Of a stretch of 40,732 bases of DNA, positions 1 to 40,732 are shown piece after piece. The position numbers and the translations under genes were made by a program. Each line of letters begins with the position of its first letter. Positions within the stretch are counted from its first letter, which is position 1. The notes beneath the pieces were generated by a model. That model saw only the letters and a list, made by a program, of their open reading frames with translations, searched no databases and had not been told where the DNA came from. The stretch is from Desulfovibrio sp. (GTDB taxonomy: Bacteria; Desulfobacterota; Desulfovibrionia; Desulfovibrionales; Desulfovibrionaceae), in the NCBI GenBank assembly GCA_024699605.1, contig JAILPJ010000086.1, positions 1 through 40,732 on the forward strand. Reading direction: 5' to 3'.

Positions 1-1
1 C

Positions 2-2608
2 AACATTGTTCCCCAACTGCTCATCATCCTCTCCCTGCTTCTGCTCACAAGCCTTGCCACCTACTCTCTGGCTGCCCCGGAGCAGCCGGGCCAGAGTGCT
101 GAAAAAGCGTCGTCCAAAAACGCCACAGCAGCCCAGAAAGAGAATACCAAGGCCAGCGTGCCTGCCAGCCAGGGCAAGTCTGAGGGGGAAGGACGGAAAG
201 CGGAAAATGACAAGGCCAAAGAAGACGAGCCCGACCGCTCCAAACTGATCAATGATTGCTATCAGATTCTGCAGAGCCTTTTCACTGAGCTCGTGGACCG
301 ACATCGACTGGCCGAACCCTGGCGTCAGAAATGGCACGAAGCCCAAGTGCGCATCAAAATGATCCGTCAAAAAGGTCAAGAACTGCAGAAGGATTTTGCC
401 GATAAACACGGGCTTCTGCTCTACATCAGCCAGGCCGAACGCAATCTCAGCCAATTGATGCCCAGTGTGAACCGCTTCAACAAATGGGCCAGCCTCATGG
501 AAGCGGTCAGAAGCCGTCTCTTTCTCATTGAACGCGATCTTATGCGTGAACTCAGACCTCTCTACGAGATCAAACGGGTCACGGAAAAACAACTGGAAAC
601 CATCAAATCGTTCTCTTCCTCTTCTGTCAATCTGCAGGGCGACGATCCCGAGCTCATCGCCTATCAGCGCGATCTCAAAGAAGCGCACATCTTTCTCGAA
701 AACCTGTTGCGCATCCAAAACAATGAACTGGCACCCGCAGACGCCCTCAAAGAGGAAATCAAAAAAATTCGCGACGAAATTACGCAGAATCTTCCCACGC
801 TCTGGAAGGATTACTATCTGCAAAAGCCCCTGCCCTGGCTTGATGCCAGCACCTGGATCTATCTCTCCAAACAATTTGACGTTCTGGCCAATGGTCTGGA
901 AATGCGCAGGTCTCTGGAACTGCCCAGCGACACAAACGACTGGCGGAAAATGGGCTTGCGCTTCCTGATCTGTGCTGTACTCAGTTTTTTGGCCATCACG
1001 GTTCTGCACCGGCAAAAATGGCTGCCCACAGACACCAATCCCGTCGTCAACCACGTCTTTAAAATCAGTCTGCCCACCATCTGCCTGGGCGTCTGCTTCT
1101 TTGTCAGTTCCTTCTCGCCGCAGGGTGAAAATTTCGGCCTCTTCATGGCCATCGGCAATCTCATTATCATTTTTGGGCAAATGCTGCTGGCTTGGGATCT
1201 GCGCATGCTCTCGGCACCGGATATTCCCCACCAGACAGCCCCCCTGCTGCGTCTCTTTCCCTTAACCTGTATCGCCTATACCCTGCTCTATCTGCCGCTC
1301 TTGCGGGGCGTGATCCTCATCCTCTGGCTGACGTCTGTCATTGGCGTGCTCATTTGGCGGCGTTTCTGGCCGGAACTGAACATCGGCGAACTGCGCCTGG
1401 AAAGCAATATCCGCTCCTTCGATGGTTTTGTGCTCTGGCTCTGCCTGATTCTCACGCTCTGTGGTCTGCATCTCTACAGCATGATCGCCTATCTGTTCTG
1501 CGTCTCCCTGTCCCTGGCCTTTGAACTGTGTCTGGGCGGCATCTCGCAATTCACCTATCTCAATGAAAATCAGCCCCAGGAAGGCCTCAGGGCCATTCTC
1601 TCCAATATCGCCGTGGCGTTAGCTGTTCCGATTATCATGATCATCACCATCTCCAGCGTGCTGCTCTGGGTGGCCACGCTGCCAGGTGGTCGCGTTCTCA
1701 TGGAACAGTATCTTTTCAAAAACTTCAGCATCGGCTCGACAGAATTCAATCTTCTGCACATTTTGATCATCATCAGCGCCTTCTTCCTGACCAAAGCCGT
1801 GGTGGTCACAGGCTCGCGCTATCTCTCAAAAATTATCACCAACAGCAAAAACAATATTGATGCAACTCTCGTCACACCAGCCCAAACTGCCTATACCTAT
1901 ATTGTTTGGATCTTTTTCGCGCTCTTTGTCATGCACATTCTGGACATTGACCTCAAGAACGCGGCCATGGTCATGACGGGTCTTTCCGTGGGTATTGGTA
2001 TGGGCTTACAAAGCATTGTCAACAATTTTTTCTCAGGCCTGCTTCTGATTTTTGGACGCATGCTGCAAGTTGGCGATGTCATTGAAGTGGCGGGCATTAC
2101 CGGCCGTGTTGCCCGCATCAGTGTCCGTGACACACTGGTTCAGACCTACGACAATGCCTTTATCTATGTGCCGAATTCCGAATTTATCTCAGGCCACCTG
2201 ATCAATTGGACACACAATGATTCCTCGGTGCGCACCAGTGTTTCCGTCGGCGTAGCCTACGGCTCAGACACCGATCTTGTGGTGCATACCATGAAAAATA
2301 TTGTCACCAAACATGCGGGTATTCTCCGCTATCCCGAACCGTCAGTCCTCTTCCAAAACTTTGGCGACAACACCCTGGATTTCACAGTCTATTTCTGGGT
2401 AAACAAATTCGATGACCGCCTGCGCATCTGCACGGAAATACGCCTAGCCATCGACAGAGAATTTGCCAAAAAGCATATTGAGATCGCTTTCCCGCAGCTT
2501 GATGTGCACCTAAAACCCACAAACGGCAAAAGCCTTAGCATTGGCAGCAAAAGACGGGAAAGAATCCGGCCTCTGCCGTACAGAGGCAAAAGGATCAAAA
2601 GCAGCTAA
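2..2608 (+). CDS. MscS-family mechanosensitive channel (5' end missing)
   Basis: Large MscS-type channel that probably releases solutes under hypo-osmotic stress from the inner membrane. The open frame runs in from the window edge, so the true start is outside; the GTG at 158 is only an internal codon. The first visible residues form a hydrophobic signal-like stretch ending in SLAAPEQ. A long charged, probably periplasmic helical region follows to about residue 300. Several membrane helices come next, then the pore helix and beta domain. Visible family marks are the glycine/alanine-rich pore helix (GLSVGIGMGLQSIVNNFFSG), VGDVIEV, and YVPNSEFISG. The 868 visible residues match the large MscK/MscM-like class, not the small MscS of about 290 residues. 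A hairpin follows the stop, but its T-run is on the other strand. Confidence 0.9.
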   Translation, partial: NIVPQLLIILSLLLLTSLATYSLAAPEQPGQSAEKASSKNATAAQKENTKASVPASQGKSEGEGRKAENDKAKEDEPDRSKLINDCYQILQSLFTELVDRHRLAEPWRQKWHEAQVRIKMIRQKGQELQKDFADKHGLLLYISQAERNLSQLMPSVNRFNKWASLMEAVRSRLFLIERDLMRELRPLYEIKRVTEKQLETIKSFSSSSVNLQGDDPELIAYQRDLKEAHIFLENLLRIQNNELAPADALKEEIKKIRDEITQNLPTLWKDYYLQKPLPWLDASTWIYLSKQFDVLANGLEMRRSLELPSDTNDWRKMGLRFLICAVLSFLAITVLHRQKWLPTDTNPVVNHVFKISLPTICLGVCFFVSSFSPQGENFGLFMAIGNLIIIFGQMLLAWDLRMLSAPDIPHQTAPLLRLFPLTCIAYTLLYLPLLRGVILILWLTSVIGVLIWRRFWPELNIGELRLESNIRSFDGFVLWLCLILTLCGLHLYSMIAYLFCVSLSLAFELCLGGISQFTYLNENQPQEGLRAILSNIAVALAVPIIMIITISSVLLWVATLPGGRVLMEQYLFKNFSIGSTEFNLLHILIIISAFFLTKAVVVTGSRYLSKIITNSKNNIDATLVTPAQTAYTYIVWIFFALFVMHILDIDLKNAAMVMTGLSVGIGMGLQSIVNNFFSGLLLIFGRMLQVGDVIEVAGITGRVARISVRDTLVQTYDNAFIYVPNSEFISGHLINWTHNDSSVRTSVSVGVAYGSDTDLVVHTMKNIVTKHAGILRYPEPSVLFQNFGDNTLDFTVYFWVNKFDDRLRICTEIRLAIDREFAKKHIEIAFPQLDVHLKPTNGKSLSIGSKRRERIRPLPYRGKRIKSS

Positions 2609-2609
2609 C

Positions 2610-2637
2610 AAAAAGAGGCGGTCATCATGACCGCCTC
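2610..2637 (-). terminator. Intrinsic terminator of the recA-alaS-ahb run
   Basis: A perfect 10-bp stem (GAGGCGGTCA/TGACCGCCTC) with a 3-nt loop is followed, on the minus strand, by five Ts. The stem begins inside the ahbA stop codon. It also lies just beyond the mscS stop, but there is no T-run on the plus strand, so a role there is less clear. Confidence 0.8.
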
Positions 2638-3082
2638 ACTGCATTTGAAAATTGACCGCAATCTTGAAAATCTTCTTGGCCGGAAGATTGAGAATGGGGA
2701 TGCCGGTTTTTTGGGAAATATCCGTCAAAATGGCCTGAGCGGTTTCGGCTGAAGACGCTATCAGGGTGAACCAGATATTGTAGACATGATCGCGCAGATA
2801 ATTGTGGGTAACCCCCTTGGTCGCATTGACCACTTCCACAAAGGCCGCAACCTGCTCCTGCGGGACCTTGGCCGCGCACAGCGTTGAGACATAGCCCAGA
2901 CGGTCGGCCCAGAAATTGGCACTGAGCTGCCGAATCACCCCTTGCCGGCGCAGTTCACAGACATGTTCAAAAACTTCGCTTTCACTGCTGCCCAGGCGCT
3001 TGGCGAGTTCCGCATAGGGACGGGATACCAGGGGAAAATCGGTCTGAATGATGTCGAGAATCGCCCGATCAAGGCTGTCCAT
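2636..3082 (-). CDS. ahbA: Siroheme decarboxylase subunit AhbA (Lrp/AsnC-like)
   Basis: Subunit of siroheme decarboxylase, which converts siroheme to 12,18-didecarboxysiroheme in the alternative heme pathway. The 148 residues have an N-terminal winged helix (MDSLDRAILDIIQ) and an AsnC-like ligand domain. The segment HNYLR (93-97) followed by YNIWFT is the pattern I associate with AhbA; the partner at 24972-25445 has HVYYRP and PYTLYTM instead. The start lies 14 nt inside the end of ahbD, so translation is probably coupled. It is the last gene before the terminator. The A versus B call rests on remembered family motifs. Membership of the AhbA/AhbB family is much surer than the subunit letter. 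It is unlikely to be a normal Lrp regulator because it sits among heme genes. Confidence 0.85.
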   Translation of the reverse strand: MDSLDRAILDIIQTDFPLVSRPYAELAKRLGSSESEVFEHVCELRRQGVIRQLSANFWADRLGYVSTLCAAKVPQEQVAAFVEVVNATKGVTHNYLRDHVYNIWFTLIASSAETAQAILTDISQKTGIPILNLPAKKIFKIAVNFQMQ

Positions 3083-4196
3083 GCGTCCCTCCTGCGCTCA
3101 GTTTTTTGGGCTGATACGTACACAGAGGTTCAGGCGCCAGAGGATTGCCACTCATGCTGTATGCGCGAGCTCGGCAACCGCCGCAAAAACGGTGGTATTC
3201 ACAGATTCCGCACTTGCCCTGATAGCGGCTCTGATCTCTGAACGCTTGAAAATAGGCACTTTTACGCCAGATTTCCGGAAATGGCGTATTGCGCACCTGA
3301 CCGCAATCCAGCTCCAGATAGCCGCACGGCTGCACTTGACCTGTGTGGCTGATAAAACAAAAGCCCGTACCGCCGAGGCAGCCCCTGGTCATGGCGTCCA
3401 TGCCAAAGGTTTCCATGGAGACGGCAAGGCCCTCCGCATGGGCTCTCTGACGCATGATACGATAATAGTGCGGGGCACAGGTGGCCTTAAGATGCATACT
3501 GGTGGTCTTGCGAAAATCGTATAACCAGTGCAGGACCTCTTCGTATTCCTGGGCGCTGATGACCTGATCCCTGAGGCCAGCCGCCCGCCCCATGGGCACA
3601 AGCAAAAAAATATGCCAGGCCTGGGCTCCCAGACGTTCACAGAGAGCAAAAATTTGCCGGAAGCTGGACAGATTGTTCCTTGTGACAGTGGTATTGATCT
3701 GAAACGGCAAGCCCGCGTCCTTGAGATATTGAATCCCTCGCAAAGCAGCGTCAAAAGCACCCGGCACGCCACGAAAGGCATCGTGAGAGGCCGCGTCTGC
3801 GCCGTCAAGAGAAATGGAACAGCGTTCCACGCCGCTCTCCTTGAGCTGGCTTGCGATCTCGGGCGTAAGTCTTGTGCCATTTGGTGCGCAGGCGCAGGTC
3901 AACCCCAGAGCATGGGTTGCGCGGATCAATTCATAGAGGTCACTGCGCAAGGTGGGCTCACCGCCGGTAAAAATCACAATGGGGCGACCCACCTCAGGAA
4001 ACGTCTTAATCAGCTGCAACGCCTCTTCTGTGGAAAGTTCGCCGGCATAGGGCTCAGGATGGGCCTCGGCGCGGCAGTGCCGACAGGCCAGATTGCAGGA
4101 ACGGGTCACTTCCCAGGCAATCAGACGACAGAAGGGACTTCCGTCTGGCAAAGTCTTTGCTCTGCCAGCAGTAGGTGCAGACTGGCTTCCGTTCAT
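3069..4196 (-). CDS. ahbD: Heme b synthase AhbD (radical SAM)
   Basis: Radical SAM enzyme that oxidatively decarboxylates the two propionates of iron-coproporphyrin III to vinyls, giving heme b, the last step of the siroheme route. The 375 residues carry the SAM-cluster motif C34-x3-C38-x2-C41 within VTRSCNLACRHC, then FTGGEPT. A SPASM/twitch-like C-terminal cysteine set (CGICEYHRFCGGC and others) probably holds an auxiliary 4Fe-4S cluster. The leading LIAWEVTRSCNLAC distinguishes it from AhbC (VVVWNMTRRCNLRC). Its ATG overlaps the hemB stop as ATGA, and its 3' end overlaps ahbA by 14 nt. Gene order hemB-ahbD-ahbA matches what is known from Desulfovibrio vulgaris. Confidence 0.92.
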   Translation of the reverse strand: MNGSQSAPTAGRAKTLPDGSPFCRLIAWEVTRSCNLACRHCRAEAHPEPYAGELSTEEALQLIKTFPEVGRPIVIFTGGEPTLRSDLYELIRATHALGLTCACAPNGTRLTPEIASQLKESGVERCSISLDGADAASHDAFRGVPGAFDAALRGIQYLKDAGLPFQINTTVTRNNLSSFRQIFALCERLGAQAWHIFLLVPMGRAAGLRDQVISAQEYEEVLHWLYDFRKTTSMHLKATCAPHYYRIMRQRAHAEGLAVSMETFGMDAMTRGCLGGTGFCFISHTGQVQPCGYLELDCGQVRNTPFPEIWRKSAYFQAFRDQSRYQGKCGICEYHRFCGGCRARAYSMSGNPLAPEPLCTYQPKKLSAGGTHGQP

Positions 4197-5182
4197 CGCA
4201 CGAGCCTTTGCTCAAGCAGATATTCGGAAAAATAGGTGATAATACTGCGGGCGCCGGCGCGTTTGATGCCCTGCAAACTCTCCAGCACAATGCGTTCCTG
4301 ATCGATCCAGCCGTTTTGGGCCGCAGCACAGATCATGGCGTATTCACCGCTGACCTGATAGGCCATCACAGGCACATCCACAGCCTCCTGAACGCGCCAG
4401 AGAATATCGCTGTAGGGACCTGCCGGCTTGACAATCAGGGCGTCACAGCCTTCAGCCACATCAGCTCGGGCTTCCAGCAAGGCTTCACGGCCATTGCCCG
4501 CATCCATCTGATAGGCCTTACGGTCACCATGGGCCGGCGCCGACTGCGCGGCATCCCGAAAAGGACCATAATAGGCGGAGGCGTATTTTACGGCATAGGA
4601 AAGAATGGGCACATCAGAAAGACCCTGCTCGTCCAGGCCCTGGCGAATGGCTGCGACCCGGCCATCCATCATGTCCGAAGGCGCCACCATATCGGCTCCG
4701 GCCAGGGCATGACTCACAGCGGTCTGCGTAAGCAATGGCAGGGTCGGATCATTCTGCACATTGCCTTCACTGTCCAAAATGCCACAATGGCCGTGACTCA
4801 TATATTCACAGAGACAGACATCGGTAATCACGCAAAGATTGGGACAACGTTTCTTCAGGCGCCTGACCGCCTGCTGCACAATGCCGTTTTTATCATAGGC
4901 GGCCGAGGCCCGTTCGTCCTTGTGGGCGGGCAGACCAAAAAGCAGGATGCTGGTCAGACCAAGATCATAGGCTTTTTCCACGCGCCTTTCGAGCATGGCC
5001 AGTGAAAGCTGATACTGCCCGGGCATGGAAGGCACAGGTTTGGCAAACTGACTATCCTTCGTCTCCACCACAAAATAGGGCATGATCAGATCTTCCACAC
5101 ACAGCGGCGCAGTCTCACGCACCAGTGCTCGCAGCTGGGGCGTTTTACGCAAACGCCGACCACGGTAAAACGGCAAACTCAT
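4193..5182 (-). CDS. hemB: Porphobilinogen synthase (5-aminolevulinate dehydratase)
   Basis: Condenses two 5-aminolevulinate molecules to porphobilinogen. The start at 5182 (MSLPFYRGRR) is chosen over an upstream GTG because AAGGA lies 7 nt before it and family members begin here, giving 329 residues. The zinc site is present as DVCLCEYMSHGHCG. Both active-site lysine segments are visible: SYAVKYASAYYGPFRD and ALIVKPAGPYSDI. The cysteine-rich site indicates a zinc-dependent enzyme rather than the magnesium type. About 90 nt separate it from ahbC; that spacer has a small GC-rich inverted repeat (CCCGC/GCGGG) just ahead of the Shine-Dalgarno sequence. Its stop overlaps the ahbD start as ATGA. 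Confidence 0.95.
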   Translation of the reverse strand: MSLPFYRGRRLRKTPQLRALVRETAPLCVEDLIMPYFVVETKDSQFAKPVPSMPGQYQLSLAMLERRVEKAYDLGLTSILLFGLPAHKDERASAAYDKNGIVQQAVRRLKKRCPNLCVITDVCLCEYMSHGHCGILDSEGNVQNDPTLPLLTQTAVSHALAGADMVAPSDMMDGRVAAIRQGLDEQGLSDVPILSYAVKYASAYYGPFRDAAQSAPAHGDRKAYQMDAGNGREALLEARADVAEGCDALIVKPAGPYSDILWRVQEAVDVPVMAYQVSGEYAMICAAAQNGWIDQERIVLESLQGIKRAGARSIITYFSEYLLEQRLVR

Positions 5183-5272
5183 GCAGCCATCCTTAGCCTG
5201 CCCGCGCAAGGCGGGGTTAAAAATACGCGCAACACGTCAGGAGGAAAAAAATCCTGGTCCGCTGTCTGAACC

Positions 5273-6454
5273 TCAAAGACCAATTTCCTCGTCACTGAGA
5301 TAGCAGGCCGGATCTTCAGCCCAGACATCGCCGTAGACCGCTTCAGCTCTGGCCCGGAAATTGCCGCCGCAGATCTTCAGATACCGACATTTGGCACAGC
5401 GCCCACCCACATAGGCTTGCTTGTGCTTCAGCTTGTGCAGAAGTTCAATCGTAGGGTCATCCCAAATCTGGGAGAAGGGCCGCTCCAGGACATTGCCAAA
5501 AACGTGTTCACGCCAGAACTGATCGGCATGGACCTTGCCGTCCCAGGAAATACAGCCGAAACCGCGACCTGAATTATTGCCTTCATTGTACTGAAGCAGT
5601 TCATAGACTTCTTCGGCGCGCTTGGGATCTTCTCGCGTAAGTCTCAGCCAGACATAGGGACCGTCGGCGTGATTGTCGACCGTGAGAATTTCCTTGGGAT
5701 GGCCGGCATCAAAAAGCTTGCGGGTCTCATCCATTATCAGGTCCAGCACCGCGCGCGTCTCCGCATGCGAGAGATCTTCCTGAATCATGGCCGAACCCCG
5801 GCCTGAATAGACCAAATGGTAAAAACAGGCGCGCGGCACTTCAAGATCCCGCAGAAGCCGGAAGATCCCGGGGATTTCTGCCACATTGCGCTTATTCATG
5901 GTGAAACGCAGGCCAACTTTAAGACCTTCAGCCTGACAGTTGGCAATACCCTCCAGCGCCTTGGCAAAGGCGCCTGAGACACCGCGGAAGTGATCGTGCA
6001 CCGCTTCCAAGCCATCCAGGGAAATGCCCACATAGGAAAGACCAACACTCTTGAGTTCCTTGGCCTTGGCTTGCGTAATCAAGGTGCCATTGGTGGAAAT
6101 CACCGCACGCATCCCTTTTTCCGTGGCATGCCGGGCGAGATCGACCAGATCTTTGCGCACCAAGGGCTCGCCGCCAGAAAAAAGCATCACCGGCGCGCCG
6201 TAGGCCGCCAGATCATCGATCATGGACAAAGCCTGCTCGGTTGAGATATCGTCCACACCTTCGAGGGTTTCGGCATGCGCATAACAGTGCACGCAGCGCA
6301 AATTGCAGCGCCTGGTCATATTCCAGACCACCACAGGCTTCTTATCTTCTGAAAACTGCAGAAGATGTGAAGGCAAAGAGCCTGAATGGCGACCGTAACG
6401 CAAGAAATCCGAGGGCTCTACCTGACCGCAGTACAGTTTTGATATACCGATCAT
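5273..6454 (-). CDS. ahbC: 12,18-didecarboxysiroheme deacetylase AhbC (radical SAM)
   Basis: Radical SAM enzyme that removes the acetate side chains of 12,18-didecarboxysiroheme to give iron-coproporphyrin III, the AhbD substrate. The open frame begins at a GTG at 6466, but GGAG sits 6 nt before the ATG at 6454, so MIGISKLYCG is the likely N terminus (393 residues). The SAM-cluster cysteines are C50-x3-C54-x2-C57 in NMTRRCNLRCVHC, followed by FSGGEPL. The C-terminal cysteines (CAKCRYLKICGG) fit a SPASM-like auxiliary cluster. The start ISKLYCG.VEPSD and the phrase LPSHLLQFSEDKKPVVVWN are typical of AhbC. It follows alaS by 15 nt. Confidence 0.92.
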   Translation of the reverse strand: MIGISKLYCGQVEPSDFLRYGRHSGSLPSHLLQFSEDKKPVVVWNMTRRCNLRCVHCYAHAETLEGVDDISTEQALSMIDDLAAYGAPVMLFSGGEPLVRKDLVDLARHATEKGMRAVISTNGTLITQAKAKELKSVGLSYVGISLDGLEAVHDHFRGVSGAFAKALEGIANCQAEGLKVGLRFTMNKRNVAEIPGIFRLLRDLEVPRACFYHLVYSGRGSAMIQEDLSHAETRAVLDLIMDETRKLFDAGHPKEILTVDNHADGPYVWLRLTREDPKRAEEVYELLQYNEGNNSGRGFGCISWDGKVHADQFWREHVFGNVLERPFSQIWDDPTIELLHKLKHKQAYVGGRCAKCRYLKICGGNFRARAEAVYGDVWAEDPACYLSDEEIGL

Positions 6455-6469
6455 TTCAGTCTCCACGCC

Positions 6470-9145
6470 TTACTTGGCGAGAAGTTGTTCAACCTTGGCA
6501 AAGCATTCAGCCAGCCCGGCAGGATTTGTGCCGCCGGCCTGAGCCAGATCGGGGCGTCCGCCACCCTTACCGCCGATACACGCTGCTGCTTGGCTGATCA
6601 GGGCGGGTGCCGTCAAGGTCTTGTGCAGATCACGTGAGACATAGACAAGCAAATTGACCTTTTCTCCCTGCACACTGGCCAGACAGACGCAGGCACTCTG
6701 ATCGAGATGGGAGCGCAGATCATCCATCAGCTTACGCAGAGCCGGTACAGGCACGTCTGGCAGTTGGACACAAAGGCAGGCAATGGCACCGATCTGCTTT
6801 TTTCTCGCAAGCAAACTCGGCACGTCAATGGCCTGGGCTTTGCCCTCACTGGTGGCCTTCCGCAATTTTTTGACATCGCTTTTGAGATTTTCGATGCGCT
6901 CACAGACTTTCTCTGCGCTATCGGCCTTCAAAAGCCCCTGCGCCTCATGCAGCACCTTTCTCTGTTTGACACAGAGGGCATAGGCTTTCTTGCCTGTCAC
7001 AGCCTCAATCCGTCGTGTGCCACTGGCCACACCGGACTCCGAAACGATCAGAAAAAGTCCGGCTTCACCGGTCCGGCCCAGATGCGTGCCACCGCACAAT
7101 TCCCGCGATTCCAGATGCTCGTCAGAGCCTATGGACACAACGCGCACCGTATCTCCATATTTTTCATCAAAGAGTGCCATGGCACCTGAGGCCTTGGCTT
7201 TTTCGCGGTCCATCTCCTCTGTGGTCACGGGCCAGTCGGACAAAATGGCCTCGTTGACAGAGGCTTCGACCTTGGCCAATTCCTCTTCGGTCATGGCCGC
7301 AAAATGCGAAAAGTCAAAACGCAGCCGCTCTCCATCCACAAGGGAGCCCATCTGATGTACGTGGCTGCCCAAAACCTTACGCAGAGCAGCATGTAACAGA
7401 TGCGTGCAGGAATGGTTGCGCGCACAGGCCAGCCGCTCTTCCCTGGCCACATCAATGCTTACGCTGTCGCCCACATGCAGCTCGCCGCGCTCAACCTCCA
7501 CAGAGTGCACAATCAAGGTGGGTACGGGCTTGGAGCAGGTGAGAATCTTCGCCTGGGCTGAAAAAGAACGGATGCTGCCCTGATCGCCGGTCTGTCCGCC
7601 GCTTTCACCGTAACAGGGGGTCACATCACAGATCAGAAAGCCTCTGCTGCCTTCTTCAAGATGAGAACATTCTTGCCCCTGCCCATCTAAGAGCAGAAGG
7701 ACCCGCGCTGTTTCCGACAGGTGACTATAGCCTGTGAAACGCGATGCAAGGCCCTTGGCCGCCAGACGCTTGAACACTTCCTCGATATCACCGGCACTGC
7801 CAAACACACCGGCCTGTTTCTGGCTGGCTCGGGCACGTTCACGCTGTTTGGCCATATTGGCTTCAAAGCCAGCCGCATCCACCGTAAAGCCGCGTTTGCC
7901 GGCCACATCATTGACAATATCCAAGGGGAAGCCATGGGTATCGTGCAGAAGGAACGAAAGATCGCCTGGGATGCAGTGTTCTCCCCTGGCCTCAAGTTTG
8001 GCCATTTCCGCTTCAAGCAGGCGCAGACCATTCTCCAGAGTCTGTGAAAAACGCACTTCCTCTTCATGCACGACTTTGGCAATGAAGTCCGCCTGCTCAC
8101 AGAGCTCCTGATAGGTGTCGCCCATCACTTCAACCACGCGTCCCACCACCTTGTAAAGGAAGGGGTCGCGCACACCGAGAAGATGGGCAAAGCGCAGGGC
8201 TCTGCGGATTAAACGGCGCAGGACATAGCCGCGGCTTTCATTGGAGGGCAGAACACCTTCAGAGATAAGAAAGGCCGCAGCACGACTGTGGTCGGCAATC
8301 ACCCTGAGCGCCGTGTCCACATCATTGGTGTCGGGAGCGCTGAAACTGTAGGTGACATTGGCCAGTTTGGCCGCATATTGAATGAGATCTTGAAACAGAT
8401 CACAGTCAAAATTGGAGCGTTTGCCCTGGCAGACAGCGGCGATACGCTCAAGGCCCATGCCGGTGTCAATATTCGGTGCCGCCAAAAGACTGCGTGAACC
8501 GTCCTGCGCCTGATCGAACTGGGTAAAGACGAGATTCCAGATCTCCAGGAAACGGTCACAGTCACAACGCCCGATACCGCAATCAGGTCCGCAGGCCATG
8601 TCGCTGCCCTGATCAATGTAAATCTCTGAACACGGTCCGCAAGGACCAGTATCGCCCATCGTCCAGAAATTATCCTTCTCGCCCATGCGCACAATGCGCT
8701 CTTCGGGGAGATGGGCAATTTCCTGCCAGAGCTTGAACGCTTCATCATCTTCCCGGAAAATCGTCACCCAGAGTTTGTCTGCCGGCAGCTCGAGCTCTTC
8801 CGTCACAAACTGCCAGGCCCAGGTGATGGCTTCCTTCTTGAAATAATCGCCGAAGGAAAAATTCCCGAGCATCTCAAAAAACGTATGATGCCTGGCCGTG
8901 CGCCCCACATTCTCCAGGTCATTGTGCTTTCCTGAGACACGCAGGCATTTCTGACAGCTTGTGGCTCTGCTGTAGGAGCGCTTTTCAGCACCCAGAAAGA
9001 GCTTTTTAAACTGCACCATACCGGCGTTGGTAAACAGCAGGGTTTTGTCGTCAGGAGGGATCAATGGTCCTGACGCCACAATGGCATGGCTCTGGCGCTG
9101 AAAAAACTGCAGATAGCGTTGACGGATTTCGCTGGCGCTTAGCAT
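6470..9145 (-). CDS. alaS: Alanine-tRNA ligase
   Basis: Class II alanyl-tRNA synthetase of 891 residues, a normal full length. The N-terminal catalytic domain begins EIRQRYLQFFQRQSHAIVAS and contains FTNAGMVQFK and the motif-2 region around RTARHHTFFEMLGNFSFGDY. The editing domain shows both metal-binding pairs: HSCTH (H-x3-H) and CGGTH (C-x3-H). A DHHA1-type C-terminal domain with a glycine-rich GGKGGGRPDLAQAGG completes it. AAGGAG lies 11 nt upstream of the ATG. It starts 26 nt after recA and ends 15 nt before ahbC, so it is probably co-transcribed with both. The recA-alaS linkage is seen in other bacteria. Confidence 0.97.
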   Translation of the reverse strand: MLSASEIRQRYLQFFQRQSHAIVASGPLIPPDDKTLLFTNAGMVQFKKLFLGAEKRSYSRATSCQKCLRVSGKHNDLENVGRTARHHTFFEMLGNFSFGDYFKKEAITWAWQFVTEELELPADKLWVTIFREDDEAFKLWQEIAHLPEERIVRMGEKDNFWTMGDTGPCGPCSEIYIDQGSDMACGPDCGIGRCDCDRFLEIWNLVFTQFDQAQDGSRSLLAAPNIDTGMGLERIAAVCQGKRSNFDCDLFQDLIQYAAKLANVTYSFSAPDTNDVDTALRVIADHSRAAAFLISEGVLPSNESRGYVLRRLIRRALRFAHLLGVRDPFLYKVVGRVVEVMGDTYQELCEQADFIAKVVHEEEVRFSQTLENGLRLLEAEMAKLEARGEHCIPGDLSFLLHDTHGFPLDIVNDVAGKRGFTVDAAGFEANMAKQRERARASQKQAGVFGSAGDIEEVFKRLAAKGLASRFTGYSHLSETARVLLLLDGQGQECSHLEEGSRGFLICDVTPCYGESGGQTGDQGSIRSFSAQAKILTCSKPVPTLIVHSVEVERGELHVGDSVSIDVAREERLACARNHSCTHLLHAALRKVLGSHVHQMGSLVDGERLRFDFSHFAAMTEEELAKVEASVNEAILSDWPVTTEEMDREKAKASGAMALFDEKYGDTVRVVSIGSDEHLESRELCGGTHLGRTGEAGLFLIVSESGVASGTRRIEAVTGKKAYALCVKQRKVLHEAQGLLKADSAEKVCERIENLKSDVKKLRKATSEGKAQAIDVPSLLARKKQIGAIACLCVQLPDVPVPALRKLMDDLRSHLDQSACVCLASVQGEKVNLLVYVSRDLHKTLTAPALISQAAACIGGKGGGRPDLAQAGGTNPAGLAECFAKVEQLLAK

Positions 9146-9171
9146 GACTTTGTTAACTCCTTACGACCAAT

Positions 9172-10257
9172 CTATTCAAACGTCTCGGGGTCAACCCCTT
9201 CGTCGCTTTCTTCTCCAGTGGGAATGAATTCATGCGGATGCATACCCAGGAATTCCTTGACGCGCGCCTCAATGGCATTGCGCAGTTCCTCGTTTTCTTC
9301 AAGCAGGGCCCGGACCTTTTCACGACCCTGACCGAGCTTTTCCGAACCAAAGGCAAACCAGGCACCGCTCTGTTCTATGATCTTGCCCTCAACACCGTAG
9401 TCGATGAGTTCCCCGGCCCGTGAGATGCCCTGTCCGTAAAGAATATCAAAAGTGGCGCTGCGGAACGGCGGGGAGACCTTGTTTTTGACGACCTTCACCT
9501 TGGTGCGCGAACCAATGTATTCTTCCTTGTCCTTCAGGGTTTGTATCCTACGGATATCCAAACGCACAGAGGAGTAGAATTTCAAGGCATTGCCACCTGT
9601 GGTGGTTTCAGGGCTGCCGTAGCCGGTCATGCCGATCTTCATGCGAATCTGGTTGATAAAGACAACTGAAGTTTTGGAGCGATGAATGGTTCCGGTCAGC
9701 CGACGCAGGGCATGACTCATGAGGCGGGCATGACCGCCAACCTGGGTTTCCCCCATATCACCTTCCAGTTCGGCCTGGGGAATCAAGGCGGCCACGGAGT
9801 CGATGACCACAAGATCCACTGCGCCGGAACGCACGAGCATATCGGCAATATCCAAAGCCTGCTCACCATAGTCAGGCTGGGAAATGAGCAGATCAGCGGT
9901 CTTCACTCCCAGTTTTTCGGCGTAGGTGACATCGAGGGCATGCTCGGCGTCAATAAAGGCGCAGGTGCCGCCCCGTTTCTGACATTCAGCGATGATATGC
10001 AGAGTCAGTGTGGTTTTACCCGACGATTCAGGCCCAAAGATTTCGGTCACACGTCCCCTGGGAATGCCTCCCACCCCAAGCGCCAGATCAAGTCCCAACG
10101 AGCCTGTGGGGATGACTTCAATATCTTCACGCGCCTCGTCGGACAGCTTCATGACGCTGCCTTTGCCGTATTTGCGCTGAATAGTCAGCAGCGCCGTATT
10201 TAACGCATCCATGCGCGCATTGTCAGCATTCGCCGTGGTGCTTGCTTTTTTGACCAT
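9172..10257 (-). CDS. recA: Recombinase RecA
   Basis: DNA-dependent ATPase that forms filaments on single-stranded DNA for homologous recombination and stimulates LexA self-cleavage. The 361 residues show Walker A GPESSGKT (75-82), the [10 protein letters not shown] Walker B region, the L2 segment around [16 protein letters not shown], and the C-terminal acidic tail ([12 protein letters not shown]). GGAG lies 9 nt before the ATG. A sigma70-like promoter is visible just upstream. No LexA box could be named with confidence. It is the first gene of a run continuing into alaS and the heme genes. Confidence 0.98.
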
Positions 10258-10288
10258 ACCTTTCTCCGTCTAAAAAAAGTGATCAGAT

Positions 10289-10317
10289 AGAATAGCGCAA
10301 CTAGCCCCGCAAGGCAA
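10289..10317 (-). promoter_or_regulatory. Putative recA promoter
   Basis: On the minus strand TTGCCT (10317-10312) and TATTCT (10294-10289) are separated by exactly 17 nt. Each matches the sigma70 consensus at four of six positions. The expected transcript start is about 25-30 nt upstream of the recA ATG. No other promoter-like pair is obvious between this site and ahbC. Confidence 0.5.
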
Positions 10318-10709
10318 ATCATCAGCTCTCGGCCACTGTTGACTTTGCAAGCATTGTGGTGTCCTGGCAGCGGAAATTATGCCCTTGCGCAACCGACGTT
10401 TCGTCACCTATCTCTTCATAGCATCAATTTTCTCTTGTTTTCAAGCCGCATACTCTACTTCTTTGCATCGTTAAAACACTCTCTATGATCAACAGGACTC
10501 TGCTTACACAACAGAAAAAGCTTGCTACTGGCTATTTTTTCCGGTGAAAAGTATACTTTTTGAACAATCATAGTTTTTTTCAGCAAGGGCTTGGCAAGAG
10601 TTTTGGCTGAGCAAAGATAATGAAAAAAAGAAGATCTCAAAAAGTCATCTCTTGATGTTATGAAATTCAAGACCAAAAAAACGATTCTCAGGCCTGTTTG
10701 TGGAAGCAG
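10318..10709. other. AT-rich spacer between recA and the EamA transporter
   Basis: No gene is supported here. The sequence is visibly richer in A and T than its surroundings. It contains a perfect 14-bp palindrome AAAAGTATACTTTT (10547-10560). It also contains two weak reading frames: 31 codons on the plus strand at 10379-10474, with a signal-peptide-like sequence, and 73 codons on the minus strand at 10455-10676. Neither has a convincing ribosome site. The CAGGCCTG sequence next to a T-run near 10680-10697 may help end the EamA transcript. Confidence 0.4.
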
Positions 10710-11627
10710 CTACCGATGATAGCGGTGCATAAGAATGAGAAAAACGGAACCAATGGAAAGACACGAGGCGCAGAGCATACGCCATGAGACCTCTTCATCG
10801 AGCAGCCAGGCGCCCAAAGCCAGGGCAATGATCGGCACCACATATTCGTAGGAAACAGCAACCGAAATCGGCACATGGCTCAGCAGCCAAAAATAGCTGG
10901 AATAGGCAATAATTGCTCCGCCTATCACCATCCAGGCAAAAGCGAGCACAATGGCCGGCCGCAGACGCTCAAAGTGCAGACAGAACTGTTCTCCTTGCCA
11001 AAGGCCTATGGCAATGCATTCAAGGCCTCCCAAGAGCAGAAGCAATCCGCAATCCTGGAGGGCTGGCAGTTTGCTGACATTGGGATACTTCCGCAGCAGC
11101 AAGGAACCTGCGACCCAACCGAAGGTCGCGCAAAGAACCCAGAAAACACCGTACAAAGAATGACTGCCTGCAGTCTGGCGCATCGACTGCTCAAACGCCA
11201 GCAGCAGAAGACCACAGCTTCCCCCCAAAAGACCCAGCATCTGCGTCAGACTGGGTCGCTCCTCACCGGCGAAAAGCCAGCCCGCCACAATCATGGTAAT
11301 GGGGGTTGAACCTGTGATCACGGAAGCGGCACCACTTGGCAGGTATTGCTGACCAAAGCTTAAGAAGCCACTGGCCGCGACCACCAGAAACAAACCGAAA
11401 AACGCCGCATGGCGAAGATCAGCAGCGGAAAGTTTCTGCCATTTGCCCGTGATCAGAAAAAGCAGACAAAGGATCAGTCCTCCGGCTGCCATTCGAAAAC
11501 CGCAGGCAAAAAACGGCCCCACGACCTGCAGCGTAAGACTGAAGCCAAGAAAGGTCGTGCCCCACGAAACGTAGACAAGAAAAAGATGCAGAAGGACCTG
11601 CAGTTTCAGAGGAAGTTCGAATTTCAT
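10710..11627 (-). CDS. EamA/DMT-family transporter
   Basis: Inner-membrane permease of the drug/metabolite transporter superfamily with about ten hydrophobic helices in two EamA repeats. The first repeat has the typical start VYVSWGTTFLGFSLTLQVVGPFFACGF (quoted in part: SWGTTFLGFSL). The second begins around LYGVFWVLCATFGWVAGSLL. PSGAASVITGSTPI is the usual conserved loop between them. The overall pattern resembles YedA/RhaT-like permeases; the substrate cannot be told. The start MKFELPLKLQ is chosen by family length (305 residues). An in-frame TTG at 11708 would add 27 non-hydrophobic residues. Neither start has a good Shine-Dalgarno sequence, so the 5' end is uncertain. Confidence 0.85.
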   Translation of the reverse strand: MKFELPLKLQVLLHLFLVYVSWGTTFLGFSLTLQVVGPFFACGFRMAAGGLILCLLFLITGKWQKLSAADLRHAAFFGLFLVVAASGFLSFGQQYLPSGAASVITGSTPITMIVAGWLFAGEERPSLTQMLGLLGGSCGLLLLAFEQSMRQTAGSHSLYGVFWVLCATFGWVAGSLLLRKYPNVSKLPALQDCGLLLLLGGLECIAIGLWQGEQFCLHFERLRPAIVLAFAWMVIGGAIIAYSSYFWLLSHVPISVAVSYEYVVPIIALALGAWLLDEEVSWRMLCASCLSIGSVFLILMHRYHR

Positions 11628-11956
11628 AGGCTGTTGGACGTCGCTTGTTGCCGGGCTTCCCAAAAAAGATCGCAGGCATGGCGTAAAAAAATCCACGCAT
11701 TCAGACAAATTGCTCTACTCAATGATAGACGCCTCCATCAAAAAGCCCTATACTGGCTAGTGATACGTTCTTCTTCGCATTGTTCAGAATATTTTCCGAA
11801 GCTCGCTTCGCTGCCTCATTCCGCTTTTTCCGAACAAGAGCCTTTTTTTTCCATCCTTCACAGCGATTTTTGACATTATCAGATCAAAGCTGCAGCATAT
11901 GCCCCGAACTTTTTTGACATCACCTGCGAACTAAGGTGCTGTACGGAGTACGTGAT
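11628..11956. other. Divergent spacer between EamA gene and fur
   Basis: The spacer holds the regulatory region of fur and probably of the EamA gene. It contains two copies of TTTTTGACAT 44 nt apart, a short inverted repeat CGAAGC-tc-GCTTCG near 11800, and a T-run at 11843-11850. I see no further gene. Confidence 0.4.
11867..11920 (+). promoter_or_regulatory. Repeated TTTTTGACAT element upstream of fur
   Basis: The decamer TTTTTGACAT occurs at 11867-11876 and 11911-11920. Each contains a perfect sigma70 -35 hexamer TTGACA. Neither has a good -10 at 16-18 nt; the closest is GCATAT near 11895 for the first copy at 19 nt. They may be two fur promoters or a repeated protein-binding site. This is a pattern call only. 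Confidence 0.35.
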
Positions 11957-12415
11957 ATGTCCAATGAAAAAACGGCTACTGTTGAAAACTTTTTGGCCTT
12001 CATGAAGCGCAAAGGCATGAACACGACGATGCAACGACGCATCATTGCTGAGACGTTTTTCAATCTTCCTGGACATCATTCCCTCGAAGAGTTCTATCAG
12101 ATCATCACGAAGCAGGATCCCTGTATTGGCCAGACCACGGTCTATCGAACCCTCAAGCTCCTCTGTGAGGCCGGCTTTGCCACAGAAATTCACTTCAGTG
12201 ATGATATTACCCGTTATGAAGTAGCCAATCCCACCAGTCACCACGATCATCTCATTTGCCTGCAATGCGGTAAAATTGAAGAAATATATGATGCCACCAT
12301 CGAAAAGTGGCAAAAAGACGTGGCGGCCGAGCATGGTTTTTCGCTTACAGGGCATGTGCACAATCTCTACGGTATCTGTGATAAATGTCGCGAGGAGCTC
12401 AAACGTCAACTCTAA
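11957..12415 (+). CDS. fur: Ferric uptake regulator (Fur family)
   Basis: Metal-responsive repressor of 152 residues. The start at 11957 is chosen because GGAG lies 8 nt before the ATG; the longer frame from 11936 adds only seven residues without a ribosome site. The N-terminal winged helix (MQRRIIAETFF, GQTTVYRTLKLL) is typical. The dimerisation part has the regulatory His cluster SHHDHLICLQCGK. There are two CxxC pairs (CLQC and CDKC), which form a structural zinc site. The sequence looks closer to Fur proper than to PerR or Zur. The adjacent FeoB-type small gene supports an iron role. Which metal it senses is not proven by sequence. Confidence 0.88.
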   Translation: MSNEKTATVENFLAFMKRKGMNTTMQRRIIAETFFNLPGHHSLEEFYQIITKQDPCIGQTTVYRTLKLLCEAGFATEIHFSDDITRYEVANPTSHHDHLICLQCGKIEEIYDATIEKWQKDVAAEHGFSLTGHVHNLYGICDKCREELKRQL

Positions 12416-12463
12416 CCACACGCGAAAACACGCCCTCCTGTTTCCGGTGTTGAAGGATGCACC

Positions 12464-12616
12464 ATGTCTCTCGACAGTGTACTGGTTGTTGTTATTGTTG
12501 CTTGTGCTGTGATTTTTTTTGTACGTCGCATCATTACGAATGTCCGCGGCGGTCAATGCGACTGCGGTTGCGGTTGCGGCAAAGACTGCAAATCCAAACC
12601 ACGCACAATCAAATAG
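12464..12616 (+). CDS. FeoB-associated Cys-rich membrane protein
   Basis: A 50-residue gene with AAGGA 6 nt before its ATG, starting 48 nt after the fur stop and ending just before a strong terminator. It has one N-terminal membrane helix (VLVVVIVACAVIFFVRRI). A short cytoplasmic tail carries five clustered cysteines in CDCGCGCGKDC. This architecture matches the FeoB-associated Cys-rich family usually found next to ferrous iron transporters. The function is not well known; a role in Fe2+ handling or assembly of the Feo complex is inferred. No feoA or feoB is in the window, which makes its placement beside fur notable. Confidence 0.82.
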   Translation: MSLDSVLVVVIVACAVIFFVRRIITNVRGGQCDCGCGCGKDCKSKPRTIK

Positions 12617-12631
12617 TAGCCTAAAGCAGAA

Positions 12632-12662
12632 AGAGCCTCTCAAGGAGAGGCTCTTTTTTTTT
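12632..12662 (+). terminator. Intrinsic terminator after fur and the Cys-rich gene
   Basis: A 10-bp perfect stem (AGAGCCTCTC/GAGAGGCTCT) with a 3-nt loop is followed by eight Ts. It closes the fur transcript ahead of the convergent purL stop. Confidence 0.92.
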
Positions 12663-12679
12663 GTTCTACTGTTTTCTGC

Positions 12680-15676
12680 CTAAAAATCCAGGGTCTGCTT
12701 AAAGGCTTGGGCCAGGCTTTGGACGTCTTCCTGAACAAGCACACTTGCGCCGCTGCGCACGGTAAAGAGCCCATTGTCAGTGACTGTACCAAGATAACGG
12801 CAGGTCTGCCAAAGCCCAAGAGCTTCCAAGACATTGGCGGTCTCTGGCCGCACACTGACCAAAAGCCGGCTCGCCGATTCACTATAGAGCAGCTCTGAGC
12901 GATTCATAGGCTCCATAGCAGCCACCTGATCGAGATTGACATCACATCCCAGACGCCCGCCAATACACATTTCGGCCAACGCTACGGCCAAACCACCGTC
13001 TGACAAGTCATGACAGGCTGTGAGCACGCGCTTGCGTATCAAGGCATAGACCATACGGTAGCGTTCCTTGGCGCTTGACGCATCCACAAAAGGCACGCGG
13101 TCATTGTCAAGGCCAAGTTCCGCGCAGGCTTCACTGCCCGCAAGCTCACGCCAGGTCGCACCAAGCAGATAGATCTTGTCTCCTGGTTTTTTGAAGTCCG
13201 AAGTTTGCGTAAAAAGCACATTGGGCACAACACCCAGCACGCTGAAGAGGACCGTAGGCGGAATGGAAATACGTTCATCGCCGCTTGTGTAGTCGTTCTT
13301 CATAGAATCCTTGCCAGAAATGCAGGGCAAATCATAGGCCAGGGAGAAATGTCTGAGAGCCCGGCAGGCCCGCACAAGTTGGGCCAGTTTATAGCGGCCG
13401 TCGGGATTATTGGGCGCAAAAACAGGATCGCACCAACAGAAATTGTCGACACCGGCCAGAGCATCGGGATCTCCACCCACAGCCACGGCATTGCGAATAG
13501 CCTCATCCATGGCATTGGCCATCATCCAATAGGTATCGTAATCACTGTACTTGGGACAGATACCATGACTGACCACCAAGCCGGCATCCGCTTCAACGAT
13601 CGGCCTGAACACGCCGGCATCCGAAGGTCCATCCTGCAAAGCGCCCACCAAGGGCTTGATGACGCTGCCGCCGCGCACTTCATGGTCGTACTGGCGAACA
13701 ATGTATTCCTTGGAGCAGATGTTCAAACGCCCAAGCATACGCTTCAAAAAAGCGCCTTCATCCACACTCTGCACTTCAAGGCGATCGTGTCCATGTTTGG
13801 GTTTTTCCCAAATCGCTTCCAGTGAAAGCTGCGGAACGCCATGGTGCATAAAGTCCATAGGCAGAGAGGCGATAATCCGATCATGATACCGTACGGTAAA
13901 ATAGCCGGAATCGGTATAGACACCCAACTCCGTGGCTTCCACATCCATGTGTTTGGCCAGCTCGAGGAAAGCCGCCAATTTGTCCTTGGGGACGGCCAAT
14001 GTCATGCGCTCTTGGGCCTCAGAAAGCACGATTTCCCATGGCCGCAAGCCATCGTACTTAAGAGGCGCCCGCGAGATATCCAAATCACAGCCACCCGTAT
14101 CCTCGGCCATTTCTCCTACTGAAGAGGATAGTCCGCCTGCGCCGTTATCGGTAATGGCGGTATAGAGACCGGCATCGCGTGCACGCATGATAAAGTCATA
14201 CATCTTGCGCTGGGTGATGGGATCGCCGATTTGTACGGCCGTGGCCGGAGAACCTTCATGCAGTTCCTCGGAGGAAAAGGTGGCCCCGTGAATGCCATCT
14301 TTGCCAATACGCCCCCCGACCATGACAATGATGTCGCCGATACCGGCTTTTTTCTGCCAGCCGGGCTTGCCGTTGACTTCCGTTGGCAAAATACCCACGG
14401 TGCCGCAGTAGACTAAAGGCTTGCCCAGATAGCGTTCGTCAAAAACGAGAGATCCGTTAACCGTGGGAATACCGCTTTTGTTTCCCCCGTGCTCGACACC
14501 TTCACGCACCCCTTCCAGCACGCGTCTGGGATGCAGAAGACGAGGCGGCATTTCCTTGTCATAAAAAGGCGAAGCAAAGCAGAAGACATCCGTATTGCAG
14601 ACAAGCTCAGCGCCCATGCCGGTACCCATGGGATCGCGATTGACCCCCACAATGCCTGTGAGCGCTCCGCCATATGGATCAAGAGCCGAAGGGCTATTAT
14701 GGGTTTCCACCTTGATGCAGGCATCATAGCCGTTAATAAAGGCAATCACACCAGCATTGTCACTAAAAACCGACTTGCAATAATCGTGGTCGCCTCGCTG
14801 GGCACGCAAGGTGGCCGTGGTGTCACGAATGCAGCTTTTATAAAGATTATTCACGGCCTCATGCCGGCCGCTGGCCGCATCCAGGTAATCTATGGCCGAA
14901 GCGAAGATTTTATGCTTACAGTGTTCTGACCACGTCTGGGCCAGAATTTCCATTTCCACATCTGTGGGATCGTTGGGAAGATGAAGAGCGCCACGTCTTG
15001 CCCGTTCCGCCTCAGTAGCAAAAGCGTCTCTGATGCAATGCAATTCATGCACAGAAAGGGCCCAGGTATTTTCTCGACTTGTTTTTTGCAGCGTCTCATC
15101 ATCCATAGCTGAGAGGGGAACCGTATCCACTCGCTCATTGGCTTCACCAGTCACTCTGGCTGCCTGGGCGGCAAAACCAGGCTCAGCCTGCCAGGCGCTG
15201 GCATCCTTGACGCGATAGCGCTGAATCAAGGTGTTGCAGAGCAAATCCTTGGCCAATTTATCCACGAGTTCCTTGGTCAAAGGCGCCTGCGCAGCACTGG
15301 CAAGCCTGTACTGTACAGAAGTGTAGACAGAAAGGGCTGAGCGTGGAATGCCCAGGGCCAAAGCCGCCGCTTCACGCGCCGTGCGGCCTTCGTTATCGGT
15401 GACGCCGGGACGAAAACCCACTTCAATGAACCAGTCAAAACCCGAGGCTTCCCCAAGCTCGCCAAGTTCTGCTGTCTGCAAAATAGGATCGTGCCAAATA
15501 CCCTCAGCTACGAGCTTCTGACACTGCTCATAGGTCAGCCCGTCAACGGTGAAGACCTTAAAGACACGAACCTTGGAGACATCTATGCCGAGAGCCTTGG
15601 ACATCTGCGTAGCAATTCGTTTGCCCTGCATGTCTTCCATGGCAGCATGCAGACCGGTGACTATTCTGTAGAGCAT
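12680..15676 (-). CDS. purL: Phosphoribosylformylglycinamidine synthase, PurS-PurL type
   Basis: ATP-dependent amidation of FGAR to FGAM in purine synthesis. The start at 15676 (MLYRIVTGLH) is preceded by GAGG 6 nt upstream; the in-frame GTG at 15688 would add four residues. The 998 residues are longer than the small bacterial PurL (about 740) and shorter than the large form with a fused glutaminase (about 1,300). The first ~160 residues look like two PurS-type halves: one at the start and one around EVGFRPGVTDNEGRTARE. The catalytic region is visible as TWSEHCKHKIF, VETHNSPSALDPYGG and CISGKDSMKNDY. No class-I glutaminase domain is present, so a separate PurQ must supply ammonia; none lies in the window. 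It follows the prenyl synthase by 8 nt. Confidence 0.93.
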   Translation of the reverse strand: MLYRIVTGLHAAMEDMQGKRIATQMSKALGIDVSKVRVFKVFTVDGLTYEQCQKLVAEGIWHDPILQTAELGELGEASGFDWFIEVGFRPGVTDNEGRTAREAAALALGIPRSALSVYTSVQYRLASAAQAPLTKELVDKLAKDLLCNTLIQRYRVKDASAWQAEPGFAAQAARVTGEANERVDTVPLSAMDDETLQKTSRENTWALSVHELHCIRDAFATEAERARRGALHLPNDPTDVEMEILAQTWSEHCKHKIFASAIDYLDAASGRHEAVNNLYKSCIRDTTATLRAQRGDHDYCKSVFSDNAGVIAFINGYDACIKVETHNSPSALDPYGGALTGIVGVNRDPMGTGMGAELVCNTDVFCFASPFYDKEMPPRLLHPRRVLEGVREGVEHGGNKSGIPTVNGSLVFDERYLGKPLVYCGTVGILPTEVNGKPGWQKKAGIGDIIVMVGGRIGKDGIHGATFSSEELHEGSPATAVQIGDPITQRKMYDFIMRARDAGLYTAITDNGAGGLSSSVGEMAEDTGGCDLDISRAPLKYDGLRPWEIVLSEAQERMTLAVPKDKLAAFLELAKHMDVEATELGVYTDSGYFTVRYHDRIIASLPMDFMHHGVPQLSLEAIWEKPKHGHDRLEVQSVDEGAFLKRMLGRLNICSKEYIVRQYDHEVRGGSVIKPLVGALQDGPSDAGVFRPIVEADAGLVVSHGICPKYSDYDTYWMMANAMDEAIRNAVAVGGDPDALAGVDNFCWCDPVFAPNNPDGRYKLAQLVRACRALRHFSLAYDLPCISGKDSMKNDYTSGDERISIPPTVLFSVLGVVPNVLFTQTSDFKKPGDKIYLLGATWRELAGSEACAELGLDNDRVPFVDASSAKERYRMVYALIRKRVLTACHDLSDGGLAVALAEMCIGGRLGCDVNLDQVAAMEPMNRSELLYSESASRLLVSVRPETANVLEALGLWQTCRYLGTVTDNGLFTVRSGASVLVQEDVQSLAQAFKQTLDF

Positions 15677-15684
15677 TGGGATCC

Positions 15685-16656
15685 TCACTTTGTTCTTTCT
15701 CGCACAAATGCCGCCATTTCCCGCAAAAGCGTACGCTCCTTGCCTTCTGGCAGGTCCATGAGCGCATTTTCTGCTCGCGTCAGATAGCTGTCGGCAAAAT
15801 CCCGGGTACTGCGGTCAAAGCCCTGGCTGCGCACCCTTTCGCCGATAGCCGCACACTCTTCGCCCGTAAACGTGCCACTGCGAAACTTCTCATCAAAGAG
15901 CTCTCGCTCACGAGGCTCCAATTGTTCTTGGTAGCAACGCAGAGGATAGGTTAATTTGCCCTCTCTCAGATCACCCAGACTGGGTTTTCCCGTGACACTG
16001 GTCTCGGCGAAATCAATCGCATCATCCACAAGCTGAAAGGCAATACCGATATTTTCGCCAAAGGCAGCTGCCGCTGCCACCTGCTGTGCAGAGCCTGCGG
16101 CCAACAGGGCTCCCATCTCACAGGCACAACTGATCAGCTTGGCCGTTTTGCCTGAAATGATGGTCAGATACTGCTCAAGGCTGAGATGTGGGTCTCGCTG
16201 TGAAGCAATTTCCAAAATTTCACCGGCACAGGTCGCACTCGTGGCGTCCGAAAAACAGCGGGAAAGGGCCGTATTCTCGAAATCCGCCACAAAGGCATTG
16301 CCTTGGGCGAGCAAGGCATCTCCGGCCAAAATCGTCTCAGTTTGTGAAAAAAGGGTATGGGCTGCCGGTTTACCGCGCCGTGTAGCGGCATCGTCTAAAA
16401 CGTCATCGTGCAAAAGGGTAGCCGCGTGCAGCATCTCTAAGGTTACGGCAAGACGGTAGACATCCTCCCTTTGGCAACCCAAAAGACGGGCTGTCAACAC
16501 CAGAAGCAGGGGACGAATCCGCTTACCGCCTGAGCTAAAGATATGATGGGCTATTGGCTGAACAGGGGCGGGCAAGGCATTCTCTGCCTCCTCCAGGGCG
16601 GCATTGATGCGCGGCAGTTCCAGTGCCAATCTGGTCTTAAGAAGTAGATAGGCCAT
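15685..16656 (-). CDS. Polyprenyl diphosphate synthase
   Basis: Trans-prenyltransferase that builds the long side chain of a quinone, here probably menaquinone. The 323 residues have the family marks GGKRIRP near residue 43, the first aspartate-rich motif DDVLD (84-88) in LLHDDVLDDAATRRGKPA, and the second aspartate-rich motif LVDDAIDF. The length fits the octaprenyl/heptaprenyl class. Chain length cannot be read from sequence. It lies between mqnB and purL. Its TGA is followed after 8 nt by the purL ATG, and the purL ribosome site overlaps this stop, so the two are probably coupled. The ATG at 16656 has only a weak GAG upstream. Confidence 0.9.
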   Translation of the reverse strand: MAYLLLKTRLALELPRINAALEEAENALPAPVQPIAHHIFSSGGKRIRPLLLVLTARLLGCQREDVYRLAVTLEMLHAATLLHDDVLDDAATRRGKPAAHTLFSQTETILAGDALLAQGNAFVADFENTALSRCFSDATSATCAGEILEIASQRDPHLSLEQYLTIISGKTAKLISCACEMGALLAAGSAQQVAAAAAFGENIGIAFQLVDDAIDFAETSVTGKPSLGDLREGKLTYPLRCYQEQLEPRERELFDEKFRSGTFTGEECAAIGERVRSQGFDRSTRDFADSYLTRAENALMDLPEGKERTLLREMAAFVRERTK

Positions 16657-16729
16657 ACTCTAGCAGCACAGCTCCCAAAAACGCCCAGAAAGCTGCGCTT
16701 TCCTCCTCTCCGTAAGGATTTGATTGAAA

Positions 16730-17464
16730 CTAAACGAGATGCAAAAGCGAAAATACTTCTTCAAGCCGCCCAAGAGCACCTGAAAAATCTTTTTCTTCGG
16801 GACGGCGAGGACCTGTTTTATTGGAGACACAGCGAATCTCCGTACAGGCTATCCCTAAACGAGCACAGGCATAGGCTACAGAAAAGCCTTCCATATTTTC
16901 CAGGTCGGCGTGATACCTATCCCAAAGCGTCCTCGCCCGCTCAAAGCTAGCACTTACACCAGCCACAGTCAGGGAAGAACACAGCAAAAAATTCTTGTCA
17001 ATGACCTTTGGCGTCAGAGCAAAGGATTGCGCGCAGTCCAGAGGGATCCTGTCAAAGACTGGCCCGTAAGGACCAGTTTTCCACTGCGGCCATTTGAAGG
17101 CCTGGGCAATGACGGCATTGCCGTCATTGAGTCCATACTCCGGCCAAATCTCTTCGCGCACAAGACAGAGTGAACACAAGGGGATACGAGCAAGATCATA
17201 GGCCCCGGCAAGTCCAGTCAAAAGCACTTGCTCAAGCTGAATGCCATTGCTTGACAAAAAACCGAGAGCAAGCCCCGTGGCTAACGCCGCGTTGACAGGC
17301 CCTGTGCCTGTCAAACAGGAAAAGACTTGATATTTGTCCGGAAAAAAACCACGAGGCACAGGCTGAGGCACCTGTTCCTTCAACGTCTCTGCCGCTGGGC
17401 GATATTTTTCGGGAAAAAGAGCAAGCAGTTCTTCTGCCGTTGCTGTCACCAGCAAAAGCGCCAT
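16730..17464 (-). CDS. mqnB: Futalosine hydrolase MqnB
   Basis: Nucleosidase that releases the base from futalosine to give dehypoxanthine futalosine in the futalosine menaquinone pathway. The start at 17464 (MALLLVTATAEE) has GGAGG 4 nt upstream; an in-frame codon at 17491 would add nine residues. The 244 residues have the phosphorylase/nucleosidase fold signs: the glycine-rich TGTGPVNAA, LTGLAGAY, and the purine-site segment ADLENMEGFSVAYACARLGI (E and M-E-G). The end reads CVSNKTGPR. It could be confused with an MTA/SAH nucleosidase. The ENMEGFSVA pattern and neighbouring quinone genes favour MqnB. The other mqn genes are not in the window. Confidence 0.85.
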   Translation of the reverse strand: MALLLVTATAEELLALFPEKYRPAAETLKEQVPQPVPRGFFPDKYQVFSCLTGTGPVNAALATGLALGFLSSNGIQLEQVLLTGLAGAYDLARIPLCSLCLVREEIWPEYGLNDGNAVIAQAFKWPQWKTGPYGPVFDRIPLDCAQSFALTPKVIDKNFLLCSSLTVAGVSASFERARTLWDRYHADLENMEGFSVAYACARLGIACTEIRCVSNKTGPRRPEEKDFSGALGRLEEVFSLLHLV

Positions 17465-17535
17465 AAGGCCTCCCCCGGCTACTGCCGGCAAGATAACGTC
17501 TTTACATGCGTGTGATTTTGCAGAAAAATACGCTC

Positions 17536-17733
17536 ATGAACTTCGATTTTTCTCTCTTCTTCCGGGCTCTGGGACTCGCCATTGTCCTTGAAAGCCTTTT
17601 CTGGTCCATCTCTCCCCAGAGTATGCGTCAGGTCATGACACTCGCCCTTGAAAAAAACAATAACGAGCTCAGAAATATGGGCGTGCTTGGGATAATCGCA
17701 GGACTGCTCATTATCTGGCTTTTTGGCAGCTAA
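17536..17733 (+). CDS. DUF2065-family small membrane protein
   Basis: A 65-residue protein with two predicted membrane helices: LFFRALGLAIVLESLFWSI and MGVLGIIAGLLIIWLF. The sequence between them (SPQSMRQVMTLALEKNNNELRNMG) fits the DUF2065/YjeT family, whose role is unknown. MNFDFSLF is taken as the start because the family begins at the first helix. An ATG at 17506 would add ten residues, and neither start has a clear ribosome site. It is divergent from mqnB. Its stop codon overlaps the menG stop on the other strand by 3 nt, leaving no room for a terminator between them. Confidence 0.75.
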   Translation: MNFDFSLFFRALGLAIVLESLFWSISPQSMRQVMTLALEKNNNELRNMGVLGIIAGLLIIWLFGS

Positions 17734-18452
17734 ACGCCCTTCTCCCCAAGGTGCAGACAGACAATACCTCCCGTTAACTTACGGTATGAGGTGTTGACAA
17801 AACCGGCCTGCCGCATTTCCTGCTCAAAGAGCTCTGCTTTGGGAAATTCACAAATAGTTCGTGCCAGATAGGCGTAGGCCTCTTTGTCCTGAGAAAAAAG
17901 GCGCCCAATAGCGGGAAGCAAGTACTTCAGGTAGATATTGTAGAGCCCGCCAAAAATGCGTTCCTTGCCTGAACCAAATTCCAGAATACAGGCCCGGCCT
18001 TTGGGTTTAAGCACACGCAGCATTTCGGCCAGAGCGGCACTGCGAGGCTGGATATTGCGAATTCCAAAGGCAATAGTCAGACAGTCGATGCTCGCATCAG
18101 GCAGGGGCAATTTTTTGGCATCGGCGGCTACCGGAAGAATACGGCGAGCATTGTCTCCCTGAAGCTTGGGGAGCCCCAAGCGCAGCATGGGTGGACAAAA
18201 ATCCAGAGCTGGCACAGTCACATTGGGGAAACGACGCCTGATGGCCAACGCAACGTCCAGTGTTCCCGCCGCAAGATCAAGCACCACGCCTTGGGCGCCT
18301 GGTCGAACCGCAGCCGCCAGTTCATGCCGCCAGTAATAATCAATGCCCAGACTGAGGAGATGATTGAGAAGATCATAGAAGCGGGCAATCCCGCCAAACA
18401 TGCCAGCAACGGCCGCATCATGTGCAGAAGGCTGCAAAGACTTTTTGTTCAC
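17730..18452 (-). CDS. menG: Demethylmenaquinone methyltransferase (UbiE/MenG)
   Basis: SAM-dependent C-methyltransferase that finishes menaquinone. The 240 residues show an N-terminal FGGIARFYDLLNHLLSLGID, the SAM motif VLDLAAGTLDVAL, and the UbiE signatures IAFGIRN and RVLKPKGRACILEFG. The C terminus YRKLTGGIVCLHLGEK also fits UbiE. It begins with GTG overlapping the TGA of the small upstream gene (GTGA), so translation is probably coupled. No ubiquinone genes are nearby, and futalosine genes are close, so the menaquinone role is preferred. Confidence 0.93.
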   Translation of the reverse strand: MNKKSLQPSAHDAAVAGMFGGIARFYDLLNHLLSLGIDYYWRHELAAAVRPGAQGVVLDLAAGTLDVALAIRRRFPNVTVPALDFCPPMLRLGLPKLQGDNARRILPVAADAKKLPLPDASIDCLTIAFGIRNIQPRSAALAEMLRVLKPKGRACILEFGSGKERIFGGLYNIYLKYLLPAIGRLFSQDKEAYAYLARTICEFPKAELFEQEMRQAGFVNTSYRKLTGGIVCLHLGEKGV

Positions 18453-18637
18453 AGAGCAGCCTCTTTGTCACTGCCTTCAGCATCGACCTGTTCCGCTTCC
18501 CGAATGGACTGATAGACTACACGGAAGACTGCCGGAAAAATTTCCGCAAAATTTCCCGGAGACACGGTCCTCGTCTCTATAAATTTGGCTGTCAGTTCCT
18601 TGGCAACCTGCAACGCTTCCTTGTGGTCTTTGTCCAT
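18449..18637 (-). CDS. Small conserved-looking protein of unknown function
   Basis: A 62-residue acidic, helix-rich protein (MDKDHKEALQVAKELTAKF and onward) with no membrane helix or cysteine. AGGAGG lies 12 nt upstream of the ATG at 18637. The longer frame from 18778 runs through a GC-rich hairpin region and looks non-coding. It is coupled to menG by a GTGA overlap. I believe similar small proteins occur next to menG in relatives, but I cannot verify that. No function is proposed. Confidence 0.65.
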   Translation of the reverse strand: MDKDHKEALQVAKELTAKFIETRTVSPGNFAEIFPAVFRVVYQSIREAEQVDAEGSDKEAAL

Positions 18638-18665
18638 ACTGGTCGTGTTCCTCCTGTGAGCATTG

Positions 18666-18719
18666 AAAACCCGTCCACGGGGAATGGCGCCGACCCACCA
18701 CGGGTTGAGCCTGGACGGG
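18666..18719 (-). terminator. Long-loop hairpin between the repeat protein and the 62-residue gene
   Basis: On the minus strand CCCGTCCA (18719-18712) pairs with TGGACGGG (18677-18670), followed by TTTT. The 34-nt loop can form a further GC-rich hairpin (ACCCGTGGTGGGT). It lies 90 nt after the repeat-protein stop and about 30 nt before the next start. It could be a terminator or an attenuator that reduces readthrough into menG. Confidence 0.45.
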
Positions 18720-18808
18720 TAAAAGAACGGAAGGGTACCCCCGCCCTTTTTGTTGATTGTATAATTTTGCGACGGCAAAACCTCATCCCTTGATGGGACG
18801 TGGTAGTT

Positions 18809-21715
18809 TTAGGCTTGTTCAAGAAGTACGCGCAATTCCTCGCGTAAAATACGTGCTGCAGCACCAGCAGCGGCTTTATCAATGCGCGCATTGAAGGTGG
18901 GCTCCAGCGTGTCGATTCGTTTCTCAAGGCTGTCAACTCTAGCTGTCAGCACTTCCTTTTCCCGTTCAACGGCCGCAATTTTTCCCTTAAGCCCCTCAAA
19001 ATCGCAAGCCTCGATCTTACTCACTACCTGCTGCAAGCTCTCTTCACTGTTTTTGGCAAACTCTTTGGTCATCTCGTCGATTTTCTGACTAAGTACCAGT
19101 AAGTCACCGGAGCTTTTTTCCGAGGCCAAGACAATCGGTTCGAGACGCTTTTCAAAATCTTGAGCTGAAATCCCAGGAGAAAGCTGCGCTGTTTTTTCGT
19201 CCAACATTTTCTCTATATCTTCAAGTGTCGTGCTCGTATGCTCTTCGAAGAGCCCCTGCACCTTGGCATTCAGATCATCGAGACGGTTTGTCACATCCTG
19301 CTGCAAACTTTTACTGGCTTCAGCTTCCTGCACAATCTTCTGCATACCCTGTTCTAGGGCGGCAGAAATGGTCTGACCAATGTGTTGAGTTAACGGAGAA
19401 TCCTTGGCTAAAAGCTTTTCAGGGGCAAGCAGCGACGTCAGTTCATCGCGCAAACCACCAAGTGAAAGCTGCACATCGGAAAGGGTTGTTTCACAAATTT
19501 CCATACGTTCGGTGAGACTATCCTGTGTTTTCTCCAATTGCGCAGCGTATTCAGTCAAACGTAACTCAAGTTCTTGTACCCGTGCCACAAGTTCTGGAGC
19601 GGCAAAAGTCGCTTTCTCCGTTTCTGCGGCTTCCGGCTTAGGCATAGACTGAACTTCCTGCATTGTACTTTCGCCAGGTAAGGCAACATTCGGCGCCTGT
19701 TCTTGGACTGCGGAAACATCATTCGCAGGCTCTTGATCCATCTGGCTCATCAAGGCGTCTAGGTCCTCGGCAACTGCAGCCTGAGTCTCCGTAGGCTCTG
19801 CAGGCGCAGCCTTGGCCGGTTCTGCCTGACCCGGCATTTCTCCCAAAAGCGCATCTAAATCTTCTGTTGCTGGTGCGGCTGGCGCTGCCTGAGCTTCTGC
19901 CGCAGGCTCTTGATCCATCTGGCTCATCAAGGCGTCTAGGTCATCAGCAACTGCAGCTTGAGTCTCCTTAGGCTCTGCAGGCGCAGCCTTGGCTGGTTCT
20001 GCCTGGGCTTGCATTTCTCTTAAGAGTGCATCCAAATTTTCTGTTGCTGGTGCTGCTGGCGCTGCCTGAGCTTCTGCCGCAGGCTTCTGATCCATCTGGC
20101 TCATCAAGGCCTCGAGGTCATCAGCAACTGCAGCTTGGGCTTCCTTAGGCGCTGCAGGCGCAGCCTTGGCCGGTTCTGCCTGGCCCTGCATCTCTCCCAA
20201 AAGCGCATCTAAATCTTCTGTTGCTGGTGCTGCTGGCGCTTCTGCCGCAGGCTTCTGATCCATCTGGCTCATCAAGGCCTCGAGATCATCAGCAACTGCA
20301 GCTTGGGCTTCCTTAGGCGCTGCAGGCGCAGCCTTGGGCGGTTCTGCCTGACCCTGCATTTCTCCCAAAAGCGCATCTAAATCTTCTGTTGCTGGCGCTG
20401 CTGGTGCGGCCTGAGCTTCTGCCGCAGGCTCTTGATCCATCTGGCTCATCAAGGCTTCTAGGTCATCAGCAACTGCAGCTTGGGCCTCCTTAGGCGCTGC
20501 AGGTGCAGCCTTGGGCGGTTCTGGCTGGGCTTGCATCTCTCCCAAAAGCGCATCTAAATCTTCTGTTGCTGGTGCGGCTGGTGCTGCCTGAGCTTCTGCC
20601 GCAGGCTTTTGATCCATCTGGCTCATCAAGGCTTCTAAATCATCGGCAACTGCAGCCGGGGCCTCCTTAGGCTCTGCAGGCGCAGCCTTGGCCGGTTCTG
20701 CCTGGGCTTGCATCTCTCCCAAAAGCGCATCCAAATCTTCCGTTGCTGGTGCGGCTGGTGCTGCCTGAGCTTCTGCCGCAGGCTTCTGATCCATCTGGCT
20801 CATCAAGGCTTCTAAGTCATCAGCAACTGCAGCTTGGGCCTCCTTAGGCGCTGCAGGCGCAGCCTTAGCTGGTTCTGCCTGGCCCTGCATTTCTCCCAAG
20901 AGTGCATCAATATCGTCCGCTGCAGGCGTTTTCTTTGGCTCTGGCGTTTGATCAAGCTGGCTCATCAAGGCCTCGAGGTCATCGGCAACTGCAGCTTGGG
21001 CTTCCTTAGGCGCTGCAGGCGCAGCCTTAGCCGGTTCTGCCTGACCCTGCATTTCTCCCAAGAGTGCATCAATATCGTCCGCTGCAGGCGCTTTCTTTGG
21101 CTCTGGCGTTTGATCAAGTTGGCTCATCAAGGCCTCGATATCATCAGCCGCTACCGCAGAAGCCTCTTTGGCTGCAGGCTGAGCCGCAGAAGTAGAATCG
21201 CTGGGCGGAGCCGTCTCTTTATCAAGGTCTGCAAGCAACTGATTGAGATCATTGTCAACGGAATTCGTAATCTCATCATTTTTGGGTTTTTCTGCGGAGC
21301 TTTCCTGCGGTGCATCATTATTCAGCAAGTCATCAATAGCGTTATGCTCTTCAGTTTCCGATTGGACCGCTGCCCGTTCAGGCATCTTTAAGTCGCCAAG
21401 AAGATCATCAGCCTCATCGAGACCGGACATATCAAGTTTTTCCTGGGCATCAACGAGAGATTTCTTCGAGCCAGCATCCACTTCAGGAGTTTTGGCTATC
21501 TGTGCGAGCAAAATATCAAGATCCGAGTCATTTCCGTCTGTTGGTGGATCATTCAAGGCCTGTGCCTGGCTACGGGCTTCACCCGGCTCGTTCTTTTTGC
21601 TTTCCACAGCGGGCTCTGCCTCTGCGGGGGCAGAAGAGAGATCTTCGGTATTCGGCCCTCTTTCTATGAGCTCAGTAAGATCAATAATCTCTTCCTGCAC
21701 ATTTTGCTTAGCCAT
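18809..21715 (-). CDS. Large acidic repeat protein with C-terminal coiled coil
   Basis: A 968-residue protein I cannot assign to a known family. GGAG lies 5 nt before the ATG. Residues 1-190 are acidic and disordered-looking, with four scattered motifs: DSDLDILLAQI, DEADDLLGDL, NAIDDLLNN and DNDLNQLLADL. Residues 191-664 form a tandem array of Ala/Pro/Glu linkers alternating with DDLEALMSQMDQ and EDLDALLGEMQ. From about 690 to the end the sequence is heptad-like and probably a coiled coil (for example LVARVQELELRLTEYAAQLE and the KRIDTLEP region). No signal peptide, membrane helix or enzyme motif is visible, so it is probably cytoplasmic. The motif resembles the FliM N-terminal peptide. It lies between cobJ (40 nt upstream) and the small gene before menG. 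It may be a scaffold; this is inference. Confidence 0.85.
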   Translation of the reverse strand: MAKQNVQEEIIDLTELIERGPNTEDLSSAPAEAEPAVESKKNEPGEARSQAQALNDPPTDGNDSDLDILLAQIAKTPEVDAGSKKSLVDAQEKLDMSGLDEADDLLGDLKMPERAAVQSETEEHNAIDDLLNNDAPQESSAEKPKNDEITNSVDNDLNQLLADLDKETAPPSDSTSAAQPAAKEASAVAADDIEALMSQLDQTPEPKKAPAADDIDALLGEMQGQAEPAKAAPAAPKEAQAAVADDLEALMSQLDQTPEPKKTPAADDIDALLGEMQGQAEPAKAAPAAPKEAQAAVADDLEALMSQMDQKPAAEAQAAPAAPATEDLDALLGEMQAQAEPAKAAPAEPKEAPAAVADDLEALMSQMDQKPAAEAQAAPAAPATEDLDALLGEMQAQPEPPKAAPAAPKEAQAAVADDLEALMSQMDQEPAAEAQAAPAAPATEDLDALLGEMQGQAEPPKAAPAAPKEAQAAVADDLEALMSQMDQKPAAEAPAAPATEDLDALLGEMQGQAEPAKAAPAAPKEAQAAVADDLEALMSQMDQKPAAEAQAAPAAPATENLDALLREMQAQAEPAKAAPAEPKETQAAVADDLDALMSQMDQEPAAEAQAAPAAPATEDLDALLGEMPGQAEPAKAAPAEPTETQAAVAEDLDALMSQMDQEPANDVSAVQEQAPNVALPGESTMQEVQSMPKPEAAETEKATFAAPELVARVQELELRLTEYAAQLEKTQDSLTERMEICETTLSDVQLSLGGLRDELTSLLAPEKLLAKDSPLTQHIGQTISAALEQGMQKIVQEAEASKSLQQDVTNRLDDLNAKVQGLFEEHTSTTLEDIEKMLDEKTAQLSPGISAQDFEKRLEPIVLASEKSSGDLLVLSQKIDEMTKEFAKNSEESLQQVVSKIEACDFEGLKGKIAAVEREKEVLTARVDSLEKRIDTLEPTFNARIDKAAAGAAARILREELRVLLEQA
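19724..21145 (-). repeat. Tandem in-frame repeat array, eight and a half units
   Basis: Residues 191-664 of the repeat protein. Eight full units of 54-59 residues (162-177 bp) are followed by a ninth half unit. Each unit has two parts: D-D-L-E-A-L-M-S-Q plus an Ala/Pro linker, then E-D-L-D-A-L-L-G-E-M plus a longer linker rich in A, P, E and K. That makes 17 motif copies. Units 1 and 2 (54 residues, TPEPKK linkers) differ from units 3-8 (AEAQAAPAAP linkers), and unit 6 is three residues shorter. High DNA identity between units suggests recent expansion or gene conversion. Unit number may differ between strains. Confidence 0.92.
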
Positions 21716-21755
21716 AGGATCTCCATATTGCGTTAGACAGAAAGCCCATTCAATA

Positions 21756-22544
21756 TCATTTTCCAGATTCGAGGTGATAGCCGCGTGGTGTCAGCATATA
21801 ACGGCCAGCCCGGTAACTTTCTGAATTTCCCACAATGACCAAAGAGAGCATATCGACTTGCTCCACATCAAAATCCGAAAGGGCAAAGATCGTAGTACTC
21901 TGCCCCAAACGGTAGGCATTGCGCACAAGACCAACCGGACACTCTGCTGATCGGTACTTTTTAAGAATATCCATAGCCCGAGCTAGGTGCTGGGATCGAC
22001 CTCTGGAGCGGGGATTATAGATGACAAGCACAAAGTCGGCCATCCCGGCCGCATGCAATCGTTTTTCAATCAGCGACCACGGGGTCAAAAGATCACTCAG
22101 ACTGATACAAGCAAAATCGTGTGTCAGGGGGGCTCCCAGAAGCGCGGCACAGGCACAAAGCGCAGGCACTCCTGGCACAATCGTCAGATTCAGGGCCTCT
22201 AGTTGCTTCTCTGCCTCAAGGATTTCAAGAACCAATCCGGCCAAGGCGTAAACACCAGGATCCCCCGAACAGACGAGCGCTGTGCTACTGCCCTGCAAAG
22301 CAGCGGCAATGGCTTCACGACAGCGTTCCTCTTCCCTGCGCATCCCCGTACTGATCAGCTTTTTCCCACGAAGCAGGTCCTCAGGCAGAAGATCAAGATA
22401 CAAAGAGTAGCCGGCAATACACTGGGCCTCTTGCAAAGCCTGGCGAGCCATCGGTGTCAGACAGGCCTGATCTCCCGGGCCAAGCCCAATGACGTGCAAC
22501 GTTTGGTCAGCAGAAGGCGTAGAGGAAGAATGGGTTGTGTGCAT
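21756..22544 (-). CDS. cobJ: Precorrin-3B/cobalt-factor III C17-methyltransferase
   Basis: SAM-dependent methyltransferase that methylates C17 and contracts the corrin ring in cobalamin synthesis; the anaerobic ortholog is called CbiH. The 262 residues carry the tetrapyrrole methylase marks HVIGLGPGD near the N terminus, LVCSGDPGVYALAG, and the family end VIVGNSESYRAGRYMLTPRGY. It lies 15 nt downstream of cbiG. Pairing with cbiG suggests the oxygen-independent route. The ATG has only a weak ribosome site. A 12-residue serine/threonine-rich leader precedes the fold. Confidence 0.92.
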   Translation of the reverse strand: MHTTHSSSTPSADQTLHVIGLGPGDQACLTPMARQALQEAQCIAGYSLYLDLLPEDLLRGKKLISTGMRREEERCREAIAAALQGSSTALVCSGDPGVYALAGLVLEILEAEKQLEALNLTIVPGVPALCACAALLGAPLTHDFACISLSDLLTPWSLIEKRLHAAGMADFVLVIYNPRSRGRSQHLARAMDILKKYRSAECPVGLVRNAYRLGQSTTIFALSDFDVEQVDMLSLVIVGNSESYRAGRYMLTPRGYHLESGK

Positions 22545-22559
22545 GGCAAAAAAACAAGA

Positions 22560-23663
22560 TTAGGATCCGCTGTCCACGAAAGCGGCCGAGCCAGCAGCTG
22601 CAAAGGTGATTTTGCCAAAAAAACGGGTCTTCGGGAAAAAAAGGACAGACTTTGGATGCCTATTTTTGGCGCTAATTTGGGCGCAAGCTTCACAAACACT
22701 GAAGGCTGGCTGCTGAAAGACTTTTCCTGCCAGTTCCGAAGGATTTGGACTTTGCTCACAAGCAAGGATCTCGGCGGGAAAGTGATCGATTGGCACCCGG
22801 AAGGAACTCGCTAGAGCATGCAAACCACTATCCTGAGCCTTCGCGTCAATAGTTGCAAAGGCCGTCACGGCCTCTTGCGAAATGCCATATCTCCTGCAAA
22901 ACGCGGCAAAGGCCTGTACAAAAAGCTCTGGCTCCGTGTTTTTTCGAAAACCCACGCCACAAACAAAATGAGGAATCACGATCCTGAGTCTGCCTGCCTG
23001 TGGGGGAAAATCTCGCCAATGCACGGTAATCAACGGCAGCTTTGTCGATAACGACTCTTTGCCGCATGCACGCAAAAGATCCGTATCATGAGCCAAAGCG
23101 CCAAAGGGGTCATAAAGGGCAAGGCTCTGGCCTTCAAGCAGTCTGCCCTGCAGAGCTGGCAGTTCATGCCAGTCTAAAAGGCGCAGGCCAGACTTTTGCA
23201 CCGCAAGGTCTAAGGCAAAACGTTCACACGCTCCGTCTGAAGCCGTGGTGATCACCGGCATGGCCTGTAAGAGGCTTGCCAGATGCCGGGCAAGGCTGTT
23301 GCCTCCACCCCAGTGCCCCGAAAGCAGACTGATCACATAGCGAGCAGCACTATCGATGACCACAACAGCAGGATCGTTTTCTTTATGAGCGATGACAGGG
23401 CCCAAAAAACGCACGGCAATACCAGCCGCGCCAAACACAACATGCGCGCTATAATCTCGAAAACGCGCGCGAAAGGTCTTGACCAGGGAACGGCAAAGCG
23501 TCGCGTTGGCGCAAGCCAAACGCTCAGGCACATAGAGCACACAGCGTTCTATGCACTGTCCGCAATGCTGCCAGGAAAACGCTGGCAAAAGACCGCAAAG
23601 CTTCTGCGCAGACGCAAGCCCCTCACGGCTTGCTACCCACACGGCGAGCTCAGCGGAACTCAA
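22560..23663 (-). CDS. cbiG: Cobalt-precorrin-5A hydrolase CbiG
   Basis: Opens the delta-lactone of cobalt-precorrin-5A, releasing acetaldehyde, in anaerobic cobalamin synthesis. The 367 residues have the central CbiG segment [26 protein letters not shown] (key part [10 protein letters not shown]) and a C-terminal domain with GVGFRKNTE and [13 protein letters not shown]. It starts with TTG overlapping the hemL stop as TTGA, with AAGG 7 nt upstream. The C-terminal 30-40 residues after FSVCEACAQ are rich in K and F and look less conserved. Neighbours hemL and cobJ place it at the heme/cobalamin branch. Confidence 0.9.
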
Positions 23664-24931
23664 AAATGAACCTTCGTGGCCGCTTCCAAAGTACGAGCAA
23701 AATCCTCGTCACTGTGGACAAAAGAAACCATGCCCGTTTCAAAGCTCGACGGGGCCAGATAAATACCCTGAGCACGCATTTGTTTGTAGAAAGTAGTGAA
23801 CAGGGCCTGATCGGCGGTCTTGACCGAGGCAAAATCCTTAAGTGGTTCAGCCGTAAAAAAGACGGAGAACATGGAAGCCAGAGTAGGCACTTGCACAGGC
23901 ACCTGTTTGGACGCAAGGATGGACGCAAGCTCTCGCGCAAAGTTCTGGGTGCGACGTTCTAGAGCCGCATAATCCTGATTCTGCAGTTTTCTGAGCGTGG
24001 CCAGTCCTGCAGCCATAGCCAAGGGATTGCCCGAAAGAGTCCCTGCCTGATAGACCTCGCCCTCTGGCGCAATATGCTCCATATAACAGCGTTTGCCGCC
24101 AAACGCGCCCACAGGCAAGCCACCGCCAATAATCTTCCCCATAGTCGTCAAATCGGGATCAATGCCAAAACGACTTTGGGCACCCCCCAAAGCACAGCGG
24201 AAACCGGTGATCACTTCATCAAAAATCAAAAGAGCTCCGTGCGCCCGGGTCAGCTCACGCAGGCCAGCCAAAAAGCCTTCTTCAGGCAAAACAAGCCCCA
24301 TATTACAGGCAACCGGTTCCACAATGACACAAGCGATCTCCTGCGGGAAACGCTGAAAAATCGCCTTGACCTGCTCAAGATCGTTATAGGCGGCGAGCAG
24401 GGTATCGCCAACCACATGCGCCGGCACCCCCGGCGTGCCCGGGATCGAAAACGTAGCCAGCCCTGAGCCTGCCGCTGCGAGGAAGGGATCGGCATGTCCG
24501 TGGTAGCAGCCAATAAACTTTATGACTTTATCACGTTTGGTACAGGCTCTGGCCAATCTGAGCGCACTCATGGTCGCTTCGGTTCCCGAATTGACCATCC
24601 TGACCATCTCCAGGGAAGGCATAGCCTTCACCACTTCGCAGGCAAGTTCGACCTCGGCTTCACAGGGAGCACCATAACTTGTGCCACAGGCCGCGGCACA
24701 AGTTATGGCAGCCGTCACATCCGGGTCGCTGTGGCCCAAAATCATGGGCCCCCAGGAGAGCACAAAATCGATGTACTCGCCACCGTCAACATCAAAGAGA
24801 TGGCTTGCGCAACCCCGTTGAATAAAGAGTGGGCTGCTCTGCACATTGTGACAAGCGCGCACAGGGCTATTCACGCCACCGGGAATAACCTTGCGTGCGC
24901 GCGCAAAAAGTTCAATGGAGCGATCTTCCAT
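23660..24931 (-). CDS. hemL: Glutamate-1-semialdehyde 2,1-aminomutase
   Basis: PLP enzyme that forms 5-aminolevulinate from glutamate-1-semialdehyde in the C5 pathway. The 423 residues are a normal length. The start [24 protein letters not shown] is typical. The PLP aspartate is in [12 protein letters not shown], and the Schiff-base lysine is K266 in [22 protein letters not shown] lies 6 nt before the ATG. It follows ahbB by 40 nt and overlaps cbiG. Its product feeds HemB, encoded about 19 kb away in the window. hemA is not in the window. Confidence 0.96.
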
Positions 24932-24971
24932 GCCTGTTCCTGAAAACTGCAGCCTGATTGAAAAAAACGCC

Positions 24972-25445
24972 CTAAAAATAGCGCATGGACACCTTTTTTA
25001 ATTCTTTCAAGGTGCGCAAAACCACATGTTCCGAAAGGGGAGAAATACTCTGAAGCCGTGTGATGGTTGACCGCCATTCATCAGGCGTACGACCATGGAT
25101 CATCGTATACAAGGTATACGGCCAGTCCGGGTTCTTGGAGGGTCGATAATAGACATGGGAAATATTCTCAACCGATGCCGCAATTTCCCCGCACTGTTCA
25201 ACAAGCGACTCCTCGACCTTCCAAGCAACCATGGCATTGTGCACCCAGTCCGTCTTCTGATGACGAATCATGGCTCCATAACGCCGAATTCCGCCATTGG
25301 CCTTCAGGCGCGCCAAAAGAGTAATGACATCCTCTTCGCTCACGCCTACACGTGCTGCAATATCCGCATAGGGGGTCAGGCTTTCAGGAATATTACTCTG
25401 AACAATGTGCAGAATGGCCTTTTCCTGGTCAGTAAAGGACAGCAT
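24972..25445 (-). CDS. ahbB: Siroheme decarboxylase subunit AhbB (Lrp/AsnC-like)
   Basis: Second subunit of siroheme decarboxylase. The 157 residues have an N-terminal winged helix ([16 protein letters not shown]), the central [11 protein letters not shown], and the heme-facing segment [21 protein letters not shown] (His97, Tyr99/100, Arg101) followed by IHG. It shares the fold of the subunit at 2636-3082 but differs in the active-site segments, so the two probably form a heterodimer. The ATG starts 2 nt after the stop of the SLOG-like gene. The A versus B letter is based on remembered motifs and the hemL neighbour. Confidence 0.86.
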
Positions 25446-25447
25446 GT

Positions 25448-26002
25448 CTAGCGAGAAAAGGAACGCGCAAAGAGGTTCTGAATGGCGATACGGCCATTGT
25501 TTTCAAGAAAACGGGTCCCCGTGGCCGTAAAATGCCTGGCCTCGATGACCGGATCAACGACTTTGCCCCAGCTATCCTCTTTCCAGGTGTACCAGGCATC
25601 ACTGGGTTGGTCGAAGACAAGCAGAGGCTTATTGCAAATTTTGGCAAACTCGGCACCCCAGCCGGTTCCGCCCTTGACGGTTTTGTCTTCCTGAATGGCG
25701 CCCACCACAATGACTTGATCGCCACTGGTCACTTGCCAGCAGATGGATTGCAGAACCTTTCGGAAAAGGGGGGCCTTGGTATACTCCCGGTTCAGCAGTT
25801 TGGAGACATAGCTTAAGCTAACGTCCTTGCCCGCCAATTCCTCACTGGTGAGCACGCGCACACCGCGCTTGCGTTCAATCTGATGACCATCGAAACTGTA
25901 ATTGACTTCTTCAATACCCCAGCTCTCCGCAAGAGAGCCAAAAAACTGTTCTGTGCCTGCGGCACCACCACTGTACAAAACGCATTGACTGGGAATCAGC
26001 AT
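25448..26002 (-). CDS. Rossmann-like (possibly SLOG-type) protein of unknown function
   Basis: A 184-residue soluble protein at the head of the ahbB-hemL run; AAGGA lies 7 nt before the ATG. The start VLYSGGAAGTEQFFGSLAES and the segment VIVVGAIQEDKTVKGGTGWG, followed by EFAKICNKPLLVFDQ, look like a nucleotide-binding fold of the SLOG/DprA-like kind, with two glycine-rich turns. I do not recognise a defined function. Its 2-nt spacing to ahbB suggests co-translation and some link to tetrapyrrole synthesis or its regulation. That link is inferred from position only. Confidence 0.8.
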   Translation of the reverse strand: MLIPSQCVLYSGGAAGTEQFFGSLAESWGIEEVNYSFDGHQIERKRGVRVLTSEELAGKDVSLSYVSKLLNREYTKAPLFRKVLQSICWQVTSGDQVIVVGAIQEDKTVKGGTGWGAEFAKICNKPLLVFDQPSDAWYTWKEDSWGKVVDPVIEARHFTATGTRFLENNGRIAIQNLFARSFSR

Positions 26003-26065
26003 ATTTTATTCCTTTAGTGCGGACTCGGGCACTACCCGGCAGATACCGCTCATGCTTTGCCGACA

Positions 26066-26097
26066 GCGGCTTCACGGTAAAACAACCGTGAAGCCGC
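26066..26097. other. Perfect 13-bp hairpin in the antiporter / heme-run spacer
   Basis: GCGGCTTCACGGT (26066-26078) and ACCGTGAAGCCGC (26085-26097) form a perfect stem with a 6-nt loop. No T-run follows on either strand, so it is not a classical intrinsic terminator. It lies 64 nt upstream of the SLOG-like gene and could be a leader structure, a processing site or a terminator helper. Confidence 0.6.
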
Positions 26098-26111
26098 AGA
26101 TTGACGTTCAG

Positions 26112-26141
26112 AAAAAAGACGGATTGGGAAAACGCTCCCAA
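26112..26141 (-). terminator. Weak terminator after the antiporter gene
   Basis: On the minus strand TTGGGA and TCCCAA pair across a 6-nt loop, 10 nt after the antiporter stop. After a 6-nt gap comes a run of six Ts. The stem is short, so termination may be partial, allowing some readthrough into the heme run. Confidence 0.45.
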
Positions 26142-26150
26142 GAACTTGCT

Positions 26151-27584
26151 CTAGATAAAGAAAAGCCAGGTCAAAAGAGCAAAGATCGGCAGAAGAATGC
26201 CGCAGCTCCAAACCATGTATCCGAAGAAGCTCGGCATCGGCACACCCTGTTCTTCAGCGATGGAGCGCACCATGAAGTTGGGGGCATTACCAATATAGGT
26301 ATTAGCACCCATGAAAACCGCACCGGCAGAGATAGCGGCAAGGGTGCCCGCGTAGTCCGTCATGAGATGCACGGGATCGCCGCCAGCCGTATTGAAGAAG
26401 ACAAGGTAGGTCGGCGCATTGTCCAGGAAGCTTGACAGGGCTCCGGCCAGCCAGAAATACATGGAATTGACCGGTTGCCCATTGCTCGTGACAAGCTCAA
26501 TGACGGAAGCCAGAGCACCATTGGTGCCGGCACGTAAGATGGCAATGGCCGGAATCATACTCAAAAAGATACCAAAGAAGAGCTTGGCTACTTCCAGAAT
26601 CGGGCCCCAGGTAAAATCATTGAGCACACGGCTGTGGCGGTCCGTCAACTGCCAGGAAAGAGCGGCAATCAAAAGCAGACAGAGATCGCGCAGAATATTC
26701 TGACCGGCAAGCTCAACGCCCATGACAGAGATCCAGATGCCAAAATCAAGGATACCGCTAGCCAGCACCGAAATCACGATACAGGCGAGCAAAAGCAGAT
26801 TAATCTTGCCTTCGAGCCCAAACTTTTCGCCAGATTCGTCTTTGACGGGAACGGGCTTGCCTTCGCGGGCGTAGAGGATGCTATCGAGCAGGAAATAAAG
26901 GGCCAGCAGAATACCGGCAACCAATAAGGTCTTGGTAAAAAGATGGGTGGTTGTCCAGAAGAAACTCACGCCCTTCAGAAAGCCGAGAAAAAGCGGCGGA
27001 TCGCCCAGAGGTGTGAGCGAGCCGCCGATATTGGCCACCAAAAAGATAAAAAAGACAACGGAATGCACGCGATAACGGCGATGGGCATTTGCACGCAAAA
27101 TGGGCCGGATAAGCAGCATGGCCGCACCGGTCGTCCCCATCCAGCTGGCCAGAACAGTCCCCACGCCCAAAATTGCCGTATTGACCACAGGCGTGCCCAC
27201 CATAGAGCCTTTGAGACGGACTCCGCCGGCCACCGTAAACAGTGAAAAGAGCAGAATAATGAAGGGCATGTAGTCTGTCAAAATGGCGTGCAAAAATTCA
27301 TGCAAAGCCACCATGGGACCGAAACTGATGGTACACGGCACGAGAAAGGCAAAAGCCCAGAACACGGCCACTTTCCCAAAGTGATGTTCCCAGAAATGGG
27401 GGATGGTCAGTGGGGCAATGGCAATGGACAACAACATGCAGACAAAGGGAATGATCCAGTAGATTGGCAAATTCTGCGGAAGAGATGCGTGTCCGCCACT
27501 TGCTAGAACTGTGCAGGGAACACATAGAGCCAGCAGGGCGGTACACAAGAGCGTAAAGAGTGTTTGCGGAAGTGTCTTTCCCAT
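26151..27584 (-). CDS. Sodium:proton antiporter-like permease (NhaD/CitMHS type)
   Basis: Integral membrane protein of 477 residues with about a dozen hydrophobic segments, of the ion-transporter superfamily and resembling putative Na+/H+ antiporters. The N terminus (LFTLLCTALLALCVPCTVLASGG) looks like a cleavable signal or first helix. Conserved-looking re-entrant segments are VVNTAILGVGTVLASWMGTTGAA, NIGGSLTPLGDPPLFLGFL (part quoted: GGSLTPLGDPPLF) and LSSFLDNAPTYLVFFN. AGGGG lies 5 nt before the ATG. It stands alone, followed by a weak terminator. Ion and direction cannot be fixed from sequence; a carboxylate carrier is the main alternative. Confidence 0.85.
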   Translation of the reverse strand: MGKTLPQTLFTLLCTALLALCVPCTVLASGGHASLPQNLPIYWIIPFVCMLLSIAIAPLTIPHFWEHHFGKVAVFWAFAFLVPCTISFGPMVALHEFLHAILTDYMPFIILLFSLFTVAGGVRLKGSMVGTPVVNTAILGVGTVLASWMGTTGAAMLLIRPILRANAHRRYRVHSVVFFIFLVANIGGSLTPLGDPPLFLGFLKGVSFFWTTTHLFTKTLLVAGILLALYFLLDSILYAREGKPVPVKDESGEKFGLEGKINLLLLACIVISVLASGILDFGIWISVMGVELAGQNILRDLCLLLIAALSWQLTDRHSRVLNDFTWGPILEVAKLFFGIFLSMIPAIAILRAGTNGALASVIELVTSNGQPVNSMYFWLAGALSSFLDNAPTYLVFFNTAGGDPVHLMTDYAGTLAAISAGAVFMGANTYIGNAPNFMVRSIAEEQGVPMPSFFGYMVWSCGILLPIFALLTWLFFI

Positions 27585-27888
27585 AGGTACCCCTTATTGG
27601 TGACGATCCCGTTCAATCCACGTCGGTATTTTTCAGGAGCACGATTGTCTCGTATTGTTTGACTTCTTGCAGGCGAGGGATACCGTTTGCTCCACCCCAG
27701 CCATCAAATGCATTAACAAATCCCCCAAAGAATGTGTAAAAAACGGTCAGAGCTGAAAGTGTTTTTGGGGATAGAGGGAAGTTTGCCCAAAAAAAAAGCC
27801 TCAACACTCAGCCAGTAGGCATATTTTTCGCGCTAAGGATAGAAAAAAATACCCCCAATGGCAATGGGACCGTGCCGTTCTCCACGCC
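27585..27888. other. Spacer between the antiporter and trmH
   Basis: Divergent spacer. A 64-codon frame on the minus strand (27613-27807) starts in a poly-T region with no ribosome site and is not called, although its last 30 codons look fairly codon-like. No clear antiporter promoter was found. The trmH promoter lies at the right end. Confidence 0.35.
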
Positions 27889-27917
27889 TTGAGCTTTCTC
27901 CACATGATGGCTACAAT
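27889..27917 (+). promoter_or_regulatory. Putative trmH promoter with a very short leader
   Basis: TTGAGC (27889-27894) and TACAAT (27912-27917) are separated by 17 nt, matching sigma70 at four and five of six positions. The expected start is about 12 nt before the ATG, so the ribosome site GGAGG would lie almost at the 5' end of the RNA. Confidence 0.55.
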
Positions 27918-27935
27918 TTCTCTTCGGAGGTTCCC

Positions 27936-28532
27936 ATGCCAACACAAAACGCCAGAGAGCGTACCGCCAGACGCCGTGAACGCTTGCTGCAGGTGCTGGC
28001 GCAACGTCAGCCTGACCTCACGCTCGTACTGGCCAATATTCATGATCCACACAACGTCTCAGCCATCTTCCGTTCCGCCGATGCCTTTGGTCTTGAACGC
28101 GTCCATCTTTATTATACTGATACCGCCTTTCCGAGCCTCAGTCGCAAGACTTCAGCTTCGGCCCGCAAATGGGTGGAAAGCGTGCGCCATGCCAATAAGC
28201 AGGAACTCTCCCAGGCCCTGCAGGGCATGCAGATACTTGTCACTTCGTGTTCTCCCAATTCCCGGGCCATGGGCAGTTTCGACTTCACAAAGCCCACGGC
28301 GCTGATCATGGGCAATGAACACAGCGGAGTTGCCGGCGAACTGCTTGACCTGGCCCATGGCGAGCTCTATATTCCCATGTACGGCATGATTCAGAGTTTT
28401 AATGTTTCTGTGGCAGCGGCCATCATCCTCGCTGAAGCAGCCAGGCAACGCAATGCTGCCGGCTTCTACGACCACCCGCGTTACACAGAGACTGAACTGG
28501 CAGAACGTCTGGCCCTGTGGCTTGAGAAATAG
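27936..28532 (+). CDS. trmH: tRNA (guanosine-2'-O-)-methyltransferase TrmH (SpoU family)
   Basis: SPOUT methyltransferase, probably making Gm18 in tRNA. The start at 27936 has CGGAGG 5 nt upstream; the longer frame from 27858 lacks one. The 198 residues show motif 1 (NIHDPHNVSAIFRSADAFGL, with N40 and R46), motif 2 (ALIMGNEHSGV) and motif 3 (IPMYGMIQSFNVSVAAAIIL). The tail EAARQRNAAGFY is typical of TrmH rather than rRNA RlmB. The N-terminal arginine-rich RERTARRRERLL suits tRNA binding. Confidence 0.9.
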   Translation: MPTQNARERTARRRERLLQVLAQRQPDLTLVLANIHDPHNVSAIFRSADAFGLERVHLYYTDTAFPSLSRKTSASARKWVESVRHANKQELSQALQGMQILVTSCSPNSRAMGSFDFTKPTALIMGNEHSGVAGELLDLAHGELYIPMYGMIQSFNVSVAAAIILAEAARQRNAAGFYDHPRYTETELAERLALWLEK

Positions 28533-28630
28533 GTTTCAGATCAGATTCCAGCGTTTTGTCACTACGTTGATGCGGAGTTGTTTTCCGTATTCAAAAATCC
28601 TTGCGGCGCTTATCTTTCGGCATTTTTTAG

Positions 28631-28659
28631 TTGACATGCCAGCGCACATTACATACAGA
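28631..28659 (+). promoter_or_regulatory. Putative HU gene promoter
   Basis: A perfect -35 TTGACA (28631-28636) and TACAGA (28654-28659) are separated by 17 nt; the -10 is poor. The leader to the HU ATG would be about 165 nt. The remaining trmH-HU spacer (28533-28827) holds no other gene that I can see. Confidence 0.4.
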
Positions 28660-28827
28660 TATTCCTAGAGTTGCGGCGGTTCAGGGTATTTTTGCAACCC
28701 TACAGTAGTTTGCAATACTTATAGTCCAGGTCAGGATCGCGCGGCATGCTGTCGCATACTCTTCTTTCCTTCGGTTGTTCTTGAAGTGGTCATTTACGCG
28801 ATCCGGCAGCCATCGGGAGATTCAAAA

Positions 28828-29103
28828 ATGACAAAAGCTGAACTTGTGGAAAAAATCAGTGCCAAGGTGGAGCGTCTGACAAAGGCAAAAGCAGAAGAAG
28901 CGCTGAATGCCATTGTCGACTCTCTGCGTGAAGCCTTGGTCGCCGGTGAATCCGTAGTCTTAACCGGCTTTGGAAGCTTTAAGGTCGTAACGCGCGCCGA
29001 ACGCAAGGGCCACAATCCTCAGTCACATCAGCCCATCACCATCCCTGCTCGCAAAGTTGCCAAATTCACACCGGGCAAGGCTCTGAAAGACGCTATTAAG
29101 TAA
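28828..29103 (+). CDS. HU-family DNA-binding protein
   Basis: Nucleoid protein of 91 residues that bends DNA as a dimer. The start MTKAELVEKI is chosen because GGGAG lies 8 nt upstream and HU proteins begin this way; the frame from 28786 adds 14 unlikely residues. The family core is visible: GFGSFKVVTRAERKGHNPQ, TIPARKVAKFTPGKALKDAI. HU versus IHF cannot be fully settled, but the HNPQSHQPITIPA arm looks like HU. A terminator follows. Confidence 0.95.
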   Translation: MTKAELVEKISAKVERLTKAKAEEALNAIVDSLREALVAGESVVLTGFGSFKVVTRAERKGHNPQSHQPITIPARKVAKFTPGKALKDAIK

Positions 29104-29117
29104 ATTCTGAAGACAAA

Positions 29118-29155
29118 AAGCCTGTGCAACGAACTCCATCGTATAACACAGGCTT
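29118..29155 (+). other. Hairpin after the HU gene
   Basis: AAGCCTGTG (29118-29126) pairs with CACAGGCTT (29147-29155) across a 20-nt loop, 15 nt after the HU stop. The sequence after it (CTCGCTTC) is only weakly U-rich. It may act as a first, leaky termination site or a 3' end protector ahead of the stronger terminator. Confidence 0.45.
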
Positions 29156-29191
29156 CTCGCTTCACCGAGCATAGATTTCCATAAGCAAAAG

Positions 29192-29228
29192 CGGCAGAAT
29201 TCCCCTCTTCAGGAATTCTGCCGTTTTT
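29192..29228 (+). terminator. Bidirectional terminator between HU and the ABC ATPase
   Basis: A perfect 12-bp stem (CGGCAGAATTCC/GGAATTCTGCCG) with an 8-nt loop is followed by TTTTT on the plus strand. On the minus strand it is followed by CTTTT, so it can also end the convergent ABC ATPase gene, whose stop is 3 nt away. Confidence 0.88.
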
Positions 29229-29230
29229 CA

Positions 29231-29908
29231 TCAGGCAAAACGCATTTCCAGTGGCTTACGGCATATTTCCTCATACGAGGCAATAGCGTCGTTCACATCC
29301 TTATAAAAAAGCAACGTGCCGTTATTTAACACGCCGGCAGCATTACAGTGTTTTTTGATCGTGCCAATATTATGCGAAACCACGATCAGGGTCGCCTGTT
29401 TCTTTCTTTGTTCAAAAACTCTGTTACATTTTTCCCGAAAAGCAGCATCTCCCACCGCTGAAACTTCATCTATCAGATAATAATCAAAGCCAATGGCCAT
29501 ACTCAGACCAAAGGCAAGCTTGGCGGCCATGCCCGAAGAATAATTTTTGATGGGCATATCCATGTACTTGCCCAGCTCCGAAAAATCCTCCACAAAATCT
29601 GTCACCTCTCGAATGTCGGCACCGTAAATGCGACAGACAAAGCGCAGATTGGCCCGACCTGAGAGCTTATTGTTGAAGCAGCCGGAAAAACCAATGGGCC
29701 AGGAAATACGGCTTGTTCGTTCAACATAGCCTGAATCGGGATAAATCGCGCCTCCAATGATGCGCACAAGCGTGGATTTGCCAGCACCATTGCGGCCAAG
29801 GATGCCCATATTCACACCGGGCACAAAATCGGCATTGAGATGGTCGAGAATAATTCTCTGCTGATTGCCTATTCTGTAGCGTTTACAGATATCCACCAAA
29901 CGTATCAT
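29231..29908 (-). CDS. Polysaccharide-export type ABC ATPase (KpsT/Wzt-like), solitary
   Basis: ATP-binding subunit of an exporter for capsule, O-antigen or a similar glycan. The 225 residues (from MIRLVDICKRY) show Walker A GRNGAGKST, the family segment WPIGFSGCFNNKLSGRANL, signature YSSGMAAKLAFGLSMA, Walker B YYLIDEVSAVGD, and the H-loop VVSHN. It lacks the C-terminal glycan-binding domain of long Wzt proteins, so it resembles KpsT/CtrD. An in-frame TTG at 29923 is possible; neither start has a good ribosome site. No permease (KpsM-like) or glycan gene is adjacent, which is unusual because this ATPase needs a partner. Confidence 0.88.
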   Translation of the reverse strand: MIRLVDICKRYRIGNQQRIILDHLNADFVPGVNMGILGRNGAGKSTLVRIIGGAIYPDSGYVERTSRISWPIGFSGCFNNKLSGRANLRFVCRIYGADIREVTDFVEDFSELGKYMDMPIKNYSSGMAAKLAFGLSMAIGFDYYLIDEVSAVGDAAFREKCNRVFEQRKKQATLIVVSHNIGTIKKHCNAAGVLNNGTLLFYKDVNDAIASYEEICRKPLEMRFA

Positions 29909-29986
29909 GGCAATTCGTGGCAAAAAAGTCTGAGAAAAAACAACTCAGGACAAACGTCGCCTGAGCATTGAACAAATTCCCTTTTC

Positions 29987-30016
29987 TTGAAAGATCCGAT
30001 TCTTCTCTGTTATCAA
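29987..30016 (+). promoter_or_regulatory. Putative promoter of the membrane protein-pgi run
   Basis: TTGAAA (29987-29992) and TATCAA (30011-30016) are 18 nt apart, with a TGT directly before the -10 that would act as an extended -10. It lies 58 nt before the ATG at 30074. Confidence 0.35.
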
Positions 30017-30073
30017 TCCATTCGACAGGCTGTCAACCTTTGAGACCGTAGACGCTCTGAGCAAGGAGTGCGC

Positions 30074-30916
30074 ATGGCTGAGCCTTTTTCCCATCCGACA
30101 TTGTCCCTTTGGCAAGCAAGAAGAAAACAGCAGCTTCTGGCCGGAAAAATCTGTGCCTTTTTCTTCTTATGTGCCCTGCTCGCCTTAATCGACGGTTTGC
30201 AGACGCTTCTACGCACTGATACAGACGAAATCCTGCTGATGGCTGGTCAAAGCGATGGGATTTCAGGTCCCTGCCCCCTGCAGAATCCCGTGAGCACAGA
30301 TCTTGAAGTCCGTTTTACGCCGGCGGATACCACGCTCCGCTTTGAACTTGAGGGGTTTTTTGCCGGGTATCTGATCGGCAACGGCATGTGGCGCGGTCGT
30401 CTCATTGCCCCAGAAAACCAGGCAAGTTCTGATGTCAGTCTTGTGGTTGCCTTTAAAGGAACTGCCAAGGGGCAAAAATTCCGCATTCACGTTTTTGCCA
30501 ATGAAGAAGATCTGCGCGCTCAAACCCCGTCCTTCATTCTTCGCCTTTTCGGCCTTCAGGCCTTTGTCGTGGCGGGAGTGCTTGCTCTGGTAGCACTGCT
30601 GCCAGCGTTGGTGAACTATGCTCTGGGACGGAACAATCTCAAACTTCTGCAAAAGCTTAGACTTGCCGAAGTGTTCCGAGTGCAGAGTAAAGAGAGCGAC
30701 CAAGGTCAGAAGCTTTTGCTCTGGTGTACGGCCAAGGGAGGAGAAAAGCTGCGTATTGGGGAAAACGTCGCCGTTTTCTCCACTGAAGGCAAGTCCTTGG
30801 GAGAAGCCGCGATCGTCTCCAAGGAAAAACAGGTTTTCTGTCTGCGTATGGAGCCAGAACAGGCTGTCAGCGCAGGCTGTCTCGTTGATCTGCACAGTCG
30901 CCAAGCTGACCTTTAA
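30074..30916 (+). CDS. Membrane-anchored protein of unknown function upstream of pgi
   Basis: I do not recognise the family. GGAG lies 5 nt before the ATG at 30074; the GTG at 30068 overlaps that ribosome site. The 280 residues have a helix near the N terminus (ICAFFFLCALLALIDGL), an extracytoplasmic domain of about 110 residues, a second helix (LQAFVVAGVLALVALLPALV), and a cytoplasmic domain of about 90 residues rich in beta-like strands. Both domains could be small beta sandwiches. The gene is followed after 144 nt by pgi on the same strand. Confidence 0.75.
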   Translation: MAEPFSHPTLSLWQARRKQQLLAGKICAFFFLCALLALIDGLQTLLRTDTDEILLMAGQSDGISGPCPLQNPVSTDLEVRFTPADTTLRFELEGFFAGYLIGNGMWRGRLIAPENQASSDVSLVVAFKGTAKGQKFRIHVFANEEDLRAQTPSFILRLFGLQAFVVAGVLALVALLPALVNYALGRNNLKLLQKLRLAEVFRVQSKESDQGQKLLLWCTAKGGEKLRIGENVAVFSTEGKSLGEAAIVSKEKQVFCLRMEPEQAVSAGCLVDLHSRQADL

Positions 30917-31060
30917 AAATGCCGGCATCAAAGGCCTTTTTTGCTTTTTCGTGTACTTTGGAGTAGGTATAGCTATGGTGCTTTTCGCTTAACGTCCAGC
31001 CGCGTGTCTCTCCCTCTGAACACGTCGACACATCAGACCTAAAGCCTGTGGAGGTCTCAC

Positions 31061-32401
31061 ATGGCAAATCTTCTGGAATGGTCAAGAGCCTATGGCGGCC
31101 GTCTCAGCGCAGACGACAAAAAAACTCGTTTTGCCAAAGCCGATAGTTTGGCCCAGCGTCTCGCAGCAGAAGTTGCGGCTGGAAAACTCCCCTTTCTGAG
31201 CATGGGCTATCGCGCACGCCTTGAAGAGGATATGCAGTCGCTTTTGCCACGCGTCAAAGCTTTCAAGCACATGCTGCTTTTGGGCATCGGCGGCTCAGCC
31301 CTTGGCTGTCGTGCCATTCAGCGCGCCTTTGCGCCCTCACAGGATCTCCCGGGCCATACCGGCCCGTCGGTCTGGGTTGCCGATAATGTCTGCGCCGAAC
31401 AGTTTGAAGCCCTGCTCACTCGCCTGAACCCCAAAGACACGGTCGTTGTCTGCATCAGCAAATCGGGCGGCACGATAGAAACCATTTCCCAATATTTCCT
31501 GGTCAAGGACTGGCTGAAAAACGCTCTGGGTGATGACTGGAAGCAACAAATGCTTGTCATTACCGACATCGCCAAAGGCTATCTGCGTGAGGAAGCAGAG
31601 CACTTTCACCTCGCCTCCATGGAAGTGCCGGACAATCTTGGCGGACGCTATTCGGCGCTTTCTGCCGTGGGCCTTCTGCCTGCGGGCTATCTTGGCATCG
31701 ACTGGCAAGCACTGCTGGACGGCGCAGCGCATGTTGCCGCCCCTCTCACACAGCCTGCTCCGCGTCTTGCCGAGCATCCGTCGTTTGCCCTGGCCTGCTG
31801 GGCCCATGCCCTCATGAGCAAAGGCTACAGTCAGCTCATTTATTTTTGTTATATCCCTCAATGGGCGACCTACGGTCCCTGGTTTGCGCAGCTCTGGGCA
31901 GAAAGCCTGGGCAAAGACGGTCAGGGCAGTCAGCCCATTGCCGCCACCGGCGTGACGGATCAACATTCCATCAATCAGATGTTTCTTGATGGTCAGCGCG
32001 ACAAGGGCTGCCTTTTCCTCACAAGCCGCAAGCAAGACCAGGGCCGAAGCTTTGGGCAGGATCTTCCCGAAAAATGGTCATGGCTGCGCGGCAAAAAATT
32101 TGGCAGTCTGCTTGAGGCTGAAGCATTGGGAACACGCATGGCGCTGTGCAAATCGCAGGTGCCATTGGTGCATATCGATACCGAAGACTGCGGTGAAAAG
32201 TCGGCCGGTGCCATGATGATGCTTCTGGAAGCGGCCACGGTGTTCACCGGCTGGTTGATGGATATCAATCCCCTTGATCAGCCGGCTGTGGAACTTGGCA
32301 AACGCTTGGCCAATACACGCCTTGGCGCCACAGGCTATACCCAGGAGGAACAGGATCTGAAAGCCTTCCTGGAGTTGCCTCGTGATGAACAGGCCTTTTA
32401 A
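31061..32401 (+). CDS. pgi: Glucose-6-phosphate isomerase
   Basis: Interconverts glucose 6-phosphate and fructose 6-phosphate in the cytoplasm. GGAGG lies 6 nt before the ATG. The 446 residues are shorter than the 550-residue enterobacterial type and match the compact bacterial Pgi. Visible marks are LLGIGGSALGCRAI, the sugar-phosphate SIS motif ISKSGGTIETISQY, GGRYSALSAVGLLPA, the catalytic region FAQLWAESLGKDGQGSQP, and DQHSINQMFLDG. It is followed after 16 nt by the sensor kinase; whether the link is functional is unclear. Confidence 0.95.
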   Translation: MANLLEWSRAYGGRLSADDKKTRFAKADSLAQRLAAEVAAGKLPFLSMGYRARLEEDMQSLLPRVKAFKHMLLLGIGGSALGCRAIQRAFAPSQDLPGHTGPSVWVADNVCAEQFEALLTRLNPKDTVVVCISKSGGTIETISQYFLVKDWLKNALGDDWKQQMLVITDIAKGYLREEAEHFHLASMEVPDNLGGRYSALSAVGLLPAGYLGIDWQALLDGAAHVAAPLTQPAPRLAEHPSFALACWAHALMSKGYSQLIYFCYIPQWATYGPWFAQLWAESLGKDGQGSQPIAATGVTDQHSINQMFLDGQRDKGCLFLTSRKQDQGRSFGQDLPEKWSWLRGKKFGSLLEAEALGTRMALCKSQVPLVHIDTEDCGEKSAGAMMMLLEAATVFTGWLMDINPLDQPAVELGKRLANTRLGATGYTQEEQDLKAFLELPRDEQAF

Positions 32402-32417
32402 CGGATCCTAGGTAACG

Positions 32418-33914
32418 ATGTTTTTCGAGGAGCATCATGTCGACAGGGGAGCGCCGGGTCAGGAACTGCCCTTCAGTTATGCCCGTACGCTCTCCTGGCT
32501 TTCTCTGGTTTTCATTCTGCTCACCAACCTTGTCCTTTCCTTCTTTATTTCCAATTCAGCGCGCGAAACGCTGCTCACCAAGCAGAAAGAATTCGCCAAT
32601 CTCCTCGTGGAAAATCTCAACAATCAGATCTTCAGACGTTTTGCCCTGCCCACCATCCTGGCACGCGGACGCATTGCCCTGAGACAGCCCACCCAGTACG
32701 AACATCTCAATCGTGTCGTGCAATCGGTGATACAGGGCTTGCCGGTGGCGCGCCTGCGCATCTACGATTTCTCCTATCTCGTGGCCTTTTCCACAGCCAT
32801 TGAAGATCTCGGCCGCGCAGGTCTGGCCAGCCCCAAGCTCGACAGCATTCTGCATGGCGGTGAAAGCGTCTCCGAAATCATCGCCAGTTTTCCCGCCTGG
32901 CAAGCCCCCTTCCGTCTGCCTCTGAAACCAGGCACCTTTGTGCTGAGAGTCTTAGCCCCACTGCGCGGAGAGCCACTGCCTGGACGTGATGACATTCCCA
33001 TCATGGGGGCGCTCGAGCTCACGCAGGACATTACGGAAGACTACGAACGCGTGCTGGCTTTTCAGGGCATTATCGTGGTGCTCTGCCTCTTATCCTCGGT
33101 CATTCTCTTTGCCTTGCTGCTCGTCCTCATTCATCGCTCGGAACGCGTCATAGCCGAGCGTATGTACAAAAACCGCCTGCTTGAAAATGAGCTGCACAGC
33201 AATGAACGGCTGGCCAGTATGGGGCGTGTGGTCGCCAGTATTGCCCATGAAATTCGCAATCCCCTGGGCATTATCCGTTCCAGTGCGGAACTGCTGCAGC
33301 GTCGCACGGAAAAGACCGATACCGGTACAGCCCGTCTTCTTGGCGCCATCTATGACGAATCCGTGCGCCTTTCTCAAACCGTGAACGATTTCCTCGATTA
33401 TGCCCGCCCCCGCAAACCCAGACAGGATCTCATCGACGTCAATCTGATCCTCGATCAAGTCCTGGCTTTTCTGGAAGGGGAATTTGCCAAATGTTCCGTC
33501 GTTGTTGAGCGGAGAACGCGCGAAGTCACACTTCTGACGCAGGGAGACAAAGATCTGCTCTACCGGGCCTTCTACAATATTCTGATCAATGCTCAGCAGG
33601 CCATGGCGGGGCCCGGACAGATTGAAATCACGGCCAATCTTTGCCGTAATGACGAGACAAGACAGCTTGAGCTGATCTTTACGGATTCAGGCCCTGGCTT
33701 TGACCAGTCGACCATTGATCACATTCTCGATCCCTTTTTCACCACCAAGGACGGTGGCACAGGACTGGGCCTGCCCATTGTCCAATCCATCATCACAAGC
33801 CACGCAGGCAGCATCCATCTCGACAACGCCCCCTCGGGCGGAGCCAGAATTCGGGTGCTTTTACCGGAATGCGTACCAGAACATCAGCAACCAAGTGAGC
33901 AAACGTCCAAATAG
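32418..33914 (+). CDS. Membrane sensor histidine kinase
   Basis: The 498 residues have TM1 at 24-45, a periplasmic sensing domain of about 170 residues, TM2 at 216-238, then HisKA and HATPase domains. The phospho-acceptor is His277 in SIAHEIRNPLGIIRSSAEL. The N box is NILINAQQAM, G1 is IFTDSGPGF and G2 is GGTGLGLPIVQSI. This NtrB/ZraS-like type often pairs with NtrC-type regulators, and one follows at 34046. The periplasmic domain gives no ligand clue. The ATG at 32418 has a weak ribosome site. A strong GAGGAG at 32427-32432 precedes an out-of-frame ATG at 32437 whose 81-codon frame I regard as spurious. Confidence 0.92.
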   Translation: MFFEEHHVDRGAPGQELPFSYARTLSWLSLVFILLTNLVLSFFISNSARETLLTKQKEFANLLVENLNNQIFRRFALPTILARGRIALRQPTQYEHLNRVVQSVIQGLPVARLRIYDFSYLVAFSTAIEDLGRAGLASPKLDSILHGGESVSEIIASFPAWQAPFRLPLKPGTFVLRVLAPLRGEPLPGRDDIPIMGALELTQDITEDYERVLAFQGIIVVLCLLSSVILFALLLVLIHRSERVIAERMYKNRLLENELHSNERLASMGRVVASIAHEIRNPLGIIRSSAELLQRRTEKTDTGTARLLGAIYDESVRLSQTVNDFLDYARPRKPRQDLIDVNLILDQVLAFLEGEFAKCSVVVERRTREVTLLTQGDKDLLYRAFYNILINAQQAMAGPGQIEITANLCRNDETRQLELIFTDSGPGFDQSTIDHILDPFFTTKDGGTGLGLPIVQSIITSHAGSIHLDNAPSGGARIRVLLPECVPEHQQPSEQTSK

Positions 33915-34002
33915 ACGCAAGCGACAGCCCAAGCGCACCAAGCTTTTCCTCGTCACGGCAAAACGTCTGTTCACGATTGTAACCATGGAGGCAGCGTTTC
34001 CT

Positions 34003-34026
34003 CCCCGTCGATGACAACGGGGTTTT
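34003..34026 (+). other. Attenuator-like hairpin between kinase and regulator
   Basis: CCCCGT (34003-34008) and ACGGGG (34017-34022) pair across an 8-nt loop and are followed by TTTT. It lies 19 nt before the ATG of the response regulator, within a 131-nt spacer that has no gene. It could lower expression of the regulator relative to the kinase. Confidence 0.5.
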
Positions 34027-34045
34027 CACGCTGAGACAGACATTA

Positions 34046-35428
34046 ATGAAAAAACACGCGCACATTCTCATCCTGGACGATGAGAAAGGCTATCTCCTCG
34101 TTTTGCAGACCCTGCTCGAGGACGAAGGCTATCAGGTCACAGCCCTCAATGATCCAGAAATGGCGCTCGCCTTTCTGCAGGAAAGTGAAGTCGACGTCGT
34201 TGTGACCGACATGAAAATGCCCAAGATCAGCGGCAGCGAAGTCTTACAGGAAATCAAAAAAAGCTGGCCGCATCTGCCCGTTTTGATCATGACAGCCTTC
34301 GGCTCAATCGAAAGCGCTGTGGAAGTGATGAAATCAGGTGCCTTTGACTACATCACCAAGCCCTTTTCCAACGACGAACTCTTGCTCTCCATCAACAATG
34401 CCGTTGAGCTCTCCTATGCCCATCAGCAGTATCAACTGCTGCAACAGGAAATGGAAGAGCGCTATGACATCCACAAAATCGTTGGCAGCAGTCGTGCCAT
34501 CCGCAGCGTCAAGGAAATGGTCGACAGGGCAGCGCCCATGCGTTCGAGCATTCTCATTTGCGGAGAAAACGGCACAGGCAAAGAGCTTACGGCCAAAGCC
34601 ATCCATTACGCCAGTCCGCGCAAGGACAAACCCTTTGTCACCGTAAACTGCCGTGCCCTTTCGGCAGATCAGCTGGAAAGTGAGCTGTTTGGCTGTGAAC
34701 AGGAGCAGTCACAGGCCGGAGCCATTGCCCTACGCCGAGGACGCGTGGAACAGGCCAACGGAGGAACGCTCTTTCTGGATGAGGTCTCGGAACTCTCGCT
34801 CGATCTGCAGGTCAAATTACTCAGACTGTTGCAGGAGCGCTGTTTCGAGCGCGTGGGAGGAAGTGAAGTTTTGCAGGCAGATATCCGTCTCGTAGCCGCG
34901 ACGGACAAAGATCTCAGTCGCCTTGTGGAGGAGGGAACCTTTCGCAATGATCTCTATTACAGACTGAATGTCGTCGAAATCAAACTGCCACCGTTACGTG
35001 AACGCCGTGAGGACATCCCCTTGCTGGTGACCCACTTTGCGCGCAAGGTTTTCGAAGAAAACAATATGCCGCCCAAAAGCTTTAGTACCAAGGCCCTGAA
35101 TTATCTCACAGGCTACGAATGGCCGGGTAATATGCGGCAACTGGAAAATGTGGTGGAAAGCTGCCTGGTGCTCGGCTCAGGGCAGGTCATTGACGTCGAT
35201 GACCTGCCGGCGGCTATTCAGGACGAGGAGGCCCAATTCAAAAGCGCCGTTGACCTCCTGCCCTTTCCCCTGGATTTGGCCGATACACTGGAAAAAATCG
35301 AGGCAGCCCTGATCAGACGGGCCTTGGTACGCTGCGAGCTGGTACAGGTTAAGGCCGCAGAATCCCTGGCCATTTCCAAAAGTCTTTTACAGTACAAGCT
35401 GAAAAAATACGGTATTACCGGTCACTAG
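34046..35428 (+). CDS. NtrC-family response regulator lacking the GAFTGA motif
   Basis: The 460 residues have a receiver domain (acid pocket D11/D12, phospho-acceptor D55, the LIMTAF threonine, TKPF lysine), an AAA+ domain and a Fis-like helix-turn-helix. ATPase features are intact: Walker A GENGTGKE (173-180), Walker B TLFLDEV, and the arginine-finger region RNDLYYRLNVVEIKLPPLRER. The loop that contacts sigma54, normally GAFTGA after ELFG.E, reads QEQSQAGA (219-226) and is one residue longer. Sigma54 activation is therefore doubtful. The HTH (LVQVKAAESLAISKSLLQYK) is still recognisable. The kinase partner lies directly upstream. The last 14 nt overlap rlpA on the other strand. Confidence 0.92.
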   Translation: MKKHAHILILDDEKGYLLVLQTLLEDEGYQVTALNDPEMALAFLQESEVDVVVTDMKMPKISGSEVLQEIKKSWPHLPVLIMTAFGSIESAVEVMKSGAFDYITKPFSNDELLLSINNAVELSYAHQQYQLLQQEMEERYDIHKIVGSSRAIRSVKEMVDRAAPMRSSILICGENGTGKELTAKAIHYASPRKDKPFVTVNCRALSADQLESELFGCEQEQSQAGAIALRRGRVEQANGGTLFLDEVSELSLDLQVKLLRLLQERCFERVGGSEVLQADIRLVAATDKDLSRLVEEGTFRNDLYYRLNVVEIKLPPLRERREDIPLLVTHFARKVFEENNMPPKSFSTKALNYLTGYEWPGNMRQLENVVESCLVLGSGQVIDVDDLPAAIQDEEAQFKSAVDLLPFPLDLADTLEKIEAALIRRALVRCELVQVKAAESLAISKSLLQYKLKKYGITGH

Positions 35429-36140
35429 ACGGCAGCTGGTCCAAAATCACCGTCGCTTCGGGATGGGCCTGTCGCAACGCTTCCTGCATGGCACAGGCAT
35501 CGGCAAATTCTTTGAAGGGGCCAGCCTTTTCCTTCCCCTTGGCGGCATTAAACTGCACAAAAAAGGCCTGTTTTTCCTGCAGGGGACGACCGTCAGGATT
35601 GCAGACCACTTCAAGATTCACATCGCCCACTCCTTTCTTACGCAGACCGATCTGATCAGCCGCAGCGTAGGAAAGATCAATAATTCTGCCTCTGACAAAG
35701 GGACCGCGGTCGGTCACACAAACCATCACGCTCTTTCCGCTGTCTTGCCTTGTCACTTTGACCACAGTGCCAATGGGCAGTGTTCTGTGGGCCGCCGTAA
35801 AACTGTACATATCGTAACGCAGTCCACTGGCTGTGGGACCGCCATGAAAATTCGTACCATACCACGAAGCTTTGCCAGCTAACTGGCCCTGCTTGGCGTG
35901 TTCAACCCAGGCCTCATCTGACCTTTGCTCACGGCGCTGGGGCCGCTCTTGCCCGGATCTGCTCTGTTTTGTCCCCTTGCGTGAGGAGCGATAACTGGCC
36001 AAGGATTGACGTTTTTTCTGCGCTTGCTGCTGTTTGTATTGTTGTGAGGCCTTGGAACTACGGGCATTGGCCGTATCAACGTTCAAGGGTTCTAGGAAAA
36101 ACAGAGAAAAAGCCACGATCATAAGCCAAAAATAACGCAT
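35415..36140 (-). CDS. rlpA: RlpA-like septal/cell-wall protein
   Basis: Secreted protein of 241 residues. An N-terminal signal peptide (MRYFWLMIVAFSLFFLEPLN) is followed by a basic, glutamine-rich linker. A double-psi beta-barrel then begins GKASWYGTNFHGGPTASG and contains the conserved VTDRGPFVRGRIIDLSYAAA. The C-terminal FFVQFNAAKGKEKAGPFKEF resembles a SPOR-type peptidoglycan-binding segment. RlpA proteins are lytic transglycosylases on denuded glycan strands in some species. No lipobox cysteine is seen after the signal sequence, so it is probably periplasmic rather than a lipoprotein. AAGGA lies 6 nt before the ATG. It converges on the response regulator with a 14-nt overlap. Confidence 0.88.
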   Translation of the reverse strand: MRYFWLMIVAFSLFFLEPLNVDTANARSSKASQQYKQQQAQKKRQSLASYRSSRKGTKQSRSGQERPQRREQRSDEAWVEHAKQGQLAGKASWYGTNFHGGPTASGLRYDMYSFTAAHRTLPIGTVVKVTRQDSGKSVMVCVTDRGPFVRGRIIDLSYAAADQIGLRKKGVGDVNLEVVCNPDGRPLQEKQAFFVQFNAAKGKEKAGPFKEFADACAMQEALRQAHPEATVILDQLPSSDR

Positions 36141-36685
36141 CAGACTTCCTTTTGTTGCTCCCCGCTCAACTGCCGCTACCGACGAAGAAAGCGTTCAAGC
36201 CGCGCCGGTATTCTCAAGAAAAACGGTTCCTCTCACCTGACAGATGCCTGCTCGCACTCAGCGAAAAGGCTTTTGACGTGCATAAGAGAAGAGGGAGACG
36301 TTTTTTTGAAAAAAGGGGAAGCCCGTCGCTCTTTGCAGCGGAAAAGAACGAAAAAAACGCCTTGTTTCCTGCCGCAAAGCCGGGCCCATTTAGGGTTTTT
36401 CATGTCAAAGATATATATTACTACACGTTTTCCCTCTAAAAATCAAGGCACCTTTTGAGAACTATAACATACATCGCATAGTCCGAATCTCAGCGCTGCC
36501 CCTTGATCCTGCCCGTTCCGCCTTGACACATTCTTATCTCTTGATAAAAAAAAGTTGGTTTTCCTCATTTTTTCCAGCACGGTTCGCTTTTTTTCTTAGA
36601 CGTCATGCCGCCGGCAGAAAATCCCCACAGCCAAGACCATTGTCTGCCCTTCTGTCGACTGGCTCTTAACTCAGGAGAAATCTGC
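36141..36685. other. Long divergent spacer upstream of the hydrogenase genes
   Basis: Spacer of about 545 bp between rlpA (minus) and the flavoprotein gene (plus). I see no gene. A 95-codon plus-strand frame (36152-36439) has low-complexity composition and no ribosome site. The sequence is rich in A- and T-runs, with an AT-rich block GATATATATTAC near 36409-36420. The best promoter is at 36523-36550. No clear Rex, Fur or FNR site was found. Confidence 0.4.
36523..36550 (+). promoter_or_regulatory. Putative promoter of the hydrogenase operon
   Basis: A perfect TTGACA (36523-36528) and TAAAAA (36545-36550) are separated by 16 nt. The resulting leader of about 130 nt to the ATG at 36686 is A/T rich. 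Confidence 0.45.
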
Positions 36686-38671
36686 ATGCCAGAACTTGTC
36701 TACGGCGTATGGGATGGTGTGCCCTACGACAACCGAAAATCAACATCGCCTTCGACTCCAGCGAGTATCCAGCTTGACGCTCTCGACAGGTTTAACGACG
36801 ACAATGCCGTGTCTGTGCTGATGAGCGATCGCGGCTTTCTCGTTTTTGACGAATCTGTTCCTCTGCTCTGGGCTTTACAAAAACACTTCATGAAAGTTGC
36901 TTCGGAATCCTGCGGCAAATGCTCTCCCTGCCGCACCGGCGCCCCGCTGATCTGCAATCTCCTGAATAAAGCCATGAACGGCGACGCCGCAGACGTTTTC
37001 CCCCTGCTTGAAGAAATCGCCCAGCAGATGACAAACACATCCCTATGCGGTGTCGGGCAAACCGGCCCCCAACCACTCCTTGCCGCCCTGACCTTTTTCC
37101 CCAAGGAATTACGGGCGACACCGCAGGATATGAAACATGGCTTCTACGCGACCTTGACCAGCCCATGTATCGAGGCCTGTCCGGGTCTAGTCAACATTCC
37201 GCGCTACATTGACTATATCAAGGACGGCCATATCGATCTTTCCGCCAATCTTGTTCTCCGTCACTATCCGCTCGTCGGCAGCTGTGGTCGCGTCTGTGTC
37301 CGCAGCTGTGAAAGCGCCTGTCGTCGCGGCAAAATCGACGCCCCGATTTCCATTCGCAATCTCAAACGTTTTGCCGCTGACAAGGCCTTAGCCAGTGGTC
37401 TGCTCAAACCCGCAGCAGTGCCTCTGGACAAAAAGGAAAAAGTCGCTGTGGTTGGCGCCGGTCCCGTCGGCATTGCCTGCGCGTATCATCTGCTTCGTCG
37501 CGGCTATCCTGTGGACATTTTTGAGGCAAAAAATGAAGCCGGCGGCATGATCCGCTACGGCATTCCTATCTACCGCCTGCCCAAGGATACCCTGCAGGAG
37601 GAAATAGCCATTGTCACCTCCATGGGCGGGAAGATCGCTTTTGGACAAAAGCTTGGCCGCGACTTCCATGTGGACGATCTCTTTGCCAAGGGCTACAACG
37701 CCGTATTTCTGGCTATGGGCTGTCCCAAGGGCAGCTACTTGGGAATGCCCGACGAAGACACCAGTCTTGCCGACTACGAAAACGGCATTGATTTTCTCGA
37801 GCGTGTCTATGAAGGCGTGAACAAAGGACAAGCCCCTGTTCTGGAAGGCGACGTGGTTGTGGTCGGCGGCGGCAATGTGGCCATGGACTGCTGCCGGGCC
37901 GCACAGAGAATCTCCAACGGCAAGGTGCACGTCATCTACCGACGCACTGAAGAAGACGCGCCCGCAGATCCTGAGGAAATTGCCGCAGCCAAGGCCGAAG
38001 GCGTACAATTCCATTTTCTCACAGGCCAGCACAGCCTGATTTGTGAGCAGGGCAAAATCACGGGGCTCAAAATCCAAGACATGGAGCGCACAGAGCCCGA
38101 TGCCAGTGGACGCCGTGGTGTACGCGCCATTGAGGGGAGTGAACATATTCTCCCCTGTGCACACGTTATTGCGGCCATTGGTCAGCAGACAGAAAAAGAT
38201 GCGCTTGTGGAAAACGACCAGATCAACCGTGACCGCAAAAACTGCATTGTGGTCAATTCCGCACAGGAAACGAGCCGCCCGGGCGTCTTTGCCGCCGGAG
38301 ACTGCACATCCGGTCCACGCGCCAAAGGTCCTACGACCATGATCATGGGAATGGGTCAGGCCTATTTTGCGGCGCGCTCCATTGAACGCTATCTCTCCAA
38401 GGGAGAGGTCTCGTTTGACTCTCGCTGGCGCATGACCGAGCTCATCGCGCAGGGCAAACTCATGCCGAAGGATGAGCCAGTAGTAGCAGCTAAAATCCCC
38501 ACCCCGCGTGTGGCACTCAAAGAACTCACCCCTGAAGATCGCAGCCAGAATTTTGCCGAGGTCGAACAGACCATGACGCAGGAGGAGGCCTGGAGTGAAG
38601 CCGCACGCTGCATGCGCTGTTACCGCATCTATTCCGTTGTGACAGCCAAACACATTCCCGGCGGGGAATAA
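36686..38671 (+). CDS. NuoF-type Fe-S domain fused to GltD-like NAD(P)H flavoprotein
   Basis: Predicted diaphorase subunit of the following [FeFe] hydrogenase. AGGAG lies 8 nt before the ATG; the frame from 36605 is longer but lacks one. Residues ~55-140 match only the C-terminal 4Fe-4S part of NuoF: ESCGKCSPCRTG (C76, C79, C82) and SLCGVGQTGPQP (C121). The FMN/NADH-binding part of NuoF is absent. Residues ~155-600 are GltD/NfnB-like: two 4Fe-4S sites (C161, C165, C200, C204, C208, C212), the FAD dinucleotide motif VAVVGAGPVG (253-262), and a second dinucleotide motif VVVVGGGNVAMD. That motif is followed by VIYRRTEEDAPA, whose arginines suggest NADPH. The C terminus has CMRC. It is 15 nt upstream of the hydrogenase gene. 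Electron bifurcation is possible but not shown. Confidence 0.87.
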   Translation: MPELVYGVWDGVPYDNRKSTSPSTPASIQLDALDRFNDDNAVSVLMSDRGFLVFDESVPLLWALQKHFMKVASESCGKCSPCRTGAPLICNLLNKAMNGDAADVFPLLEEIAQQMTNTSLCGVGQTGPQPLLAALTFFPKELRATPQDMKHGFYATLTSPCIEACPGLVNIPRYIDYIKDGHIDLSANLVLRHYPLVGSCGRVCVRSCESACRRGKIDAPISIRNLKRFAADKALASGLLKPAAVPLDKKEKVAVVGAGPVGIACAYHLLRRGYPVDIFEAKNEAGGMIRYGIPIYRLPKDTLQEEIAIVTSMGGKIAFGQKLGRDFHVDDLFAKGYNAVFLAMGCPKGSYLGMPDEDTSLADYENGIDFLERVYEGVNKGQAPVLEGDVVVVGGGNVAMDCCRAAQRISNGKVHVIYRRTEEDAPADPEEIAAAKAEGVQFHFLTGQHSLICEQGKITGLKIQDMERTEPDASGRRGVRAIEGSEHILPCAHVIAAIGQQTEKDALVENDQINRDRKNCIVVNSAQETSRPGVFAAGDCTSGPRAKGPTTMIMGMGQAYFAARSIERYLSKGEVSFDSRWRMTELIAQGKLMPKDEPVVAAKIPTPRVALKELTPEDRSQNFAEVEQTMTQEEAWSEAARCMRCYRIYSVVTAKHIPGGE

Positions 38672-38686
38672 TTTAAGGATCTGGTC

Positions 38687-40486
38687 ATGAAAGCGTATAT
38701 CAACAAAAAAGCCTACGATTTTGAAGAGGGCGAAAGCATCCTGACCGTAGCCCGCAGAAACGGAATTTTCATTCCCTCCCTCTGTCATTTTCAACCACTG
38801 CACCATCGCCCAGCCACCTGTCGAGTCTGTCTTGTCCAGGTCACTGACAGCCAAGGTACGCGAATGACCACAGCCTGTGATACGCCCTTACGTGATGGTC
38901 TGATCGTGGATACCTTCTCCAAAAAAGTCCGCGACATGCAGCGTATGCAGGTGGAAATGATTCTGGCCGACCACCATCAGGACTGTGCGGCCTGTGCCCG
39001 ACACGGAGACTGCGAGCTGCAGGATTTAGCCGAAGCTGTGGGACTTTCCCGCAATCGCTTTGCCGATCTTTTGCAGAAACCTGCCGCAAGCCGTACCGTT
39101 GATCAGTCGGCACGCGCCATGCTGCGTGACATGACCAAATGCATCCGCTGTCTGCGCTGCGTCACAGTCTGCCGCAGCATCCAGGGTGTTGCGGCCTTGA
39201 CGGTTGACGGCAAAGGCCTTGGGACAGCCATCGGTGTGGGTATGGCGCCGGATCATCACTCCTCGGCCTGTATCCAATGCGGGCAGTGCACCCTCGTCTG
39301 TCCCACTGGGGCCTTGGCTGAACGCGATGAAAACGATACGGTCCTCGACTATCTCACCAATCCTGATGTCACCACAGTCTTCAGCTTTGCGCCTTCGGTG
39401 CGTGTGCTGATGGGCGACGAATTCGGTTTTCCTGCCGGCAGCAATGTTGAAGGAAAAATTGTCGCCGCCTTACGCGCCATAGGTGCCGATGTGATCATTG
39501 ATACGGATTTTGCCGCTGACGTGGTCATCATGGAAGAAGGTACGGAACTTTTGGGACGTGTGAGCAATGGTGGCACTCTGCCCATGTTCACCTCCTGCTG
39601 TCCCGGCTGGATCAATTTTGCCGAAAAACATCTTCCCGAAATTCTTCCGCACATCTCCACCACCCGTTCACCCCAAGCGGTCTTAGGGGCTCTGGCGAAG
39701 ACGTACCTGCCCAAACAGATGCAGATGGATCCTGCCCGTATCAAAACGATCTCCATCATGCCCTGCATCGCCAAGAAAGATGAAGCTGCCAGGGCACAAC
39801 TGGCACGCGACGGGGTTCCGGATGTTGATGTCGTTATTTCCGTCAGAGAATTTGCCAGATTACTGCGCAGGCTAGGGGTTGATCTGCTCAATATTCCGCC
39901 TGAGCCTTTTGACAATCCCTTCATGAGCGCCTCAACAGGTGCGGCCGTGATTTTCGGAACCACCGGCGGTGTCATGGAAGCCGCCGTACGTACTGTCTAC
40001 GCGGTCTTGAACGGCAAGGAACTGCAGGGCATTGCCACAGCGCCCTTGCGCGGTCTTGACGGTGTACGCACAGCCGAACTCGATCTTGGCCCCAAGGTCG
40101 GCAAGGTAAAGCTCGCCATCTGCCATGGTCTGCGAAATGCCCGTATTCTTGCCGAAGAAGTGCTCAGCGGCAAATCGCCGTATACCTTCATTGAAGTCAT
40201 GGCCTGTCCGGGCGGCTGTATCGACGGTGGTGGCTCAAGCCGCGTCAAAGGCCAGTACCATCCTGGCCGCGTACGCCGGCAACAGTCGCTTTATGAAATG
40301 GATAGCAATATGGTTTACCGCCAGTCGCACAACAATCCCCAGATTAAGGCGCTCTACGACAATTATCTTGAAAAACCCAATTCAGAGCTGGCCCATCACC
40401 TGCTCCATACCCACTACACCAATCGTTACGAGCAGTCTTGTGCCGGCATTGAAGAAAATATGAAGAAAATCACCTTGGCCGAATAA
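38687..40486 (+). CDS. [FeFe] hydrogenase catalytic subunit, multi-cluster type
   Basis: Cytoplasmic H2-evolving or -oxidising enzyme of 599 residues. An N-terminal 2Fe-2S domain has C33, C45, C48 and C64. A His/Cys 4Fe-4S site follows (H96, C100, C103, C109), then two ferredoxin-type clusters (C152/155/158/162 and C195/198/201/205). The H-cluster motifs are complete: L1 TSCCPGW (302-308), L2 MPCIAKKD (359-366) and L3 EVMACPGGCIDGGG (503-516). The small-subunit-like tail follows from about residue 530. The domain order matches NuoG-like HydA/HndD hydrogenases. It has no signal peptide, and no hydEFG maturation genes are in the window. It ends 34 nt before a strong terminator, so the operon is just two genes. 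Confidence 0.95.
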   Translation: MKAYINKKAYDFEEGESILTVARRNGIFIPSLCHFQPLHHRPATCRVCLVQVTDSQGTRMTTACDTPLRDGLIVDTFSKKVRDMQRMQVEMILADHHQDCAACARHGDCELQDLAEAVGLSRNRFADLLQKPAASRTVDQSARAMLRDMTKCIRCLRCVTVCRSIQGVAALTVDGKGLGTAIGVGMAPDHHSSACIQCGQCTLVCPTGALAERDENDTVLDYLTNPDVTTVFSFAPSVRVLMGDEFGFPAGSNVEGKIVAALRAIGADVIIDTDFAADVVIMEEGTELLGRVSNGGTLPMFTSCCPGWINFAEKHLPEILPHISTTRSPQAVLGALAKTYLPKQMQMDPARIKTISIMPCIAKKDEAARAQLARDGVPDVDVVISVREFARLLRRLGVDLLNIPPEPFDNPFMSASTGAAVIFGTTGGVMEAAVRTVYAVLNGKELQGIATAPLRGLDGVRTAELDLGPKVGKVKLAICHGLRNARILAEEVLSGKSPYTFIEVMACPGGCIDGGGSSRVKGQYHPGRVRRQQSLYEMDSNMVYRQSHNNPQIKALYDNYLEKPNSELAHHLLHTHYTNRYEQSCAGIEENMKKITLAE

Positions 40487-40520
40487 CAACGCCAGACTCA
40501 AGCTGACTTTTGCAGAAAAA

Positions 40521-40553
40521 AAAAGAGGCCCGAATCCACGGGCCTCTTTTTTT
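40521..40553 (+). terminator. Strong intrinsic terminator of the hydrogenase operon
   Basis: A perfect 9-bp stem (AGAGGCCCG/CGGGCCTCT) with a 6-nt loop is extended by A-T pairs and followed by a run of Ts. Confidence 0.93.
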
Positions 40554-40560
40554 CTCGTTG

Positions 40561-40647
40561 GCCTAAGGCGTTAGGCCTGCTTCATTTGCTCCACCCTGAA
40601 AGCTGGAAAATATTAACTAGTTACAGCTGGTTACTCCCAGCCTTTCA
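40561..40647. repeat. Inverted repeats at the right edge
   Basis: GCCTAA-ggcg-TTAGGC lies at 40561-40576. A second, imperfect pair is TGAAAGCTGG (40597-40606) and CCAGCCTTTCA (40637-40647), enclosing AACTAGTT and two copies of GTTAC. No reading frame crosses this stretch. It may be part of a regulatory region whose gene lies beyond the window. Confidence 0.35.
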
Positions 40648-40732
40648 AGGAAAAAGTTGTCTCGCGCTGTGATCTCTGACGCCCAACGCGATTGTCCCTT
40701 GGGACTTTTTACAGTCATTTCGTATCTACAAT

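Follow-up and report, generated by a model that had tools for sequence, protein, structure and literature searches.

The [FeFe] hydrogenases of HydDB group A2 are named "glutamate synthase-linked (putative)", and the HydDB text, which gives their role as undetermined, suggests that they make reductant for glutamate synthase; its classifier reads the gene downstream of HydA (PMC5037454). In StnABC/NfnABC (8OH5, 9BOV), structural and mutant data on StnC describe a GltD-type FAD that lies next to a Lys-liganded cluster and is non-bifurcating, and StnC also has an Arg (R239) equivalent to R201 of NfnB, without the contact to FAD N5 (PMC10482914). The group A3 enzymes HydABC and HndABCD have a NuoE-like subunit (HydC) and a NuoF-like FMN subunit beside the catalytic one. 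NfnAB (P. furiosus 5JCA, and 4YLF, which we take to be the T. maritima enzyme) pairs NfnA with a FAD/NADPH protein of the GltD type that has two [4Fe-4S] clusters.

We examined a two-gene locus of a Desulfovibrio-like bacterium whose closest relatives are of rumen origin. The window, by which we mean the whole stretch of 40,732 nucleotides that was analysed, is the entire contig C70 of a draft genome that is 94.7% complete. The genes for a flavoprotein (FP) and a hydrogenase (HydA) are neighbours on the + strand with 15 bp between them, and the contig ends 246 bp past HydA.

36686..38671, + strand: FP, 661 aa, C-terminal part of NuoF fused to a GltD/NfnB-type FAD protein (ORF, conserved start, Pfam, PDB sequence matches)
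36896..37117, + strand: NuoF C-terminal [4Fe-4S] domain, PF10589, with C76, C79, C82 and C121; proposed socket for HydA (Pfam, alignment)
37160..37396, + strand: GltD-type Fe-S domain, Fer4_20 profile positions 30-111, with C161, C165, C204, C208 and C212, and K227 at the FAD-proximal cluster (profile and alignment)
37439..38323, + strand: FAD and NADP(H) Rossmann domains, Pyr_redox_2, with GxGxxA (G394-A399) and R419/R420 (Pfam, alignment)
38540..38635, + strand: permuted first Fer4_20 segment, profile positions 1-32, at the C-terminus, with C642 and C645 (23.8 bits, below the family cut-off)
38687..40486, + strand: HydA, M3 [FeFe] hydrogenase catalytic subunit, 599 aa (ORF, domain and sequence matches)
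38696..39058, + strand: N-terminal, NuoG-like region of HydA with a [2Fe-2S] and a His-Cys [4Fe-4S] domain, where the NuoF piece is expected to dock (Pfam; similarity to NuoG, HoxU and formate dehydrogenase N-termini)
39374..40231, + strand: H-cluster domain Fe_hyd_lg_C with L1, L2 and L3 motifs (Pfam, motifs)
40268..40426, + strand: Fe_hyd_SSU fused at the C-terminus of HydA (Pfam)

The longest ORF for FP begins at 36605, but the start at 36686 is the conserved one (MPELVYGVWDG...) and has AGGAGA ahead of it. Pfam and phmmer ranges are given here in a 688-residue numbering that equals the 661-residue numbering plus 27. In these terms Pfam recognised NADH_4Fe-4S at 98-171 (E 1e-19), Fer4_20 at 186-264 (E 6.6e-21) and Pyr_redox_2 at 279-573 (E 2.4e-31); Complex1_51K was not listed at E<=0.1, and Fer2_4, NADH-G_4Fe-4S_3 and Molybdopterin were not matched. 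By phmmer, residues 28-177 resembled HydB (376-532 of 7q4v_B and 361-517 of 9bov_B), and residues 185/186-672 resembled positions 101/102-565/566 of 8oh5_C and 9bov_A. Foldseek with the AlphaFold model of FP alone (pLDDT 64; residues 158-243 below 50) agreed with the sequence matches, and the models PRK12771, PRK12814 and gltA matched FP strongly yet below their cut-offs. From the order of its two profile segments, the GltD Fe-S domain of FP is circularly permuted, unlike that of the NfnB homologue in the same genome, where the CxxC lies ahead of the C...CP motif; we found no description in the literature of this permutation, nor of a Lys at the FAD-proximal cluster position of FP.

HydA contains Fe_hyd_lg_C (1.6e-84), Fe_hyd_SSU, Fer2_4, NADH-G_4Fe-4S_3 and 4Fe-4S dicluster domains, and what we take to be the L1 (TSCCPGW), L2 (MPCIAKKDE) and L3 (EVMACPGGC) motifs of the H-cluster are all present. 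Its score against TIGR02512 (487.1 bits; cut-off 405.95) marks it as a group A [FeFe] catalytic subunit, and it aligns over its residues 8-579 with HydA1 (7q4v_A, E 9.4e-159), which is presumably that of A. woodii. HydF was found elsewhere in the genome (contig C5, 517.6 bits). The preliminary description of this locus had proposed a two-gene hydrogenase with an intact H-cluster, in which a truncated NuoF keeps its cluster segment and is fused to a GltD-like protein while NuoE and the FMN domain of NuoF are absent, and this anatomy held in every part, including the start of FP. It had also named nuoE- or nuoF-like genes elsewhere in the genome as grounds for withdrawing its proposal; in the 94.7%-complete draft we obtained 0 matches to PF01512 (NuoF FMN domain) and 0 to PF01257 (NuoE), with controls that gave matches in 9 of 14 and 7 of 14 genomes, respectively.

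By gene content the FP-HydA pair is assigned to HydDB group A2, and the type of hydrogenase is thus already known and not new. A group A catalytic subunit adjoins a GltD-like gene whose Fer4_20 and Pyr_redox_2 domains score over their cut-offs. However, HydDB expects a downstream partner without a NuoF domain, and FP lies upstream and retains the NuoF end; moreover, the cofactor that we propose is NADP(H), whereas the HydDB view is NAD for glutamate synthase (PMC5037454). We judged the NuoF domain by Pfam (PF10589 present, PF01512 absent), whereas HydDB uses CDD models. Compared with HydABC/HndABCD, FP contains a counterpart to the last part of HydB, but the pair is without HydC, the FMN/NADH domain and the C-terminal ferredoxin domain of HydB. 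The best match of the GltD part, both by sequence and by Foldseek, was to StnABC/NfnABC, where electrons from GltD likewise flow into an Fe-S chain of the NuoG type and a subunit of the NuoF type (PMC10482914). In StnC a single polypeptide combines GltD with NuoG-like parts and hands electrons on to the FMN of StnB, whereas here the NuoG-like part belongs to HydA and the NuoF remnant lacks an FMN domain; such a polypeptide, accompanied by StnA and StnB, was not found at this locus.

Among 86 aligned FP-family proteins, C76, C79, C121, C642 and C645 were present in all and C82 in 80, R419/R420 at the nucleotide site was invariant, and the K227 position was Lys and the R297 position Arg in 86/86. 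The cluster cysteines, K227, GxGxxA and the nucleotide-site Arg pair were unchanged in 27/27 FP-HydA pairs, the window pair included. At the position of StnC K170, FP has Lys and four aligned GltD-like paralogs of the source genome have Glu; two of these four, L018 and L019, are only distant.

We consider it about 70% probable that FP and HydA together make up an H2:NADP+ oxidoreductase that is cytoplasmic and reversible and does not bifurcate. H2 would be split at the H-cluster, an activity predicted from the motifs of HydA, and single electrons would travel through the [4Fe-4S] and [2Fe-2S] clusters of HydA into FP. The [4Fe-4S] domain that FP has from NuoF would probably dock on the NuoG-like end of HydA, in the same way as NuoF in complex I and HydABC. 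Next in line would be the permuted GltD domain with its two [4Fe-4S] clusters, and then FAD, which, judging from its family, would gather two electrons and transfer a hydride to NADP+. Because the NuoF FMN/NADH site is missing, FAD would have to do the nicotinamide chemistry. A preference for NADP(H) is suggested by the motifs of FP, GxGxxA having been proposed as an NADP(H) mark (PMC7483475). Which way the reaction runs in the cell would be set by H2 pressure, and the NfnAB-like pair of the source genome could relay electrons from NADPH to NADH and ferredoxin. An AlphaFold model of FP and HydA as one chain reached a pLDDT of 39, and the docking proposal is independent of it; the NuoG-type N-termini of other partners of FP relatives (formate dehydrogenase, NuoG) fit a socket role for the NuoF piece.

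The preliminary description had also suggested bifurcation at the FAD. In such a scheme FP would hold an NfnB-like bifurcating FAD, or ferredoxin would dock on HydA, and NADPH plus reduced ferredoxin would yield H2 or the reverse. FP is homologous to NfnB, and the invariant R297 is equivalent to NfnB R201; the same residue occurs in StnC without contacting FAD N5 (PMC10482914). Like ferredoxin-linked enzymes, HydA has every cluster domain of the M3 type, and with all of these retained ferredoxin could still dock there. NfnB, however, has Glu at the proximal cluster where FP has the StnC-like K227, and by Pfam the pair has no second flavin domain, NfnA-like subunit, FMN domain or HydB-like ferredoxin-type C-terminal domain; an NfnAB-like pair is, besides, already encoded separately. 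Since FP has a Lys of the StnC kind at the proximal cluster and only one recognisable chain leads to FAD, the pair would conduct electrons rather than bifurcate them. The Lys favours a reversible H2:NADP+ oxidoreductase over FAD bifurcation, although the rule that Lys means non-bifurcating is drawn from a single enzyme, and bifurcating NfnB shares R297. We therefore regard bifurcation as unlikely, and of the preliminary proposal we keep the anatomy and, as an inference, the H2:NADP(H) role.

Slightly less probable again is a link to NAD(H), or a transfer of electrons from the pair to another protein, for example glutamate synthase. The HydDB text points this way (PMC5037454), as do the GltD-family domains of FP. 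Against it, GxGxxA and the invariant Arg pair at the nucleotide site indicate NADP(H), and the source genome encodes GltD-like proteins other than FP. The large subunit of bacterial glutamate synthase is larger than 1002 aa, the length of the longest ORF in the window. That the pair is a partial complex, which borrows NuoEF from elsewhere to become a HydABC-like bifurcating complex with a GltD arm, is very improbable: 10 of 17 other pair-carrying genomes have a NuoF-FMN match over the cut-off, and the distant genome L150 has genes for NuoE, a full NuoF-GltD fusion and HydA together, but the source genome has neither NuoE nor NuoF-FMN matches, the remaining seven genomes have no PF01512 match over the cut-off, so that the pair would work without NuoF there, and the NuoF socket would already be taken by FP if its domain docks as NuoF does.

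A survey of the gene pair, which the preliminary description had recommended, placed HydA directly downstream of FP in 26/26 distinct full-length FP loci examined from Desulfovibrionaceae, and the same pair occurred in Collinsella (Actinomycetota). Duplicates (L053, L054 and L092, of L004, L010 and L008) were removed before counting; overlapping ORFs kept L009, L134 and L138 out of the neighbourhood table, and L009 was counted from separate ORF data. Outside the 26 full-length loci, L069 and L108 have a shorter FP-like protein (match from residue 45) with a formate dehydrogenase-like partner and no HydA. Tallies of 232/395 and 36/149 mix in GltD-only matches and are not fusion counts, the full-length number in the second set being 17/149. 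Among viral contigs, 61 pattern matches included no relative. Distances of FP and HydA correlated (r 0.95), which could reflect shared vertical descent alone. The highest identity of the Collinsella FP (40%) was to the nuo-linked L072, not to hydrogenase-linked FPs; the tree did not resolve whether it is sister to the Desulfovibrionaceae hydrogenase FPs (branch 2.34; the constraint cost 17.3 log-likelihood units, p-AU 0.162). From the tree we excluded L109-L111, where the FP match is confined to the GltD part, and a second tree omitted 13 near-duplicates; partner labels were assigned by hand from the neighbourhood table, with Pfam-confirmed partners only at L055, L062, L150 and L159.

In Desulfobacterota, FP relatives also adjoin formate dehydrogenases and sit within nuo operons. 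The preliminary description had missed these relatives, as well as the existing HydDB name for a hydrogenase beside a GltD-like gene. We had considered the nuo-linked genomes as NuoF-less and rejected this, since 26/28 have a NuoF-FMN match somewhere. These neighbourhoods suggest, at slightly less than even odds, that FP serves as a transferable module for NADPH input and output, in which a socket taken from NuoF, its C-terminal [4Fe-4S] domain, is joined to a permuted StnC-type GltD, and that it has been swapped among [FeFe] hydrogenase, formate dehydrogenase and complex I. If so, NADPH, a donor of which we found no mention in those parts of the literature that we consulted, could drive the complex I of Desulfobacterota from the position of NuoE/NuoF. 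For the NuoEFG-less complex I of sulfate/sulfur metabolising bacteria, ferredoxin or an unidentified oxidoreductase has been proposed as the entry (PMC4287179; PMC12142623), and an FP-type module would be a candidate for it. On the same premise, group A2 hydrogenases would be H2:NADP+ enzymes, and the pair would offer biocatalysis a compact natural enzyme from H2 to NADPH.

Upstream of the pair, a sigma-54 promoter scan of the window gave no + strand match from 35953 to the start of FP; sigma-54 control of the pair was dropped (73 window matches against a shuffle mean of 61.5, with 6/100 shuffles equally high). Two-component genes at 32418-35428 were rejected as regulators of the pair and not counted as part of the system, since, compared by ORF size only, comparable ORFs adjoin the pair in the closest relatives L003 and L004 but are absent beside it in L005-L010 and L012 (the L011 contig begins at the pair, its upstream side lying outside the data). 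A rumen study described A2 hydrogenases as functionally unresolved and counted the A2 enzymes of Sharpea, Olsenella and Oribacterium as potential sinks of H2 with raised expression in low-methane sheep (PMC6776011); the anatomy of FP and HydA would offer a simple H2 plus NADP+ role for this group.

The preliminary description had proposed two adjoining genes, one for a flavoprotein (FP) that retains part of NuoF and one for an [FeFe] hydrogenase (HydA), and both genes proved real and correctly placed:

36686-38671, forward strand: FP, 661 aa, with the C-terminal NuoF [4Fe-4S] domain, a GltD-type Fe-S domain, and FAD and nucleotide Rossmann domains (Pfam)
38687-40486, forward strand: HydA, 599 aa, M3-type [FeFe] hydrogenase

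The domain search of FP found these domains in that order from N to C terminus and confirmed that the NuoF FMN domain is absent. In phmmer comparisons, FP residues 28-177 (in a 688-residue numbering, 27 higher than the 661-residue numbering used elsewhere) aligned to residues 376-532 of the HydABC subunit HydB (7q4v_B) and 361-517 of the NfnABC subunit 9bov_B, and residues 185/186-672 (688 numbering) aligned to the GltD part of StnC (8oh5_C) and of 9bov_A. The top match of HydA among solved structures was HydA1 (7q4v_A), over residues 8-579, and HydA scored 710 bits against the NCBIfam group A6 model, under its cut-off of 765.

As a standard complex might be completed by nuoE- or nuoF-like genes elsewhere, these were looked for in the same genome (G000; a 94.7% complete draft of 2.76 Mb in 114 contigs), and none were found: the NuoF FMN domain and NuoE each had 0 matches there, and their controls matched in 9 of 14 and 7 of 14 genomes, respectively. 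Among 17 other genomes carrying the FP-HydA pair, a NuoF-FMN match exceeded the cut-off in 10 and was lacking in seven, so that in these seven and in our genome, at least, the pair must function without NuoF. This genome also encodes a second hydrogenase (418 aa, group A; locus L013:1348-5704, contig C5), with HydF approximately 2 kb downstream and then ORFs that appear NifH-like by eye, and an NfnAB-like gene pair (locus L015, contig C29) of a 278-aa PRK06222-type and a 459-aa gltA-type protein.

The pair recurs across genomes, as a survey of the family showed. FP matches at E<=1e-100 occurred in 36 of 149 family genomes, and full-length FP (from residue 1-3 to 658-660, at least 718 bits) in 17 of the 149, from seven genera and including our own. 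HydA lay directly 3' of FP in all 26 distinct full-length loci (the window, L003-L012 and L093-L107, taken from family genome matches plus genome-contig loci). The distribution is nevertheless patchy, because nine genomes of the window's own genus, among those listed, had no match at 1e-100. Outside the phylum, a 0.9-Mb plasmid record of Collinsella aerofaciens (Actinomycetota), alone among 11 matching plasmid records in its FP coverage of at least 80%, carries the same pair: a 610-aa FP (PF10589, Fer4_20 from profile position 29, Pyr_redox_2) followed by a 584-aa [FeFe] hydrogenase. Upstream of this pair is a gene for a 253-aa 4Fe-4S dicluster protein (L159:3758-4519). FP and HydA distances over 27 pairs were strongly correlated (Mantel r 0.95; none of 5000 permutations reached this value), which shows a stable pair and not contact, since vertical descent alone could produce such agreement. 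Judged by ORF sizes, no conserved gene was seen downstream of HydA in relatives; in our strain the view extends 246 bp past HydA, the window being an entire contig. Two Mailhella genomes have a further ORF near the pair, of 496 aa (L008:7113-8603, reverse strand; 27% identity to the hydrogenase H-domain) and 478 aa (L009:10670-12106, reverse strand).

In the HydDB paper (PMC5037454), a GltD-type neighbour is the mark of [FeFe] group A2, a group whose role is there called undetermined. The window pair fits this group, but its partner is upstream of HydA and bears the NuoF remnant. No description of a NuoF-C/GltD fusion as a hydrogenase partner was found among the papers listed in searches of the openly accessible full-text literature. 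We therefore file the pair as a known A2 type with anatomy that, within that literature, we did not find in print.

One such feature concerns the GltD Fe-S domain. In the Fer4_20 domain of GltD proteins the CxxC segment comes first, but the main FP match begins only at profile position 30, and profile positions 1-32 match the extreme C-terminus (38540-38635; 23.8 bits, alone under the cut-off). All 86 aligned FP-family proteins have Cys at both C642 and C645 in this segment. FP thus seems to contain the cysteines that two clusters require, although divided between both ends of the flavoprotein. As the same C-terminal segment also aligns with the solved NfnABC and StnC proteins, this circular permutation is common to FP and these proteins.

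The preliminary description had suggested that the FAD could perform nicotinamide chemistry or bifurcation. The Stn structure paper (PMC10482914) describes the GltD-type FAD of StnC as non-bifurcating, and places Lys170 (and Cys114) at the proximal cluster, where NfnB has Glu. Counted along the sequence alignment, K227 of FP is the counterpart of Lys170, and I171 that of Cys114. All 86 aligned FP-family proteins have Lys at position 227, whereas four aligned GltD-like paralogs of our genome, two of them (L018 and L019) distant, have Glu. The NADP-type GxGxxA motif (G394, G396, A399) and R419/R420 are likewise invariant (86/86), which argues for NADP(H) as the probable nucleotide. C200 is conserved in all 26 hydrogenase-linked FPs and in Collinsella, but in only 10 of the 59 remaining rows, including the three nearest formate dehydrogenase (FDH)-linked FPs (the others have V, L, I or T); L015 and L016 likewise have Cys. 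It is possibly a tuning ligand near a cluster.

FP belongs to a wider family, with matches at 1e-100 in 232 of 395 genomes of the phylum, a tally that includes GltD-only proteins. In the neighbourhoods studied (60 phylum and 20 family matches, from the tops of the lists and not random), FP-like proteins, mostly of about 650 aa, adjoined HydA or FDH or stood inside nuo operons, as identified by motif; 16 of 82 loci counted lacked all four motifs. Pfam confirmed the FDH partner at L055, the FP domains at L058, and the nuo case at L062 (NuoD, FP, NuoG-like, NuoH):

L062:5992-7956, reverse strand: nuo-operon FP (also at L059, L064, L112, L113, L118, L125-L127, L129, L130, L135 and others)

In an 85-row tree a branch with SH-aLRT 100 set the 26 hydrogenase-linked FPs apart from all others, and under midpoint rooting three FDH-linked FPs adjoined them. 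In two other Desulfovibrionaceae loci, L069 and L108, the FP-like protein is shorter and its partner is FDH-like. The feature common to the HydA, FDH and nuo partners is a NuoG-type N-terminus, the surface that NuoF occupies in complex I and in HydABC, and this shared N-terminus is our main argument that the NuoF remnant of FP is a socket for it.

In nuo operons FP lies between NuoD and NuoG/NuoH, the place expected for NuoE and NuoF, and it is possibly an NADPH entry into complex I. A NuoF-FMN match occurred somewhere in 26 of 28 nuo-linked genomes, and in G021 and G095 about 6 kb or less away on the same contig. At L058, L063, L061 and L117, NuoH comes next after FP, and no ORF of NuoG size lies on the same strand in the interval. 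The FDH partner is apparently split at a selenocysteine codon in several loci: at L055, L057, L066, L119 and others FdhA is broken and resumes at VAGLA.AFGSGAMTN after a 12-bp gap, presumably the position where formate dehydrogenases carry selenocysteine, and the break is likely the Sec codon.

One cluster (L150:2374-9560; identities by Pfam, except the first HydA) comprises genes for HydA, NuoE, a 1032-aa protein that joins full NuoF, FMN domain included, to GltD, and a further HydA, and encodes a candidate enzyme coupling H2 to both NADH and NADPH. Such fusions may be common, because nine NuoF-FMN matches from the nuo-linked genomes fall in frames of 1022-1085 aa. In six FP relatives (L070, L141, L144, L146, L147 and L149) Gly replaces C82, the third Cys of the NuoF cluster motif, and the cluster may there be lost or altered with the domain kept.
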